From the NCBI GenBank assembly GCA_002729235.1, contig PBTY01000067.1:20665-68686 (forward strand): a DNA stretch of 48,022 bases, given 5' to 3'. Below the pieces are notes generated by a model. The model was not told the DNA's origin. It saw only the letters and a list, made by a program, of their open reading frames with translations, and did no database searches. This document shows, one piece after another, positions 1-48,022 of the stretch. A program made the position numbers and the translations under genes. This DNA comes from Rickettsiales bacterium. Lineage in GTDB: Bacteria; Bacteroidota; Bacteroidia; Cytophagales; Cyclobacteriaceae. How positions within the stretch are numbered: position 1 is the stretch's first letter; every line of letters begins with the position of its first letter.

Positions 1-794
1 GACTCTTTTTTAGTAATCATAATTAATCTGCTTTTTAGTGAAATAAAAGAGAAATTACTTGCCAGAGTCAATTGAGGACGGTGGTTTTGGGAGACTCCAA
101 CGACCTTGTGCAAATATTCCTTAATATCTAAATGGTGAGTTAGTGCTTTGTGATCTGCTATATATTCATGATTGAGTGAAATGATCTTTCTGTACCAGTA
201 GACCAATGGATTAAACCAGTAAACAATCATTAATAACTCCATTAATAGAATATCCAACGAATGCAATTCACTTACATGCACCATCTCATGAGTCATCAAA
301 TGCTTATCCTGCAGCTGTTCTTCATTACATAGAAATACTCGATTCCAGAATGAAAAAGGTTGACTCAATCTTAGGTTAATGAATACATTTTGGTGAACTG
401 TAGGTTTGCTTAGCCGTCGAATTTGTTTGATTTTCAAAAGCCCTTTTACAAATCGAAGGACCATGAATCCAGCACCTACAGAGTAAAGAATCAGCAGTAG
501 CCATGACCAGGAAAATAATGAATCTGATTTCCTATCCGGAAAGGTTGACTCTGTAAGTGTTGGAGCCTCCAATATCCCCTCATCGACTATGTGGATTGGG
601 CTTATTGAAATAATTTCTTGTGGCCCTAAAAAGTCAACTGGAATACTGATGAATGGAATAGTCAGGGAAATCAATATATTCGCTAATAAGAAAAAGCGAT
701 TGATCTGGAAGGACTTTTCTTGTTTGAGCAACACCTGATAGCATAGCAATCCAAAGGCCATGAACAGTGATGAAAGAATGAAGTATCGTATCAT
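1..794 (-). CDS. M56 (BlaR1/MecR1-like) membrane metallopeptidase, C-terminus cut by window edge
   Basis: Translation of the minus strand from the ATG at 794 stays open to the window edge (264 residues seen). It starts with hydrophobic segments (about residues 1-20 and 35-55), a further one near 95-120, then the zinc protease motif HEMVH at 169-173 and a second conserved stretch NHEYIAD with the probable third zinc ligand E210. This is the M56 family pattern: an integral membrane zinc protease that, in BlaR1/MecR1 systems, cleaves or controls a partner repressor. Its ATG overlaps the TGA of the BlaI-like repressor upstream (ATGA), so the two are translationally coupled and almost certainly partners. 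Many Bacteroidota homologues carry extra C-terminal domains such as TonB-like ones; that part lies outside the window. The inducing signal is unknown, and no beta-lactamase is visible here. Confidence 0.88.
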   Translation of the reverse strand, partial: MIRYFILSSLFMAFGLLCYQVLLKQEKSFQINRFFLLANILISLTIPFISIPVDFLGPQEIISISPIHIVDEGILEAPTLTESTFPDRKSDSLFSWSWLLLILYSVGAGFMVLRFVKGLLKIKQIRRLSKPTVHQNVFINLRLSQPFSFWNRVFLCNEEQLQDKHLMTHEMVHVSELHSLDILLMELLMIVYWFNPLVYWYRKIISLNHEYIADHKALTHHLDIKEYLHKVVGVSQNHRPQLTLASNFSFISLKSRLIMITKKE

Positions 795-1168
795 GATTCC
801 TTTCGTTTTTCTGCAATTTCCTCTTCGATCATTCGCTTAAGCTCCTCTAATTGATCGACAGATAATTCTGTTTTCTTAGCGAAAAATGATCCAAATTGTG
901 CTGCTGAATTATTGAAGAAATCTTTCATCATGGTCTTGAGCTGACCAGAGAAATAATCCGCTTTACGGATTTTTGGATAATACTCTCTTACACTACCTCG
1001 TTGTGTAAATCCGATATAGCCCTTTTTAATCATTCGAGTAACCATGGTCGCCACAGTAGTGTAGGCGGGTTTTGGATTCGGAAATTCTTCTACCAAATCC
1101 TTCATGTAGGCAGTATCCAGTTTCCATAGATACTTCATGATTTGCTCTTCGCTTTGATTGAATTTCAT
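791..1168 (-). CDS. BlaI/MecI/CopY-family winged-helix transcriptional repressor
   Basis: A 125-residue protein of the usual length for the BlaI/MecI family. The N-terminal two thirds form a winged helix, with the recognition region around PAYTTVATMVTRMIKKGYI (about 34-52), followed by a charged helical C-terminus (about 85-125) that would dimerise and carry the protease-sensitive site in known members. It starts at the ATG at 1168 and ends by overlapping the start of the M56 peptidase. A perfect palindrome containing TACA-NN-TGTA, the core of BlaI/MecI operators, lies 20 bases upstream, which indicates autoregulation. The regulated genes are probably this pair itself; targets elsewhere cannot be judged. 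Confidence 0.92.
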   Translation of the reverse strand: MKFNQSEEQIMKYLWKLDTAYMKDLVEEFPNPKPAYTTVATMVTRMIKKGYIGFTQRGSVREYYPKIRKADYFSGQLKTMMKDFFNNSAAQFGSFFAKKTELSVDQLEELKRMIEEEIAEKRKES

Positions 1169-1187
1169 ACTACAATCATAATAGTTA

Positions 1188-1203
1188 TACTACAAATGTA
1201 GTA
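1188..1203. promoter_or_regulatory. Palindromic BlaI-type operator overlapping a -7 box
   Basis: TACTACAAATGTAGTA is a perfect inverted repeat (7-bp arms, 2-bp centre) containing TACA-NN-TGTA. On the minus strand it contains TACATTTG (1193-1200), a full match to the Bacteroidota -7 element TAnnTTTG, so a bound repressor would cover the promoter. A second half-site, TACTACA, lies at 1168-1174 and overlaps the repressor start codon. Confidence 0.75.
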
Positions 1204-1269
1204 ATATTATTTAAAAATAAAAGGCCCTTTTAAAGTGGCCTTATGATAAGAACAATTCATGTCTAAAGT

Positions 1270-2085
1270 CTAGAGCTGCTTGGCCTTATTCCAATATTCA
1301 TCCATTTCTGCAAGCGTCATCTCAGAAAGTATTTTTCCATCTTTTTTCGATTCTGATTCAAGATAGTTGAATCGCTTGATGAATTTTTTATTGGTCCGTT
1401 CCAGTGCTTCCTCCGGATTTATCTCTATAAATCTAGAATAATTAATCAATGAGAACAGTAAATCACCAAATTCATTTTGCGCTTTCTCTCTGTCAATCTG
1501 GGAGTTATCCTCAATATTGAACTCCTGCTTGAATTCATTCATCTCCTCCTCTACTTTTTCCCAGACTTGCTCCTTTTGGTCCCAGTCAAATCCAGCTCCT
1601 CTCGCCTTTTCCTGGATTCGCATAGCCTTAACCATAGCAGGCAAAGAACCAGGAACCCCTCCAAGTACAGTTTTATTACCCTTTTCCTTTAATTTGATCT
1701 TCTCCCAGTTTTCTTTCACAGCGTCTTCATCTTCGGCTTTAACGTCTCCATAAATGTGTGGATGTCTTCTGATCAGTTTCTCACACACTTCAGTTAGCAC
1801 GTCTGACACATCGAATGCACCTTTCTCCGACCCTATTCTTGCATAAAAGACCATATGTAGCATTAAATCTCCTAGTTCCTTTTTCACCTCTTCCATATCA
1901 TCTTCCAGGATGGCATCTCCAAGCTCATAGGTTTCTTCTATTGTCAAATGACGTAGTGACTCCATGGTTTGCTTCTTATCCCAGGGACAATTTTCCCTGA
2001 GCTCGTCCATGATAGTCAGAAGACGATCAAAAGCATTGAGTTTGATGGCACGTTTTGGATCTGGTTGTGTCAAATTTCTTGGCAT
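1270..2085 (-). CDS. mazG: Nucleoside triphosphate pyrophosphohydrolase MazG
   Basis: A 271-residue protein with two tandem MazG domains. The first carries the complete metal-binding pattern: E50, E51, E54, then E70 and D73 (EExxE...ExxD), just after the family signature CPWD (33-36). The second domain begins around residue 165 (GFDWDQ, EEMNEF). MazG hydrolyses NTPs and dNTPs to the monophosphate plus pyrophosphate, cleaning the nucleotide pool and, in some bacteria, affecting ppGpp levels. The length and two-domain layout match the E. coli-type enzyme. It starts at the ATG at 2085 and stands alone. The adjacent gene 5' of it runs in the opposite direction. Confidence 0.95.
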   Translation of the reverse strand: MPRNLTQPDPKRAIKLNAFDRLLTIMDELRENCPWDKKQTMESLRHLTIEETYELGDAILEDDMEEVKKELGDLMLHMVFYARIGSEKGAFDVSDVLTEVCEKLIRRHPHIYGDVKAEDEDAVKENWEKIKLKEKGNKTVLGGVPGSLPAMVKAMRIQEKARGAGFDWDQKEQVWEKVEEEMNEFKQEFNIEDNSQIDREKAQNEFGDLLFSLINYSRFIEINPEEALERTNKKFIKRFNYLESESKKDGKILSEMTLAEMDEYWNKAKQL

Positions 2086-2210
2086 AATGAAATCATTGTG
2101 AGATATGAATTGTTAAAGGAATGAGCTTTAGAAAGTCTGGCTCTCAACTCAAATTCGATGAACGGAGAATAGAAATCTATTCATTGATTCGGGTTGAACA
2201 CAAATATTCT

Positions 2211-2218
2211 TATTTTTG
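2211..2218 (+). promoter_or_regulatory. Probable -7 promoter box (TATTTTTG)
   Basis: TATTTTTG fully matches the Bacteroidota -7 consensus TAnnTTTG. It lies 17 bases before the ATG at 2236. A -33 TTG at the usual 19-21 bp spacing is not clear. Its position argues that the upstream in-frame ATG at 2194 is not used, because that codon would precede the transcript start. Confidence 0.45.
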
Positions 2219-2235
2219 CGTCAAATTGTAACCCT

Positions 2236-2466
2236 ATGGCTACTGTATTACTTGGAATTGGATTTATTGCATTGTTTTTCGTCCTGATGTCAGTGAGACT
2301 GATCTTCAAAAAAGATGGAGAATTTAAAGGCACTTGTGCTTCACAGAGCCCGTTTCTCAACAAAGAAGGAGCTACCTGTGGCTATTGCGGTAAAACCATG
2401 ACAGGAAGCGAGTCCTGCGGAAAAGAAGATTCCGAGGTAAATAAGGTAATGGCTAAATTTAGCTAA
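2236..2466 (+). CDS. Small single-span membrane protein with four conserved-type cysteines
   Basis: A 76-residue protein from the ATG at 2236 (an in-frame ATG at 2194 lies upstream of the likely -7 box and is rejected). Residues 3-24 form one hydrophobic membrane segment, followed by a basic patch and a soluble tail with cysteines at 34, 48, 51 and 61 (spacing C-x13-C-x2-C-x9-C), including CGYC. The arrangement would suit metal binding (a small zinc ribbon or similar) or thiol redox chemistry on the cytoplasmic side, but neither is shown. I do not recognise a named family. It lies just before glmM on the same strand, with an 84-base gap, so cotranscription is possible. Confidence 0.7.
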   Translation: MATVLLGIGFIALFFVLMSVRLIFKKDGEFKGTCASQSPFLNKEGATCGYCGKTMTGSESCGKEDSEVNKVMAKFS

Positions 2467-2550
2467 TAGACCCACTACAAGTTTAACCGTTTAGAATATC
2501 GTCAACACATACGAGGTAACTATCACCTTGTTTAAAACCTAAATACCAGA

Positions 2551-3939
2551 TTGTCACTAATAAAATCTATCTCAGGTCTCCGCGGCACTGTTGGAGGCAA
2601 AGTTGGAGAGACGCTCACGCCTATTGATGTTGCTAAATTCACTGCAGGCTTCGGCATGTGGATCAAAGAGAGACACAGCGAACCAAAAGTAGTCATCGGA
2701 AGAGATGCCAGACCTTCTGGCAGCACTTTTAGATCCATTGTGGAAAGTACCCTGAGAGCGCAGGGTATTGATGTCATAGACTTAGACTTGTCCACTACTC
2801 CTACTGTAGAAATGGCTGTGGTAAATGAAAAAGCTCATGGAGGTATTATCCTCACTGCAAGTCATAATCCCTCGGGATGGAACGCTCTAAAACTCCTGAA
2901 CGAAAAAGGTGAGTTCATATCGGCCGATGATGGCAAAAAAGTGCTAGAATGGGCAGAGTCTGCTGATCTTGAGTTTGTAGACCCAAAGAAATTTGGTTCC
3001 TATGAAGCTAATGATACGTACATAGATTGGCACATTGATCAAATACTTGCTCTTGACCTGGTAAATGTTGAGGCGATTAAAGCTGCAGGGTTCAAGGTTG
3101 CCGTAGATGCGGTAAACAGTACAGGAGGAATAGCCGTTCCGAAACTATTGAAGAAACTCAATGTAGAGGTTACTGAGCTTTACTGTGAACCAAATGGAGT
3201 TTTCCCACACAATCCAGAGCCACTTCCAGAGAACATTACACATATCTGTAGTGAAATAGCTGGAGGTAATTATGATGTCGGGTTTGTTGTAGATCCAGAT
3301 GTAGATCGATTGGTAATGGTGTGTGAAGACGGTGTCTCTTTTGGTGAAGAATACACCCTTGTAGCGGTTGCTGATTATGTATTGAAAAAGAAGCCTGGTA
3401 ATACGGTTTCTAATCTATCGTCAACCGGAGCTCTTCGTGATGTTACCGAAAAACATGGAGGAAGCTACACTGCATCTGCAGTAGGTGAGGTAAATGTGGT
3501 GACAGAAATGAAAGCGAAGCAGGCTGTAATAGGTGGAGAGGGTAATGGAGGAGTGATCCTACCAGAACTTCACTATGGAAGAGATGCCTTAGTTGGTATT
3601 GCACTATTCCTTTCACATCTTGCTGAGTTTGGTAAAAGTGTGTCGATGCTTCGTTCTACTTATCCGAATTATCACATTTCTAAAAATAAAATTGAATTGG
3701 ATCCATCTTTAGATTTGGATAAGGTACTGGAGGGATTGAAGTCTCAATACTCAAAAAACAAATTCACCACAATCGATGGGTTGAAAATTGAATTTGATAA
3801 AGAGTGGGTGCACTTAAGAAGATCTAATACTGAGCCTATCATAAGAATATATGCTGAATCTGAAAGCCAATCTACGGCTGATCATCTGGCTCAAAAATTA
3901 ATGATGGACATTAAAGAATTGATCTCTACGGAGGTATGA
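2551..3939 (+). CDS. glmM: Phosphoglucosamine mutase (alpha-D-phosphohexomutase family)
   Basis: A 462-residue phosphohexomutase with all family landmarks: the phosphoserine loop TASHNP with S104, the magnesium loop DPDVDR (D248, D250, D252), the sugar-binding loop GEGNGG (329-334) and the C-terminal phosphate-binding loop RRSNTEPIIR. The enzyme interconverts glucosamine-6-P and glucosamine-1-P for UDP-GlcNAc, peptidoglycan and LPS synthesis. The sugar loop GEGNGG differs from the GEQSGH-type loop of E. coli GlmM, so a phosphomannomutase or phosphoglucomutase role is the main alternative. Translation starts at a TTG (2551): an in-frame TAA lies at 2533 with no ATG between, and the N-terminus SLIKSISGLRGT is the normal start of this family. 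Confidence 0.88.
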   Translation: MSLIKSISGLRGTVGGKVGETLTPIDVAKFTAGFGMWIKERHSEPKVVIGRDARPSGSTFRSIVESTLRAQGIDVIDLDLSTTPTVEMAVVNEKAHGGIILTASHNPSGWNALKLLNEKGEFISADDGKKVLEWAESADLEFVDPKKFGSYEANDTYIDWHIDQILALDLVNVEAIKAAGFKVAVDAVNSTGGIAVPKLLKKLNVEVTELYCEPNGVFPHNPEPLPENITHICSEIAGGNYDVGFVVDPDVDRLVMVCEDGVSFGEEYTLVAVADYVLKKKPGNTVSNLSSTGALRDVTEKHGGSYTASAVGEVNVVTEMKAKQAVIGGEGNGGVILPELHYGRDALVGIALFLSHLAEFGKSVSMLRSTYPNYHISKNKIELDPSLDLDKVLEGLKSQYSKNKFTTIDGLKIEFDKEWVHLRRSNTEPIIRIYAESESQSTADHLAQKLMMDIKELISTEV

Positions 3940-3943
3940 TGAC

Positions 3944-4402
3944 TCACTTAAGTGTATCCACACCGAAAAGTCCTAAAAATTTATATTTAGCATAAACCCA
4001 ATGCCTGTTAACGCTTATTGGTTTTGATAATTTTGTGGCTGGCCATTTTTGGTCAGCCGTTTTTATTTTCTGGTCTCGCTCCGCAAGCCAACGCTCTTGC
4101 ACATAGTCGGAGAAATTGAGATAAAGCTTCTCCTCCGTAACGTGGTAAGAACTCATTTTAGGCTTGGCTTTGTATCCGTTCGCGGCACCAAAAGCACAGT
4201 AACCAGCGTATTGAGGGAGATATTTCTCCGGATTGGTTGTGAATAGGTCCAAATTTTTTTGATTGACAAATCGCCATTCCAGCCCTAGATACTCATGAGA
4301 AAAGATTGAGCTCCCTTTCATAGGCTGATTGAGGAAATAACTAACCACGTCATAGCCTGCTAATGCCAGTCCATTTCTGTGATATATAGGATTTTCATCC
4401 AT
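3944..4402 (-). CDS. YHS-domain protein
   Basis: A 152-residue protein from the ATG at 4402, two bases after the stop of the NUDIX gene, so the two form an operon. The first 90 residues are a YHS domain: AGYDVVSYF near the start, then an aromatic WRFVNQKNLDLF, PEKYLPQYAGYCAFGAA with a cysteine, and an alanine-rich end. YHS domains occur in metal-associated proteins and in many short bacterial proteins of unknown role. The C-terminal 60 residues (about 95-152) are basic and unassigned. No signal peptide is visible. Its stop is only 4 bp from the convergent glmM stop. The function is unknown. Confidence 0.8.
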   Translation of the reverse strand: MDENPIYHRNGLALAGYDVVSYFLNQPMKGSSIFSHEYLGLEWRFVNQKNLDLFTTNPEKYLPQYAGYCAFGAANGYKAKPKMSSYHVTEEKLYLNFSDYVQERWLAERDQKIKTADQKWPATKLSKPISVNRHWVYAKYKFLGLFGVDTLK

Positions 4403-4404
4403 CC

Positions 4405-5034
4405 TTAATCCCAATCAATTTCACCACTTTCTGCCAACTCCACCAACTTCTTAATTTGACGCTCCGTATTCCTCACTTCTGACAGTGGTGGCAATTCATC
4501 GATTGCAAAAAAGCCTCCATCAAGCGCTTCATGTCCTACTTTCAACTCCCCTGAAACAATCTCACATAGGAAGTTGATCTTATACACATAACGAACATCA
4601 TGTGGGTGGTCTTGCTTCGCCTTGTCCCAGACAGATAATATCCGAACAGGTTTCACCTTTATTCCTGCTTCTTCAAACACTTCTTTAGCCACATTCTCAG
4701 AAGCTGAAAACCCAATATCACACCATCCACCTGGCATGGCCCATTTCTGATCCGTCTTCTCCTGTATGAGCAAAATTTTACCTTCTTTCAAAACAACTCC
4801 CCTCACATCTACCTTCGGAGTTGGATAATCATCATCTAGCTGATCAAAATGAAATTGAATAGATCCCAATGAAGCATTAGACAGCTGAGCAATTAACTCG
4901 TTAGTAGAGTCCCGCATTTCTTCATACCGCTCAACGTCATAAGGATTTTCCGTATAGGTCAATCCCGTCTTTGCCATTGCTTGTATGCGCTTCAGGTACT
5001 CCAAAATATTCCTACTCATCTCCTTATCCTTCAT
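4405..5034 (-). CDS. NUDIX hydrolase with N-terminal helical domain
   Basis: A 209-residue protein: a helical N-terminal region (about 1-65) typical of NUDIX proteins of the NUDIX_N_2 type, then a NUDIX fold (about 72-200). The NUDIX box runs from G103 to I125 and ends in KEVFEEAGI. The metal-binding E118, E121 and E122 are present. Two positions differ from the canonical box: F109 where the first Glu is usual and K117 where Arg is usual. The family cleaves nucleoside diphosphates linked to another group, such as ADP-ribose or nucleotide sugars; the substrate cannot be deduced. It starts at the ATG at 5034 and is cotranscribed with the YHS gene. Confidence 0.87.
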   Translation of the reverse strand: MKDKEMSRNILEYLKRIQAMAKTGLTYTENPYDVERYEEMRDSTNELIAQLSNASLGSIQFHFDQLDDDYPTPKVDVRGVVLKEGKILLIQEKTDQKWAMPGGWCDIGFSASENVAKEVFEEAGIKVKPVRILSVWDKAKQDHPHDVRYVYKINFLCEIVSGELKVGHEALDGGFFAIDELPPLSEVRNTERQIKKLVELAESGEIDWD

Positions 5035-5040
5035 AACCTA

Positions 5041-5071
5041 TTACTTCGGTGGATTTAATGTTTTAGTTTTG
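5041..5071 (+). promoter_or_regulatory. Probable promoter of the cysteine desulfurase gene
   Basis: TAGTTTTG at 5064-5071 fully matches the Bacteroidota -7 box TAnnTTTG. A TTA at 5041-5043 sits 20 bp upstream, where the -33 TTG is expected, a one-base mismatch. The box ends 28 bases before the start codon. Confidence 0.45.
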
Positions 5072-5099
5072 CAAGATTAATGAATAATCCCCCAAATCA

Positions 5100-6242
5100 A
5101 TGGAGAAAGTTTATTTAGATAACGCCGCAACAACTCCTCTTGACGAGGCTGTCTTTGAAGAAATGAAGCCCTATATGCTAGACTTCTATGGCAACCCTTC
5201 ATCCATACATTCTCATGGAAGACAGGTAAGAGCTGCCATCGAAAAGGCGAGAAAGAAGGTTGCTGACTTACTCAATACTTCTCCATCCGAAATTTTCTTT
5301 ACTTCTGGAGGTACGGAGGCTGATAATACAGCATTGAGATGCACGGTGGATGAATATGGCGTCAAAAACATCATCACAACTGGTTTGGAACACCATGCAG
5401 TGCTCCACACTGCGGAGATGCTGGCAAAAAGAGGAGATATCAATTTGCATTTGCTTGATGTAGATGCTCAGGGCAACATTGATATCAATCAAATTGATGA
5501 ATTGCTAAAAAAGGATCCGAATACATTAGTTTCTTTGATGCACGCCAACAATGAAATTGGAACCATAAATGACATTGACGCTATCGCCAATCTCTGTCAT
5601 GAGCATGGAGCAACATTCCATACAGACACGGTTCAAACAATGGGCCATTTCAAACATGATCTTCAGGAACTAAAAGCCAACTTCATCGTAGGGTCAGCTC
5701 ATAAATTTCACGGCCCAAAAGGAGTAGGTTTTCTATACGTCAATCACGAGAAAAAAATTCATCCGTTTATCCATGGTGGAGCTCAGGAACGAAACATGCG
5801 CGGTGGTACTGAAAACGTCTATGGAATTATTGGATTAGCCAAAGCTCTGGAACTTGCTTATTCACATATGGATGAGCATCGCTCGCATATTGAAAGTGTG
5901 AAACAATACATGATAGATCAGCTAAAAGCCAATATTGAGGGAGTAGACTTCAATGGCACCTCTGCTGACCTGAATAATAGTTTGTACACCGTGCTGAATG
6001 TGAGTCTACCTCCGAGTGAAGACAATGACATGCTGCTTTTCAACCTGGATATCAATGGAATTTCTGCTTCTGGAGGAAGTGCCTGTAGTAGTGGCTCCAA
6101 TGTCGGCTCACACGTTCTTACAGCCCTCGGTTCTGACCCAATGCGTGGTGCAGTTCGTTTTTCATTCAGTAGATTTAATACCAAAGAACAGGTAGATTAC
6201 GTTATAAGTAAACTGAATGAAATTTTAGCAATTGGTGTATAG
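5100..6242 (+). CDS. iscS: Cysteine desulfurase, IscS/NifS type
   Basis: A 380-residue PLP enzyme with the full pattern of group I desulfurases: N-terminal VYLDNAATTP, the glycine-rich TSGGTEADN, the PLP lysine K202 in GSAHKFHG, GGTENV and the persulfide cysteine C329 in the flexible loop GSACSSGS. It removes sulfur from L-cysteine to give alanine and an enzyme persulfide that feeds Fe-S cluster assembly and thiolation of tRNA and cofactors. No scaffold (IscU) or SUF gene lies next to it here, so its acceptor is not evident. The next gene overlaps its last 11 bases. Confidence 0.93.
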   Translation: MEKVYLDNAATTPLDEAVFEEMKPYMLDFYGNPSSIHSHGRQVRAAIEKARKKVADLLNTSPSEIFFTSGGTEADNTALRCTVDEYGVKNIITTGLEHHAVLHTAEMLAKRGDINLHLLDVDAQGNIDINQIDELLKKDPNTLVSLMHANNEIGTINDIDAIANLCHEHGATFHTDTVQTMGHFKHDLQELKANFIVGSAHKFHGPKGVGFLYVNHEKKIHPFIHGGAQERNMRGGTENVYGIIGLAKALELAYSHMDEHRSHIESVKQYMIDQLKANIEGVDFNGTSADLNNSLYTVLNVSLPPSEDNDMLLFNLDINGISASGGSACSSGSNVGSHVLTALGSDPMRGAVRFSFSRFNTKEQVDYVISKLNEILAIGV

Positions 6243-7650
6243 AAAAACAGCTTTACTACTTCTTCTTACTGGGTCACTTTTCTCTGCTTATTCTCAAGAG
6301 GAGCTAATTAAAAGATTTGAGATTCAATCAAATCAAAGAATTGCTGTGTCGGGAAAAGCAACTGCCGTAGTATTTAGAACGAATATATTTCAGGGTAACT
6401 CAATTGATTTGTCAATCAATGGTAAAACGGAAACCATTCCATTCGATGCTGACGGTCCTGAATTTACCTATTACAAATCACTAGATGGTGCAACACAGAT
6501 TACCAGTTTTAGCTCTGATTACGCAGGATCTTTGCACTTAATCAATTCAGGGCCTGTACCAACTATAGAGCACAACACGCGAATAGCCCAGCAAGACGAA
6601 TGTGATTTCACCATCAATCCAATATTGCAGAGTGATTGGCGAGCAGGATTACCTGAACCCACATACAGCAGGAGCTTCACAAATGTGGAGCATGTGATCG
6701 TACATCACTCAGCAGGATCTAATTCTGCAACCAACTATACCCAGGTGGTTCGGGACATTTATGTATATCACACAGAGTCCAATGGATGGTCAGATATTGG
6801 GTATAATTACCTAATAGCCCAAAATGGAGACTTATATGCTGGTAGAGATCCAGCTGGAGGAGAGCAGGACAATGTGCTTGGAGCACATTTTTGTGGAAGC
6901 AACAGCACGACAATGGGTATCTGCCTGTTGGGCAATTATGAAACGGCAAGTGTTACCTCAGCTACCTGGCAAACACTACAAGAATTAGCTAGTTTCAAAA
7001 TCGCCAAAGAAGATCTTGATCCCACCACCTTTTCCAGTCATCCATTAGGTTCTATTGGGCATATAGCAGGCCATAGAGATGGGTGTAGCACTGCCTGTCC
7101 GGGAGAAAATGTATACAATATGCTAGGAGACCTTAGACTTGAAGTACAGGATCTTGTGAACTATTGTGGCAGGAAATTGGAAATAGGAGCCACGGACCTG
7201 GTCATTGATGCCGGAAGATCTGTCGGTTTTAGTAACCTGAGTTTCGGATATGATTCATATGTATGGCGACTGGAGGGAGCACAACCCTCCTACGCTCAGT
7301 GGAGGGATGGTGGAAATGCTTTATATATCTATGGTGGAGTATTTGATGTGCAACTAATTGGTTTAGTTGATGGGGTAGAAGAGGATACGATCACTTACAG
7401 TGATTTTGTGCAGGTAAACGATGCATTGTCCATTTTCCCAAATCCTATTAAACCTCTTCATCAATTGACCCTGGCTACTTCCAAATCAGTGAATGAGGTC
7501 ATTATTCATGGACTGGATGGAAAAACTTATTATCAAAATAAGGATATCCAGAACAGAGAATTTCAGGTTCCTCCTCTGAAACAAGGACTCTATATTTTAA
7601 AGATTTATACCTCTGAAGGGTTAGAAAAACAACGACTGCTAATTAATTAG
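6232..7650 (+). CDS. Secreted N-acetylmuramoyl-L-alanine amidase (PGRP/amidase_2) with T9SS sorting domain
   Basis: A 472-residue protein. Residues 1-21 are a signal peptide ending SAYSQ. After an unassigned N-terminal domain (about 25-130), a peptidoglycan-recognition-type amidase domain spans about 145-310. It carries zinc ligands H158 (in VIVHHSAG), H281 (AGHRDGC) and C289 (TACPG) and the conserved tyrosine in IGYNYLI, the pattern of catalytic rather than merely binding members. The last 75 residues form a type IX secretion sorting domain (SIFPNPI..., GLYILKI..., basic LLIN end). Expected activity: cutting the amide bond between muramic acid and L-alanine, outside the cell. Start: TTG at 6232, or GTG at 6235, overlapping iscS by up to 11 bases; no ATG is placed suitably. 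Secretion suggests attack on other bacteria's walls or scavenging rather than its own wall growth. Confidence 0.88.
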   Translation: MVYRKTALLLLLTGSLFSAYSQEELIKRFEIQSNQRIAVSGKATAVVFRTNIFQGNSIDLSINGKTETIPFDADGPEFTYYKSLDGATQITSFSSDYAGSLHLINSGPVPTIEHNTRIAQQDECDFTINPILQSDWRAGLPEPTYSRSFTNVEHVIVHHSAGSNSATNYTQVVRDIYVYHTESNGWSDIGYNYLIAQNGDLYAGRDPAGGEQDNVLGAHFCGSNSTTMGICLLGNYETASVTSATWQTLQELASFKIAKEDLDPTTFSSHPLGSIGHIAGHRDGCSTACPGENVYNMLGDLRLEVQDLVNYCGRKLEIGATDLVIDAGRSVGFSNLSFGYDSYVWRLEGAQPSYAQWRDGGNALYIYGGVFDVQLIGLVDGVEEDTITYSDFVQVNDALSIFPNPIKPLHQLTLATSKSVNEVIIHGLDGKTYYQNKDIQNREFQVPPLKQGLYILKIYTSEGLEKQRLLIN

Positions 7651-8653
7651 CAGTAACCAGCCCAGCCAAAGATTCCACCCAAAGAGGATCATCGTTGAGG
7701 CTTTCTACCAAATCCCATTGCTCACCACCAGCATGAATGAAATCTTCCTGGTAGGTTTCTCCAACTTCGATGGTCGTTTCGAGACAGTCAGAAACAAACG
7801 CTGGTGAGAATGCAAGTACTTTCTTAATCCCTTTCTCAGCCAATTGATGCAACACCTCCTCAGTATATGGTTGTACCCACGGATCTTTTCCCAATCGAGA
7901 TTGGAAACATACGGTGTACTTTTCTTCAGGAATTCCGAGCTTTTCTGCCACAAGTCTTGTTGTGTGGAAACACTGAGCTCTGTAGCAGAACTGATTTCGC
8001 TCATGAAACTTGTTACAACAAGCTCCTAATTGACATTGGTTACCAACAGAAGCTTTTTTGATTTGTCTTTCTGGCAATCCATGATAACTGAATACGAAGT
8101 GATCGTATTCAGTTTTTTCCATCCACTTTTTACCATTATTCACAATGACTTGAAGGAATTTCTCATCTTCCAAAAACTGGGATGTAAACTTGATTTCTGG
8201 TATCACTTGCCAGTCTTTCACAATCTCCATCACCTTATCAATCACAGATCCAGTCGTTGCAGAGGCGTATTGCGGGAATAACGGAATGACATGGATGCTT
8301 GACACATTCTTTTCCTTCAATAGGTTCAGTCCTGACTCAATAGATGGACTCTGATACCTCATGGCGTAGTCTACCACATATTCATCCCCCAAAATAGAGC
8401 GTAGTGGATCCAAAAGATCCTCGGTGTAATATTTTAACGGGGAGCCACGCTCTGTAAACAACTTTCTGTATTCTGCTGCTGATTTAGGTGCTCTAAATGG
8501 TGCAATGATCAAATTAACCAGCATCCATCGTGGAACATCAGGGATGTCTATTACTCGCTTATCACTTAGAAATTCTCTAAGGTATTTCCTTACATCTGCA
8601 ACACTAGTAGAATCTGGAGTGCCCAGATTAACCATTAATACGCCTTTCTTCAT
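7643..8653 (-). CDS. hemH: Ferrochelatase
   Basis: A 336-residue protein with ferrochelatase landmarks: N-terminal GVLMVNLGTPD, the active-site H191 in FSYHGLPER and the C-terminal acidic motif SPAFVSDCLETTIEVGE. It inserts ferrous iron into protoporphyrin IX (or coproporphyrin III in coproporphyrin-dependent lineages) at the membrane. A cysteine-rich insertion between 207 and 228 (C207, C212, C213, C223, C228) follows the active-site histidine. Some bacterial ferrochelatases hold a [2Fe-2S] cluster with cysteines placed in the middle of the protein, so a cluster is possible. The gene lies 18 bases downstream of the VTT gene and its 3' end overlaps the amidase gene by 8 bases on the other strand. 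Confidence 0.94.
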   Translation of the reverse strand: MKKGVLMVNLGTPDSTSVADVRKYLREFLSDKRVIDIPDVPRWMLVNLIIAPFRAPKSAAEYRKLFTERGSPLKYYTEDLLDPLRSILGDEYVVDYAMRYQSPSIESGLNLLKEKNVSSIHVIPLFPQYASATTGSVIDKVMEIVKDWQVIPEIKFTSQFLEDEKFLQVIVNNGKKWMEKTEYDHFVFSYHGLPERQIKKASVGNQCQLGACCNKFHERNQFCYRAQCFHTTRLVAEKLGIPEEKYTVCFQSRLGKDPWVQPYTEEVLHQLAEKGIKKVLAFSPAFVSDCLETTIEVGETYQEDFIHAGGEQWDLVESLNDDPLWVESLAGLVTAN

Positions 8654-8671
8654 TACTAAAAATCTTCTTTA

Positions 8672-9262
8672 CTACAGGATATGAGCTTCCCAAATGAACA
8701 TGGCATAAACGAAAAACCGGGCAAACCGGAAGGTTGCGAAGAGCAGAAAGCGCCGGTAAGGATACTTCACTGTGCCCATTAGCATACAAATTCCGGCAAA
8801 AGGTAATGGTGTCAATGCCGCTACGATAACTAAGAATCCACCGAAGCGGTTTAAATGTTTTTCAAATCTTCCGAGATAATTTTTTCGAACCGTTCTGTAG
8901 AACTTGGTGGTACTGAAATGTGAACCAACGTAATACCCGAGCATTCCTGCCAGATAGGATATCACCGATAAGGCGATGACATTTAAAATATATTGCCAAA
9001 TCATCTCCTCGCGCAATGCCCAAATCATAAAGAGCTCAGGTGGAATAATCCCAAAAACTGCTTCAGACACAAAGAATATGGAATAGATAATGGTAGGATG
9101 ATCATACAAATCACCCAATATCCCTTTGAGTGTGATGTCATAGTTGGCCTCCAGGTAGAAATAACCACCAACAACAACCACCAACCAAATCAGACCTCTG
9201 AATAGATTGCGCAAGAAAAATCGGATTCTCTCTCGGCGTTCATTCTCCTGATTTAGCTCCAT
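8672..9262 (-). CDS. VTT-domain (DedA/SNARE-associated type) membrane protein
   Basis: A 196-residue polytopic membrane protein. After a charged N-terminus there is a membrane segment at 20-40, then the VTT core: FFVSEAVFGIIPPELFMIW (a re-entrant helix with proline pair), a membrane segment with GMLGYYVG, the amphipathic stretch RFEKHLNRFGG, VAALTPLPFAGICMLMG and a final hydrophobic helix. DedA/VTT proteins are implicated in lipid scrambling and undecaprenyl phosphate recycling; the substrate of this member is unknown. It begins at the ATG at 9262 and precedes hemH in a two-gene operon. Confidence 0.85.
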   Translation of the reverse strand: MELNQENERRERIRFFLRNLFRGLIWLVVVVGGYFYLEANYDITLKGILGDLYDHPTIIYSIFFVSEAVFGIIPPELFMIWALREEMIWQYILNVIALSVISYLAGMLGYYVGSHFSTTKFYRTVRKNYLGRFEKHLNRFGGFLVIVAALTPLPFAGICMLMGTVKYPYRRFLLFATFRFARFFVYAMFIWEAHIL

Positions 9263-9335
9263 AAATTAATAGATTGGAATAGTGATCTTTGGAACATACG
9301 GCTGTGTTAAACTTTAGTTTACTTGGACCGGCCGC

Positions 9336-9343
9336 CAAAACTA
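9336..9343 (-). promoter_or_regulatory. Possible -7 box upstream of the VTT-hemH operon
   Basis: TAGTTTTG on the minus strand fully matches TAnnTTTG. It lies about 70 bases before the VTT start codon and touches the stop codon of the preceding minus-strand gene. No clear -33 TTG is found at the right spacing, so this is tentative. Confidence 0.3.
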
Positions 9344-9985
9344 AGGTTTTTCTTCGTTCTCAGCAGGTTTTAGGCTCGACTTTTCATTCATTTCATTCTT
9401 AGCATAAGTCACTTCCCAGAAAGGATCTGCCAGTTCTGTATACTTTCCGTTGAATTGAGTGAGCATCACCTTTACAGCATAATTTAGCCGATTAACTGCA
9501 TCTCTGTAATAATCCAGACGGTTCATTGGATGATATATAAAGAATTTTACAATGGGAAAAGCCTCAGTTCGAAATGTACCCAACACTTTATTGGAAGACA
9601 TTTTACCTTTCTCCAAAGCATTAATTGCTTGATCACAGCTCCTGGACAAACCCGTCAATAGTTCACTATATATTTTGAAGGTTTCCAGATCTGATTGAGT
9701 GTACTGTTCCACTGTTTCTTCACAATGCGCCTTTAGTATTCTTAATCCAGGCAAACTACTTGTCGATTCAGTGAATACATCTGGTTGCCATAATATTTCT
9801 CGAAAAGTAAAAATCTCCGGCAGAAGCTCAGAATCATAACCTTCATCAGATTTGAGCATCAGCAATACTTCATGTGAAATATTACTCACTACACATTTTC
9901 CAGCTACCAAATTATAAGACCAGCCCTGTTCACTGCTCTCAATTAGGTCTGAAAAATTCCATATTTCACTTAACGAGATCTTCAT
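9341..9985 (-). CDS. Protein of unknown function
   Basis: A 214-residue soluble protein from the ATG at 9985 (an upstream in-frame TTG at 10003 is possible but less likely). No signal peptide or membrane segment is visible. The N-terminal half is mixed (ISLSEIWNFSDL...), the middle (about 85-165) is helical with regular leucines and charged residues, and the C-terminus is acidic and low in complexity (ENEEKP). No catalytic motif stands out and I do not recognise the family. It is followed on the same strand by the VTT-hemH operon, but a -7-like box between them suggests separate transcription. Confidence 0.7.
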   Translation of the reverse strand: MKISLSEIWNFSDLIESSEQGWSYNLVAGKCVVSNISHEVLLMLKSDEGYDSELLPEIFTFREILWQPDVFTESTSSLPGLRILKAHCEETVEQYTQSDLETFKIYSELLTGLSRSCDQAINALEKGKMSSNKVLGTFRTEAFPIVKFFIYHPMNRLDYYRDAVNRLNYAVKVMLTQFNGKYTELADPFWEVTYAKNEMNEKSSLKPAENEEKP

Positions 9986-10148
9986 TTTGTAATTATTGCC
10001 CAATATAATTCATAGAAATCACTTATTTGCTTGGGGGTAAGAATCAGATTTATTGCCTTTAGTGAAATTAGTAACACAACCATAATGCTCATATGCAGGG
10101 ATTTACACTAGAATATAGTATGCTTGCATAATAAATTGCCCAGTTTCT

Positions 10149-10370
10149 ATGACTCGTAAAGCATCGCCGATTTTTTATGAAGGGAATAAGATCCTGAGGA
10201 TCTCCGACCTTCCATTTTCTCAGTCCACACTGTTCTCAGGATGGGTACAGCCAAGCAACTTCGTGGTTCTAGGAGAACGTAATGATTTTGACTGTGTCAA
10301 ATATGAAGATTACGAATACTGGTACCAAAACTATTTCATCGGTGAGCGTGATCTGGATGAAATGATTTAG
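10149..10370 (+). CDS. Small protein of unknown function
   Basis: A 73-residue, acidic, aromatic-rich protein (C-terminal KYEDYEYWYQNYFIGE) with an ATG at 10149. There is no membrane segment or signal peptide. It sits alone between divergent neighbours, 61 bases before recJ on the same strand. A weak -7-like TATGCTTG lies at 10119-10126 (one mismatch to TAnnTTTG). Codon use looks like real coding sequence, but nothing indicates a function. It could be a small conserved Cytophagales protein; that needs homologues to confirm. Confidence 0.55.
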   Translation: MTRKASPIFYEGNKILRISDLPFSQSTLFSGWVQPSNFVVLGERNDFDCVKYEDYEYWYQNYFIGERDLDEMI

Positions 10371-10431
10371 AATTATCAATTCCAACTTTAAGTCACTTTA
10401 CTCTTTCCTAAAATTCTCCTAATTTCCCCAC

Positions 10432-12135
10432 ATGGATAAAAGGTGGGTGTTGTCGGAATCGTTTGATCAAAATCAAAAAGAAACTCTTTCACAAGAGCTG
10501 AACATCAATACCCAACTCGTAGAATTATTACTTCAAAGAGGCATCGAAACATTCGAAGATGCCAAGACCTTCTTCCGCCCTTCACTCAATGATTTACATG
10601 ACCCTTTCTTGATGAAAGGAATGGATATAGCAGTTAACAGGCTCTGTGATGCTATTTTTTCGCAAGAGAAAATCATGATCTACGGAGATTATGATGTGGA
10701 TGGTACTACGTCTGTCTCGCTGATGCATGGTTTTCTTGGAAAATTTTCAGAGCATCTGACCTACTACATCCCTGATAGATATACTGAAGGATATGGTATC
10801 TCCACCAGAGGAATTGAAAAGGCAAAGGAAGATGGCATTCATCTAATTATTAGCCTGGATTGTGGAATTCGAGCAGTTGACAAAGCAAAATTGGCAAACT
10901 CATATGATATTGACCTAATTATTTGCGATCACCACTTACCAGGAGACGAACTACCAAATGCACTGGCAATTTTGGACCCCAAACAAGCGGATTGTAAATA
11001 CCCATACAAAGAACTTTCTGGCTGTGGTGTAGGGTTCAAACTCCTTCAAGGCTTTTGTATGCAAAACTCCATTGATCTGGAAGAACTTTTCCATTTCATG
11101 GACCTTTTGGCAGTAAGTATTGCTTCAGATATTGTCCCGATAACTGGGGAAAATCGAGTGATGGCCTTTTATGGTTTAAAAAAACTGAATCATTCCCCGT
11201 GCCCTGGACTTCAAGCCCTCATTGATGTTTCCGGATTAAAAGGTGAACTTGATATCTCCAGCATCGTCTTTTATATAGGGCCTAGAATCAATGCCACTGG
11301 CAGGTTAACACATGCTCATGACTCTGTAAGACTACTAACTGCAAAGGACCCAAGTGAAACGGAGGCATTTGCAGAAGTACTGAATGCTAAAAACCGTGAG
11401 AGAAAGGATTTTGACAAGTCAATAACGGAAGAAGCACTCGAAATGGTAGAGGCAGATGAGCAATTAAAAACTGCTAGAAGTACTGTTCTTTTTAAAAATG
11501 ACTGGCACAAAGGGGTCATAGGAATAGTGGCATCACGATGTATCGAAAAATATTACCGACCAACCATCATTTTGACGGAATCATCAGAAAAAGCTACTGG
11601 AAGTGCCCGATCCATTGAAGGATTTGACATCCATGACGCCATTTCACAATGCAGTGACTTGCTAGAACAATTCGGAGGTCACACACATGCTGCAGGCTTG
11701 ACCATGTCAATAGATAATGTTCCTGCTTTTCAGCAAAAATTTGAGGAGATCGTTGCTAGCACCATAGCAAGTGACATTCTTTCACCAAAAATTGATGTGG
11801 ATCTAGAAGTTGATCTGGATTTCGTCAATTATAAGAATTACTCTATTATCAAACAGATGTCACCATTTGGTCCACATAACCAAAAGCCCATCTTCATCAG
11901 CAGAAATGTCCAGCTGAAGTACCCAGCCAAAATCATGAAAGAAGAACATTTAAAAGTCTGCATATATCAAGATGGCCAGGAATTCGTTTATGATGCTATA
12001 GGGTTTGGATTGGCAGAAAAAGCAGCACTACTAGAAAGTAATAAGCTGTTTGACATTGCTTATCAAATCGAGGAAAATGAATACCGAGGAAACAAAAGCC
12101 TGCAATTGAATATTAAGGATGTAAAAATTGCTTGA
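10432..12135 (+). CDS. recJ: Single-strand-specific 5'-3' exonuclease RecJ
   Basis: A 567-residue DHH/DHHA1 phosphoesterase. The DHH domain shows YGDYDVDG (84-91), LDCG and the name-giving DHH (166-168) for two metal ions. The DHHA1 domain follows, with GGHTHAAG (415-422) for nucleic-acid binding, and an OB-fold-like C-terminal part (about 460-567). RecJ degrades single-stranded DNA from 5' ends in RecF-pathway recombination, mismatch repair and base-excision repair. Length and order of domains are normal. It is the first gene of an apparent recJ-lptB-GH3 operon, with only 24 bases to lptB. Confidence 0.95.
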   Translation: MDKRWVLSESFDQNQKETLSQELNINTQLVELLLQRGIETFEDAKTFFRPSLNDLHDPFLMKGMDIAVNRLCDAIFSQEKIMIYGDYDVDGTTSVSLMHGFLGKFSEHLTYYIPDRYTEGYGISTRGIEKAKEDGIHLIISLDCGIRAVDKAKLANSYDIDLIICDHHLPGDELPNALAILDPKQADCKYPYKELSGCGVGFKLLQGFCMQNSIDLEELFHFMDLLAVSIASDIVPITGENRVMAFYGLKKLNHSPCPGLQALIDVSGLKGELDISSIVFYIGPRINATGRLTHAHDSVRLLTAKDPSETEAFAEVLNAKNRERKDFDKSITEEALEMVEADEQLKTARSTVLFKNDWHKGVIGIVASRCIEKYYRPTIILTESSEKATGSARSIEGFDIHDAISQCSDLLEQFGGHTHAAGLTMSIDNVPAFQQKFEEIVASTIASDILSPKIDVDLEVDLDFVNYKNYSIIKQMSPFGPHNQKPIFISRNVQLKYPAKIMKEEHLKVCIYQDGQEFVYDAIGFGLAEKAALLESNKLFDIAYQIEENEYRGNKSLQLNIKDVKIA

Positions 12136-12159
12136 TATCTTGCAGGGCCAAAGCACATT

Positions 12160-12897
12160 ATGGAGTTAAGAGCAGAGAACTTAGTAAAGAAGTACAAGAA
12201 GCGAAAGGTAGTGAACGACATCTCCGTGTCCGTAAACCAGGGAGAAATCGTGGGGTTACTAGGTCCAAATGGAGCAGGTAAAACCACTTCATTCTATATG
12301 ATTGTTGGTTTGATCAAACCAAACGATGGTCATATCTACCTGGATCAGGAGGATATTACTGATTTGGCCATGTATCGCCGAGCCAAAAAAGGCATCGGTT
12401 ATCTAGCTCAAGAAGCCTCTGTTTTTAGAAAGTTATCTGTAGAGGACAACATCCTTGCAGTTTTGGAAATGACCAACCTCAGCAAAGCCGAGCAGAGGGA
12501 AAAAATGGAAGGTTTGCTAGAGGAGTTCAGTTTGACCCATGTGCGCAAAAACCTGGGTATGGTACTGTCTGGAGGAGAGAGAAGGCGAACGGAAATTGCT
12601 CGTGCGCTAGCAGTAGATCCTAAATTTGTGCTGCTGGACGAGCCATTTGCTGGTGTAGACCCCATTGCTGTAGAAGAAATTCAATCGATCGTTTCAAAAC
12701 TTAAAGAGAAAAATATTGGTATCTTAATTACCGATCACAACGTGGATGAGACCCTGTCCATCACGGACAGAGCTTATCTAATGTTTGAAGGTAATTTATT
12801 GAAAGCTGGCACCCCTGAAGAACTAGCAGCCGATGAGCAAGTGAGAAGAGTTTACCTTGGTAAAAACTTTGAGCTGAAAAGACCAAAAATGACTTAA
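12160..12897 (+). CDS. lptB: LPS export ABC transporter ATP-binding protein LptB
   Basis: A 245-residue ABC ATPase with Walker A GPNGAGKT (35-42), signature LSGGE (136-140), Walker B VLLDEP (157-162) and switch histidine in ITDHNV. The sequence around the Q-loop ([18 protein letters not shown]) and [14 protein letters not shown] is typical of LptB rather than amino-acid or other ABC ATPases. LptB drives extraction of lipopolysaccharide from the inner membrane together with LptF, LptG and LptC, none of which are in this window. Its stop codon shares one base with the start of the GH3 gene (TAATG), indicating translational coupling. Confidence 0.93.
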
Positions 12898-14414
12898 TGG
12901 AAATCATCAATTCCATATTAACCTGGGTCATGAAGAAACGAATTCATGACATAGAACTCTTCATGAAGTATCCTCATGAAGTACAGGAAGAACTGCGATC
13001 ATCACTTTTGATCAAGGCTGCCAAAACAGAATATGGAATTAAGAATGGATTCGAGTCCATTACCTCCGCTGAGGAATTCCGCAGAAATGTTCCGGTTGTT
13101 GCCTACGAGGACCTTTTCCCATACATAGAGCGGTTGATGAAAGGTCGCCAAAATGTACTTTGGCCCACCGAAGTGCGCTGGTTCGCTAAGTCCTCTGGTA
13201 CCACCAACGCTCGTAGTAAATTCATACCCGTTTCAAACGAAGCACTGGAAGACTGTCATTACAAAGGAGGTAAAGACCTGCTATCCATCTATGTGAATAA
13301 TTACCCTGAAACAAAGATGTTTACGGGTAAAAACCTGGTGATAGGAGGAAGCCAACAAGTCAACCAGTTTGATAAGAATGCCAAATCCTATTATGGAGAT
13401 GTGTCAGCTGTCCTGATTAAGAATTTACCTTTCTGGGCACAAATGGTAAGAACTCCATCGCTAGACATAGCGCTAATGGATGAATGGGAGGAGAAGATCG
13501 AAAAGATGGCTCATTATACTGCGGATGAGAATGTCACTTCCATCTCTGGAGTTCCAACATGGACCATAGTGCTATTGGAGAGAATTTTAGAAATCAAAGG
13601 AGCCAAGTCCGTTCTGGACGTTTGGCCAAATTTGGAAGCATTCATTCATGGGGCTGTTGCCTTCCAACCCTACAGACATCTATTCAAAAGTTTGATTCCT
13701 TCGGATCAAATGCGATACATGGAAACCTACAATGCATCTGAGGGATTTTTTGGGATTCAGGATCAGACTGACTCTACAGAAATGCTACTCATGTTGGATT
13801 ATGGAATCTACTATGAGTTCATTCCTGCAGATCAGTGGGATGAAGAAAATCCAAAAACCATTGGCTTGGAAGACGTAGAAGTGGGCAAAAACTACGCAAT
13901 AGTTATTACCACTAATTCTGGTTTATGGCGCTACAAAATAGGGGATACAGTGAGATTCACCTCCGTGAACCCTTATCGAATCAAGATTAGTGGTCGTACA
14001 AAGCATTTCATCAATGCTTTTGGCGAAGAATTAATTATTGAAAACGCTGAAGAGGCCATTTCATTGGCTTGTGAGCGCACTTCTGCTGAAATGGAAAACT
14101 TCACTGCAGGCCCCAAATATCTGGATGCTGGCACCAAGGGGTGCCATGAATGGATTATAGAGTTCAATCGTGAGCCTGATGATCTTGACCGTTTCAAACA
14201 GATTTTGGACGAAAAGCTAAGAGAGATTAATTCCGATTATGATGCTAAGCGTCACAAAGACCTGGCACTAGTTGCTCCTATCGTCCATAATGTTCCAAAA
14301 GGAACATTCTACAACTGGATGAAGAGTAGAGGTAAGCTTGGAGGGCAAAATAAGGTACCGAGACTATCCAATAACAGGGAGTACCTCGATAGCCTTATTG
14401 GCGTATTCGTTTAG
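12897..14414 (+). CDS. GH3-family acyl-adenylating protein
   Basis: A 505-residue member of the GH3 (auxin-responsive promoter) family, part of the ANL adenylating-enzyme superfamily. Visible motifs: the nucleotide-binding loop FAKSSGTTNARSKFIPVS (about 96-113), the second motif YNASEGFFGIQ, and GLWRYKIGDTVRFT leading to the mobile C-terminal domain. Plant GH3 enzymes join jasmonate, auxin or other acids to amino acids; the bacterial substrates are not established. The gene is coupled to lptB by a TAATG overlap, an unexpected partner for LPS export. Its 3' end overlaps the convergent PD40 gene by 4 bases. The family call is secure and the substrate unknown. Confidence 0.87.
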   Translation: MEIINSILTWVMKKRIHDIELFMKYPHEVQEELRSSLLIKAAKTEYGIKNGFESITSAEEFRRNVPVVAYEDLFPYIERLMKGRQNVLWPTEVRWFAKSSGTTNARSKFIPVSNEALEDCHYKGGKDLLSIYVNNYPETKMFTGKNLVIGGSQQVNQFDKNAKSYYGDVSAVLIKNLPFWAQMVRTPSLDIALMDEWEEKIEKMAHYTADENVTSISGVPTWTIVLLERILEIKGAKSVLDVWPNLEAFIHGAVAFQPYRHLFKSLIPSDQMRYMETYNASEGFFGIQDQTDSTEMLLMLDYGIYYEFIPADQWDEENPKTIGLEDVEVGKNYAIVITTNSGLWRYKIGDTVRFTSVNPYRIKISGRTKHFINAFGEELIIENAEEAISLACERTSAEMENFTAGPKYLDAGTKGCHEWIIEFNREPDDLDRFKQILDEKLREINSDYDAKRHKDLALVAPIVHNVPKGTFYNWMKSRGKLGGQNKVPRLSNNREYLDSLIGVFV

Positions 14415-15610
14415 TCTTTCACTTCCACCACAAATAGATCCAGATCCCCTGAAGAATAAATACGATTGGATGATATCAACCCAGTCTTATTATCAGAACT
14501 AATCGAAAAACTAATATCATCATCAACAGAATTCACAGGTAATCCGGCATTTATTGGTTTACCCCAGAGATTGGTATCTGGATCCATCTCTACGTAATAA
14601 ATATCACACTTGCCCAAACCACCTGGTCTGTTGGATGAAAAATAGAGTCGAGAACGGTCTTCAGTTAAAAACGGGTAATCCTCATCATAGGTACCATTCA
14701 CCTGGCCGGGAATTGGTGTGGGGTCCATCCACTCTCCTGTGGACCTCAATTTGTAGGACTCATAAAGATCCAAATGTCCTCCATCGACCTTTTTAGAAAA
14801 AATCACTCGATTACCATACCTGTTCATGTAAATGTGATGAGCATCTTGTAAAAAAGCAAGATCCAAATCCTCATGTACATTCCAACTACCACCGGTTACA
14901 TCCACCTTTTGCAAATGCTTATTGTCAGGATCTAAAAATACCAGTGACTCTTTTACATTCAGTACATTCAAGAACTCTGAGGGTATTTTTGTAGGTGAAA
15001 TAACCTCCGGAGCATTCCATCCATAGGAACCTTTGTCCGTTTTGTAAACCTCAAAAGAGCCCTGTCCATTTCTATCAGACATGAATATTAGCTGATCTCC
15101 TCCACTCATAAAAGCTCCAGGTAAATCTGCATAACGTGAATTAATTGGACTCTCCAGTGGAGCAATAACCATTTTTTCTGATGCTCCCTGAATCAACAAA
15201 AGTTTAGTCTCAGCATCAGACTTATAAAATTCAGACCCTTTTGAGTAATGAATATCGTTTAGAAACATATTGAAAGACTCTTCGGCCTCTGCAAGCTGAA
15301 ACCGTCTGAGCTGTACTCTTCCAAGCCAGTAGTTAAATAGCTCATCTGATTCAGGTGTGTCTTTGAACGCTAGCAGTTTATCAATTGGTGTGTTGCGATA
15401 TTTAAAGCTAAGCAATGCGCAAATCACAGACCTGTAATTGGTATCCTCGTAATCAGGGATGTAGCTAAAGGCATCGAGAGCCATTTCAAACTCGTCTGAC
15501 TCCATCAATTGCACAGCATCTGCATAAATCTGAGCATCTTCCTGGGCAAAAAGCAAAGAGCTATAGCATAACACCAATGCAAAAAATATTGGTTGGAATA
15601 TCCTCAACAT
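14411..15610 (-). CDS. Secreted TPR and PD40 (WD40-like propeller) protein
   Basis: A 399-residue protein with a signal peptide (1-22, ending LLFAQ). Residues about 25-140 are helical TPR-like repeats (QLMESDEFEMALDAFSYI, LAEAEESFNMFL). From about 160 to the end are PD40/WD40-like beta-propeller blades, recognisable as LIFMSDRNGQGSFEVY, RVIFSKKVDGGHLDLYES, RLYFSSNRPGGLGKCDIYY and GLISSNRIYSSGDLDLFVV. This resembles the N-terminal part of Bacteroidota TPR-PD40-OmpA proteins such as PorE of the type IX secretion system, but the OmpA peptidoglycan-binding domain is absent: the protein stops after the propeller. It probably acts in the periplasm or at the cell surface; partners are unknown. Confidence 0.8.
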   Translation of the reverse strand: MLRIFQPIFFALVLCYSSLLFAQEDAQIYADAVQLMESDEFEMALDAFSYIPDYEDTNYRSVICALLSFKYRNTPIDKLLAFKDTPESDELFNYWLGRVQLRRFQLAEAEESFNMFLNDIHYSKGSEFYKSDAETKLLLIQGASEKMVIAPLESPINSRYADLPGAFMSGGDQLIFMSDRNGQGSFEVYKTDKGSYGWNAPEVISPTKIPSEFLNVLNVKESLVFLDPDNKHLQKVDVTGGSWNVHEDLDLAFLQDAHHIYMNRYGNRVIFSKKVDGGHLDLYESYKLRSTGEWMDPTPIPGQVNGTYDEDYPFLTEDRSRLYFSSNRPGGLGKCDIYYVEMDPDTNLWGKPINAGLPVNSVDDDISFSISSDNKTGLISSNRIYSSGDLDLFVVEVKD

Positions 15611-15802
15611 AGTAGTCTAATAGTTGGTTAGTGATACAGAAATTAAGAAGAAATATGAAGATTTCATAATTCGGATATTTCTATAAATCACTGAAATTCA
15701 GAGTAATAGACCAATCTATTGCCATTATTTCATCATTGTCACATTCTATTAAAAATATGATTTTCCTGACTGCATTTTTTTCTTGAATCTTAAGAAGATG
15801 GA

Positions 15803-15824
15803 AATTTTCAATAAGATGAAAATT
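15803..15824. repeat. Short inverted repeat in the rluD-PD40 intergenic gap
   Basis: AATTTTCA and TGAAAATT form a perfect 8-bp stem around a 6-base loop, 4 bases after the rluD stop. The surrounding 217-base gap (15611-15827) is AT-rich and holds no convincing gene. The hairpin could mark the 3' end of rluD mRNA, but it is AT-only apart from one pair and lacks a following T-run. Confidence 0.25.
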
Positions 15825-15827
15825 ATT

Positions 15828-16859
15828 CTATTCTGAATGGTGAGTAACGTAGTTTTCCCATTTGTCCAGCACATTTACGAAATCCTCAGGAAGATCTGAA
15901 TCAAATTGCATCTGTTTTTTACTGACAGGATGAATAAAGCCTAAAGACTTGGCGTGTAGTGCCTGGCGAGGCATCACTTTGAAGCAGTTTTGCACAAACT
16001 GCTTGTACTTTGAAAACACGGTTCCTTTTAAGACTTGGTCGCCTCCATAAGTGGCATCATTAAACAGTGTATGACCCAAATATTTCATGTGTGCACGAAT
16101 CTGATGAGTCCTTCCTGTTTCTAAGTTGCACTGGATCAAACTCACATACCTAAGAGTTCTTAAGGTCTTGTAATGTGTAATGGCTGTTTTGCCAAAATCG
16201 CCTTTTGGAAAGGCCATTGTAATACGACGATCCTTCAAACTACGACCCACATTTACATTGATGGTACCATCTGCAGGATCAGGCTCTCCCCAAACCAAGG
16301 CATAGTAGGTCCTTTCAATGCTATGGTCAAAAAATTGCTTGGCCAGCCCATTCATGGCTTGCTCCGTTTTAGCAATTACAAGGAGCCCAGAGGTGTCTTT
16401 ATCAATGCGATGCACCAATCCCGGCCTACCTTCATTACCTTTCATTTCAGGTAGGTTTTGGAAATGAAAAGCCAGCGCATTGACCAAAGTTCCTGTCCAG
16501 TTTTGATAGGCAGGATGCACCACCATCCCTGCAGGCTTGTTAACCACCAGTAAATACTCATCTTCAAAAACAATGTCTAGTGGGATATCCTCTGGTACGA
16601 CATCCTCATCTCTGGGAGGCTCGGAAATGTAAACCTGTATGGAATCACCGGGATGTATTTTGTAGTTTGGTTTGATCTGCTGACCATTTACCTTCACAAA
16701 ACCATCTTTGATTCCTTGTTGAATTTTATTTCTAGTCACATTTGGAAGACGGTCAATCAAGAACTTATCAACTCTCAAAATTGCCTGATTTGGGTCGGCA
16801 ATGATGTGGTGTTGTTCAAATAACTCTTCTTCTTGTCCTTCTTCTTCTATTTCAGCCAT
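15828..16859 (-). CDS. rluD: RluA-family 23S rRNA pseudouridine synthase, RluD-like
   Basis: A 343-residue protein with an N-terminal S4 RNA-binding domain (about 25-85: LRVDKFLIDRLP, FVKVNGQQIKPNYKIHPGD) and the RluA catalytic domain with the active-site aspartate D153 in HRIDKDTSGLL. Later motifs GRTHQIRAHM and HAKSLGFIHP are also as expected. Such enzymes convert uridines of 23S rRNA to pseudouridine; RluD acts on helix 69. The S4 domain and length favour RluD over RluA. An acidic N-terminal extension of about 20 residues is typical of Bacteroidota forms. A TAAATTTG box (16864-16871, minus strand) lies only 4 bases before the ATG, which would imply an almost leaderless transcript if it is the real promoter. 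Confidence 0.9.
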   Translation of the reverse strand: MAEIEEEGQEEELFEQHHIIADPNQAILRVDKFLIDRLPNVTRNKIQQGIKDGFVKVNGQQIKPNYKIHPGDSIQVYISEPPRDEDVVPEDIPLDIVFEDEYLLVVNKPAGMVVHPAYQNWTGTLVNALAFHFQNLPEMKGNEGRPGLVHRIDKDTSGLLVIAKTEQAMNGLAKQFFDHSIERTYYALVWGEPDPADGTINVNVGRSLKDRRITMAFPKGDFGKTAITHYKTLRTLRYVSLIQCNLETGRTHQIRAHMKYLGHTLFNDATYGGDQVLKGTVFSKYKQFVQNCFKVMPRQALHAKSLGFIHPVSKKQMQFDSDLPEDFVNVLDKWENYVTHHSE

Positions 16860-16885
16860 GCTGCAAATTTATCTAACTTCGAGTT

Positions 16886-17791
16886 ATGGCCACTCTTCCT
16901 TCACCAGTTGAACCACTATTTGATGAATTATTTGCACAAAACAATTTAAAAGTAAGTGTGAAAAGAGATGACTTAATTCATCCAGATATCATGGGGAATA
17001 AGTGGAGAAAGCTCAAATACAATGTCCAGGAAGCCAAAAAGCTGGGCTACTCAGGCCTATTAACCTTTGGAGGAGCCTATTCCAATCACATAGCAGCTAC
17101 TGCAGCTGCTGCACACGAGAATGAATTAAAATCAATTGGTCTAATTCGGGGGGATGAGCTCAATGAAACATCCAACCATACGTTGAGATTCGCAAGTACT
17201 AAAGGTATGCGACTAGAGTTCTTGACAAGAAATTCCTTCGCAACGAGTAAATCTTCAATCAATGAAATTCAAAACAAATACCCTAATTACTATGTGCTAC
17301 CCGAAGGTGGAACCAACTATTTGGCAATTGAGGGGTGTGCGGAGATTGTTTATGAATTAAAAGAAAAATATGACTACCTCATTACACCTTATGGAACAGG
17401 AGGCACGATGGCTGGTATACTCAAAGGAATGAGGAATGAAGGAAAACTAATCGGAATTTCCTCACTGAAAGGTGACTGGATGGACGAAGATTTCAGTTTG
17501 CTATTGAAAAAGAATAAGATAGGTTTTAAGAACTACCAGATAATGAAGGATTTCCATTTTGGTGGTTATGGACGGGTATCCGACCAATTAATTGACCTAA
17601 TTAATCGAATCAAACAAAAATTTGACCTCCAATTGGACCCAATTTACACTGGGAAGATGTATTTTGGTGCTTTGAAACTGATTGAAGAAGGTTTTTTTGA
17701 GTCAGGATCGGAGATTCTTATGATCCATACTGGGGGTTTACAGGGGATTGCCGGTTATAATGAAAAGGCCAAAAAAAAGATCCTGGTTTAG
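16886..17791 (+). CDS. PLP-dependent ACC deaminase/D-cysteine desulfhydrase family protein
   Basis: A 301-residue fold-type II PLP enzyme. The PLP-lysine region is GNKWRKLKYN (37-46), the phosphate-binding region TFGGAYSNHIAATAAAA follows (about 70-86), and PYGTGGTMAG (about 169-178) holds the phosphate-cup glycines. This family includes 1-aminocyclopropane-1-carboxylate deaminase and D-cysteine desulfhydrase; sequence alone does not settle which, and other D-amino-acid lyase reactions are possible. It is divergent from rluD with only 26 bases between start codons, and is followed at 25 bases by the lipoprotein gene, so it probably leads that operon. Confidence 0.85.
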   Translation: MATLPSPVEPLFDELFAQNNLKVSVKRDDLIHPDIMGNKWRKLKYNVQEAKKLGYSGLLTFGGAYSNHIAATAAAAHENELKSIGLIRGDELNETSNHTLRFASTKGMRLEFLTRNSFATSKSSINEIQNKYPNYYVLPEGGTNYLAIEGCAEIVYELKEKYDYLITPYGTGGTMAGILKGMRNEGKLIGISSLKGDWMDEDFSLLLKKNKIGFKNYQIMKDFHFGGYGRVSDQLIDLINRIKQKFDLQLDPIYTGKMYFGALKLIEEGFFESGSEILMIHTGGLQGIAGYNEKAKKKILV

Positions 17792-17816
17792 TTTCGAATT
17801 AACGAGTTTTGTAACC

Positions 17817-19412
17817 GTGAAGAAATCACTTGCCGCCGCTTTACTTATAACACTCGCTTGCATTGGTTGCAATGTGGGTGAAATAGATTTCTCTAATCTG
17901 GAGAAGCCTACCTTAGAGCCTAGTGTTGCTATTCCCCTGGGGTCACTTTCCTACACCATGCGTGAGCTAATAGACAAGGCAGGAGATTCTCAACTGAATC
18001 TTTCTGAAGATAGTACATCCCTTATCCAACTTGTTTACTACGATACAGCAAGCTTCAATTCAGGTAGCGAAATTATCTCAATAGAAGATGTAGTCAACAC
18101 CGAAAAAATCTTTGTAGATCAGGTCAATCCTACAAGTGAAAGTCAGGTAATAGATGTTGATCAAAACTTTGTATTTCGGTACCCCTCAGAGAATGATGAA
18201 CAAGTAGACAGCATCTTCTATAAATCAGGAGAGATGATCATGTCCGTCACTTCATTTCTTTCCCATGAAATCACCTATGACATTTCGATTGCCAATACAA
18301 TCAATATTGCGACCAATGAGAGTGTTCGATTTGCAGGAAATTTGAATGGAAATAGTACCACAAGTAGCTCAGTAAATCTGGAAGGATATAAAACACAACT
18401 TTCCTTTGACGAAGCGCAAGGCAATGTTTTTGGGCTAAGCGCAGACATTTCGATCTTTGTTGGTCCCGGAGAAGGTATCGCTATTAATGACAGTATTGAA
18501 ATCAAGCTTACTTACCAAGACCAGGAATTTAGTGTCATTTACGGAAAGTTTGGGCAAGACACTCTTGATGTAGGTAATGAAACCCTTGATGTCAAGTTTT
18601 TCTCCTATCTCGGTGAAAGTGGGCTGCGATTTGGAAGTCCAGAAATCAATTTTCAATTCTCTAGCTCTTTTGGCCTTCCTTTAGGTGTGTTGTTCAATGG
18701 CATGTATGGTGTGGATAGCACTGCCACTGGCAATGACACCATTTACCTGACTGGTAGTGCCGCCACAAACCCTCAAATAATAGAAAGTGCCGCTAATCCA
18801 GGTGAGTTTACCGAATCAACTATTTCGTTGAATTCACAAAATTCATCCCTCAGAGCACTATTAGGGGTGTCCCCAAATACGATTGGTTTCAGTCTAAATT
18901 CCATTACTAATCCGGATGATCCAAACGCTTCCAATTTTGTAATGGATAATAGCCAGATCTCCACCAACATAGAAATCAAACTACCCATGGAGCTATCACT
19001 TGATGGTGTCACTCAAGATGTATTCTTTGATCTGGGTGGTGGGTTAGATTTTGACAAGTCAGATTCAGTGAGTATTCGATTGGTGTCAGATAATGAATTC
19101 CCTTTTTCGGCGCAGGTAGCTCTTGAAATTCTAAATGACAATGATTCTGTCCTTCACTCAGTTCCTTCTAAACTGGTACTTGAAGCCCCGTTCTTGAATT
19201 TACAAGGCGTGGTAACCCAGAGCAGAAGACAAGTGTCAGATATACCTATCAATAGCGATGGAATAGATGCCCTGGCTGAAGGAAGCAGACTTAAACTTAT
19301 TCTCACCCTAAACACCCCCTCCAGCAATAGAGACATATTTGTGAAAATACTAGCAGACTACCAACTTGATGTACAGGTATCTGCAGTAGGCAAACTGAAT
19401 ATTAAACTATGA
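17817..19412 (+). CDS. Large predicted lipoprotein of unknown function
   Basis: A 531-residue protein from the GTG at 17817, which gives a clean lipoprotein signal: KKSLAAALLITLACIGCN with C15 or C18 as the acylated cysteine. An upstream in-frame start at 17748 would add 23 residues before the signal and overlap the preceding gene, so it is rejected. The mature part is rich in beta-prone, Ser/Thr/Asp-rich sequence with motifs such as FDLGGGLDFDKSDSVSIRL and no catalytic signature. It is translationally coupled (ATGA overlap) to the beta-barrel gene that follows, so the two likely form a surface or outer-membrane pair. The family is not recognised. Confidence 0.75.
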   Translation: MKKSLAAALLITLACIGCNVGEIDFSNLEKPTLEPSVAIPLGSLSYTMRELIDKAGDSQLNLSEDSTSLIQLVYYDTASFNSGSEIISIEDVVNTEKIFVDQVNPTSESQVIDVDQNFVFRYPSENDEQVDSIFYKSGEMIMSVTSFLSHEITYDISIANTINIATNESVRFAGNLNGNSTTSSSVNLEGYKTQLSFDEAQGNVFGLSADISIFVGPGEGIAINDSIEIKLTYQDQEFSVIYGKFGQDTLDVGNETLDVKFFSYLGESGLRFGSPEINFQFSSSFGLPLGVLFNGMYGVDSTATGNDTIYLTGSAATNPQIIESAANPGEFTESTISLNSQNSSLRALLGVSPNTIGFSLNSITNPDDPNASNFVMDNSQISTNIEIKLPMELSLDGVTQDVFFDLGGGLDFDKSDSVSIRLVSDNEFPFSAQVALEILNDNDSVLHSVPSKLVLEAPFLNLQGVVTQSRRQVSDIPINSDGIDALAEGSRLKLILTLNTPSSNRDIFVKILADYQLDVQVSAVGKLNIKL

Positions 19413-21268
19413 GGTTGAAGCTTAAAATACCGTTTCTAATTGTTACTGTCTTCTTTGCCATTGGAACCTTTGCTCAGACGGGCATTAGTTTCTACAATCT
19501 AGGAAACGCCACATTCCAAAATAGCTTTTACAATCCTTCATACCTCCCAGAGGGAAAGATATTCATTGGTTTACCTGTTCTATCAGGTGTTCATGTCAAC
19601 ATCAACAATAAGTTTGATTATTCAGATGCCATTGTCAGAACAGAATCTGGTAATCAAATTGATTTAAATGGGTTTTTAGCTTCATTACAAAGAAATAACT
19701 ACGTGAGTACGTCAGTTGATATAGGGCTTTTTCATTTAGCTTATACCGCAAACAATGGCATGCATTTTTCGCTTTTCGCAAATGAGCGGGTAGAATCAGA
19801 TGTGATGTACTCCAAGCAATTGATGCAGTTTGCTATAGAAGGCAACTTGACACTTCTTGGTGATGCCGTAAAAATTGATAAAACAAAAATGTCTTCAACC
19901 TATTTCAGAGAAATTGGGGTAGGTTTTGGTGGGGCCATTCCATCATTAAAAATGAATGTAGGAGCGAGATTGAAATACCTTCAAGGTATTGCCAATGCAA
20001 GTACCTCCAACTATACCGCTCAACTGACCACTAATAATATTGACTATCAGCTAGATTTGGACTTGAAAGATGCGGCGCTAAGAACAAGCGGATTTGATGT
20101 ATTACAAGGCAAATCAACTATAGACCCGGTTAGCTACATAATCTACAATGGAAATGCGGGTGTCTCTGCTGATTTTGGTATGTCTATGGACGTAAACAAA
20201 TATGTAAACTTCTCTGCATCAATAGTAGATCTTGGTTTTATTTCCTGGAAAGAAGACATCACCAACTATACCATTCCAGATACAGTGATGAGGTATAGCG
20301 GATTAAACCTTAAAGACCCGAGTAATCTTGAGCAAAATATTGAGGACTCGTTGATCAACCGCTTTAAGAATAGAATGGTGAAAACCAGTGATGCCTACAC
20401 TACTGGCTTAAACCCTAAGGTGTATACCAGTATTGCCTACAAAACACCTTTAGGTGGTGAGATTATAGGATCTTTGGGAACCAGATATCTTAAAGGCAAC
20501 TTCAATTATTTGATTGGTGCGGGATACCGTCATCGTTTTGGAAAATACTTTGTAGGTTCTGCCAGTGTAACCCGTCTTCCACAACAATTCATGAATATCG
20601 GAGCGGGACTATCCATCAAAGGAGGACCGGTTCAATACTACTTGGCTGTCGATCATATTTGGAACTTCGACCTCACTAAAGCTAAAGCGTTTGACTTCCG
20701 GACAGGAATGAATATCATCATTGGAAAAAAATCCAATACTAAAAGTGAATCTCCATTCGGCCAAAAAAGCTCTATCAAACAACCCAAATCCAGAGCATCT
20801 TCTAATAGTTTCCTTGGTAAGAAGGTGAAGGTAAAAGATCAAGAAGGCATCTATACGATCATCAAAAAACAAAATCGAAGAAAGAAAAAAGATTACTCAA
20901 ACCCTGAAGCAGACATACCATCCGAAAACGAGTATTACGAAGGAGAGGTAATCAGTGAGGCCATTCCGTCAGAAACCACCAAGAAAGTATTTGGGGGTAA
21001 GAGTGATCCGATCCCGTCAGAAAGTAAGAAACTACGAAGTGGAAAAAGTGACCCGATACCAGGATCAAAAAAGAAAGTAAGAGCTGGAAAAAGTGATCCA
21101 ATCCCTAAAACCAAGAGGAAAGCAACAGGAGGCAAAAGCGACCCAATTCCATCTTCCAAAAAAAGAGTAAGAGGTGGTAAAAGTGACCCAATTCCATCTG
21201 GAGGCAGAAAGGTGAAAACGAAAAGGAGTGCACCAATTCCGAAAGGCAAGAAAAAGAAGAAAAACTAG
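19409..21268 (+). CDS. DUF5723-like outer-membrane beta-barrel with basic repeat tail
   Basis: A 619-residue protein: signal peptide 1-23 (ending GTFAQ), then a barrel-like region up to about residue 450 with alternating aromatic/glycine strands and FQNSFYNPSYLPEG near the start, as in DUF5723 proteins of Bacteroidota. From about 465 on the sequence changes to a soluble, lysine/arginine-rich tail ending in six copies of a 15-residue unit with the core GKSDPIP (last copy KRSAPIP) and a final poly-lysine. A barrel's C-terminal extension would normally face the periplasm, where such a tail could bind phosphate-rich or peptidoglycan partners; this is inference. It is coupled to the lipoprotein gene by ATGA and overlaps radA by 4 bases at the 3' end. 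Confidence 0.8.
   Translation: MRLKLKIPFLIVTVFFAIGTFAQTGISFYNLGNATFQNSFYNPSYLPEGKIFIGLPVLSGVHVNINNKFDYSDAIVRTESGNQIDLNGFLASLQRNNYVSTSVDIGLFHLAYTANNGMHFSLFANERVESDVMYSKQLMQFAIEGNLTLLGDAVKIDKTKMSSTYFREIGVGFGGAIPSLKMNVGARLKYLQGIANASTSNYTAQLTTNNIDYQLDLDLKDAALRTSGFDVLQGKSTIDPVSYIIYNGNAGVSADFGMSMDVNKYVNFSASIVDLGFISWKEDITNYTIPDTVMRYSGLNLKDPSNLEQNIEDSLINRFKNRMVKTSDAYTTGLNPKVYTSIAYKTPLGGEIIGSLGTRYLKGNFNYLIGAGYRHRFGKYFVGSASVTRLPQQFMNIGAGLSIKGGPVQYYLAVDHIWNFDLTKAKAFDFRTGMNIIIGKKSNTKSESPFGQKSSIKQPKSRASSNSFLGKKVKVKDQEGIYTIIKKQNRRKKKDYSNPEADIPSENEYYEGEVISEAIPSETTKKVFGGKSDPIPSESKKLRSGKSDPIPGSKKKVRAGKSDPIPKTKRKATGGKSDPIPSSKKRVRGGKSDPIPSGGRKVKTKRSAPIPKGKKKKKN
20996..21241 (+). repeat. Six in-frame 45-bp repeats coding GKSDPIP-type units
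   Basis: Units start at 20996, 21041, 21086, 21131, 21176 and 21221, an exact 45-base period. Each codes a core GKSDPIP (KRSAPIP in the last) followed by a variable basic linker such as KKLRS, KKVRA or KKRVRG. Codons vary between copies, so this is not a recent expansion. A degenerate earlier unit (SEAIP, from 20954) has a 48-base offset. Confidence 0.9.
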
Positions 21269-22638
21269 TTGAATAGGTCGGCAAATGCATCCGACAATTT
21301 GCTAAAGGCTTTTACCTCAATATCAAACTTGGACAGATCAACTCCCTTTATGTTGTGCGTAGAAACATAGATTTGAGAAAAACCTAGCCTTGCTGCTTCT
21401 GTTATTCGGGACTCAATACGATTAACTGCTCGTATCTCTCCTCCTAATCCTACTTCAGCTGAAAAACAAATCGAACTTGGAATAGCTATATCATCAAATG
21501 ATGAATAAATACCTGCACAAATAGATAAGTCCAGTGCCGGATCATTCACCTTAATACCACCTGCCATATTCAGAAATATATCCTGAGCACTTAAGCGTAT
21601 GCCAAGTCTCTTTTCCAGAACAGCAAGAAGCATATTTAGCCGCTTGACATCAAAACCGGTAGTACTTCGCTGAGGATTACCATAGGTAGCTGGACTCACA
21701 AGTGACTGCACTTCTATCAGCAATGGTCTGTTTCCTTCCAACGTAGCTCCAATAGCAACACCACTTAAAAAGCCTTCTCGAGGAGAAATTAACACCTCCG
21801 ATGGATTGGTTACTTCGCGTAATCCCGACTCGCGCATTTCATAAATGCCGAGCTCAGAAGTAGACCCAAACCTGTTCTTTGATGTTCTTAAAATTCGATA
21901 CGACAAGTGTCTATCACCTTCAAACTGCAGAACAGTATCCACCATATGCTCCAGAACTTTAGGCCCTGCAATAGCACCATCTTTATTGACGTGACCAATC
22001 AAGAATACAGGCACATTGGTTTGCTTGGCATATTTCATCAACTTACCAGTACACTCGCGCACCTGGGAAATAGACCCTACTGAGGCTTCGATATTATCTG
22101 TATACAATGTCTGAATAGAATCAATAATTAGCACGTCTGGTTTGAGCTGTGCAGCGTGTGTTAGAATGTCTGATAGAGCGGTTTCTGCTAGCAAATAGCA
22201 ATTTTCCGCATCGATACCAATTCGTTCTGCACGCATCCTGATTTGTTCCAAACTCTCTTCTCCAGAAGCGTAGAGCGTCTTTACCGTTTTCATCTGTATG
22301 GCCACCTGCAGTAGCAATGTTGACTTACCAATTCCTGGCTCTCCACCGATCAAAACTAAGGAACCAGGCACTATTCCTCCTCCCAGAGTTCTATCCAGTT
22401 CTCCACTCCCGGTTTCAATACGATGATGATTGTCAAACTGTAGTTCCTGAATCTTTGTCGGCTTGTTTCTAGGCCTGGACTCGTCTTGCCAGATTTCCTT
22501 CTCCGATGATCCTGAGGATTTAGATACAATCTCCTCTACATAGGTATTCCACTCACCACAGGCAGGACATTTGCCCACCCATTTAGGGGAATTCGCACCG
22601 CAGTTTTGACAGTAGAAAGTAGTCTTTGTTTTAGCCAA
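21265..22638 (-). CDS. radA: DNA repair protein RadA (Sms)
   Basis: A 457-residue protein with the N-terminal zinc finger (C10, C13, C24, C27), Walker A GGEPGIGKST (98-107), the RadA-specific KNRFG motif (254-258) and a C-terminal Lon-like domain (VQSLVSPATYGNPQRSTTGFD onwards). RadA is a RecA-like ATPase and helicase that processes recombination intermediates. Translation begins at a TTG (22638): an in-frame TGA lies three codons upstream, and AKTKTTFYCQNCG is the standard RadA N-terminus. It is monocistronic as seen, and its 3' end overlaps the convergent barrel gene by 4 bases. Confidence 0.95.
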   Translation of the reverse strand: MAKTKTTFYCQNCGANSPKWVGKCPACGEWNTYVEEIVSKSSGSSEKEIWQDESRPRNKPTKIQELQFDNHHRIETGSGELDRTLGGGIVPGSLVLIGGEPGIGKSTLLLQVAIQMKTVKTLYASGEESLEQIRMRAERIGIDAENCYLLAETALSDILTHAAQLKPDVLIIDSIQTLYTDNIEASVGSISQVRECTGKLMKYAKQTNVPVFLIGHVNKDGAIAGPKVLEHMVDTVLQFEGDRHLSYRILRTSKNRFGSTSELGIYEMRESGLREVTNPSEVLISPREGFLSGVAIGATLEGNRPLLIEVQSLVSPATYGNPQRSTTGFDVKRLNMLLAVLEKRLGIRLSAQDIFLNMAGGIKVNDPALDLSICAGIYSSFDDIAIPSSICFSAEVGLGGEIRAVNRIESRITEAARLGFSQIYVSTHNIKGVDLSKFDIEVKAFSKLSDAFADLFN

Positions 22639-22662
22639 GGTTTTCAGGTTATCACACCAAAG

Positions 22663-23724
22663 TTAGCATAGCTGAACATAGCTACCCAACCACATGATAT
22701 CATCGGCATATGGTCTGATAGTATTTTGAACCTTCTCATCATGAAAATGACCTTCAAATTCAACGAAGAATACATATTTAAACGTCGTTCCTTTCTTTGC
22801 AGGCCTACTTTCTACTTTGCACAAGTTAATTCCTGCATTTTGGAAGTTCTGTAAGAACCGTACCAAGGCCCCAGGCTCATCAGGAAGCTTGGCTATAACG
22901 GAGGTCTTGTCCTGGCCACTCATTTGGTTGACAAAATTCTGGCTGATGATCAAAAACCGTGTTTGGTTATCAGCTGAATCCTGAATGTTCTGATAAAGAA
23001 TAGGTAAACCATATTGACGAGCTGCAATTGGAGCACAGATAGCCGCAGCTCCTTCTTCCTCACCAGCCATTTGACACGCACGACTTGTTGAGCTCACCGG
23101 AACCAACTTCACATCATGTTTGAAATAGTCATTCAAGAAATTTTTACACTGTCGAAAAGCGATATCTCTAGAGTACACCACTTTTACATTTTCCAGATTA
23201 TCTTCTTTACTGGCAAAAGCAAAATGAATTGGTAAAACAATCTCTGCTGCTATGGTCAGTTTATGTTGAGCTAACAAATCAATAGTTTCCTGAACCGTTC
23301 CTTCTTGATTGTTTTCTATCGGCACAACTCCAAATCGTGCTCTGGATGTTTTTACAGATTCAAATACTGAAGGAATTGTATCCAAAGGAATGTAGTCACT
23401 CATTGCTCCATATCGACTTTCGGCCGCCTGGTGCGTGAAACTACCTTCTGGACCGAGATAAGCAATGCGCTCGGGTAATTCGTAATTTCTACTTACAGCA
23501 AAAATTTCAAAAAATATCGCTTCAATCGCCGCACGGCTCAGTATACCGTTACTATTTGCCTCCAATCTATCCACTATAGCCTTCTCTCTTTCAGGCCTGT
23601 ATATAGCACTATTGTCATTGCGCTTAAGAGCACCTACCTCTTTCACAATATCCATTCTGCGATTGAGCAATTTGATCAACTCATCGTCAATTTCATCTAT
23701 CTGTTTTCTTAGCTCGTCTAGCAT
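22663..23724 (-). CDS. pheA: Bifunctional chorismate mutase/prephenate dehydratase
   Basis: A 353-residue protein with three domains: an AroQ-type chorismate mutase (1-85, DELRKQIDEIDDELIKLLNRR), a prephenate dehydratase domain (about 95-270, with IAYLGPEGSFTHQAA, GVVPIENNQEGTVQET and the TRFLII motif) and a C-terminal ACT domain (about 278-353, SVIAKLPDEPGALVRFLQNF) that binds phenylalanine. It turns chorismate via prephenate to phenylpyruvate, the committed branch to phenylalanine, and the ACT domain indicates feedback inhibition. The start is taken as the ATG at 23724, where the mutase domain begins; an in-frame TTG 60 bases upstream (23784) is less likely. It is divergent from glyA. Confidence 0.92.
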   Translation of the reverse strand: MLDELRKQIDEIDDELIKLLNRRMDIVKEVGALKRNDNSAIYRPEREKAIVDRLEANSNGILSRAAIEAIFFEIFAVSRNYELPERIAYLGPEGSFTHQAAESRYGAMSDYIPLDTIPSVFESVKTSRARFGVVPIENNQEGTVQETIDLLAQHKLTIAAEIVLPIHFAFASKEDNLENVKVVYSRDIAFRQCKNFLNDYFKHDVKLVPVSSTSRACQMAGEEEGAAAICAPIAARQYGLPILYQNIQDSADNQTRFLIISQNFVNQMSGQDKTSVIAKLPDEPGALVRFLQNFQNAGINLCKVESRPAKKGTTFKYVFFVEFEGHFHDEKVQNTIRPYADDIMWLGSYVQLC

Positions 23725-23792
23725 CTCACGCTTCTCAAAAGTTGAAAAGCTAAAATAACCTTTTGCCTGAACAATAACGAGCAAAATTGAGA

Positions 23793-23823
23793 TTGGTAAA
23801 ATGATAGTGTTCCGTTAATTTTG
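23793..23823 (+). promoter_or_regulatory. Promoter of the glyA-tatC-rpiB operon
   Basis: A -33 TTG (23793-23795), a 20-bp spacer and the -7 box TAATTTTG (23816-23823) fully match the Bacteroidota promoter layout TTG-N19-21-TAnnTTTG. It predicts a leader of about 50 bases before the glyA ATG at 23883. This is the best promoter match I found in the window. Confidence 0.65.
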
Positions 23824-23882
23824 GCGCTCAATTACTAAACCACCTACCCGCTCAAACTTTAGCTGGTACAATTACATTGGAC

Positions 23883-25154
23883 ATGAAAAGAGACGAACAA
23901 ATCTTTGAGTTAATCGAAGCAGAAAAGAAAAGACAAATCGAGGGAATCGAATTAATTGCTTCGGAGAACTTCACCTCTCCACAGGTGATGGAAGCTGCGG
24001 GTAGCGTGTTGACCAACAAATATGCTGAAGGACTCCCTGGTAAAAGATATTATGGTGGATGTGAAGTGGTTGATAAAGTTGAGACTTTAGCGATTGAGCG
24101 AATCAAAGAATTGTTTGGCGCAACCTGGGCTAACGTGCAACCCCACTCTGGAGCACAAGCCAATGCAGCCGTATTCCTGGCATGTCTACAACCGGGCGAT
24201 AGCATTTTGGGATTTGATCTCTCCCATGGAGGTCACTTATCTCATGGTTCTCCGGTTAACCTATCAGGTAAATACTATAATGCAAACTTCTACGGTGTTG
24301 AAAAAGAAACTGGCTTGATCAACATGGACGTGGTGGAAGAAACCGCTAAGAAGGTTCAGCCTAAGATGATCATCTGTGGTGCCTCGGCATATTCTAGAGA
24401 TTGGGATTACGAAAGATTCAGAGTTATTGCTGATGAAGTTGGGGCTGTACTACTAGCAGACATCTCTCACCCATCAGGACTTATTGCAAGAGGTTTATTG
24501 AATGATCCATTGGATCACTGCCATATTGTGACTACCACTACTCACAAAACATTGAGAGGACCAAGAGGTGGTTTGATCATGGTGAGAGAAGACAATGACA
24601 ATCCATTTGGCATCACTACTCCAAAAGGAGTTGTAAGAAAAATGAGTTCAATCCTTGATTCAGGAGTTTTTCCAGGCACACAAGGAGGACCATTAGAGCA
24701 CATCATTGCAGCAAAAGCGGTAGCATTTGGTGAAGCTCTTTCTGATGAATACATGAATTATGTACTGCAAGTGCAGAAAAATGCGAAAGTGATGGCACAA
24801 GCATTCATAGATAAAGGATATGATTTGATTTCCGGGGGAACAGACAATCATTTAATGCTGTTAGACCTAAGATCTAAAGGTATTACCGGTAAGGATGCTG
24901 AAAATGCGCTGATCCAGGCGGATATTACCGTCAATAAAAACATGGTACCTTTTGATGATAAATCCCCGTTCATCACCTCTGGTATCAGGGTAGGTACTGC
25001 GGCCATCACCACCCGTGGAATGAAAGAAACAGACATGGCTAAAACTGTAGACTTCATTGATGCGGTGTTGAGTAACCATGAAAACGAAGCAAAACTAAAA
25101 GAAGTGAAATCTGCAATTAATGAGTGGATGACAAACTTCCCATTATATTCATAA
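23883..25154 (+). CDS. glyA: Serine hydroxymethyltransferase
   Basis: A 423-residue fold-type I PLP enzyme. It shows the GlyA N-terminal [26 protein letters not shown], the PLP lysine K222 in [14 protein letters not shown], and QGGPLEH. It converts serine and tetrahydrofolate to glycine and 5,10-methylene-THF, the main source of one-carbon units. The ATG at 23883 is preferred over a TTG two codons upstream. It is the first gene of an operon: tatC begins 6 bases after its stop, and a strong promoter match precedes it. Confidence 0.96.
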
Positions 25155-25160
25155 GCATAT

Positions 25161-25997
25161 ATGCCCCTAGATCAGATAGAGGAAGAGGTAGAAATGAGCT
25201 TTCTGGACCACCTGGAAGAGCTCAGGTGGCATTTGATAAGGTCATTAGGGGCCATTATGGTCTTTGCCGTAGCAGCATTTTTTGCAAAAGCTCTGGTATT
25301 TCATACTATTTTGCTCGGCCCAAGTCGAATAGATTTCTTGACTTACAGATGGCTGTGTCAGCTTTCGGAAATACTGAATACTGAAGCTCTTTGTATTGAT
25401 GAATTGCCTTTTATCATACAGAGTAGAAAAATGACAGGTCAGTTTTCTATGCACGTCACTTCATCATTTGTGGTGGGTATAATCTGTGCTTTTCCTTATG
25501 CATTCTGGGAAATCTGGAGGTTCATAAAACCTGGACTTTATCCTAAGGAAAGAAATGCAGCAAGAGGTGCAACGTTCTTTGTGAGCTTACTCTTCATTAT
25601 AGGTGTTGTATTTGGGTATTTCATTGTGACTCCACTATCTGTGAATTTCCTAGCCAATTACCAGTTGGACCCAAGTATTCTCAATGAGTTTGATATCATT
25701 TCTTATATCTCTACAGTGATTACATTGGTTTTGGCCTGTGGGATCTTATTCCAGCTTCCTATTGTTGTATATTTTCTGACCAGGGCAGGATTGATCACTC
25801 CTGAGATCATGAGAACTTATAGAAAGCATGCAATCATTGTGATACTGATATTAGGTGCGATGTTAACTCCGCCAGATCCATTTAGCCAAATACTGATTGC
25901 AATGCCATTATTTGGTTTGTATCAGGTGAGTATCTTCATTTCAGCCAGAGTCATTAAAAAAGAACAATCCACAGAACTCCAAAAAGTCGATGAGTAA
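25161..25997 (+). CDS. tatC: Twin-arginine translocase subunit TatC
   Basis: A 278-residue polytopic membrane protein with the TatC signature near the N-terminus (SFLDHLEELRWHLIRS), six predicted membrane segments, the conserved FxKPGLYPKER loop (FIKPGLYPKERNAA) and the C-terminal MLTPPDPFSQ. TatC recognises twin-arginine signal peptides and forms the core receptor for export of folded proteins. The first periplasmic loop (about 50-95) is longer than in E. coli TatC, as is usual in Bacteroidota. No tatA is next to it. The gene shares 8 bases with the start of rpiB. Confidence 0.94.
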   Translation: MPLDQIEEEVEMSFLDHLEELRWHLIRSLGAIMVFAVAAFFAKALVFHTILLGPSRIDFLTYRWLCQLSEILNTEALCIDELPFIIQSRKMTGQFSMHVTSSFVVGIICAFPYAFWEIWRFIKPGLYPKERNAARGATFFVSLLFIIGVVFGYFIVTPLSVNFLANYQLDPSILNEFDIISYISTVITLVLACGILFQLPIVVYFLTRAGLITPEIMRTYRKHAIIVILILGAMLTPPDPFSQILIAMPLFGLYQVSIFISARVIKKEQSTELQKVDE

Positions 25998-26424
25998 GAA
26001 AATAGCAATTGGTGGCGATCACGCCGGTTATTACCACAAAGAAAAAATGGTCAAATTCCTGGAATCGAAAGGATATGAAGTACAGGATTTTGGTCCTTTC
26101 TCTGCGGATTCCGCCGATTACCCAGATTTTGTCCATCCTGTTTGTGATTCAATTGAATCTGGAAATCATGATTTTGGAGTGTTAATCTGTGGTTCCGGTC
26201 AAGGAGTTACCATTACGGCTAACAAGCATCAAAATATTAGAGCCGCACTTTGTTGGGATACGGATTTAGCTGAAGTGACCCGACAGCACAATAACTCTAA
26301 TGTCATTTGCCTCGCTGCCAGATGGACTGCTTACGAATTGGCCGAATCGATTGTAGAAACGTTCCTAAACTCAGAATTTGAAGGCGGAAGACATCAAAGA
26401 AGAGTGGATAAAATCAGTTGCTGA
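25990..26424 (+). CDS. rpiB: Ribose-5-phosphate isomerase B
   Basis: A 144-residue RpiB/LacAB-type isomerase with IAIGGDHAGYYHK at the N-terminus, the catalytic cysteine in LICGSGQGVTITANK and RAALCWD. It interconverts ribose-5-P and ribulose-5-P in the pentose phosphate pathway. Length and motifs are normal. It overlaps tatC by 8 bases at its start, so is cotranscribed with glyA-tatC, and overlaps the next convergent gene by 11 bases at its end. Confidence 0.93.
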   Translation: MSKKIAIGGDHAGYYHKEKMVKFLESKGYEVQDFGPFSADSADYPDFVHPVCDSIESGNHDFGVLICGSGQGVTITANKHQNIRAALCWDTDLAEVTRQHNNSNVICLAARWTAYELAESIVETFLNSEFEGGRHQRRVDKISC

Positions 26425-27799
26425 TTTTCTGATAATGATTAGCCCCCGATTGCTCATAGCTTTTAGCAAATTCGGGGAACCTCTGAAAAATGGTCGGAGC
26501 AATACCTAATTCGTCATGGATCAGATCAGGTTCAGAGGTGGTAATCCCGTAAAACATGCCAGAAACCCCATCGAAATAATTGAGTTGTTCAATTTTACGA
26601 TTGCTCACAAAAGGATCTAAAAAAGGACCTCCTAAGTGATAATTCCGATAGTCATTAATCTCCAGACCAATACCCATCAAAGTTTCCTCTGACTGCTCAT
26701 TTCCTCTATTGTCATTAGCTACAATTAATGCATCAATGACAGTAGAATTCATCCAAAAATAGGGATAGGCAACCAACCCGATGATAAGCCCATATGGCAA
26801 CAAAATTTTCCAAAACCGTCTTTTAAGCCCTAGGAAATAATACACCAGGAAAAAGGTAATTGACGGAACAAAAAAGACTAAGTCTGCTGTCATCAAATCA
26901 CTGCTCAGAAATAATATTCCAAAACCAGCAACAATGAATAAGAGCATAACTTGCTGCATTTTTTGCTGAAAGTTGGTGACTCTTTGAGTAAACACAACTG
27001 AAATACCCAACAGCAATGCTAAAATTAAGAAGGCACTGATCTTAATCAACTCAAGGAAACCAACATACCAAACCTTATCTCTCAAAAACGGAGTAACGAA
27101 AAAGTCAAACAATAAATCTGCACTAGCATCAAACCAATAGTAATAGCCCCAGATAATTATAAAGACAACAGAAGCACCATATACGAACATTAGAATTCTA
27201 CGTGCTACCGCCGAGGAAAACAAAATCAAACTCAATAAGAAAATGACAAAGAAGATTACCGAGGGCAAATAGCACATCAGTGCCAGTCCCAGATAAATGC
27301 CACTGTAAAGAAACAACTCATCCGTAATCACATTATCGATCCTTCTGAAGACATGGTTTAGCGCCATGATGATAAAAGTAACCGAAATCAACTGTGGACT
27401 TAATGAAAAAAAGTCCATAGTAGCGCTCATGCAGATCACATAGACAAATGCTGGTAGATAGTTGTTTTCATTATATGCTTTGTTTCTTATGAGCAGACCA
27501 TTGAGCATACTGGCCTGAATGGTGATCAGCAAAGTGCTAAAAATAACATGAACCCATCTGCTTTTGCCAAAAATAATATCGAGCCATTTGTAGAAAAAAA
27601 CCGCAACCGGCCCTGTGTAATCATACAGGTCACGATACATGGTAAACCCATCTCCTAATCGCTGACCAACTAATAACCATTTCAACTCGGGAATGGATAA
27701 TGGAAGCCCCACAACAAGCCATACCACACGTATGGTAACTAGAATTAGGAATACAAATATGATCCGGTATGGATCGTTTATTCTGAAAAACTGGAGCAA
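26414..27799 (-). CDS. Polytopic membrane protein of unknown function (resembles DUF6427/GT-C-like proteins)
   Basis: A 461-residue protein with about ten hydrophobic membrane segments (starting at 12-32, then clusters to about residue 350) and a C-terminal soluble region (about 360-461) without membrane spans. The early segment GFTMYRDLYDYTGPVAVFFYKW resembles the first periplasmic loop of polytopic membrane proteins in Bacteroidota and of some GT-C glycosyltransferases, but no DE/ED metal motif can be firmly assigned. Translation starts at a TTG (27799); the next internal ATG is at residue 54, inside the conserved-looking region. It is divergent from rbfA. Lipid-linked sugar transfer is one possibility, not shown. 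Confidence 0.7.
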   Translation of the reverse strand: MLQFFRINDPYRIIFVFLILVTIRVVWLVVGLPLSIPELKWLLVGQRLGDGFTMYRDLYDYTGPVAVFFYKWLDIIFGKSRWVHVIFSTLLITIQASMLNGLLIRNKAYNENNYLPAFVYVICMSATMDFFSLSPQLISVTFIIMALNHVFRRIDNVITDELFLYSGIYLGLALMCYLPSVIFFVIFLLSLILFSSAVARRILMFVYGASVVFIIIWGYYYWFDASADLLFDFFVTPFLRDKVWYVGFLELIKISAFLILALLLGISVVFTQRVTNFQQKMQQVMLLFIVAGFGILFLSSDLMTADLVFFVPSITFFLVYYFLGLKRRFWKILLPYGLIIGLVAYPYFWMNSTVIDALIVANDNRGNEQSEETLMGIGLEINDYRNYHLGGPFLDPFVSNRKIEQLNYFDGVSGMFYGITTSEPDLIHDELGIAPTIFQRFPEFAKSYEQSGANHYQKISN

Positions 27800-27883
27800 A
27801 ATGAGATGTTTTCTGGTCTTTAGCGTTCGAAATTAACAAATTAAATTGATGGTAGGTGATGCAAAATCGCTGATATTTGCAAG

Positions 27884-28264
27884 ATGACACAGAGTAAGAG
27901 ACAAGTAAAGTTTGGCAGACAGATCCAAAAAGACTTAGGTGAGATCTTCCAGAAAGACCCGAGACATTATTTTGGGAACAGTCTGGTTACTGTAACCGGA
28001 GTAGAAATGTCCCCAGACCTCAGCCTTGCAAGGGTATATCTAAGTGTCTTTCCCATCAAAGATGCCGAAGACGTGTTTTTCAATCTGGATGAGAAAAAGA
28101 GTGAAGTAAGAAGACATTTGGGAAACAAAATAGGCAAACAAGTAAGAATTGTACCGGAGATTGCGTTCTTCCATGACAACACAGAAGAGGAAGCGTCCAA
28201 AATGGACCAATTGATAGATAGCCTTCATATTCCTCCAGCAGACAAAAACGACGAAGAAGAATAG
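27884..28264 (+). CDS. rbfA: 30S ribosome-binding factor RbfA
   Basis: A 126-residue protein with the RbfA KH-like fold: basic N-terminus (RQVKFGRQIQKDLGEIF), the VTVTGVEMSPDLSLARVYLSVF strand region and a C-terminal VRIVPEIAFFHDNT. It binds the 30S subunit and aids 16S 5'-end maturation, especially in the cold. A near-match to the -7 box (GATATTTG) lies just before the start. Its last base is shared with the GTG start of the next gene. Confidence 0.93.
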   Translation: MTQSKRQVKFGRQIQKDLGEIFQKDPRHYFGNSLVTVTGVEMSPDLSLARVYLSVFPIKDAEDVFFNLDEKKSEVRRHLGNKIGKQVRIVPEIAFFHDNTEEEASKMDQLIDSLHIPPADKNDEEE

Positions 28265-29490
28265 TGAATCTTTCCTACTTCATAGCAAGGAGATATTTCT
28301 TATCCAAGAAGAAAAAGAGCTTCATCAACGTGATATCCATCATCTCAATGTTGGTAGTTGCTATCGGCACTATGGCATTGGTGATCGTACTTTCTGTTTT
28401 CAACGGGATGGAAGATTTACTTCGTGGACTTTATGGAAGTGTGGATTCCAATTTAGTAGTTAAACCGGCTCATGGCAAGAGTTTTGACTATACTAATGAT
28501 ATACACCAAGCTATTGCCGAATTTTCAGAGGTTACTTTCATCACTGATGTATTAGAAGACAATGCGCTGATAAAGTATAACAATGCACAAAGAGTTGCGA
28601 CAGTTAAGGGAATTTCTGAAAACTTCATTGAAGAAGGTCGTCTGGACAACTATCTGGCTTTCGGCAATCTAAAATTAAAAGAGGATGGGGTTAATTATGC
28701 TATAGTCGGTAGAGGAGTACAATTTGACCTGTCAATCAATCCCAAAAATGATTTCTATACCATTCAAATGGTTTTCCCGGATGAAATCAAGCCGGGAATG
28801 ACGAATCCTGATAGAATGTATCGATTGAAAAACATCCTACCCGCAGGTGTTTTCGCCATTGAAAAGTCATACGACGAAAATCTAGTTTTTGTCCCGATCG
28901 ATTTTGCTGAAGATTTATTCAACAAAAAGGGAAGAAGAAGCAGTCTGGAAATACAATTGAGCGAAGGTTCCAATATCAATGAATTAAAAACAAGCATACA
29001 AGCAGCTCTAGGAGATGAGTTTGTGGTGATGACCAATGAGGAGGTGCATGGAGGGTTATACAAAGTCTTGTCCTATGAAAAGTTTTTTGTCTTCCTCACA
29101 TTTTCTGTAATCATTGCTATCGCTTCCATCAACATCTTCTTCTCACTTAGTATGCTAGCCATTGACAAAAAGAAAGATGTGGCCATCCTGACAGCTCAAG
29201 GTGCCGATAAAAAGCTCATCAGAAATATCTTTTTGTTTGAAGGCTGCATTGTGGCGTTCACCGGAGCACTCACAGGTCTGCTACTTGGCCTTCTGGTCAG
29301 TTTCTTGCAGCAAGAGTTTGGATTAGTAACCATGGGCATGCAAACCGCTATCATGGATGCTTATCCTGTTAAAATTGAATGGATGGACGTTTTTTATACT
29401 ATACTGTGCATCATTTTCATCACTTTGATCACGGCAATTCAACCTGCGATTAGCGCCTCCAAAAATATCGCACTCAACGAGTTACAATAA
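28264..29490 (+). CDS. LolC/LolE (FtsX-family) lipoprotein-releasing ABC permease
   Basis: A 408-residue permease with a membrane segment near the N-terminus (about 22-45, SIISMLVVAIGTMALVIVLSVFNGM), a MacB-like periplasmic domain (about 50-265) and three membrane segments in an FtsX domain (about 270-400, including KKDVAILTAQGADKKLIRNIFLFEG). LolCDE extracts lipoproteins from the inner membrane for outer-membrane delivery. The ISMLVVAIG N-terminus favours LolC/E over generic MacB permeases. It starts with GTG, one base overlapping the rbfA stop. No LolD ATPase is next to it. Bacteroidota often encode one LolC/E-type protein that acts as a dimer. Confidence 0.85.
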   Translation: MNLSYFIARRYFLSKKKKSFINVISIISMLVVAIGTMALVIVLSVFNGMEDLLRGLYGSVDSNLVVKPAHGKSFDYTNDIHQAIAEFSEVTFITDVLEDNALIKYNNAQRVATVKGISENFIEEGRLDNYLAFGNLKLKEDGVNYAIVGRGVQFDLSINPKNDFYTIQMVFPDEIKPGMTNPDRMYRLKNILPAGVFAIEKSYDENLVFVPIDFAEDLFNKKGRRSSLEIQLSEGSNINELKTSIQAALGDEFVVMTNEEVHGGLYKVLSYEKFFVFLTFSVIIAIASINIFFSLSMLAIDKKKDVAILTAQGADKKLIRNIFLFEGCIVAFTGALTGLLLGLLVSFLQQEFGLVTMGMQTAIMDAYPVKIEWMDVFYTILCIIFITLITAIQPAISASKNIALNELQ

Positions 29491-29542
29491 TTCCTTCGTT
29501 TACAACGCTTTTGTTGTGGAAAAATCTTGACAATCTCTTATC

Positions 29543-29572
29543 AAAAAAGTGGTGCTTTTTAACCCCTTTTTT
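29543..29572 (+). terminator. Probable intrinsic terminator after the rbfA-lolC/E operon
   Basis: An A-tract, a short GC block and a T-tract pair as AAAAAAGTGG against CCCCTTTTTT (one T-C mismatch), with an 8-10 base loop. The T-run forms the 3' arm. It lies 52 bases after the permease stop and before the SNF2 gene, within a 115-base gap. A smaller 5-bp hairpin (29502-29517) precedes it. Confidence 0.4.
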
Positions 29573-29605
29573 GTTAGCTTCGAAATTTGCCCGGCATAAA
29601 AACTT

Positions 29606-32536
29606 ATGAAGGTATCACCAGATCAGCCGTTTCAAATTGTTTACTCATTATTCGAACACGAGTACTTAGGATTCTTGTTTGAGTCATTCGTAATACAACT
29701 AAACGAAAAAGGAAATCTTACTTATTCCCATCAAAATATCTCTGCTCAAAATGCAGATGAATTTGACTCTGGCCTGGACGTAAATGATTATGAGTTAATC
29801 AAAACCATGGACGAAATGCAGCAGAAAGCTGTATTCAACCATTTTCATAAGAAGAAACTCAAGATGGAAGAGTTCTTCTTAAAGGTCTTTGATAAAAATA
29901 ATGGTGATAAGGTTCTACAGGATGAAATAGATCGTTACCTCGAACGCAGAAGATCCAAAGTCTTGTCTCTAATGAGTGGCAAACAGCTTTTCGAAATGGG
30001 AAAAGATGGGGAGCCTGCCTGGAAACCAATTTCCATAACTGACGAGAAAGCGACGATTCTTTTCCACTTCCGTAGAAATGAAGAGAATACCCACTACTTC
30101 CCAACGATTAAGTTGGGCGGAGAAAAAATAGACTTCTATCAAAACAACAGTTTGCTTCTATGCAAAGAACCAGCGTGGCTGGTGGTGAATGATACACTGT
30201 TCACCTTTGAGAAAGAAGTGAATGGTAAAAAGATTAAACCATTCTTCAATAAGAAGTTCATCCTAATACCTAAGAACGTTGAAGAGACTTATTACAAGAA
30301 ATTTGTAGCTCCCTTGATTGCTTCCTTTGATGTGTATGCAAAAGGATTTGAAATCAAGTCAGAGGCGCTCACACCAACACCTGTTCTAACATTCTCAGAA
30401 TTAGCAACTGCAGCTCAAACTACAGGTTCGTTGTTTGACAATAACAATACGGAGAATGGCGAGGAATCCATGTCCAAAATTCTATTTGAATTAAGCTTCA
30501 AATATGGCACCTATTCCTACAAAGCGGACAAACTCAAACAGGTTAGTGTCTCTATTGAGAGACAAAATGATGAGTATATTTTCCACCGAATTAAAAGGGA
30601 TTCGGCGCAGGAAAAGGATTTCATCGAAACACTTAACAAAACAGGTCTTCAACTTAAAAGTTCGAGATCGACACTAAATAAGACCAATGCCATCTCTTGG
30701 CTAAATGAAAATCTCAACGAGCTAAGATCTCGTGGATTTGAAATCAATCAACAAGACGAGTCCGTCAAAAAATATTTCCTTGGAAATACCAGTATCGATC
30801 TGGAAATCTCCGAAGGTATCGATTGGTTTGATATCAAGGCAGTCATTCGTTTTGGTGATTACGAAATCCCTTTCTCTGAAATTCGGAAGCATATTCTACA
30901 CAAACACCGCGAGTTTAAACTTCCAAGCGGAGAGTATGCGGTAATTCCTGATCGTTGGGTGGAGGAGTATAGTGACCTGTTTGCTTTCGCTCATCAAGGA
31001 GATGAGAATCTCACTCTGAATAAGATGCACGTGTCTTTGGTCAAAGACCTCAAAGACAACAACAATGCGAAAGTAGCAATGACCAGAAAGCTGGAAAAAT
31101 TGATGGATTTTGACAGCATTGAAAATGTGGAGCTTCCGGCCAAGTTCAAGGGAAATCTTAGACCTTACCAACAAGCTGGGTTCAACTGGCTTCATTTCCT
31201 CAATGAATACGCTTTTGGTGGGTGTCTAGCCGATGACATGGGTCTTGGTAAAACGGTTCAAACACTAACTCTCTTGCAGAGTGAAAAAGAAAAGGACAAT
31301 GGGTCAACTAGTTTGTTGATTATGCCGACTTCCCTCATTTATAACTGGGAAATGGAAGCCAACAAGTTTACCCCTAACCTTAAGATTCTTAACTATACCG
31401 GTACAGGACGCGATAAGGATCCAGAGAAGTTTGCTCGATACGACATAGTAATTACCAGTTATGGGATTGTAAGAATTGACACAGAAATTCTGAATCAATT
31501 CTATTTCAACTACATCATATTGGATGAATCTCAGGCAATTAAAAATCCAGATTCGATCATTTCCAAGTCTGTACGCGAGTTGAAATCTAGAAGAAAACTG
31601 ATTCTTACTGGTACACCTATAGAGAATAGCACTTTGGACCTCTGGTCTCAAATGTCTTTTGTAAACCCGGGTTTGTTAGGTAGTCAAAAGTTCTTCAAAA
31701 CAGAGTATCAAATTCCGATTGAGAAGAAAAGAGACGAGAATAGAACAAGAAAGCTCAATGCGTTAATCAAACCATTTATTCTTAGACGAGAAAAAACTCA
31801 GGTGGCCAAGGACCTACCAGAAAAAGTAGAGAATGTTCGCTACTGTGACTTATCTGAAAAGCAAAGAGAATACTACGATAAAGAACGCGATCAATACAGA
31901 AATCAGATTTTGGATGTCATTGAACATGATGGAATTCAGAAGTCGCAAATGATTCTCCTACAAGGCTTAACAAAACTTCGACAGATTGCCAATCACCCGA
32001 GCATGGTGGATGAGGGGTATGATGGAGATTCTGGAAAATTTGAAGACATCTGCCATATGATCTCCAATGCATTGGGAAAAGATCATAAACTATTGATTTT
32101 CAGTCAGTTTGTGAAGCATCTGAAGATCGTTGAGAAGTATCTCAAAGATCAGAAAATCAAATACTCCTACCTTGATGGTTCCGTGAAAGACCGAAAGGCA
32201 GAAGTAGAACGATTCCAAAACAATGATGAGGTTACAGTTTTCTTGATTTCCTTAAAAGCAGGAGGACTCGGACTGAACCTGACCCAAGCAGATTATGTAT
32301 TCCTTTTGGATCCCTGGTGGAACCCTGCCATAGAAGCTCAAGCAGTTGATAGAGCCCATCGAATTGGTCAAACGAATAAAGTATTTACCTACAAGTTTAT
32401 CGCTAGAGATACCGTAGAAGAAAAAATTCTAAAACTGCAGCAAAACAAACTGCAACTTGCCCAAGACCTAATCACTATTGAAGAAAGCTTCGTGAAAAGC
32501 CTTACTAAAGAAGACATCACCAAACTTTTCGACTAA
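29606..32536 (+). CDS. SNF2-family (Swi2/Snf2) DNA-dependent ATPase/helicase
   Basis: A 976-residue protein. Residues 1 to about 500 are an N-terminal region without a recognised motif; no cysteine/histidine SWIM finger is visible, although many bacterial SNF2 proteins have one. The ATPase follows: DDMGLGKT (543-550, Walker A), DESQ (640-643, motif II, where DEAH or DEAQ is common), LTGTPIENS (motif III), then the second lobe with SLKAGGLGLNLTQAD (motif V) and HRIGQT (from 918, motif VI with arginine fingers). It is a dsDNA translocase that probably remodels protein-DNA complexes, for example stalled RNA polymerase. No restriction or defence genes surround it, so a housekeeping role is more likely than defence. 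Confidence 0.9.
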   Translation: MKVSPDQPFQIVYSLFEHEYLGFLFESFVIQLNEKGNLTYSHQNISAQNADEFDSGLDVNDYELIKTMDEMQQKAVFNHFHKKKLKMEEFFLKVFDKNNGDKVLQDEIDRYLERRRSKVLSLMSGKQLFEMGKDGEPAWKPISITDEKATILFHFRRNEENTHYFPTIKLGGEKIDFYQNNSLLLCKEPAWLVVNDTLFTFEKEVNGKKIKPFFNKKFILIPKNVEETYYKKFVAPLIASFDVYAKGFEIKSEALTPTPVLTFSELATAAQTTGSLFDNNNTENGEESMSKILFELSFKYGTYSYKADKLKQVSVSIERQNDEYIFHRIKRDSAQEKDFIETLNKTGLQLKSSRSTLNKTNAISWLNENLNELRSRGFEINQQDESVKKYFLGNTSIDLEISEGIDWFDIKAVIRFGDYEIPFSEIRKHILHKHREFKLPSGEYAVIPDRWVEEYSDLFAFAHQGDENLTLNKMHVSLVKDLKDNNNAKVAMTRKLEKLMDFDSIENVELPAKFKGNLRPYQQAGFNWLHFLNEYAFGGCLADDMGLGKTVQTLTLLQSEKEKDNGSTSLLIMPTSLIYNWEMEANKFTPNLKILNYTGTGRDKDPEKFARYDIVITSYGIVRIDTEILNQFYFNYIILDESQAIKNPDSIISKSVRELKSRRKLILTGTPIENSTLDLWSQMSFVNPGLLGSQKFFKTEYQIPIEKKRDENRTRKLNALIKPFILRREKTQVAKDLPEKVENVRYCDLSEKQREYYDKERDQYRNQILDVIEHDGIQKSQMILLQGLTKLRQIANHPSMVDEGYDGDSGKFEDICHMISNALGKDHKLLIFSQFVKHLKIVEKYLKDQKIKYSYLDGSVKDRKAEVERFQNNDEVTVFLISLKAGGLGLNLTQADYVFLLDPWWNPAIEAQAVDRAHRIGQTNKVFTYKFIARDTVEEKILKLQQNKLQLAQDLITIEESFVKSLTKEDITKLFD

Positions 32537-32706
32537 TTACCGAAACCTGGTATTCTCTTTTTTGGCGAATCATTCAGTATTCTCCTAGCATTCCTGTAAC
32601 TTAATTAAAGAGGAAATCCTGTGAACTAGTCCCTATGATTATCAGTTTGGAAGAAATCTCTGCACCAACCATAGGGGTACGATTCCTTGTGTTGTTATTA
32701 AAACAA

Positions 32707-33963
32707 ATGTTGAAAAAGCTAGGATTATATTGTCTTCTACTGAACCTTGCCATGTTTGTGAGCGCCGTTGCTTTGCCAAATGACGGACATGGACAGGGTA
32801 AGATTGGCTTTGTAATGCCTCCAAAAACCAAGAAAATAGAAGTTCCTTTTGAGATATACAACAACCTCATAGTCATCCCAGTCACTATTAATGACAAACT
32901 CACGCTACAATTTATTCTCGATACCGGTGCGGAATCTGCCATCCTTACTGAAAAGCTTTTTGGGGATCTGTTAGGACTAAATTATGTCCGACAGATCAAT
33001 GTTAATGCTCCAGGGGAAATGGATTCATTGGAGGCTTTTGTGGCAACAAACATTAAAATGTCATTACCTGGGGATATCTCTGGCGTGGGACTAAACATGT
33101 TGGTACTGAAAGAGGACTATTTGGAGTTGAATAAGAATCTTGGTGTAGAAGTATATGGGATTATCGGTTATGATGTATTCAGCCGATTTACCATCAATAT
33201 TGATTATGACAATAAACTACTGACCTTCTATTCTCCTGACACTTTCAAACCAAGAAAATCTCAAACAAGGATACCGATGAAGGTTATCAACACCAAGCCA
33301 TTCATAACAATGAGTGTACAGCAAAAGGAAAGAGTAGATACCGTTACTTTAATGGTAGACTCTGGTGCGAGCCATGCCATGCTACTGGATGTTGATAGTA
33401 TGAACCAAATCAACTTGCCCAAAGAAATACTTCCAACCGCTCTGGGTCAAGGATTAGCAGGAGAGATTCCCGGTTATGTCGGAAGAATGGGAGGATGTTC
33501 CGTGTTAGATTTTAATTTTAACCAACCCTTGGTTTCCATTCCGATCTCCGGAAGCTATATGAAGGCTATAAAGAGGGGCTCCAGACAAGGAACTGTAGGT
33601 GGAGATATTTTGTCTCGCTTCAACACCACATTTGATTACAATAGCAATGCTCTATACGTCACCAAAGGAGATCGATACAATGAAAAATTTGAATACAACA
33701 TGAGTGGTATGGTGCTTGGTGTATTCGGAAAAGGTCTCGATAGTATTCGAGTCGTTCGTGTGCTAGATGACTCTCCAGCAAAAGAGATTGGTATTGTACA
33801 AGGAGACGTTATAAAGTCCATAAACGGAAAAAATCTACATAACAGCAAGTTCACTGATGTCATCTCTATACTTAGGTCCCGAGAAGGTAAAAAATTACGA
33901 GTAGTTCTTTGGAGAGATGATAAAAAACTCAAACTCAAGCTACGCTTAAGACGAATGATATAA
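32707..33963 (+). CDS. Secreted double retropepsin-like aspartyl protease with C-terminal PDZ domain
   Basis: A 418-residue protein from the ATG at 32707, which gives a normal signal peptide (to about residue 22, FVSAVA); the in-frame ATG at 32635 would add 24 residues before it. Two aspartyl-protease domains each show the catalytic motif: DTGAES with D72 and DSGASH with D218. Further GGDILSRFNTTFDY and YGIIGYDVFSRFTINIDY are the usual partner strands. Residues about 330-418 are a PDZ domain (VRVLDDSPAKEIGIVQGDVIKSINGK). Two complete half-sites in one chain could form a pseudo-dimeric active site, unlike single-domain retropepsins that dimerise. It likely acts in the periplasm or outside the cell. 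The substrate is unknown. Confidence 0.85.
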   Translation: MLKKLGLYCLLLNLAMFVSAVALPNDGHGQGKIGFVMPPKTKKIEVPFEIYNNLIVIPVTINDKLTLQFILDTGAESAILTEKLFGDLLGLNYVRQINVNAPGEMDSLEAFVATNIKMSLPGDISGVGLNMLVLKEDYLELNKNLGVEVYGIIGYDVFSRFTINIDYDNKLLTFYSPDTFKPRKSQTRIPMKVINTKPFITMSVQQKERVDTVTLMVDSGASHAMLLDVDSMNQINLPKEILPTALGQGLAGEIPGYVGRMGGCSVLDFNFNQPLVSIPISGSYMKAIKRGSRQGTVGGDILSRFNTTFDYNSNALYVTKGDRYNEKFEYNMSGMVLGVFGKGLDSIRVVRVLDDSPAKEIGIVQGDVIKSINGKNLHNSKFTDVISILRSREGKKLRVVLWRDDKKLKLKLRLRRMI

Positions 33964-33984
33964 TATTGTCATCAAAGAATTTGT

Positions 33985-35109
33985 ATGTATGATGTTACTA
34001 TCGTTGGAGGCGGATTAGGAGGGCTAATCGCCAGTATTTTGCTTTCAGAAAAAGGACTCAACGTGCTCCTTCTGGAGAAAAAGCAATATCCTTTCCATCG
34101 GGTCTGCGGCGAGTACATATCCAATGAAGTTATCCCTTTCCTGGAATCACACGACATCTACCCTTCGGAGCTTGATCCGGTAGCCATTGATAAACTGTTG
34201 ATCAGCTCAGTTAGTGGAAGCTTTTTCAAAACACAACTAGATTTAGGAGGATTTGGGCTCAGTCGATATGCTTTTGATAATTGGCTGGCAACAAAAGCAC
34301 GTTCGCTAGGAGTAACCTTGATGGAAAAAACCACAGTGTCTTCCATTGATAAAAACAATCACTGGACAGTTTCCACCACTTCAGGTGAGCAATATCATTC
34401 TAATCTTGTCATTTCGGCACATGGAAAACGCGCCAAGTTAGATCAACAGCTCAAGCGAAACTTCCTTCAGAGCAGGTCTCCCTATGTAGGTGTCAAATAT
34501 CATATCACCAGCAATCTCGATAACCACACCATCGCCTTGCACAACTTCGTTGGTGGGTATTGTGGTGTAAGCAGAATAGAGTCTAATAAGTTTAACATCT
34601 GTTATTTAGCTCATAGAGATCAAATTAAAAAGTACAAACACCTACCCGAATTTGAACACCAAGTAGTTTTAAGAAACCCTCATCTTCGTGAAATTTGGGA
34701 CAATTCTGAATTTCTATTTGACAAGCCAGAAGTCATCAATGAGATCACTTTCAGGGCAAAGGAACCTGTGCTAAATGGTATCATCATGATTGGGGACTCC
34801 GCAGGAATGATCACTCCACTGGCGGGCAATGGCATGGCCATGGCTATTCGATCAGCTGCACTGGCATCTAAGGCTATTTTGGATCATTATCATCCAGATG
34901 GAATAAACGAAGATCAAATAACGTCTCAGTATCAAAATATCTGGCGAAAACACTATCAATTTCACCTTGCTAAAGGCAGAGTTATTCAAAAAGCGCTATT
35001 CAGTTCTTCACTATCCTCTTCATTTGCTGTTTTTATCGGACGTTTTTTCAAAAACATCACCAACTCAATTATTGAGCAAACACACGGCGAACCTTTCAGT
35101 AAAGTATAA
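33985..35109 (+). CDS. FAD-dependent oxidoreductase of the geranylgeranyl-reductase/aromatic-hydroxylase type
   Basis: A 374-residue flavoprotein. It has the N-terminal dinucleotide-binding motif VGGGLGGLIAS (about 7-17), RVCGEYIS (about 39-46) where substrate-facing residues lie in this family, and the second FAD motif GDSAGMITPLAGNG (about 269-282). Such enzymes either hydroxylate aromatic rings (as SrsC in the Streptomyces phenolic-lipid pathway) or reduce prenyl chains (geranylgeranyl reductases); both fit the neighbouring type III PKS and UbiA genes. It lies 21 bases after the protease gene, so it may share that promoter. Its 3' end overlaps the convergent UbiA gene by 14 bases. Confidence 0.82.
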   Translation: MYDVTIVGGGLGGLIASILLSEKGLNVLLLEKKQYPFHRVCGEYISNEVIPFLESHDIYPSELDPVAIDKLLISSVSGSFFKTQLDLGGFGLSRYAFDNWLATKARSLGVTLMEKTTVSSIDKNNHWTVSTTSGEQYHSNLVISAHGKRAKLDQQLKRNFLQSRSPYVGVKYHITSNLDNHTIALHNFVGGYCGVSRIESNKFNICYLAHRDQIKKYKHLPEFEHQVVLRNPHLREIWDNSEFLFDKPEVINEITFRAKEPVLNGIIMIGDSAGMITPLAGNGMAMAIRSAALASKAILDHYHPDGINEDQITSQYQNIWRKHYQFHLAKGRVIQKALFSSSLSSSFAVFIGRFFKNITNSIIEQTHGEPFSKV

Positions 35110-35950
35110 GCCAGGAAAAAAAGGCGTTAAGACAAAGAGCTGATAAGAGGTTTAGCCTCATGGTATTATCAAAATTGGCCAACTCTGAATCCTTTCTCAC
35201 TTTTAGGTACCACCAACCAAAAAACAACAACACTGGAGTAAGTGCCATTAAAAAACTTATTGCTGCTACCTCAGAAAAGTAGATCCAGAAAAACCCAACA
35301 AACATGGCAACTGAAATAGTGAAACATATAGCCGTGAAATGAAAGGTCCCCAAAACCCCTAAAATTAAACTTAGTGTAATATCCCCACGTTTACCATCCT
35401 CCTCGTGTTGGTAAACCTGTGTCATCGGATAAGACCCAAAGAGAAGAATAGTACTTAGCAAAGCGGCCCATTGGATATTTGTTTCAAATAACATATCCTG
35501 AAAACCCATTCCCACGAAAACCATCAGGAAAGTAAAATAACCTTGAAAGACTCCGGCAGTTAGCCATCCAAGAATTGGTCTCTTTTTAAGCCTAATTGCC
35601 GGATGGCTATACGCTTTACTAACCAACCCATAAACCAACAACATTAAGGCAAAATACCATGAAACGGTCCAGCCTATAGCTATGGCCAATAAATCCAAAA
35701 ACCAGGAAACAGAATGTAATTCTCTAGATACTTTGGGTGGTTGCCGAACCCCACCAATACTTCCTTCGTCTTTATCAAAGTAACTGTTGTATCCATTGCT
35801 GGCAGGATAGAGCATGAAGTGTAAAACCACAAAAACAAGCAGGAAGCTATTCCAATTGATCTCTGGCAAACATGCAATTGCAAACATGAATACAGGTAAC
35901 AGGAAAAAAGAAAATGGAAATCTTAAATGTATTAATGTGGACTTTTTCAT
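35096..35950 (-). CDS. UbiA-family prenyltransferase
   Basis: A 284-residue protein with about eight membrane segments. The first prenyl-diphosphate motif is SNGYNSYFDKDEGS (N52/N55, D59, D61; the NxxxDxD type) and the second is QHEEDGKRGD (181-190). Residues 105-125 contain the family-typical LVSKAYSHPAIRLKK. UbiA enzymes transfer isoprenoid chains to aromatic or other acceptors within the membrane. Its start is 58 bases from the divergent PKS gene and its end overlaps the flavoprotein gene, so it is embedded in the cluster. The acceptor could be the PKS product; chain length and acceptor are not determinable from sequence. Confidence 0.85.
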   Translation of the reverse strand: MKKSTLIHLRFPFSFFLLPVFMFAIACLPEINWNSFLLVFVVLHFMLYPASNGYNSYFDKDEGSIGGVRQPPKVSRELHSVSWFLDLLAIAIGWTVSWYFALMLLVYGLVSKAYSHPAIRLKKRPILGWLTAGVFQGYFTFLMVFVGMGFQDMLFETNIQWAALLSTILLFGSYPMTQVYQHEEDGKRGDITLSLILGVLGTFHFTAICFTISVAMFVGFFWIYFSEVAAISFLMALTPVLLFFGWWYLKVRKDSELANFDNTMRLNLLSALCLNAFFSWLILY

Positions 35951-36008
35951 TCAGTTGGTTAGAACCTGTTGCGAAAAGTTAGTTATAATTAAGTAGCTTC
36001 ATCCAAAT

Positions 36009-37106
36009 ATGTCATCATTCATTTCTTCAATTGGTACTGCCGTTCCGAAAAACAGGTTGAGTCAAAAAACGATAGGTGAATTTATGCTTCGCCACCTGGG
36101 AACCACACCTGAAATCAAAAGAACAATTGAGCTGATGTATCGTGCTAGTGGCATTTCTTACAGACATTCCGTTTTATCTGATTTTGGGAAAACTTTAGAT
36201 GCTTATAGTTTTTTTCCGAAGGACCAAAATCTTGATCCGTTTCCCACCGTTTCCAAGCGAATGCAATTATATAAAAGGGAAGCCCTCTTATTAGCTAAAC
36301 AAGCTGTTGATGATTGTTTACCCAAAGAACAATTATCTGACATCACTCACCTGATCACGGTTTCCTGCACCGGAATGTATGCGCCAGGCCTGGATATTGA
36401 ATTGATTGAAGAATTATCTTTAAAAACAAACATACAACGCACTGCAATTAACTTTATGGGGTGCTATGCCGCCTTCAATGCAATCAAAGTAGCCAATTCA
36501 ATTGTAAAAGCATCTCCTGACAGTAAGGTGCTCATAGTGGCAGTAGAGCTCTGCAGTATTCATTTGTTAAAAAACACCACAGAAGACGCCATTTTATCCA
36601 ATGCACTATTTGGTGATGGAGCTGCTGCAGTGATTATTGAAAACAACTCACCACGCTTAGGACTAGAACTATGTGGCTTCTTTGCAGATGTTGACACATC
36701 AGGAAAGGAGGCAATGGGTTGGAACATTGACGATTTTGGGTTTGATATGAAGCTGTCCAGTGAAGTACCGTTGGTTATCAAAAGAGGAATAAAGGAATTG
36801 ACTCATAAATTGCTTTCTCAATTTGATCTCAAGTCTGACCAAATCAAGCATTTTGCAATTCACCCAGGAGGTAGGAAAATCCTTAAAGTAATCGAAGAGG
36901 AATTGGGTATCTCTGAGGGGGAGAATAAAAATGCATACCATGTCCTTAAGAACTACGGCAACATGAGTTCGCCTACTGTACTTTTTGTTTTGAAAGAATT
37001 GATGCAGCAAATTGACGAGAAGAATCTAGGAGATAAGGTTTTAAGCTTTGCTTTTGGACCTGGGTTAACAATGGAAAGCATGCTACTCAAAATCTCTAAA
37101 GGATGA
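36009..37106 (+). CDS. Type III polyketide synthase (chalcone/alkylresorcinol synthase family)
   Basis: A 365-residue thiolase-fold enzyme with the complete type III PKS triad: C120 in TVSCTGMYAPGLD, H285 in FAIHPGGRKIL and N318 in NYGNMSSPTV. FGDGAAAVII (201-210) and the C-terminal FGPGLTMESMLL also fit. These homodimers extend an acyl-CoA starter with malonyl-CoA and cyclise it to resorcinols, pyrones or naphthols without a carrier protein. The starter cannot be deduced, but the srs-like neighbourhood suggests long acyl chains. It overlaps the methyltransferase gene by 4 bases (ATGA), so PKS and methylation are coupled. Confidence 0.92.
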   Translation: MSSFISSIGTAVPKNRLSQKTIGEFMLRHLGTTPEIKRTIELMYRASGISYRHSVLSDFGKTLDAYSFFPKDQNLDPFPTVSKRMQLYKREALLLAKQAVDDCLPKEQLSDITHLITVSCTGMYAPGLDIELIEELSLKTNIQRTAINFMGCYAAFNAIKVANSIVKASPDSKVLIVAVELCSIHLLKNTTEDAILSNALFGDGAAAVIIENNSPRLGLELCGFFADVDTSGKEAMGWNIDDFGFDMKLSSEVPLVIKRGIKELTHKLLSQFDLKSDQIKHFAIHPGGRKILKVIEEELGISEGENKNAYHVLKNYGNMSSPTVLFVLKELMQQIDEKNLGDKVLSFAFGPGLTMESMLLKISKG

Positions 37107-37789
37107 ATCTTGAGCGTCGATCTACCGAAATTGAAATAATGGATGACCTATCCATTTCTGGAAGTGTCGTTGCCCAAACATTGCGAGAACTCGATACCAT
37201 TAATCAACTGTTGGGTGGCAATCAAATTAGTCTATCAGCATTCAAAAAAGTACTAAAATCAAGTAAAATTGATTCGTTTGCAGATCTGGGTTGTGGTAGC
37301 GCAGATATTCTCAAAAGGATGAGTGGTTTGTGCCCTTCAGCACAGTACGTTGGATTTGACGCCAATCCCCATATTATTGATTATGCTGTTGATAATGTAG
37401 CGACACATAAGAATATTTCAGCTTTGGAAGAGAATATTTTTAGTTCATCATTTCAAAATAGATCATTTGACGTGATTCACTGTTGCCTGTTTCTTCATCA
37501 TTTTACCCATGATGAACTTGTGGACCTTTTTAAACAATTCAACAAACAAGCTAAAAAGGCGATCATCGTAAATGATCTGCATCGACATTTTTTAGCTTAT
37601 TATTCCATTAAATGGATCACCCGACTTTTTTCCAAATCATTTATGGTTCGAAATGATGCAGCAGTTTCGGTTGCAAGGGGGTTTAAGAAATCAGAATTAA
37701 CTAGCATTTTATCAGACGCTGGAATTTCCAATTACACCCTTAAATGGAAATGGGCCTTCAGATGGCAGTTAGTTATTACCTGTGATTAA
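37103..37789 (+). CDS. SAM-dependent methyltransferase (class I)
   Basis: A 228-residue class I methyltransferase with motif I ADLGCGSAD (60-68), a conserved acidic residue in VGFDANP (end of strand 2) and FDVIHCCLFLHHF, a post-I motif region. It starts on the last bases of the PKS gene (ATGA), which makes tailoring of the polyketide the natural role, comparable to SrsB. O-methylation is likely but C-methylation is not excluded. Its 3' end overlaps the convergent LRR gene by 14 bases. Confidence 0.87.
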   Translation: MNLERRSTEIEIMDDLSISGSVVAQTLRELDTINQLLGGNQISLSAFKKVLKSSKIDSFADLGCGSADILKRMSGLCPSAQYVGFDANPHIIDYAVDNVATHKNISALEENIFSSSFQNRSFDVIHCCLFLHHFTHDELVDLFKQFNKQAKKAIIVNDLHRHFLAYYSIKWITRLFSKSFMVRNDAAVSVARGFKKSELTSILSDAGISNYTLKWKWAFRWQLVITCD

Positions 37790-40700
37790 CCAGCACTTTG
37801 TACGTCACCATTGACTTACGACTACTTTCTTCGTCTTTGAAGCGCATCAGATACATGCCATCAGCCAGATCGTTTACATTGATTTGAATCTGATTAGGAC
37901 TCCAGGAGTTTACCTGTTCCGTTTTCAAAACATGTCCAGATAAATCCATTAATTGTATTTCGATGGACTCAGATAAGATTTGGTCGAATCGAATATTTAG
38001 GAAGTCGTCTGCAGGGTTTGGATATACTTCCAGACCTTCAAAATATTTTTTGAAAAATCCTAATTGATCTACTTTGACAACTGTTACCGCATTCTCAGTA
38101 ATTAAGATCTCTAACACAATGGTATTGTTTTCGGAACCTTCAGTTCCCACCTCAAACTCCACGTAAGAATCTTCATCCATTGGTATACCAGGATATTCCA
38201 CATTGAAACGATAAAGTCCAGCTACCAGGTCGGTGAACTCAAAACGTCCTTCGTCATCGGATTGTACATAAGCTACCAGCTCAAATTCACCATCTTCTTG
38301 ATTGTTTCGACCCTTAGGCACAAATCGACGGACTGAACAGCCCGCTCGCTTTACTTTTCTACGTGCATTGATACGACCTTCCGAAGTTTCATCCACAAAC
38401 TCAGACTCCACTGTACCAAGGATTTCACCTGGACCAAGCGGACCAACTCCTGGCTGAGAAACCAAGGTAATCGTTTCTTCAAGGTCACTTCTCAATTCAA
38501 TTGGAGTTGCCTCAGACCAAAGATCAGTGCTTGAGAAGTATGTTGGCAAATACAAATCCAGATCTCCTTCTACCAGTGCCAAATAATCCCCTAAAACAAC
38601 ATCGTCAAAGACATACCCTTCGGTAGTTCCTGCAACAGGAGCCAATGAATCATATGGTTCACCTTCAATAATTTTAAACAAATAGGCAGTTCCATCATTT
38701 ACGTCAGATCCAGATTGATTTACTGCATGGAATCGAATGGAACCTGATGCCCAAACGGTTTTTGGGAAACTCTCAAGTGTCAGGTCTGGAACCAAAGGAC
38801 TGGTAACTTGCAGGCGATAGGTTCCCATGTTCTCGTAGGCAAGACCTACTATTTCATAGGTATCACTAATAGCTCCAGGGATATCCTCCTCAACACCTGA
38901 TAGATTTTCATAAGACCACTGATAGCTGTTGTTAGTGCCATCCAGACTAGAGATAAACTCTACAGAGCTGCCAATTGCAAGCGTATCAATGAGTGAGGAT
39001 CCAAAATTTCTCTGGGGAGAATAGCTCAAAGAAGTTAAATCCACCAATGGCTCCAAATCACCGAAATCCAGATTATTTTCTGATAGATCCAAAGAAGTTA
39101 GGTTAGGCATTAAGTGAAAATCTGGAACTGAACTAATTCGGTTGCCTGATAAATCCAAGAACTCCAATTGTCGGATGTCCAAAATATCTTTCGGAAGTCT
39201 TCCCACCAAATTGTTATCACTTAGAGACACCTGAGTAACTCTGTTGTTTTCGATTGTCACGCCAAACCAATCTACTAAATCGGCATCAACCCAATTATCT
39301 GCACCTTCCCAGCCTGTACCATTCATCTTGGTATACATACTAGCCAAGGCAAGGGAATCCCTATGCAGCGAAGATACCTTCAAATATATTGGACGTGTGG
39401 TCAGGGTTAGCGCTGTTGCTAATGAAGATGATACCTCAGCAAAGTAATATCCTTCATCCTCAAAAGAGGTAATGGGCAAACCCAATACTGGATTAGTTCC
39501 CGTCAATTGTGAGGTTTCGTCTGCTGTTTTAAACCAGGTATAGGTATTTGCACTTCCTGTAAGGGTTCGATCTATTGAGTATGTAGTTCCAATTTCTTCA
39601 AAGGCTTCTAAAGTGTCTAGCACACGGCCTTGTGGTGCATAAGTAAAGTCAGCAACGCCAATATGTGGTTCGATATCACCAAACTGAATTTCATTATTCG
39701 AAATGTCTAAACTTTCTATTGCAGGTAAAGTGGAAAATCCTGCAACAGACTTTAGCTGATTACCTGATAAATCTATTGATGACAAACTATCTAAGTTTTC
39801 AAGACTTGTAATACTACCCACCAAATTATTAGTAGGCAATTGCAGCGAAACAGGTCGTTTATTAGCCACAATCACACCAAACCAGTCATCTAAGTCAGAC
39901 TCCATCCAACCAGTATGATCATTCCAGTTGTCTCCATCGGTCTGACTGTAAAGTGAGACCAAAGCTGTAGAGTCCGCCGCTCTAACAGACTCATCAAAGA
40001 AAGATCCGAAAGCCAGTCTTCCAACTCCATTAATTTGGGAACTGATTTGACCGGTTGATAAATCTCCTGACACAGAGAGCACCTCTTGTCCAACATAAGT
40101 AGAATTATCAGAAGAATAACCGATACGCAAGTCATCAATGGAAGTAGAGATTGTCTCCCCATTTACCGGCAGATTTACTTCGTAAGATGAAATTGAGCCA
40201 GAGGATAAACTGATATCCCAATATTTATCATTTGAGACGGCTAACAAGTTTTTACCAGCAATTCCGGCAGGATCTGATTCAACAGCCTCAACTGTCAATT
40301 GAGGGTTAGTGCCATCAATAGTAGAAATATCAACTGGAAGATAATTGGTGCTGGTGCCAATTGGAAATGTCATGTCTGAAGTCCCTGACACAGAAAGTGC
40401 TCCGACCACATATGCTGAGGATGTTGGGTTAGAAACAGTTACAGCTTCCTGCAAAGTCAGAAAGTCATTGGAAAGCAATCTGGAATTATTGAAATTCATC
40501 TGATCACTTACCTGAAGTGAAGAACTCAAAAAATGATCTCCAGATCCGCCAAGAGTCAAAATTGCTACAGTATCATCTAAATCAATTTCCTGCGAAGCGC
40601 CTAGCAGCACTAATTCTCCAGACCCATCATACGCCTGCTGATTAATTAGGTCTCCAGTTAATTGGATAGTCCCTTCATTATTAATGGTTCCTCCATTGGT

Positions 40701-40829
40701 CAAAGTGGGAATACCCGAAACGGTAGTACTTCCCGATACAGTGAATTGAGCACCATTATTTACCATTTGAGCCGAGAGCCCAATCGGTATAGAAAGGAAC
40801 CATATGATCAGAAATTTCAAACCTTTCAT
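37776..40829 (-). CDS. Secreted leucine-rich-repeat protein with T9SS sorting domain
   Basis: A 1017-residue protein with a signal peptide (1-20, ending IGLSAQ). The N-terminal region (about 22-290) is beta-rich with TNGGTINNEGTIQLTGDL-type sequence. Two LRR blocks follow (around 320-390 and 530-590), each with a following Ig-like region (YTWFKTADETSQLT, YQWSYENLS). A Cna-B-like domain is at about 690-790, and a conserved module with RKVKRAGCSVRRFVPKGR (about 815-832) leads to a sorting domain whose signature is EVYPNPADDFLNIRF. Expected to be exported by T9SS and surface-attached or released. It begins two bases after the fibre-like gene's stop, so they are cotranscribed. The substrate or ligand is unknown. 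Confidence 0.85.
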   Translation of the reverse strand: MKGLKFLIIWFLSIPIGLSAQMVNNGAQFTVSGSTTVSGIPTLTNGGTINNEGTIQLTGDLINQQAYDGSGELVLLGASQEIDLDDTVAILTLGGSGDHFLSSSLQVSDQMNFNNSRLLSNDFLTLQEAVTVSNPTSSAYVVGALSVSGTSDMTFPIGTSTNYLPVDISTIDGTNPQLTVEAVESDPAGIAGKNLLAVSNDKYWDISLSSGSISSYEVNLPVNGETISTSIDDLRIGYSSDNSTYVGQEVLSVSGDLSTGQISSQINGVGRLAFGSFFDESVRAADSTALVSLYSQTDGDNWNDHTGWMESDLDDWFGVIVANKRPVSLQLPTNNLVGSITSLENLDSLSSIDLSGNQLKSVAGFSTLPAIESLDISNNEIQFGDIEPHIGVADFTYAPQGRVLDTLEAFEEIGTTYSIDRTLTGSANTYTWFKTADETSQLTGTNPVLGLPITSFEDEGYYFAEVSSSLATALTLTTRPIYLKVSSLHRDSLALASMYTKMNGTGWEGADNWVDADLVDWFGVTIENNRVTQVSLSDNNLVGRLPKDILDIRQLEFLDLSGNRISSVPDFHLMPNLTSLDLSENNLDFGDLEPLVDLTSLSYSPQRNFGSSLIDTLAIGSSVEFISSLDGTNNSYQWSYENLSGVEEDIPGAISDTYEIVGLAYENMGTYRLQVTSPLVPDLTLESFPKTVWASGSIRFHAVNQSGSDVNDGTAYLFKIIEGEPYDSLAPVAGTTEGYVFDDVVLGDYLALVEGDLDLYLPTYFSSTDLWSEATPIELRSDLEETITLVSQPGVGPLGPGEILGTVESEFVDETSEGRINARRKVKRAGCSVRRFVPKGRNNQEDGEFELVAYVQSDDEGRFEFTDLVAGLYRFNVEYPGIPMDEDSYVEFEVGTEGSENNTIVLEILITENAVTVVKVDQLGFFKKYFEGLEVYPNPADDFLNIRFDQILSESIEIQLMDLSGHVLKTEQVNSWSPNQIQINVNDLADGMYLMRFKDEESSRKSMVTYKVLVNHR

Positions 40830-40831
40830 GA

Positions 40832-42838
40832 TCAGTTGTTGTAAGAATACTGGATGGTCACATTGTAAATCTCGGCATAACCAACACTGCTACTTGTTCC
40901 TCCTGAGCCTTGTATAAATATGTAATATATATATCTGCTATTATCTATTAACTCAATTCCTTTCCCTGCATCGACTTGCTCAACTCCATCTGCTTTAGTA
41001 GTCCCAATAGCTTCAGTGAATTGCGTACCAGTTGTAGCATTCAACAATACAAATTTAGCTCCCATACTTGCCGCTGCTCCATTTTTTCCCTGATCAAGAT
41101 AACCTGTAACTGCATCGACAGAAGCACCATTAGGCAGTCTAAATACAGCAGTAGCTGTGACAATGGAATTATTCTCAGCAGAAATAAGGAATCCCTTATT
41201 TCCTTCAGTGCCGAGCTCAATCGAATTGGTGGCTCCTTCAACTACAAAATCAGATGCTCTTAGTGTAAGGAACTCTGTTTTAGAAGATTGAAGAGAAGAT
41301 ACACTGGAGTTCAAACTGGAAATACTTGACGTATGACTATTGATGTCTGTTTGATGCTCAGCAAGAGCAGACTGTACATTGGTAGAAGTCATTCCATTTC
41401 CTGCCGTTACACTAACTTCAGTGGCAGTCTGATCATCTGTTCCAGTACCATCTTGTAATGAACTTAAATTAACACTATTGCCACTTTCAATGGTCAAAGT
41501 AGTTCCAGCGAAAGATAAATTCTGATCATCCGTACCAGTTCCATCTGATAATGAAGATAGATCCACACTTCCTCCATTTGTTAAATCAAGGTTGGTTCCG
41601 TCAAAAGATAAAGACTGAGCATCCGTATTATCCATGTATCCACTCAGGTCAAAAGTTGTTGCACTTCCAGATAATCCTAATACGTCTCTATCAAAAGTTA
41701 AATCCTGAATCTCATTGGATGCATCAGCATCAGCATCATCTCCAAGAGAAGAAAGATTCACAGTATTACCCCCAGAAAGTGTAAGACTAGAACCGTCAAA
41801 CGATAAAGACTGTGCATCCGTGAATACAGCCCCAGCAGGAACTGCGGTAAGTACAGTTAATCCATTGACTGTTTCAGCATCATCCACCGTGCTATTACCA
41901 TCTGTGTCGTAGACACTTTGCAGCATATCACCACCAGCAGAACCTGCATCAATATCTGCTTGAAGTTCTTGCAAAGCCGACTGCACATCGGTTGAAGTTA
42001 GATTACCAGAGGCCGTTACCACAACTTCACTAGCGGTTTGGTCATCTGTATCAGATATTCCATCCACATCTCCTTGAATTTCAGAAAGGGCGTCCTGAAC
42101 GTTGGTGGATGTTAAATTTCCTGAAGGTGTTACTGTAACCTCGGTGGCAGTCTGGTCATCAGTATCAGAAATGCCATCGATATCTCCTTGAAGTTCGGAA
42201 AGGGCGTCCTGAACATTGGTGGAAGCTAAATTTCCTGAAGATGTTACTGGTACTTCAGTGGCTGTTTGATCATCCGTACCTGTTCCGTCTTGAAGACTAG
42301 CCAGATCCACACTATTTCCACCGGTAATAGCTAATGTCGTACTGGTAAAGGAAAGCGTTTGGCTATCCGTATTGTCTAAGTAGGGAGATAAATCAATAGT
42401 CGTCGAACTGGAATTATTCGTGATGGTCAAATCATTTCCCGAAAGACTCAAATCTTGAATCTCATTTTGATCATCAAGATCTCCTGTATTTGAAATAGTA
42501 CCATCCACAATAGATAGGCCGGTACCAGCAGTTAATTGCTGTGCACTTAGTGAAGTCCAAACTGACCCAGACCAGTAGTAGAATACCTGCTCAGTACTAT
42601 CAAAGACTAATAGCCCTTGATCATCAGAAGCCAGATTGTCTGTAAAAGTTGTGGCCGTACGCTCAGTTGTAGACACCTGTGGAACTAGAAATCCCTGATT
42701 ACCATCAGGTGAAACCAGATGCAATACTGCATTGGAATTTGGTGTTTCAGTGCCTATTCCTACTGAGTTTTGTGCTGTTGCGGCAAGGCACAAAAAGGCA
42801 TAACCAACTGCGAATAAGAGGAGTGAACGGTGATTAAT
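40832..42838 (-). CDS. Secreted repeat-rich fibre-like protein, non-canonical start codon
   Basis: Read from 42838 (ATT) it has 668 residues and a signal peptide, HRSLLLFAVGYAFLCLAATAQ. In this frame a TAA stands at 42853 and no ATG or GTG occurs before the TTG at 42793, which would cut the signal in half; ATT (42838) or ATC (42844) is therefore the likely start. After the head (SVGIGTETPN) come short Asn/Asp/Ser/Thr-rich beta repeats with cores such as LSFDGTNLDLTNGGSVDLSSL, three 38-residue units beginning DDQTATEV, a short coiled coil (SISSLNSSVSSLQSSK) and a C-terminal beta domain. The pattern recalls trimeric fibres and phage tail fibres. No T9SS sorting domain is seen at the C-terminus. 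It is the first gene of an operon with the LRR protein. Confidence 0.75.
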   Translation of the reverse strand: MNHRSLLLFAVGYAFLCLAATAQNSVGIGTETPNSNAVLHLVSPDGNQGFLVPQVSTTERTATTFTDNLASDDQGLLVFDSTEQVFYYWSGSVWTSLSAQQLTAGTGLSIVDGTISNTGDLDDQNEIQDLSLSGNDLTITNNSSSTTIDLSPYLDNTDSQTLSFTSTTLAITGGNSVDLASLQDGTGTDDQTATEVPVTSSGNLASTNVQDALSELQGDIDGISDTDDQTATEVTVTPSGNLTSTNVQDALSEIQGDVDGISDTDDQTASEVVVTASGNLTSTDVQSALQELQADIDAGSAGGDMLQSVYDTDGNSTVDDAETVNGLTVLTAVPAGAVFTDAQSLSFDGSSLTLSGGNTVNLSSLGDDADADASNEIQDLTFDRDVLGLSGSATTFDLSGYMDNTDAQSLSFDGTNLDLTNGGSVDLSSLSDGTGTDDQNLSFAGTTLTIESGNSVNLSSLQDGTGTDDQTATEVSVTAGNGMTSTNVQSALAEHQTDINSHTSSISSLNSSVSSLQSSKTEFLTLRASDFVVEGATNSIELGTEGNKGFLISAENNSIVTATAVFRLPNGASVDAVTGYLDQGKNGAAASMGAKFVLLNATTGTQFTEAIGTTKADGVEQVDAGKGIELIDNSRYIYYIFIQGSGGTSSSVGYAEIYNVTIQYSYNN
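41933..42274 (-). repeat. Three 114-bp repeats (38 residues each) in the fibre-like gene
   Basis: Units begin at 42274, 42160 and 42046 on the minus strand. Each encodes DDQTA(T/S)EV, SGNL(A/T)ST(N/D)VQ and an ALSELQGDIDGISDT-like helix end. The third is the most divergent, and a partial fourth unit follows later in the gene (DDQTATEVSVTAGNGM). A nearly conserved DNA stretch recurs at exact 114-base spacing (AGGGCG at 42087 and 42201). Confidence 0.8.
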
Positions 42839-42865
42839 TTCGATGAGGTCTTAAAATTGGCAGAC

Positions 42866-42873
42866 CAAATGTA
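42866..42873 (-). promoter_or_regulatory. -7 promoter box upstream of the fibre-like gene
   Basis: TACATTTG on the minus strand fully matches TAnnTTTG, 27 bases upstream of the ATT codon at 42838. A transcript starting a few bases after it would begin near 42860, leaving no room for an ATG-started N-terminus. No clear -33 TTG at 19-21 bp is present. Confidence 0.5.
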
Positions 42874-42954
42874 ATAAATCACCGATTAACTATATGACTT
42901 TTTTTATATTATCTTTAAATATACCATTATTCGGGTAGGTAAACTCCCTAAATG

Positions 42955-45900
42955 TTAATGTCTTACTACGATTTTACGGGTTAAAGTCCTTTGATGGGCA
43001 TCTAAATCCACGATATTGAGGAAATACATTCCATCAGGAATCAAGACGGTCTCCCATTTGATGACACTCTCACCATCATAGATTTTTCGTAAATATTCTC
43101 GTCCCTTCACATCTACAATTCTGATCAAGTGGCCTTTTAACTCCTTTGCCAAATCAATGCTTACATAATCTGTAGCGGGATTTGGATATATCGAAACATC
43201 AATTGTGGACCAGGATGCCGAAAGCAAATTGATACGCTCCACGAAAATTCCATCTTCTGTAACAGTCGCTTGTAGTTCAATACTGTTGCTGGTAGATCCT
43301 TCCTCACCAATTTCAAATTCTACGTAAGAGTCTTCATCCATCGGAATCCCCGGATATTCGATGTTGAAGCGATAAAGTCCTGCTGGAATATTTTCGATCT
43401 TGAATTTACCTTCATCGTCAGATTCCACATATGCTATCAATTCAAATTCACCTTCTTCGTCTTGATCAGTTCGTCCTTTGGGTACAAACCTCCTGATAGA
43501 ACAACCAGCACGTTTTACTTTTCTTCTGGCATCAATTCTACCTTCATTTTCATCCGCATTGAAGTCTGACTCTACTGTACCCGCTAATGTTCCAGACCCA
43601 TCAGCTGGGGTTAAAGCTGGTGGTACCGTGAACATTGTCATCGTATCTAAAACATCTTGTCTTAAAGTCAAGGTATCTGCCTCTTCCCATAGGAATGTGT
43701 TTTTATAATAAGTAGGTAAGTAGGAATTGGGATCTGCACGAATAGCGATGAGATAATCTCCAAGTAGGAGGTTCTCAAAGATCACTTTACCGTTTGTAAA
43801 CACTAAACCTTCTGGATCAAATGAACCATTTTCCAATTTTGGTATCGAATCAAATGGCAATCCAGGTCCTTGATTTCTGAGCGCATAAGCTGATCCCTGA
43901 TCAAGCAAAATATCGTTATCTCCATACACGGTGAAGTCAAGGTTTGCTGTAGCCCACAATTGGACTGGCTCTGTATTTACCACCAGACCCGGCAACAGTG
44001 GATTCTGAATCTCCAATTGATATGTCGCCATATTATCAAAACCTAAAGCTGAAATCGTGAGAGAGGCAGTTGTTTCACCTTCTACATTTACAAAATTCTC
44101 TTCGAAAGTATTGTAGTAATCCGCTTTCCATTGATAGGTATTGTTAACTCCCCCAACGCCTATGTCAAAAGAATATGAACTCCCTTGTGGAATTGTCAGA
44201 CTATCTCGAGTTCCGATGTTTGCTTGTGGACTGTATTGAGTATCCTCAGTAAATAAATCTGCATTCAGCTCCAGATCTCCTAAATCTATTTGATTATCGG
44301 ACACATCCAGAGTGGTTAATTCCGTAAGTCCAGTTAATAGAGGAATCCCTTCAAATGAGTTACCAGACAATAAGAGGACTTTTAATGAATCCAGGCCTAA
44401 AACCTCTGTACCTAGTGAGCCTTCAATTGCTTTATCCGATAGATTAAGGACAGATATCCGGTCATTCTCCACTACAATCTCGGAACGCTCAGAAAGCGCA
44501 AGCGTATTCCAGTCTGTTGCCGTATTCTGCCAGGTCTCCCCTCCAAGTACATTATAAATGGTTGATACCACAATCGAATCAGATTCTAGCGGAGAGTACT
44601 GAGCCAAAACATTGGGAATGGCTAAACCATCATTAAGATTACCTTCTCCATCCTCTGCCGTGAGATAAATATCAAACAATGATTGTCTTACAAAAGCGGA
44701 GGCTACCTGCTCCCTAACCACATCTGGAGATTGGTCATAAGTAAAGTTTCCTGTTACAATCTGTCCCGTAAGAGCTTGTCCACCAGTGGCTGCATCTTTC
44801 ATTTGAGAGGCATTTGGTATGGCATTGCCATCTTCGAGGACAACCATATAGACAGTTCCTGCCTCATTGAGTGCATAATCAAGTGTTAGTTCATCACCAA
44901 TTATTGTGGCATTGTAGCTATCAAAAGAAGGTGCCAAATTTGGTTCAACAATACTGAAATCGGTATCTGTGGTGTCTGCAATACCATATGCGCTAACACT
45001 AGCTCTAAAATATGCCTGGGAAGAAACAGGCTGACTTACTGTCCACTGAAATGTGCTATCTGTATAAATAGATAAAGGAGCTTGGGCTATTAGATAAGGA
45101 AAAGTAGATCCACTGTCAAGGCTAAGCTCAAAAATGAGCACATCAGTTAATAATAAACCCTCCACTTCGAAGCTCACCGTTTGTGCAGATCCCTGCACAA
45201 TTTCTTCTCCTCCATTTGGAGTTAATAACGTGATGCTACGGTCTACCGATCCAATGGTGAAGACAGCATCTGAAGTATCTCGAAGATCCTGCGTAATATT
45301 TTCTACCATGATCAACGCTGTAGTAGATGTACTGTCTCCCACATCCCAGCTAAAGGTATTGCCTGGATAAGTGGTACCTGAGGTACCCTGAGAAAGGATA
45401 GAAAAATTAGAACCTCCGTCCATACTTAGACTTATCGCAATGTTATCTGATGATGCAAAAGCCACGTCGCTCCAGGATACGGTATAGTTAGTACCTGTTT
45501 CCACAAACTCTCCTCCATTTGGATCAACCACCGTTACAGACGGTATAATCTGTGCATTAATCGTAAAGAAATTGTCACTTTGATCAGATACGGATTGTGT
45601 CAGGTTCTCTACTTGTATTAATGCCTGTGTGGTAATAGAATCTGGAAGAACCCAGTCAAATACTCCAGAATACGTACTTGACAATCCTTTATCTATAAGA
45701 ATGAAATCTCCGTCAGACACAACAGAGAAGCTTATAGCGATGGAATCTGTCGGTTCGATATTTAGCTCATTCCAACTGACCTGAATGGTATCGGCCACAT
45801 TATAACTTTCAGTACCATTGGGTGATACTACTGTAATGGATGGAGAAGGATCTGCAAAAGCACCAGAAGAAATCCAATTTGCTGCGGAATTAGTCCCAGA

Positions 45901-48022
45901 TAATCCTGACCAACTTCCATCATTTGTGAAAATGCTTCTATCCGGTAAAATATCTGATCCAGCAGGTTGATCAAATCTATAATATGCATCCAAACCTGAT
46001 TCATTTCCGATCAATGTGGACAACATATGATCGTTAATTTCTGATTCTGTCAACGTGTAATTCCAAACCCTCAGCTCATCCAATGATCCGGAAAATTGGA
46101 AAGTACCATCATAATAAGTTCCTAATGTTACTCCTGAAGGAAGAGATCCTGTTACTGTTGGAATACTCCCTGTAAAAGTCAATACATCCTGAACTCCGTT
46201 AATGTAAATTTTCAGACGATCGGCATCTAAACTTTGGGTTCCATCAAAAGTCATTACAATATGATACCATTTACTTGATTCAAGAATCGTAGCAGTTCTG
46301 CCGTATGCCTCTGACCCATTCGAAACCACTCCTAATAAACTTCCACCAGCTCCATCTAATTGTAAATCCACACGCTGTGTACCAGAAGATCCACAAACAA
46401 AAAACACATCGAATCCTCCTAAAGCATCGAAGGAAGACCATAATTCAATAGAAAAATTCTGCGTGTTTTGAAATGTCGTAATTCCTTCAATATCAACTTT
46501 GTCATCAGTGCCATCAAAATTCAAAGCTCTTCCTGGAGCAATATATGCCCCAGCATACCTTGAATTACTGGGACTAGACAATGAGTTGTAAAGCGATACC
46601 ACCCTCCACCAGTATGCAGTATTACTAGAAAGAGTGGAGGTTGTATATGTTTCGGTATCTGCCGCTAAGACTGCACTGTAATTCGTCCAGGCCACATTAT
46701 CAGTAGAATACTGAACTCGAAAACCTGTTTCTGTAGAAGCCGTATCGGTCCATGTTAAGGTTATTGAATTACCAACATTTTCCACTGCGAATAAATCAAT
46801 TGGTGCTGCTGGAGGGAGTGCCACTGTAAAAACCGCGTCGCTACTATCTGCTTCACCAGAAGTGGTATTGGTTATTTTTATGAGACCCTCTGTGGTTTGA
46901 ACTGAAGGCACAGTCCATGAATAGGTATCATCTGCTACCTCAGAATAAGTACCAGAAAAAACATTGGAGTAAGACACACCGTTGTCCTCAGAAAAATCAA
47001 TGCTGATGTTATCACTTGTATTCCAGATAGATCCAAGGGTCCATCCCAGGTCTACTGTCTCTCCAGGTTGAAACAACTCACCACCATTTGGATAATACAG
47101 TGCAACCCCAGGACAGGTAGCACAGATGGTGAAGGATAAGGTGGTGTCTGAAACATTTCTTGATGTATTTCGGACAATCATTTTCACCGAGGTACTTTCA
47201 ATAGCTGGTACGGTCCAATTGTAGGTACTGCTATCTCCACTATTAGTTAAGGACGTATATCCTACCGAATTGATGTTTACGGATGTAGCACCACCATCCA
47301 ATGAATAGCGAAGATTAAAATTATCATTTATCCCTAAATCGGCATTCAGCCAGGTGATTGGTAGTGTAGCTCCTTGTGAAACAAATTGCCCATTAACAGG
47401 TGAAACTACATCAACTAATGGTTCGAAATACACACGAACTGCATTGCTCGTATCTGAAAGTAAACGCGTAGTATTTCTTACGATAAATTCAATATTCTGA
47501 TCCAGTGCCGAACCAAAATCTGGCATGGTGAAAGTATAAGTAGAAGAATCTCCACTATTAGTAAGTGACGTATAGCCGACTGAATTGATGTTCACCGAAG
47601 TAACACCTCCATCCAATGAATAGCGAAGATTGAAATTATCATTTATCCCTAAATCGGCATTCAGCCAGGTGATATCGATCGTTTCTGCAAACTTGCGCTC
47701 CTCCACTCCAGTGGGTGAGACAATCACCACATCTGGCTCGAAATATACACGGACTGCATTGCTTGTATCTGAGAGTAAACGGGTCGTATTTCTTACGATA
47801 AATTCAATGTTCTGATCCAGTACCGAACCAAAATCTGGCATGGTGAAAGTATAAGTAGAAGAATCTCCACTATTAGTAAGTGACGTATAACCGACTGAAT
47901 TGATATTGACTGAAGTAACTCCCCCATCCAATGAGTAGCGAAGATTGAAGTTATCATTAACCCCTAAATCAGCATTTAGCCAGGTGATATCAATTGTTTC
48001 CGCAAACTTGCGCTCCTCAACT
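42955..48022 (-). CDS. Giant multidomain T9SS surface protein, N-terminus beyond the window
   Basis: The frame is open across the right edge, so at least 1688 residues belong to one protein. In reading direction (high to low coordinate): tandem 105-residue beta-sandwich repeats (47.1-48.0 kb), Ser/Thr-rich Ig-like domains with a SWTVPS-type motif, a fibronectin-III domain (about 46.55-46.8 kb), a LamG/concanavalin-type domain (about 45.85-46.5 kb; FNFDGTDD-like start, SIELW, FSGSLDELRVWN), more SPNG-type Ig domains (44.95-45.85 kb), an LRR block (44.3-44.56 kb), an Ig domain, a Cna-B-like domain, the RKVKRAGCS module (43.47-43.55 kb) and a T9SS sorting domain (SIYPNPATDYVSIDL). Such proteins act as large surface adhesins or matrix components. 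The function of this one is unknown. Confidence 0.9.
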   Translation of the reverse strand, partial: VEERKFAETIDITWLNADLGVNDNFNLRYSLDGGVTSVNINSVGYTSLTNSGDSSTYTFTMPDFGSVLDQNIEFIVRNTTRLLSDTSNAVRVYFEPDVVIVSPTGVEERKFAETIDITWLNADLGINDNFNLRYSLDGGVTSVNINSVGYTSLTNSGDSSTYTFTMPDFGSALDQNIEFIVRNTTRLLSDTSNAVRVYFEPLVDVVSPVNGQFVSQGATLPITWLNADLGINDNFNLRYSLDGGATSVNINSVGYTSLTNSGDSSTYNWTVPAIESTSVKMIVRNTSRNVSDTTLSFTICATCPGVALYYPNGGELFQPGETVDLGWTLGSIWNTSDNISIDFSEDNGVSYSNVFSGTYSEVADDTYSWTVPSVQTTEGLIKITNTTSGEADSSDAVFTVALPPAAPIDLFAVENVGNSITLTWTDTASTETGFRVQYSTDNVAWTNYSAVLAADTETYTTSTLSSNTAYWWRVVSLYNSLSSPSNSRYAGAYIAPGRALNFDGTDDKVDIEGITTFQNTQNFSIELWSSFDALGGFDVFFVCGSSGTQRVDLQLDGAGGSLLGVVSNGSEAYGRTATILESSKWYHIVMTFDGTQSLDADRLKIYINGVQDVLTFTGSIPTVTGSLPSGVTLGTYYDGTFQFSGSLDELRVWNYTLTESEINDHMLSTLIGNESGLDAYYRFDQPAGSDILPDRSIFTNDGSWSGLSGTNSAANWISSGAFADPSPSITVVSPNGTESYNVADTIQVSWNELNIEPTDSIAISFSVVSDGDFILIDKGLSSTYSGVFDWVLPDSITTQALIQVENLTQSVSDQSDNFFTINAQIIPSVTVVDPNGGEFVETGTNYTVSWSDVAFASSDNIAISLSMDGGSNFSILSQGTSGTTYPGNTFSWDVGDSTSTTALIMVENITQDLRDTSDAVFTIGSVDRSITLLTPNGGEEIVQGSAQTVSFEVEGLLLTDVLIFELSLDSGSTFPYLIAQAPLSIYTDSTFQWTVSQPVSSQAYFRASVSAYGIADTTDTDFSIVEPNLAPSFDSYNATIIGDELTLDYALNEAGTVYMVVLEDGNAIPNASQMKDAATGGQALTGQIVTGNFTYDQSPDVVREQVASAFVRQSLFDIYLTAEDGEGNLNDGLAIPNVLAQYSPLESDSIVVSTIYNVLGGETWQNTATDWNTLALSERSEIVVENDRISVLNLSDKAIEGSLGTEVLGLDSLKVLLLSGNSFEGIPLLTGLTELTTLDVSDNQIDLGDLELNADLFTEDTQYSPQANIGTRDSLTIPQGSSYSFDIGVGGVNNTYQWKADYYNTFEENFVNVEGETTASLTISALGFDNMATYQLEIQNPLLPGLVVNTEPVQLWATANLDFTVYGDNDILLDQGSAYALRNQGPGLPFDSIPKLENGSFDPEGLVFTNGKVIFENLLLGDYLIAIRADPNSYLPTYYKNTFLWEEADTLTLRQDVLDTMTMFTVPPALTPADGSGTLAGTVESDFNADENEGRIDARRKVKRAGCSIRRFVPKGRTDQDEEGEFELIAYVESDDEGKFKIENIPAGLYRFNIEYPGIPMDEDSYVEFEIGEEGSTSNSIELQATVTEDGIFVERINLLSASWSTIDVSIYPNPATDYVSIDLAKELKGHLIRIVDVKGREYLRKIYDGESVIKWETVLIPDGMYFLNIVDLDAHQRTLTRKIVVRH
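43471..43545 (-). other. Segment coding the shared RKVKRAGCS module (giant protein copy)
   Basis: Codes a basic, cysteine-containing motif RKVKRAGCSIRRFVPKGR, followed by a beta domain (GEFELIAYVESDDEGKF). The LRR protein's copy is at about 38309-38385 and has nearly the same sequence (RKVKRAGCSVRRFVPKGR). The motif lies between the Cna-B-like part and the beta domain preceding the sorting domain in both proteins. Confidence 0.8.
47120..48022 (-). repeat. Near-identical 315-bp tandem repeats in the giant surface gene
   Basis: A reference sequence, tagcgaagat on the plus strand, occurs at 47306, 47621 and 47936, exactly 315 bases apart (105 residues). The copies at 47.4-47.7 and 47.7-48.0 kb are nearly identical in DNA, and the one nearest 47.1 kb diverges at its 3' coding end. 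The array runs off the window, so the copy number is unknown. Confidence 0.92.

Follow-up and report, generated by a model that had tools for sequence, protein, structure and literature searches.

A type III polyketide synthase (PKS), a class I methyltransferase, an FAD-dependent oxidoreductase and a UbiA-fold protein with a changed metal motif are encoded side by side in the window (the whole 48,022-nucleotide stretch of DNA that was analysed), and the four genes tend to be co-inherited in Bacteroidota. Tentatively, the four enzymes are proposed to form a pathway whose product is a phenol or quinone lipid of polyketide origin, prenylated, methylated and hydroxylated on the ring. The cluster is best read as a counterpart in Bacteroidota of the Srs, polyketide-quinone and hierridin pathways, with a dedicated UbiA-fold enzyme added. 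Through the co-inheritance data, one orphan type III PKS cluster becomes a definite set of enzymes whose product class can be tested.

Locus layout and co-inheritance in Bacteroidota

The placement of the four genes in the initial annotation was borne out by their coordinates and by matches to the expected Pfam families. The features were as follows:

33985..35109, + strand: FAD-dependent oxidoreductase gene (374 aa)
35096..35950, − strand: UbiA-fold protein gene (284 aa), variant motifs NSxxDxDxG and QHxxDxxxGD
35408..35410, − strand: codon of UbiA Gln181, which replaces the first Asp of the DxxxD motif
35951..36008, no strand: divergent intergenic stretch of 58 bases between the UbiA and PKS starts
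36009..37106, + strand: type III polyketide synthase gene (365 aa), Cys152-His285-Asn318, Trp238 at the ArsB Trp281 position
36462..36464, + strand: codon of the catalytic Cys152 of the PKS
36720..36722, + strand: codon of Trp238 of the PKS (ArsB W281/ArsC G284 column)
37103..37789, + strand: class I SAM methyltransferase gene (228 aa), start overlapping the PKS stop

The overlap of the PKS stop with the methyltransferase start agrees with the ATGA coupling read initially. The FAD and UbiA genes overlap at their 3′ ends. Since the UbiA gene lies on the opposite strand, convergent with the FAD gene and divergent from the PKS gene, the four genes do not form a single transcript in the window. 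Query P0003 gave no plasmid match at 1e-6.

A sample of 395 Bacteroidota genomes was searched with cut-offs of E≤1e-20 for both PKS and UbiA, E≤1e-60 for FAD and E≤1e-30 for the methyltransferase. The PKS was found in 179/395 genomes, and it was present in 60/60 genomes with UbiA, 82/82 with FAD and 139/140 with the methyltransferase; neither the methyltransferase nor FAD was found in 38 of the 179. By these counts and Fisher co-occurrence tests, both uncorrected for shared ancestry, the grouping of the four genes is not due to chance. Within the sampled genomes, the UbiA subfamily with the changed metal motif occurs only alongside a type III PKS.

Gene order was conserved to a considerable degree. 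A close UbiA was present in 26 genomes, all of which had FAD and 24 of which had the methyltransferase; in these 26, UbiA lay within 1 kb of the PKS in 20/26, FAD was within 3 kb in 21/26 and away from the PKS in 5/26, and all four genes were together in 16/26. Six f5 genomes have the cluster, with all four genes pointing the same way. For 25 named Bacteroidota genomes, most of them picked because at least one gene did not adjoin the PKS, FAD was present in 25/25 and the methyltransferase in 13/25 (absent from 12/25), while UbiA was found in 25/26 named genomes. A lack of joint conservation of the genes, put forward initially as an outcome that would count against the proposal, was not seen: co-occurrence and synteny were strong, although the methyltransferase is absent from part of the group. 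In f24, f22, f30 and f43, nine sampled loci carry another FAD monooxygenase after the PKS and methyltransferase genes (one representative matched FAD_binding_3 at 200 bits), which points to ring hydroxylation as a shared role.

The polyketide synthase and its tailoring enzymes

The PKS matched PF00195 at 100.6 bits and PF02797 at 80.5 bits (Pfam) and has the intact Cys-His-Asn triad of a type III PKS. The triad had been given as C120-H285-N318, of which His285 and Asn318 stand. The nucleophile is instead Cys152, which lies within NFMGC and aligns with position 175 of PKS18, described as the catalytic Cys (PMC6274091). Cys120 was thereby ruled out as the nucleophile; it is a second conserved cysteine (33/33 clade rows), in a column with Cys in THNS and ArsC and Ser in PKS18. 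A further PF00195 match in the genome scored 22.1 bits, under the cut-off of 27.

Trp238 was also invariant in the 33/33 clade rows, and its column has Gly in ArsC and Leu in PKS18. In an ArsB/ArsC swap, Trp at ArsB-281 was described to favour resorcinol (PMC6274091). In the alignment, Trp was also present in this column in Steely1 and in PKS11; because PKS11 is an alkylpyrone synthase, Trp238 is a weak and not decisive marker of resorcinol formation. Cys182 aligns with the acyl-tunnel Cys205 of PKS18, a weak pointer because THNS likewise has Cys. The long-chain enzyme PKS18 was second among the best solved-structure matches, and the top NCBIfam match was DpgA (170.7 bits, under the cut-off of 425).

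A first quick tree of 79 rows had long branches and was rebuilt without 15 rows. In the rebuilt tree, THNS fell into a clade of 10 rows (100/99) separate from the window's clade of 31 rows, whose support of 89/93 is under the 95 bootstrap mark; the tree lacks the characterised SrsA, PkqA and HidC sequences. Grouping with THN synthase was the other adverse outcome named at the start, and from the separate clades the identification of the PKS as THN synthase (RppA) was rejected.

The methyltransferase matched Methyltransf_25 at 53 bits (Pfam) and NF004851 at 114 bits, under the cut-off of 243. For the flavoprotein, the Pfam matches were DAO (46.6 bits) and FAD_binding_3 (44.1 bits over profile positions 2-322 of 349). 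Its top NCBIfam match, TIGR02032 (geranylgeranyl reductase), scored 109.3 bits, under the family cut-off of 158.8, and it fell under the curated cut-off for each of the best 25 of 77 matched NCBIfam families. Foldseek searches with the structure model (pLDDT 88.7) returned a mix of halogenases, geranylgeranyl reductase, 3-hydroxybenzoate 6-hydroxylase and UbiH, in which halogenase and geranylgeranyl reductase were not separable from the hydroxylases. The flavoprotein is accordingly placed in the hydroxylase/geranylgeranyl reductase/halogenase superfamily, with a predicted role as a ring hydroxylase.

The UbiA-fold protein and its altered motif

The fourth protein has a predicted UbiA fold. Its motif I reads N55-S-Y-F-D59-K-D61-E-G63 and its motif II Q181-H-E-E-D185-G-K-R-G-D190, so that NSxxDxDxG and QxxxD replace the canonical NDxxDxxxD and DxxxD. 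It is therefore named here a UbiA-fold protein and not a canonical prenyltransferase. The statement in the initial annotation that both aspartate motifs are present does not hold, since the first Asp of motif II is Gln in 33/33 distinct aligned proteins, the window's included. N55, D59, D61, Q181 and D185 are invariant in this set, which was drawn from two alignments of 20 and 30 rows. A 63-row count of the Gln was set aside, because its pattern demanded Gln for 30 fetched loci and some genes were repeated. Where canonical motif I ends in Asp, the window has Gly, and relatives vary there, mostly with Gly but with Asp in L037 and L109.

R10, N55, D59, D185, Y114-S115 and K122 are apparent counterparts of the AfUbiA reference residues R22, N68, D72, D202, Y139-S140 and K146 (PMC4106721). 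The pairing follows residue order; alignment with chlorophyll synthase additionally backs the Tyr-Ser and Lys pairs. When a UbiA profile was compared with solved structures, only two entries, both chlorophyll synthase, were below E 0.001 (at 5e-4). Relative to the UbiA superfamily (AfUbiA 4TQ3/4TQ4, chlorophyll synthase and DGGGP synthase), the window protein differs by having Gly at the final position of motif I and Gln at the opening position of motif II, both in place of Asp; chlorophyll synthase has Ser at the aligned position of Gln181. The change to Gln could alter or abolish prenyl transfer.

The proposed product and its relation to known systems

In the proposed pathway, the type III PKS would extend an acyl starter with malonyl-CoA and close the chain to a resorcinol-type ring, the flavoprotein would add a ring hydroxyl to give a hydroquinone, the methyltransferase would place a methyl group on a ring hydroxyl or carbon, and the membrane UbiA-fold enzyme would join an isoprenoid chain to the ring. 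Each of these reactions and the order in which they occur are inferred, as are the starter, prenyl donor and any membrane or redox role. A bolder extension, which we regard as doubtful, is that the ring of an isoprenoid quinone made by Cytophagales and related Bacteroidota comes from a type III PKS and not from the shikimate pathway, that the QxxxD UbiA subfamily prenylates it, and that this quinone works in the membrane as another redox carrier in addition to menaquinone. Should the product be a prenylated polyketide quinol, Bacteroidota would possess a redox lipid in their membranes that is not one of the quinones derived from shikimate.

The UbiA-fold protein might instead perform a separate, co-selected step, in which case the product would be a methylated alkylhydroquinone without a prenyl group, of the Srs, polyketide-quinone or hierridin type. 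A close UbiA is absent from 56/82 FAD genomes and 116/140 methyltransferase genomes, so PKS, methyltransferase and FAD seem functional without it. Each of the 34 f24 genomes has a distant UbiA homologue (118-150 bits) that is unlinked to the PKS (on another contig in 32/34, and more than 600 kb off in G065 and G191), and the Asp-to-Gln change could signal other UbiA chemistry. This product is nevertheless somewhat unlikely, given that UbiA is never without the PKS in the sample (60/60), is within 1 kb of it in 20/26 close-UbiA genomes and runs in the same direction in the six f5 genomes. It is also conceivable, if rather unlikely, that the PKS takes a short starter and makes no more than a small ring, with the prenyl chain as the entire lipid tail, so that the product would resemble ubiquinone or plastoquinone with a polyketide head. 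A linked prenyltransferase would look redundant on a long alkyl chain, and the top NCBIfam match of the PKS, below cut-off, is DpgA, whose product is built from malonyl-CoA alone. However, DpgA needs no catalytic cysteine (PMC6274091), whereas the window PKS has one, and both the match to long-chain PKS18 and, more weakly, the Cys182-Cys205 correspondence shared with THNS argue against a short starter.

An alkylpyrone product is improbable. PKS18 is described as making pyrones (PMC6274091) and the pyrone synthase PKS11 shares the Trp, but Trp238 contrasts with the Gly of ArsC and Leu of PKS18, and a co-inherited flavin oxygenase and methyltransferase would better suit a phenol. Very improbable is a flavoprotein that acts as a prenyl reductase saturating the UbiA-added chain, in the manner of the chlorophyll synthase/geranylgeranyl reductase pair. 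That idea draws on the TIGR02032 match and the chlorophyll synthase structures; the match is under its cut-off, however, and the flavoprotein tracks the PKS and methyltransferase (80/82 FAD genomes have the latter) and not UbiA.

The preferred reading, a prenylated polyketide phenol or quinone, is thus a variation on published systems, in which operons of type III PKS, methyltransferase and oxidoreductase lead to alkylresorcinols or alkylquinones (PMC10896814; PMC9927152). In the window, the PKS, methyltransferase and flavin oxidoreductase are likewise encoded together, and Trp, as a weak marker, occupies the ArsB-281 column. The analogy first drawn was to srsABC of Streptomyces griseus, a single operon of PKS, methyltransferase and hydroxylase for phenolic lipids. 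It holds as pathway logic, by description and not by sequence, and no UbiA partner is described in the available text (PMC9927152). The hidABC-type clusters of planctomycetes and cyanobacteria also combine the three enzymes (PMC10896814, PMC8086630), in a gene order that differs from the window's; alkylresorcinols were demonstrated by heterologous expression (PMC10896814), and the available text places a prenyltransferase in a single Raphidiopsis cluster only (PMC8086630). More similar among the published systems is the polyketide-quinone operon (pkqABC-type) found in Mycobacterium smegmatis and Streptomyces sp. MNU77, with the same three enzymes, Trp at the ArsB-281 position and a product proposed as an alternate electron carrier (PMC9927152). 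It too is likened by description and not by sequence; the operon is actinobacterial and comprises three genes, and the available account mentions no UbiA (PMC9927152), whereas the window has a co-inherited UbiA. Type III PKS clusters without a close known relative have been listed by antiSMASH in Reichenbachiella (PMC10752948) and Fulvivirga (PMC12565237), and no published link between UbiA and a type III PKS in Bacteroidota was found among the papers listed from the open-licence PMC literature. Operons of PKS, methyltransferase and oxidoreductase are already known, electron carriers included; the coupling to UbiA is the new part.

Layout and joint inheritance of the cluster

Gene calling and domain searches identified four cluster genes:
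33985–35109, plus strand, FAD oxidoreductase (flavoprotein)
35096–35950, minus strand, UbiA-family protein
36009–37106, plus strand, type III polyketide synthase (PKS)
37103–37789, plus strand, class I methyltransferase (MT)

The UbiA gene is convergent with the flavoprotein gene and divergent from the PKS gene, from which it is separated by 58 bases. The ATGA overlap reported in the initial annotation as coupling PKS to MT was present. An aspartyl protease with a PDZ domain (32635–33963) ends 21 bases before the flavoprotein gene; its family was found at 10 loci, in 9 of them at most five genes from a PKS. On the other side, 37776–47931 encodes a pair of large proteins that carry sorting tails for type IX secretion together with LRR or laminin G domains, and tandem repeats of 114 and 315 bases lie at 42039–42278 and 47233–48022.

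Each protein was searched for in 395 genomes drawn evenly from the Bacteroidota. The PKS was detected in 179 and UbiA in 60 (both E ≤ 1e-20), the flavoprotein in 82 (E ≤ 1e-60) and the MT in 140 (E ≤ 1e-30). The UbiA genomes split into 26 with close matches (≥286 bits) and 34 with distant ones (118–150 bits), the latter all from family f24. Joint conservation, proposed initially as a check on the cluster, was evident: the PKS was present in 60/60 UbiA, 82/82 flavoprotein and 139/140 MT genomes (Fisher values of 3.6e-24, 1.2e-34 and 2.2e-68, uncorrected for shared ancestry), the one remaining MT genome (G120) having none of the other three. Contrasts within families point the same way, agreeing with a non-chance association. 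PKS and UbiA were both present in six f5 genomes and both absent from at least four; for f8 the corresponding numbers were two and at least three. In f3, two genomes had a window-type PKS with UbiA, and in G249, where UbiA was not found, the PKS was more distant. Neither MT nor flavoprotein was found in 38 of the 179 PKS genomes, 36 of which had a PKS match of 1.0e-52 or weaker (exceptions G119 and G183).

Among the 26 close-UbiA genomes, UbiA was <1 kb from the PKS in 20 and the flavoprotein <3 kb in 21; the MT, not found in two, was <1 kb away in 23 of the other 24. All four genes were clustered in 16. In a set of named genomes, mostly picked for having at least one cluster gene away from the PKS, genes not beside the PKS were usually still present: the flavoprotein was found in 25/25 Bacteroidota, the MT in 13/25 (not in 12) and UbiA in 25/26. 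The f24 UbiA homologue was never near the PKS, being on another contig in 32/34 genomes and >600 kb away in two. This separation, the genomes lacking the MT and the 38 PKS genomes with neither MT nor flavoprotein weigh against the association. At an f2 locus (L166, 1486–3387), an unlinked UbiA copy adjoins a 303-aa gene, methyltransferase-like by eye and possibly another tailoring enzyme.

Catalytic site and grouping of the PKS

The catalytic cysteine, initially taken to be C120, was reassigned to C152, which aligned with position 175 of PKS18; C120 is a second conserved cysteine. Of the 80 loci retained from the collection of genomes, one of Marinoscillum pacificum had the closest relative of the PKS, at 72% identity. 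A tree of 64 rows, with ArsC as its root, placed the window PKS in a 31-row clade of 27 Bacteroidota and four gammaproteobacterial enzymes, with support below the 95 mark (bootstrap 89, SH-aLRT 93). Tetrahydroxynaphthalene (THN) synthase, a grouping that would have spoken against a lipid product, was in a separate clade (100/99) with PKS11 and the f7-type cluster enzymes. Steely1 and PKS18 formed long branches of unsure placement.

The four gammaproteobacterial PKSs (L183, 6001–7086; L094, L103 and L106, each from 10001), one of them borne on a Psychrobacter plasmid, formed their own group (100/100) nested in the Bacteroidota clade and were likely transferred out of Bacteroidota. UbiA was not found in any of the three carrier genomes searched.

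Trp238 of the window PKS aligned with Gly284 of ArsC, where the solved G284W variant reads MTW and the wild type MTG. According to the review PMC6274091, the residue in this column switches ArsB/ArsC between resorcinol and pyrone products. Trp occupied the column in 33/33 rows of the window's clade, 10/10 f24-type rows (Deinococcus among them) and 7/7 f35-type rows (including Roseomonas and Sphingobium), and also in PKS11 and Steely1. Elsewhere it was Phe (5/5 f7-type rows), Tyr (THN synthase) or Leu (PKS18). Trp238 is thus consistent with a resorcinol product, without proving it.

Flavoprotein and UbiA-fold protein

The function of the flavoprotein cannot be read from sequence and fold, because the NCBIfam scores shown were under the curated cut-offs and the Foldseek matches were a mixture of halogenases, geranylgeranyl reductase and aromatic hydroxylases. 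It accompanied PKS and MT even without a close UbiA (56/82 genomes). At nine sampled loci (f24, f22, f30, f43), a different FAD monooxygenase occupied its place after PKS-MT; the one tested matched FAD_binding_3 at 200 bits. This replacement suggests that the flavoprotein is a ring hydroxylase. The window-type flavoprotein was found in 0/34 f24 genomes with a UbiA homologue.

The UbiA-fold protein had been credited with both aspartate motifs, but carries NSxxDxDxG and QHxxDxxxGD in place of NDxxDxxxD and DxxxD. Q181 was invariant in 20-row and 30-row alignments, which together cover 33 distinct proteins. Motif I varied at its final position in the 20-row alignment: most rows have Gly there, and L037 and L109 have Asp. 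The same motif pattern was read directly in two distant homologues. Of the five other UbiA-family matches in the window's genome, three had the DxxxD second motif; neither of the remaining two, one a fragment, gave a hit in a pattern search.

Proposed pathway and known relatives

The enzymes and their joint inheritance form the established part of the pathway; the step order, starter and prenyl donor are those we infer. The PKS would form a resorcinol-type ring, which the flavoprotein would hydroxylate and the MT methylate, and UbiA would attach an isoprenoid. The product may serve as a membrane lipid, antioxidant or redox carrier. For the last there is a precedent in print: a PKS-methyltransferase-oxidoreductase operon is linked to polyketide quinones in Streptomyces spores and, according to the same paper, in M. 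smegmatis (PMC9927152).

A second cluster type was seen in f7 and f4 genomes (L133, 5220–10537; also L131, L132, L149 and, partly, L115). At L133, FAD-MT-PKS is followed by a FabA-like dehydratase, ketosynthase, ACP and phosphopantetheinyl transferase; at L115 (f3), FAD-MT-PKS occurs with a short-chain dehydrogenase and ketosynthase. The PKSs of this type grouped apart in the tree. A Deinococcus radiodurans plasmid carries a PKS-MT-FAD operon (L184, 6001–8960); in the tree, its PKS falls among Bacteroidota f24/f30 enzymes (support 90/78 with L140).

PKS, MT and oxidoreductase genes are adjacent on Deinococcus, Roseomonas and Psychrobacter plasmids, the Psychrobacter PKS being on the opposite strand from the other two. 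Excerpts of PMC9927152, PMC8086630 and PMC10896814 describe such operons in actinobacteria, cyanobacteria and planctomycetes. A single cyanobacterial cluster with a prenyltransferase (PMC8086630) and a single actinobacterial locus for alkylresorcinols that lies near a UbiA gene (PMC7587189) were seen in the literature. No published description of a UbiA subfamily co-inherited with a type III PKS was found among the literature matches listed. The window cluster differs from the known operons in its co-inherited UbiA subfamily: this coupling is the new element, and the PKS-MT-oxidoreductase core was already known.
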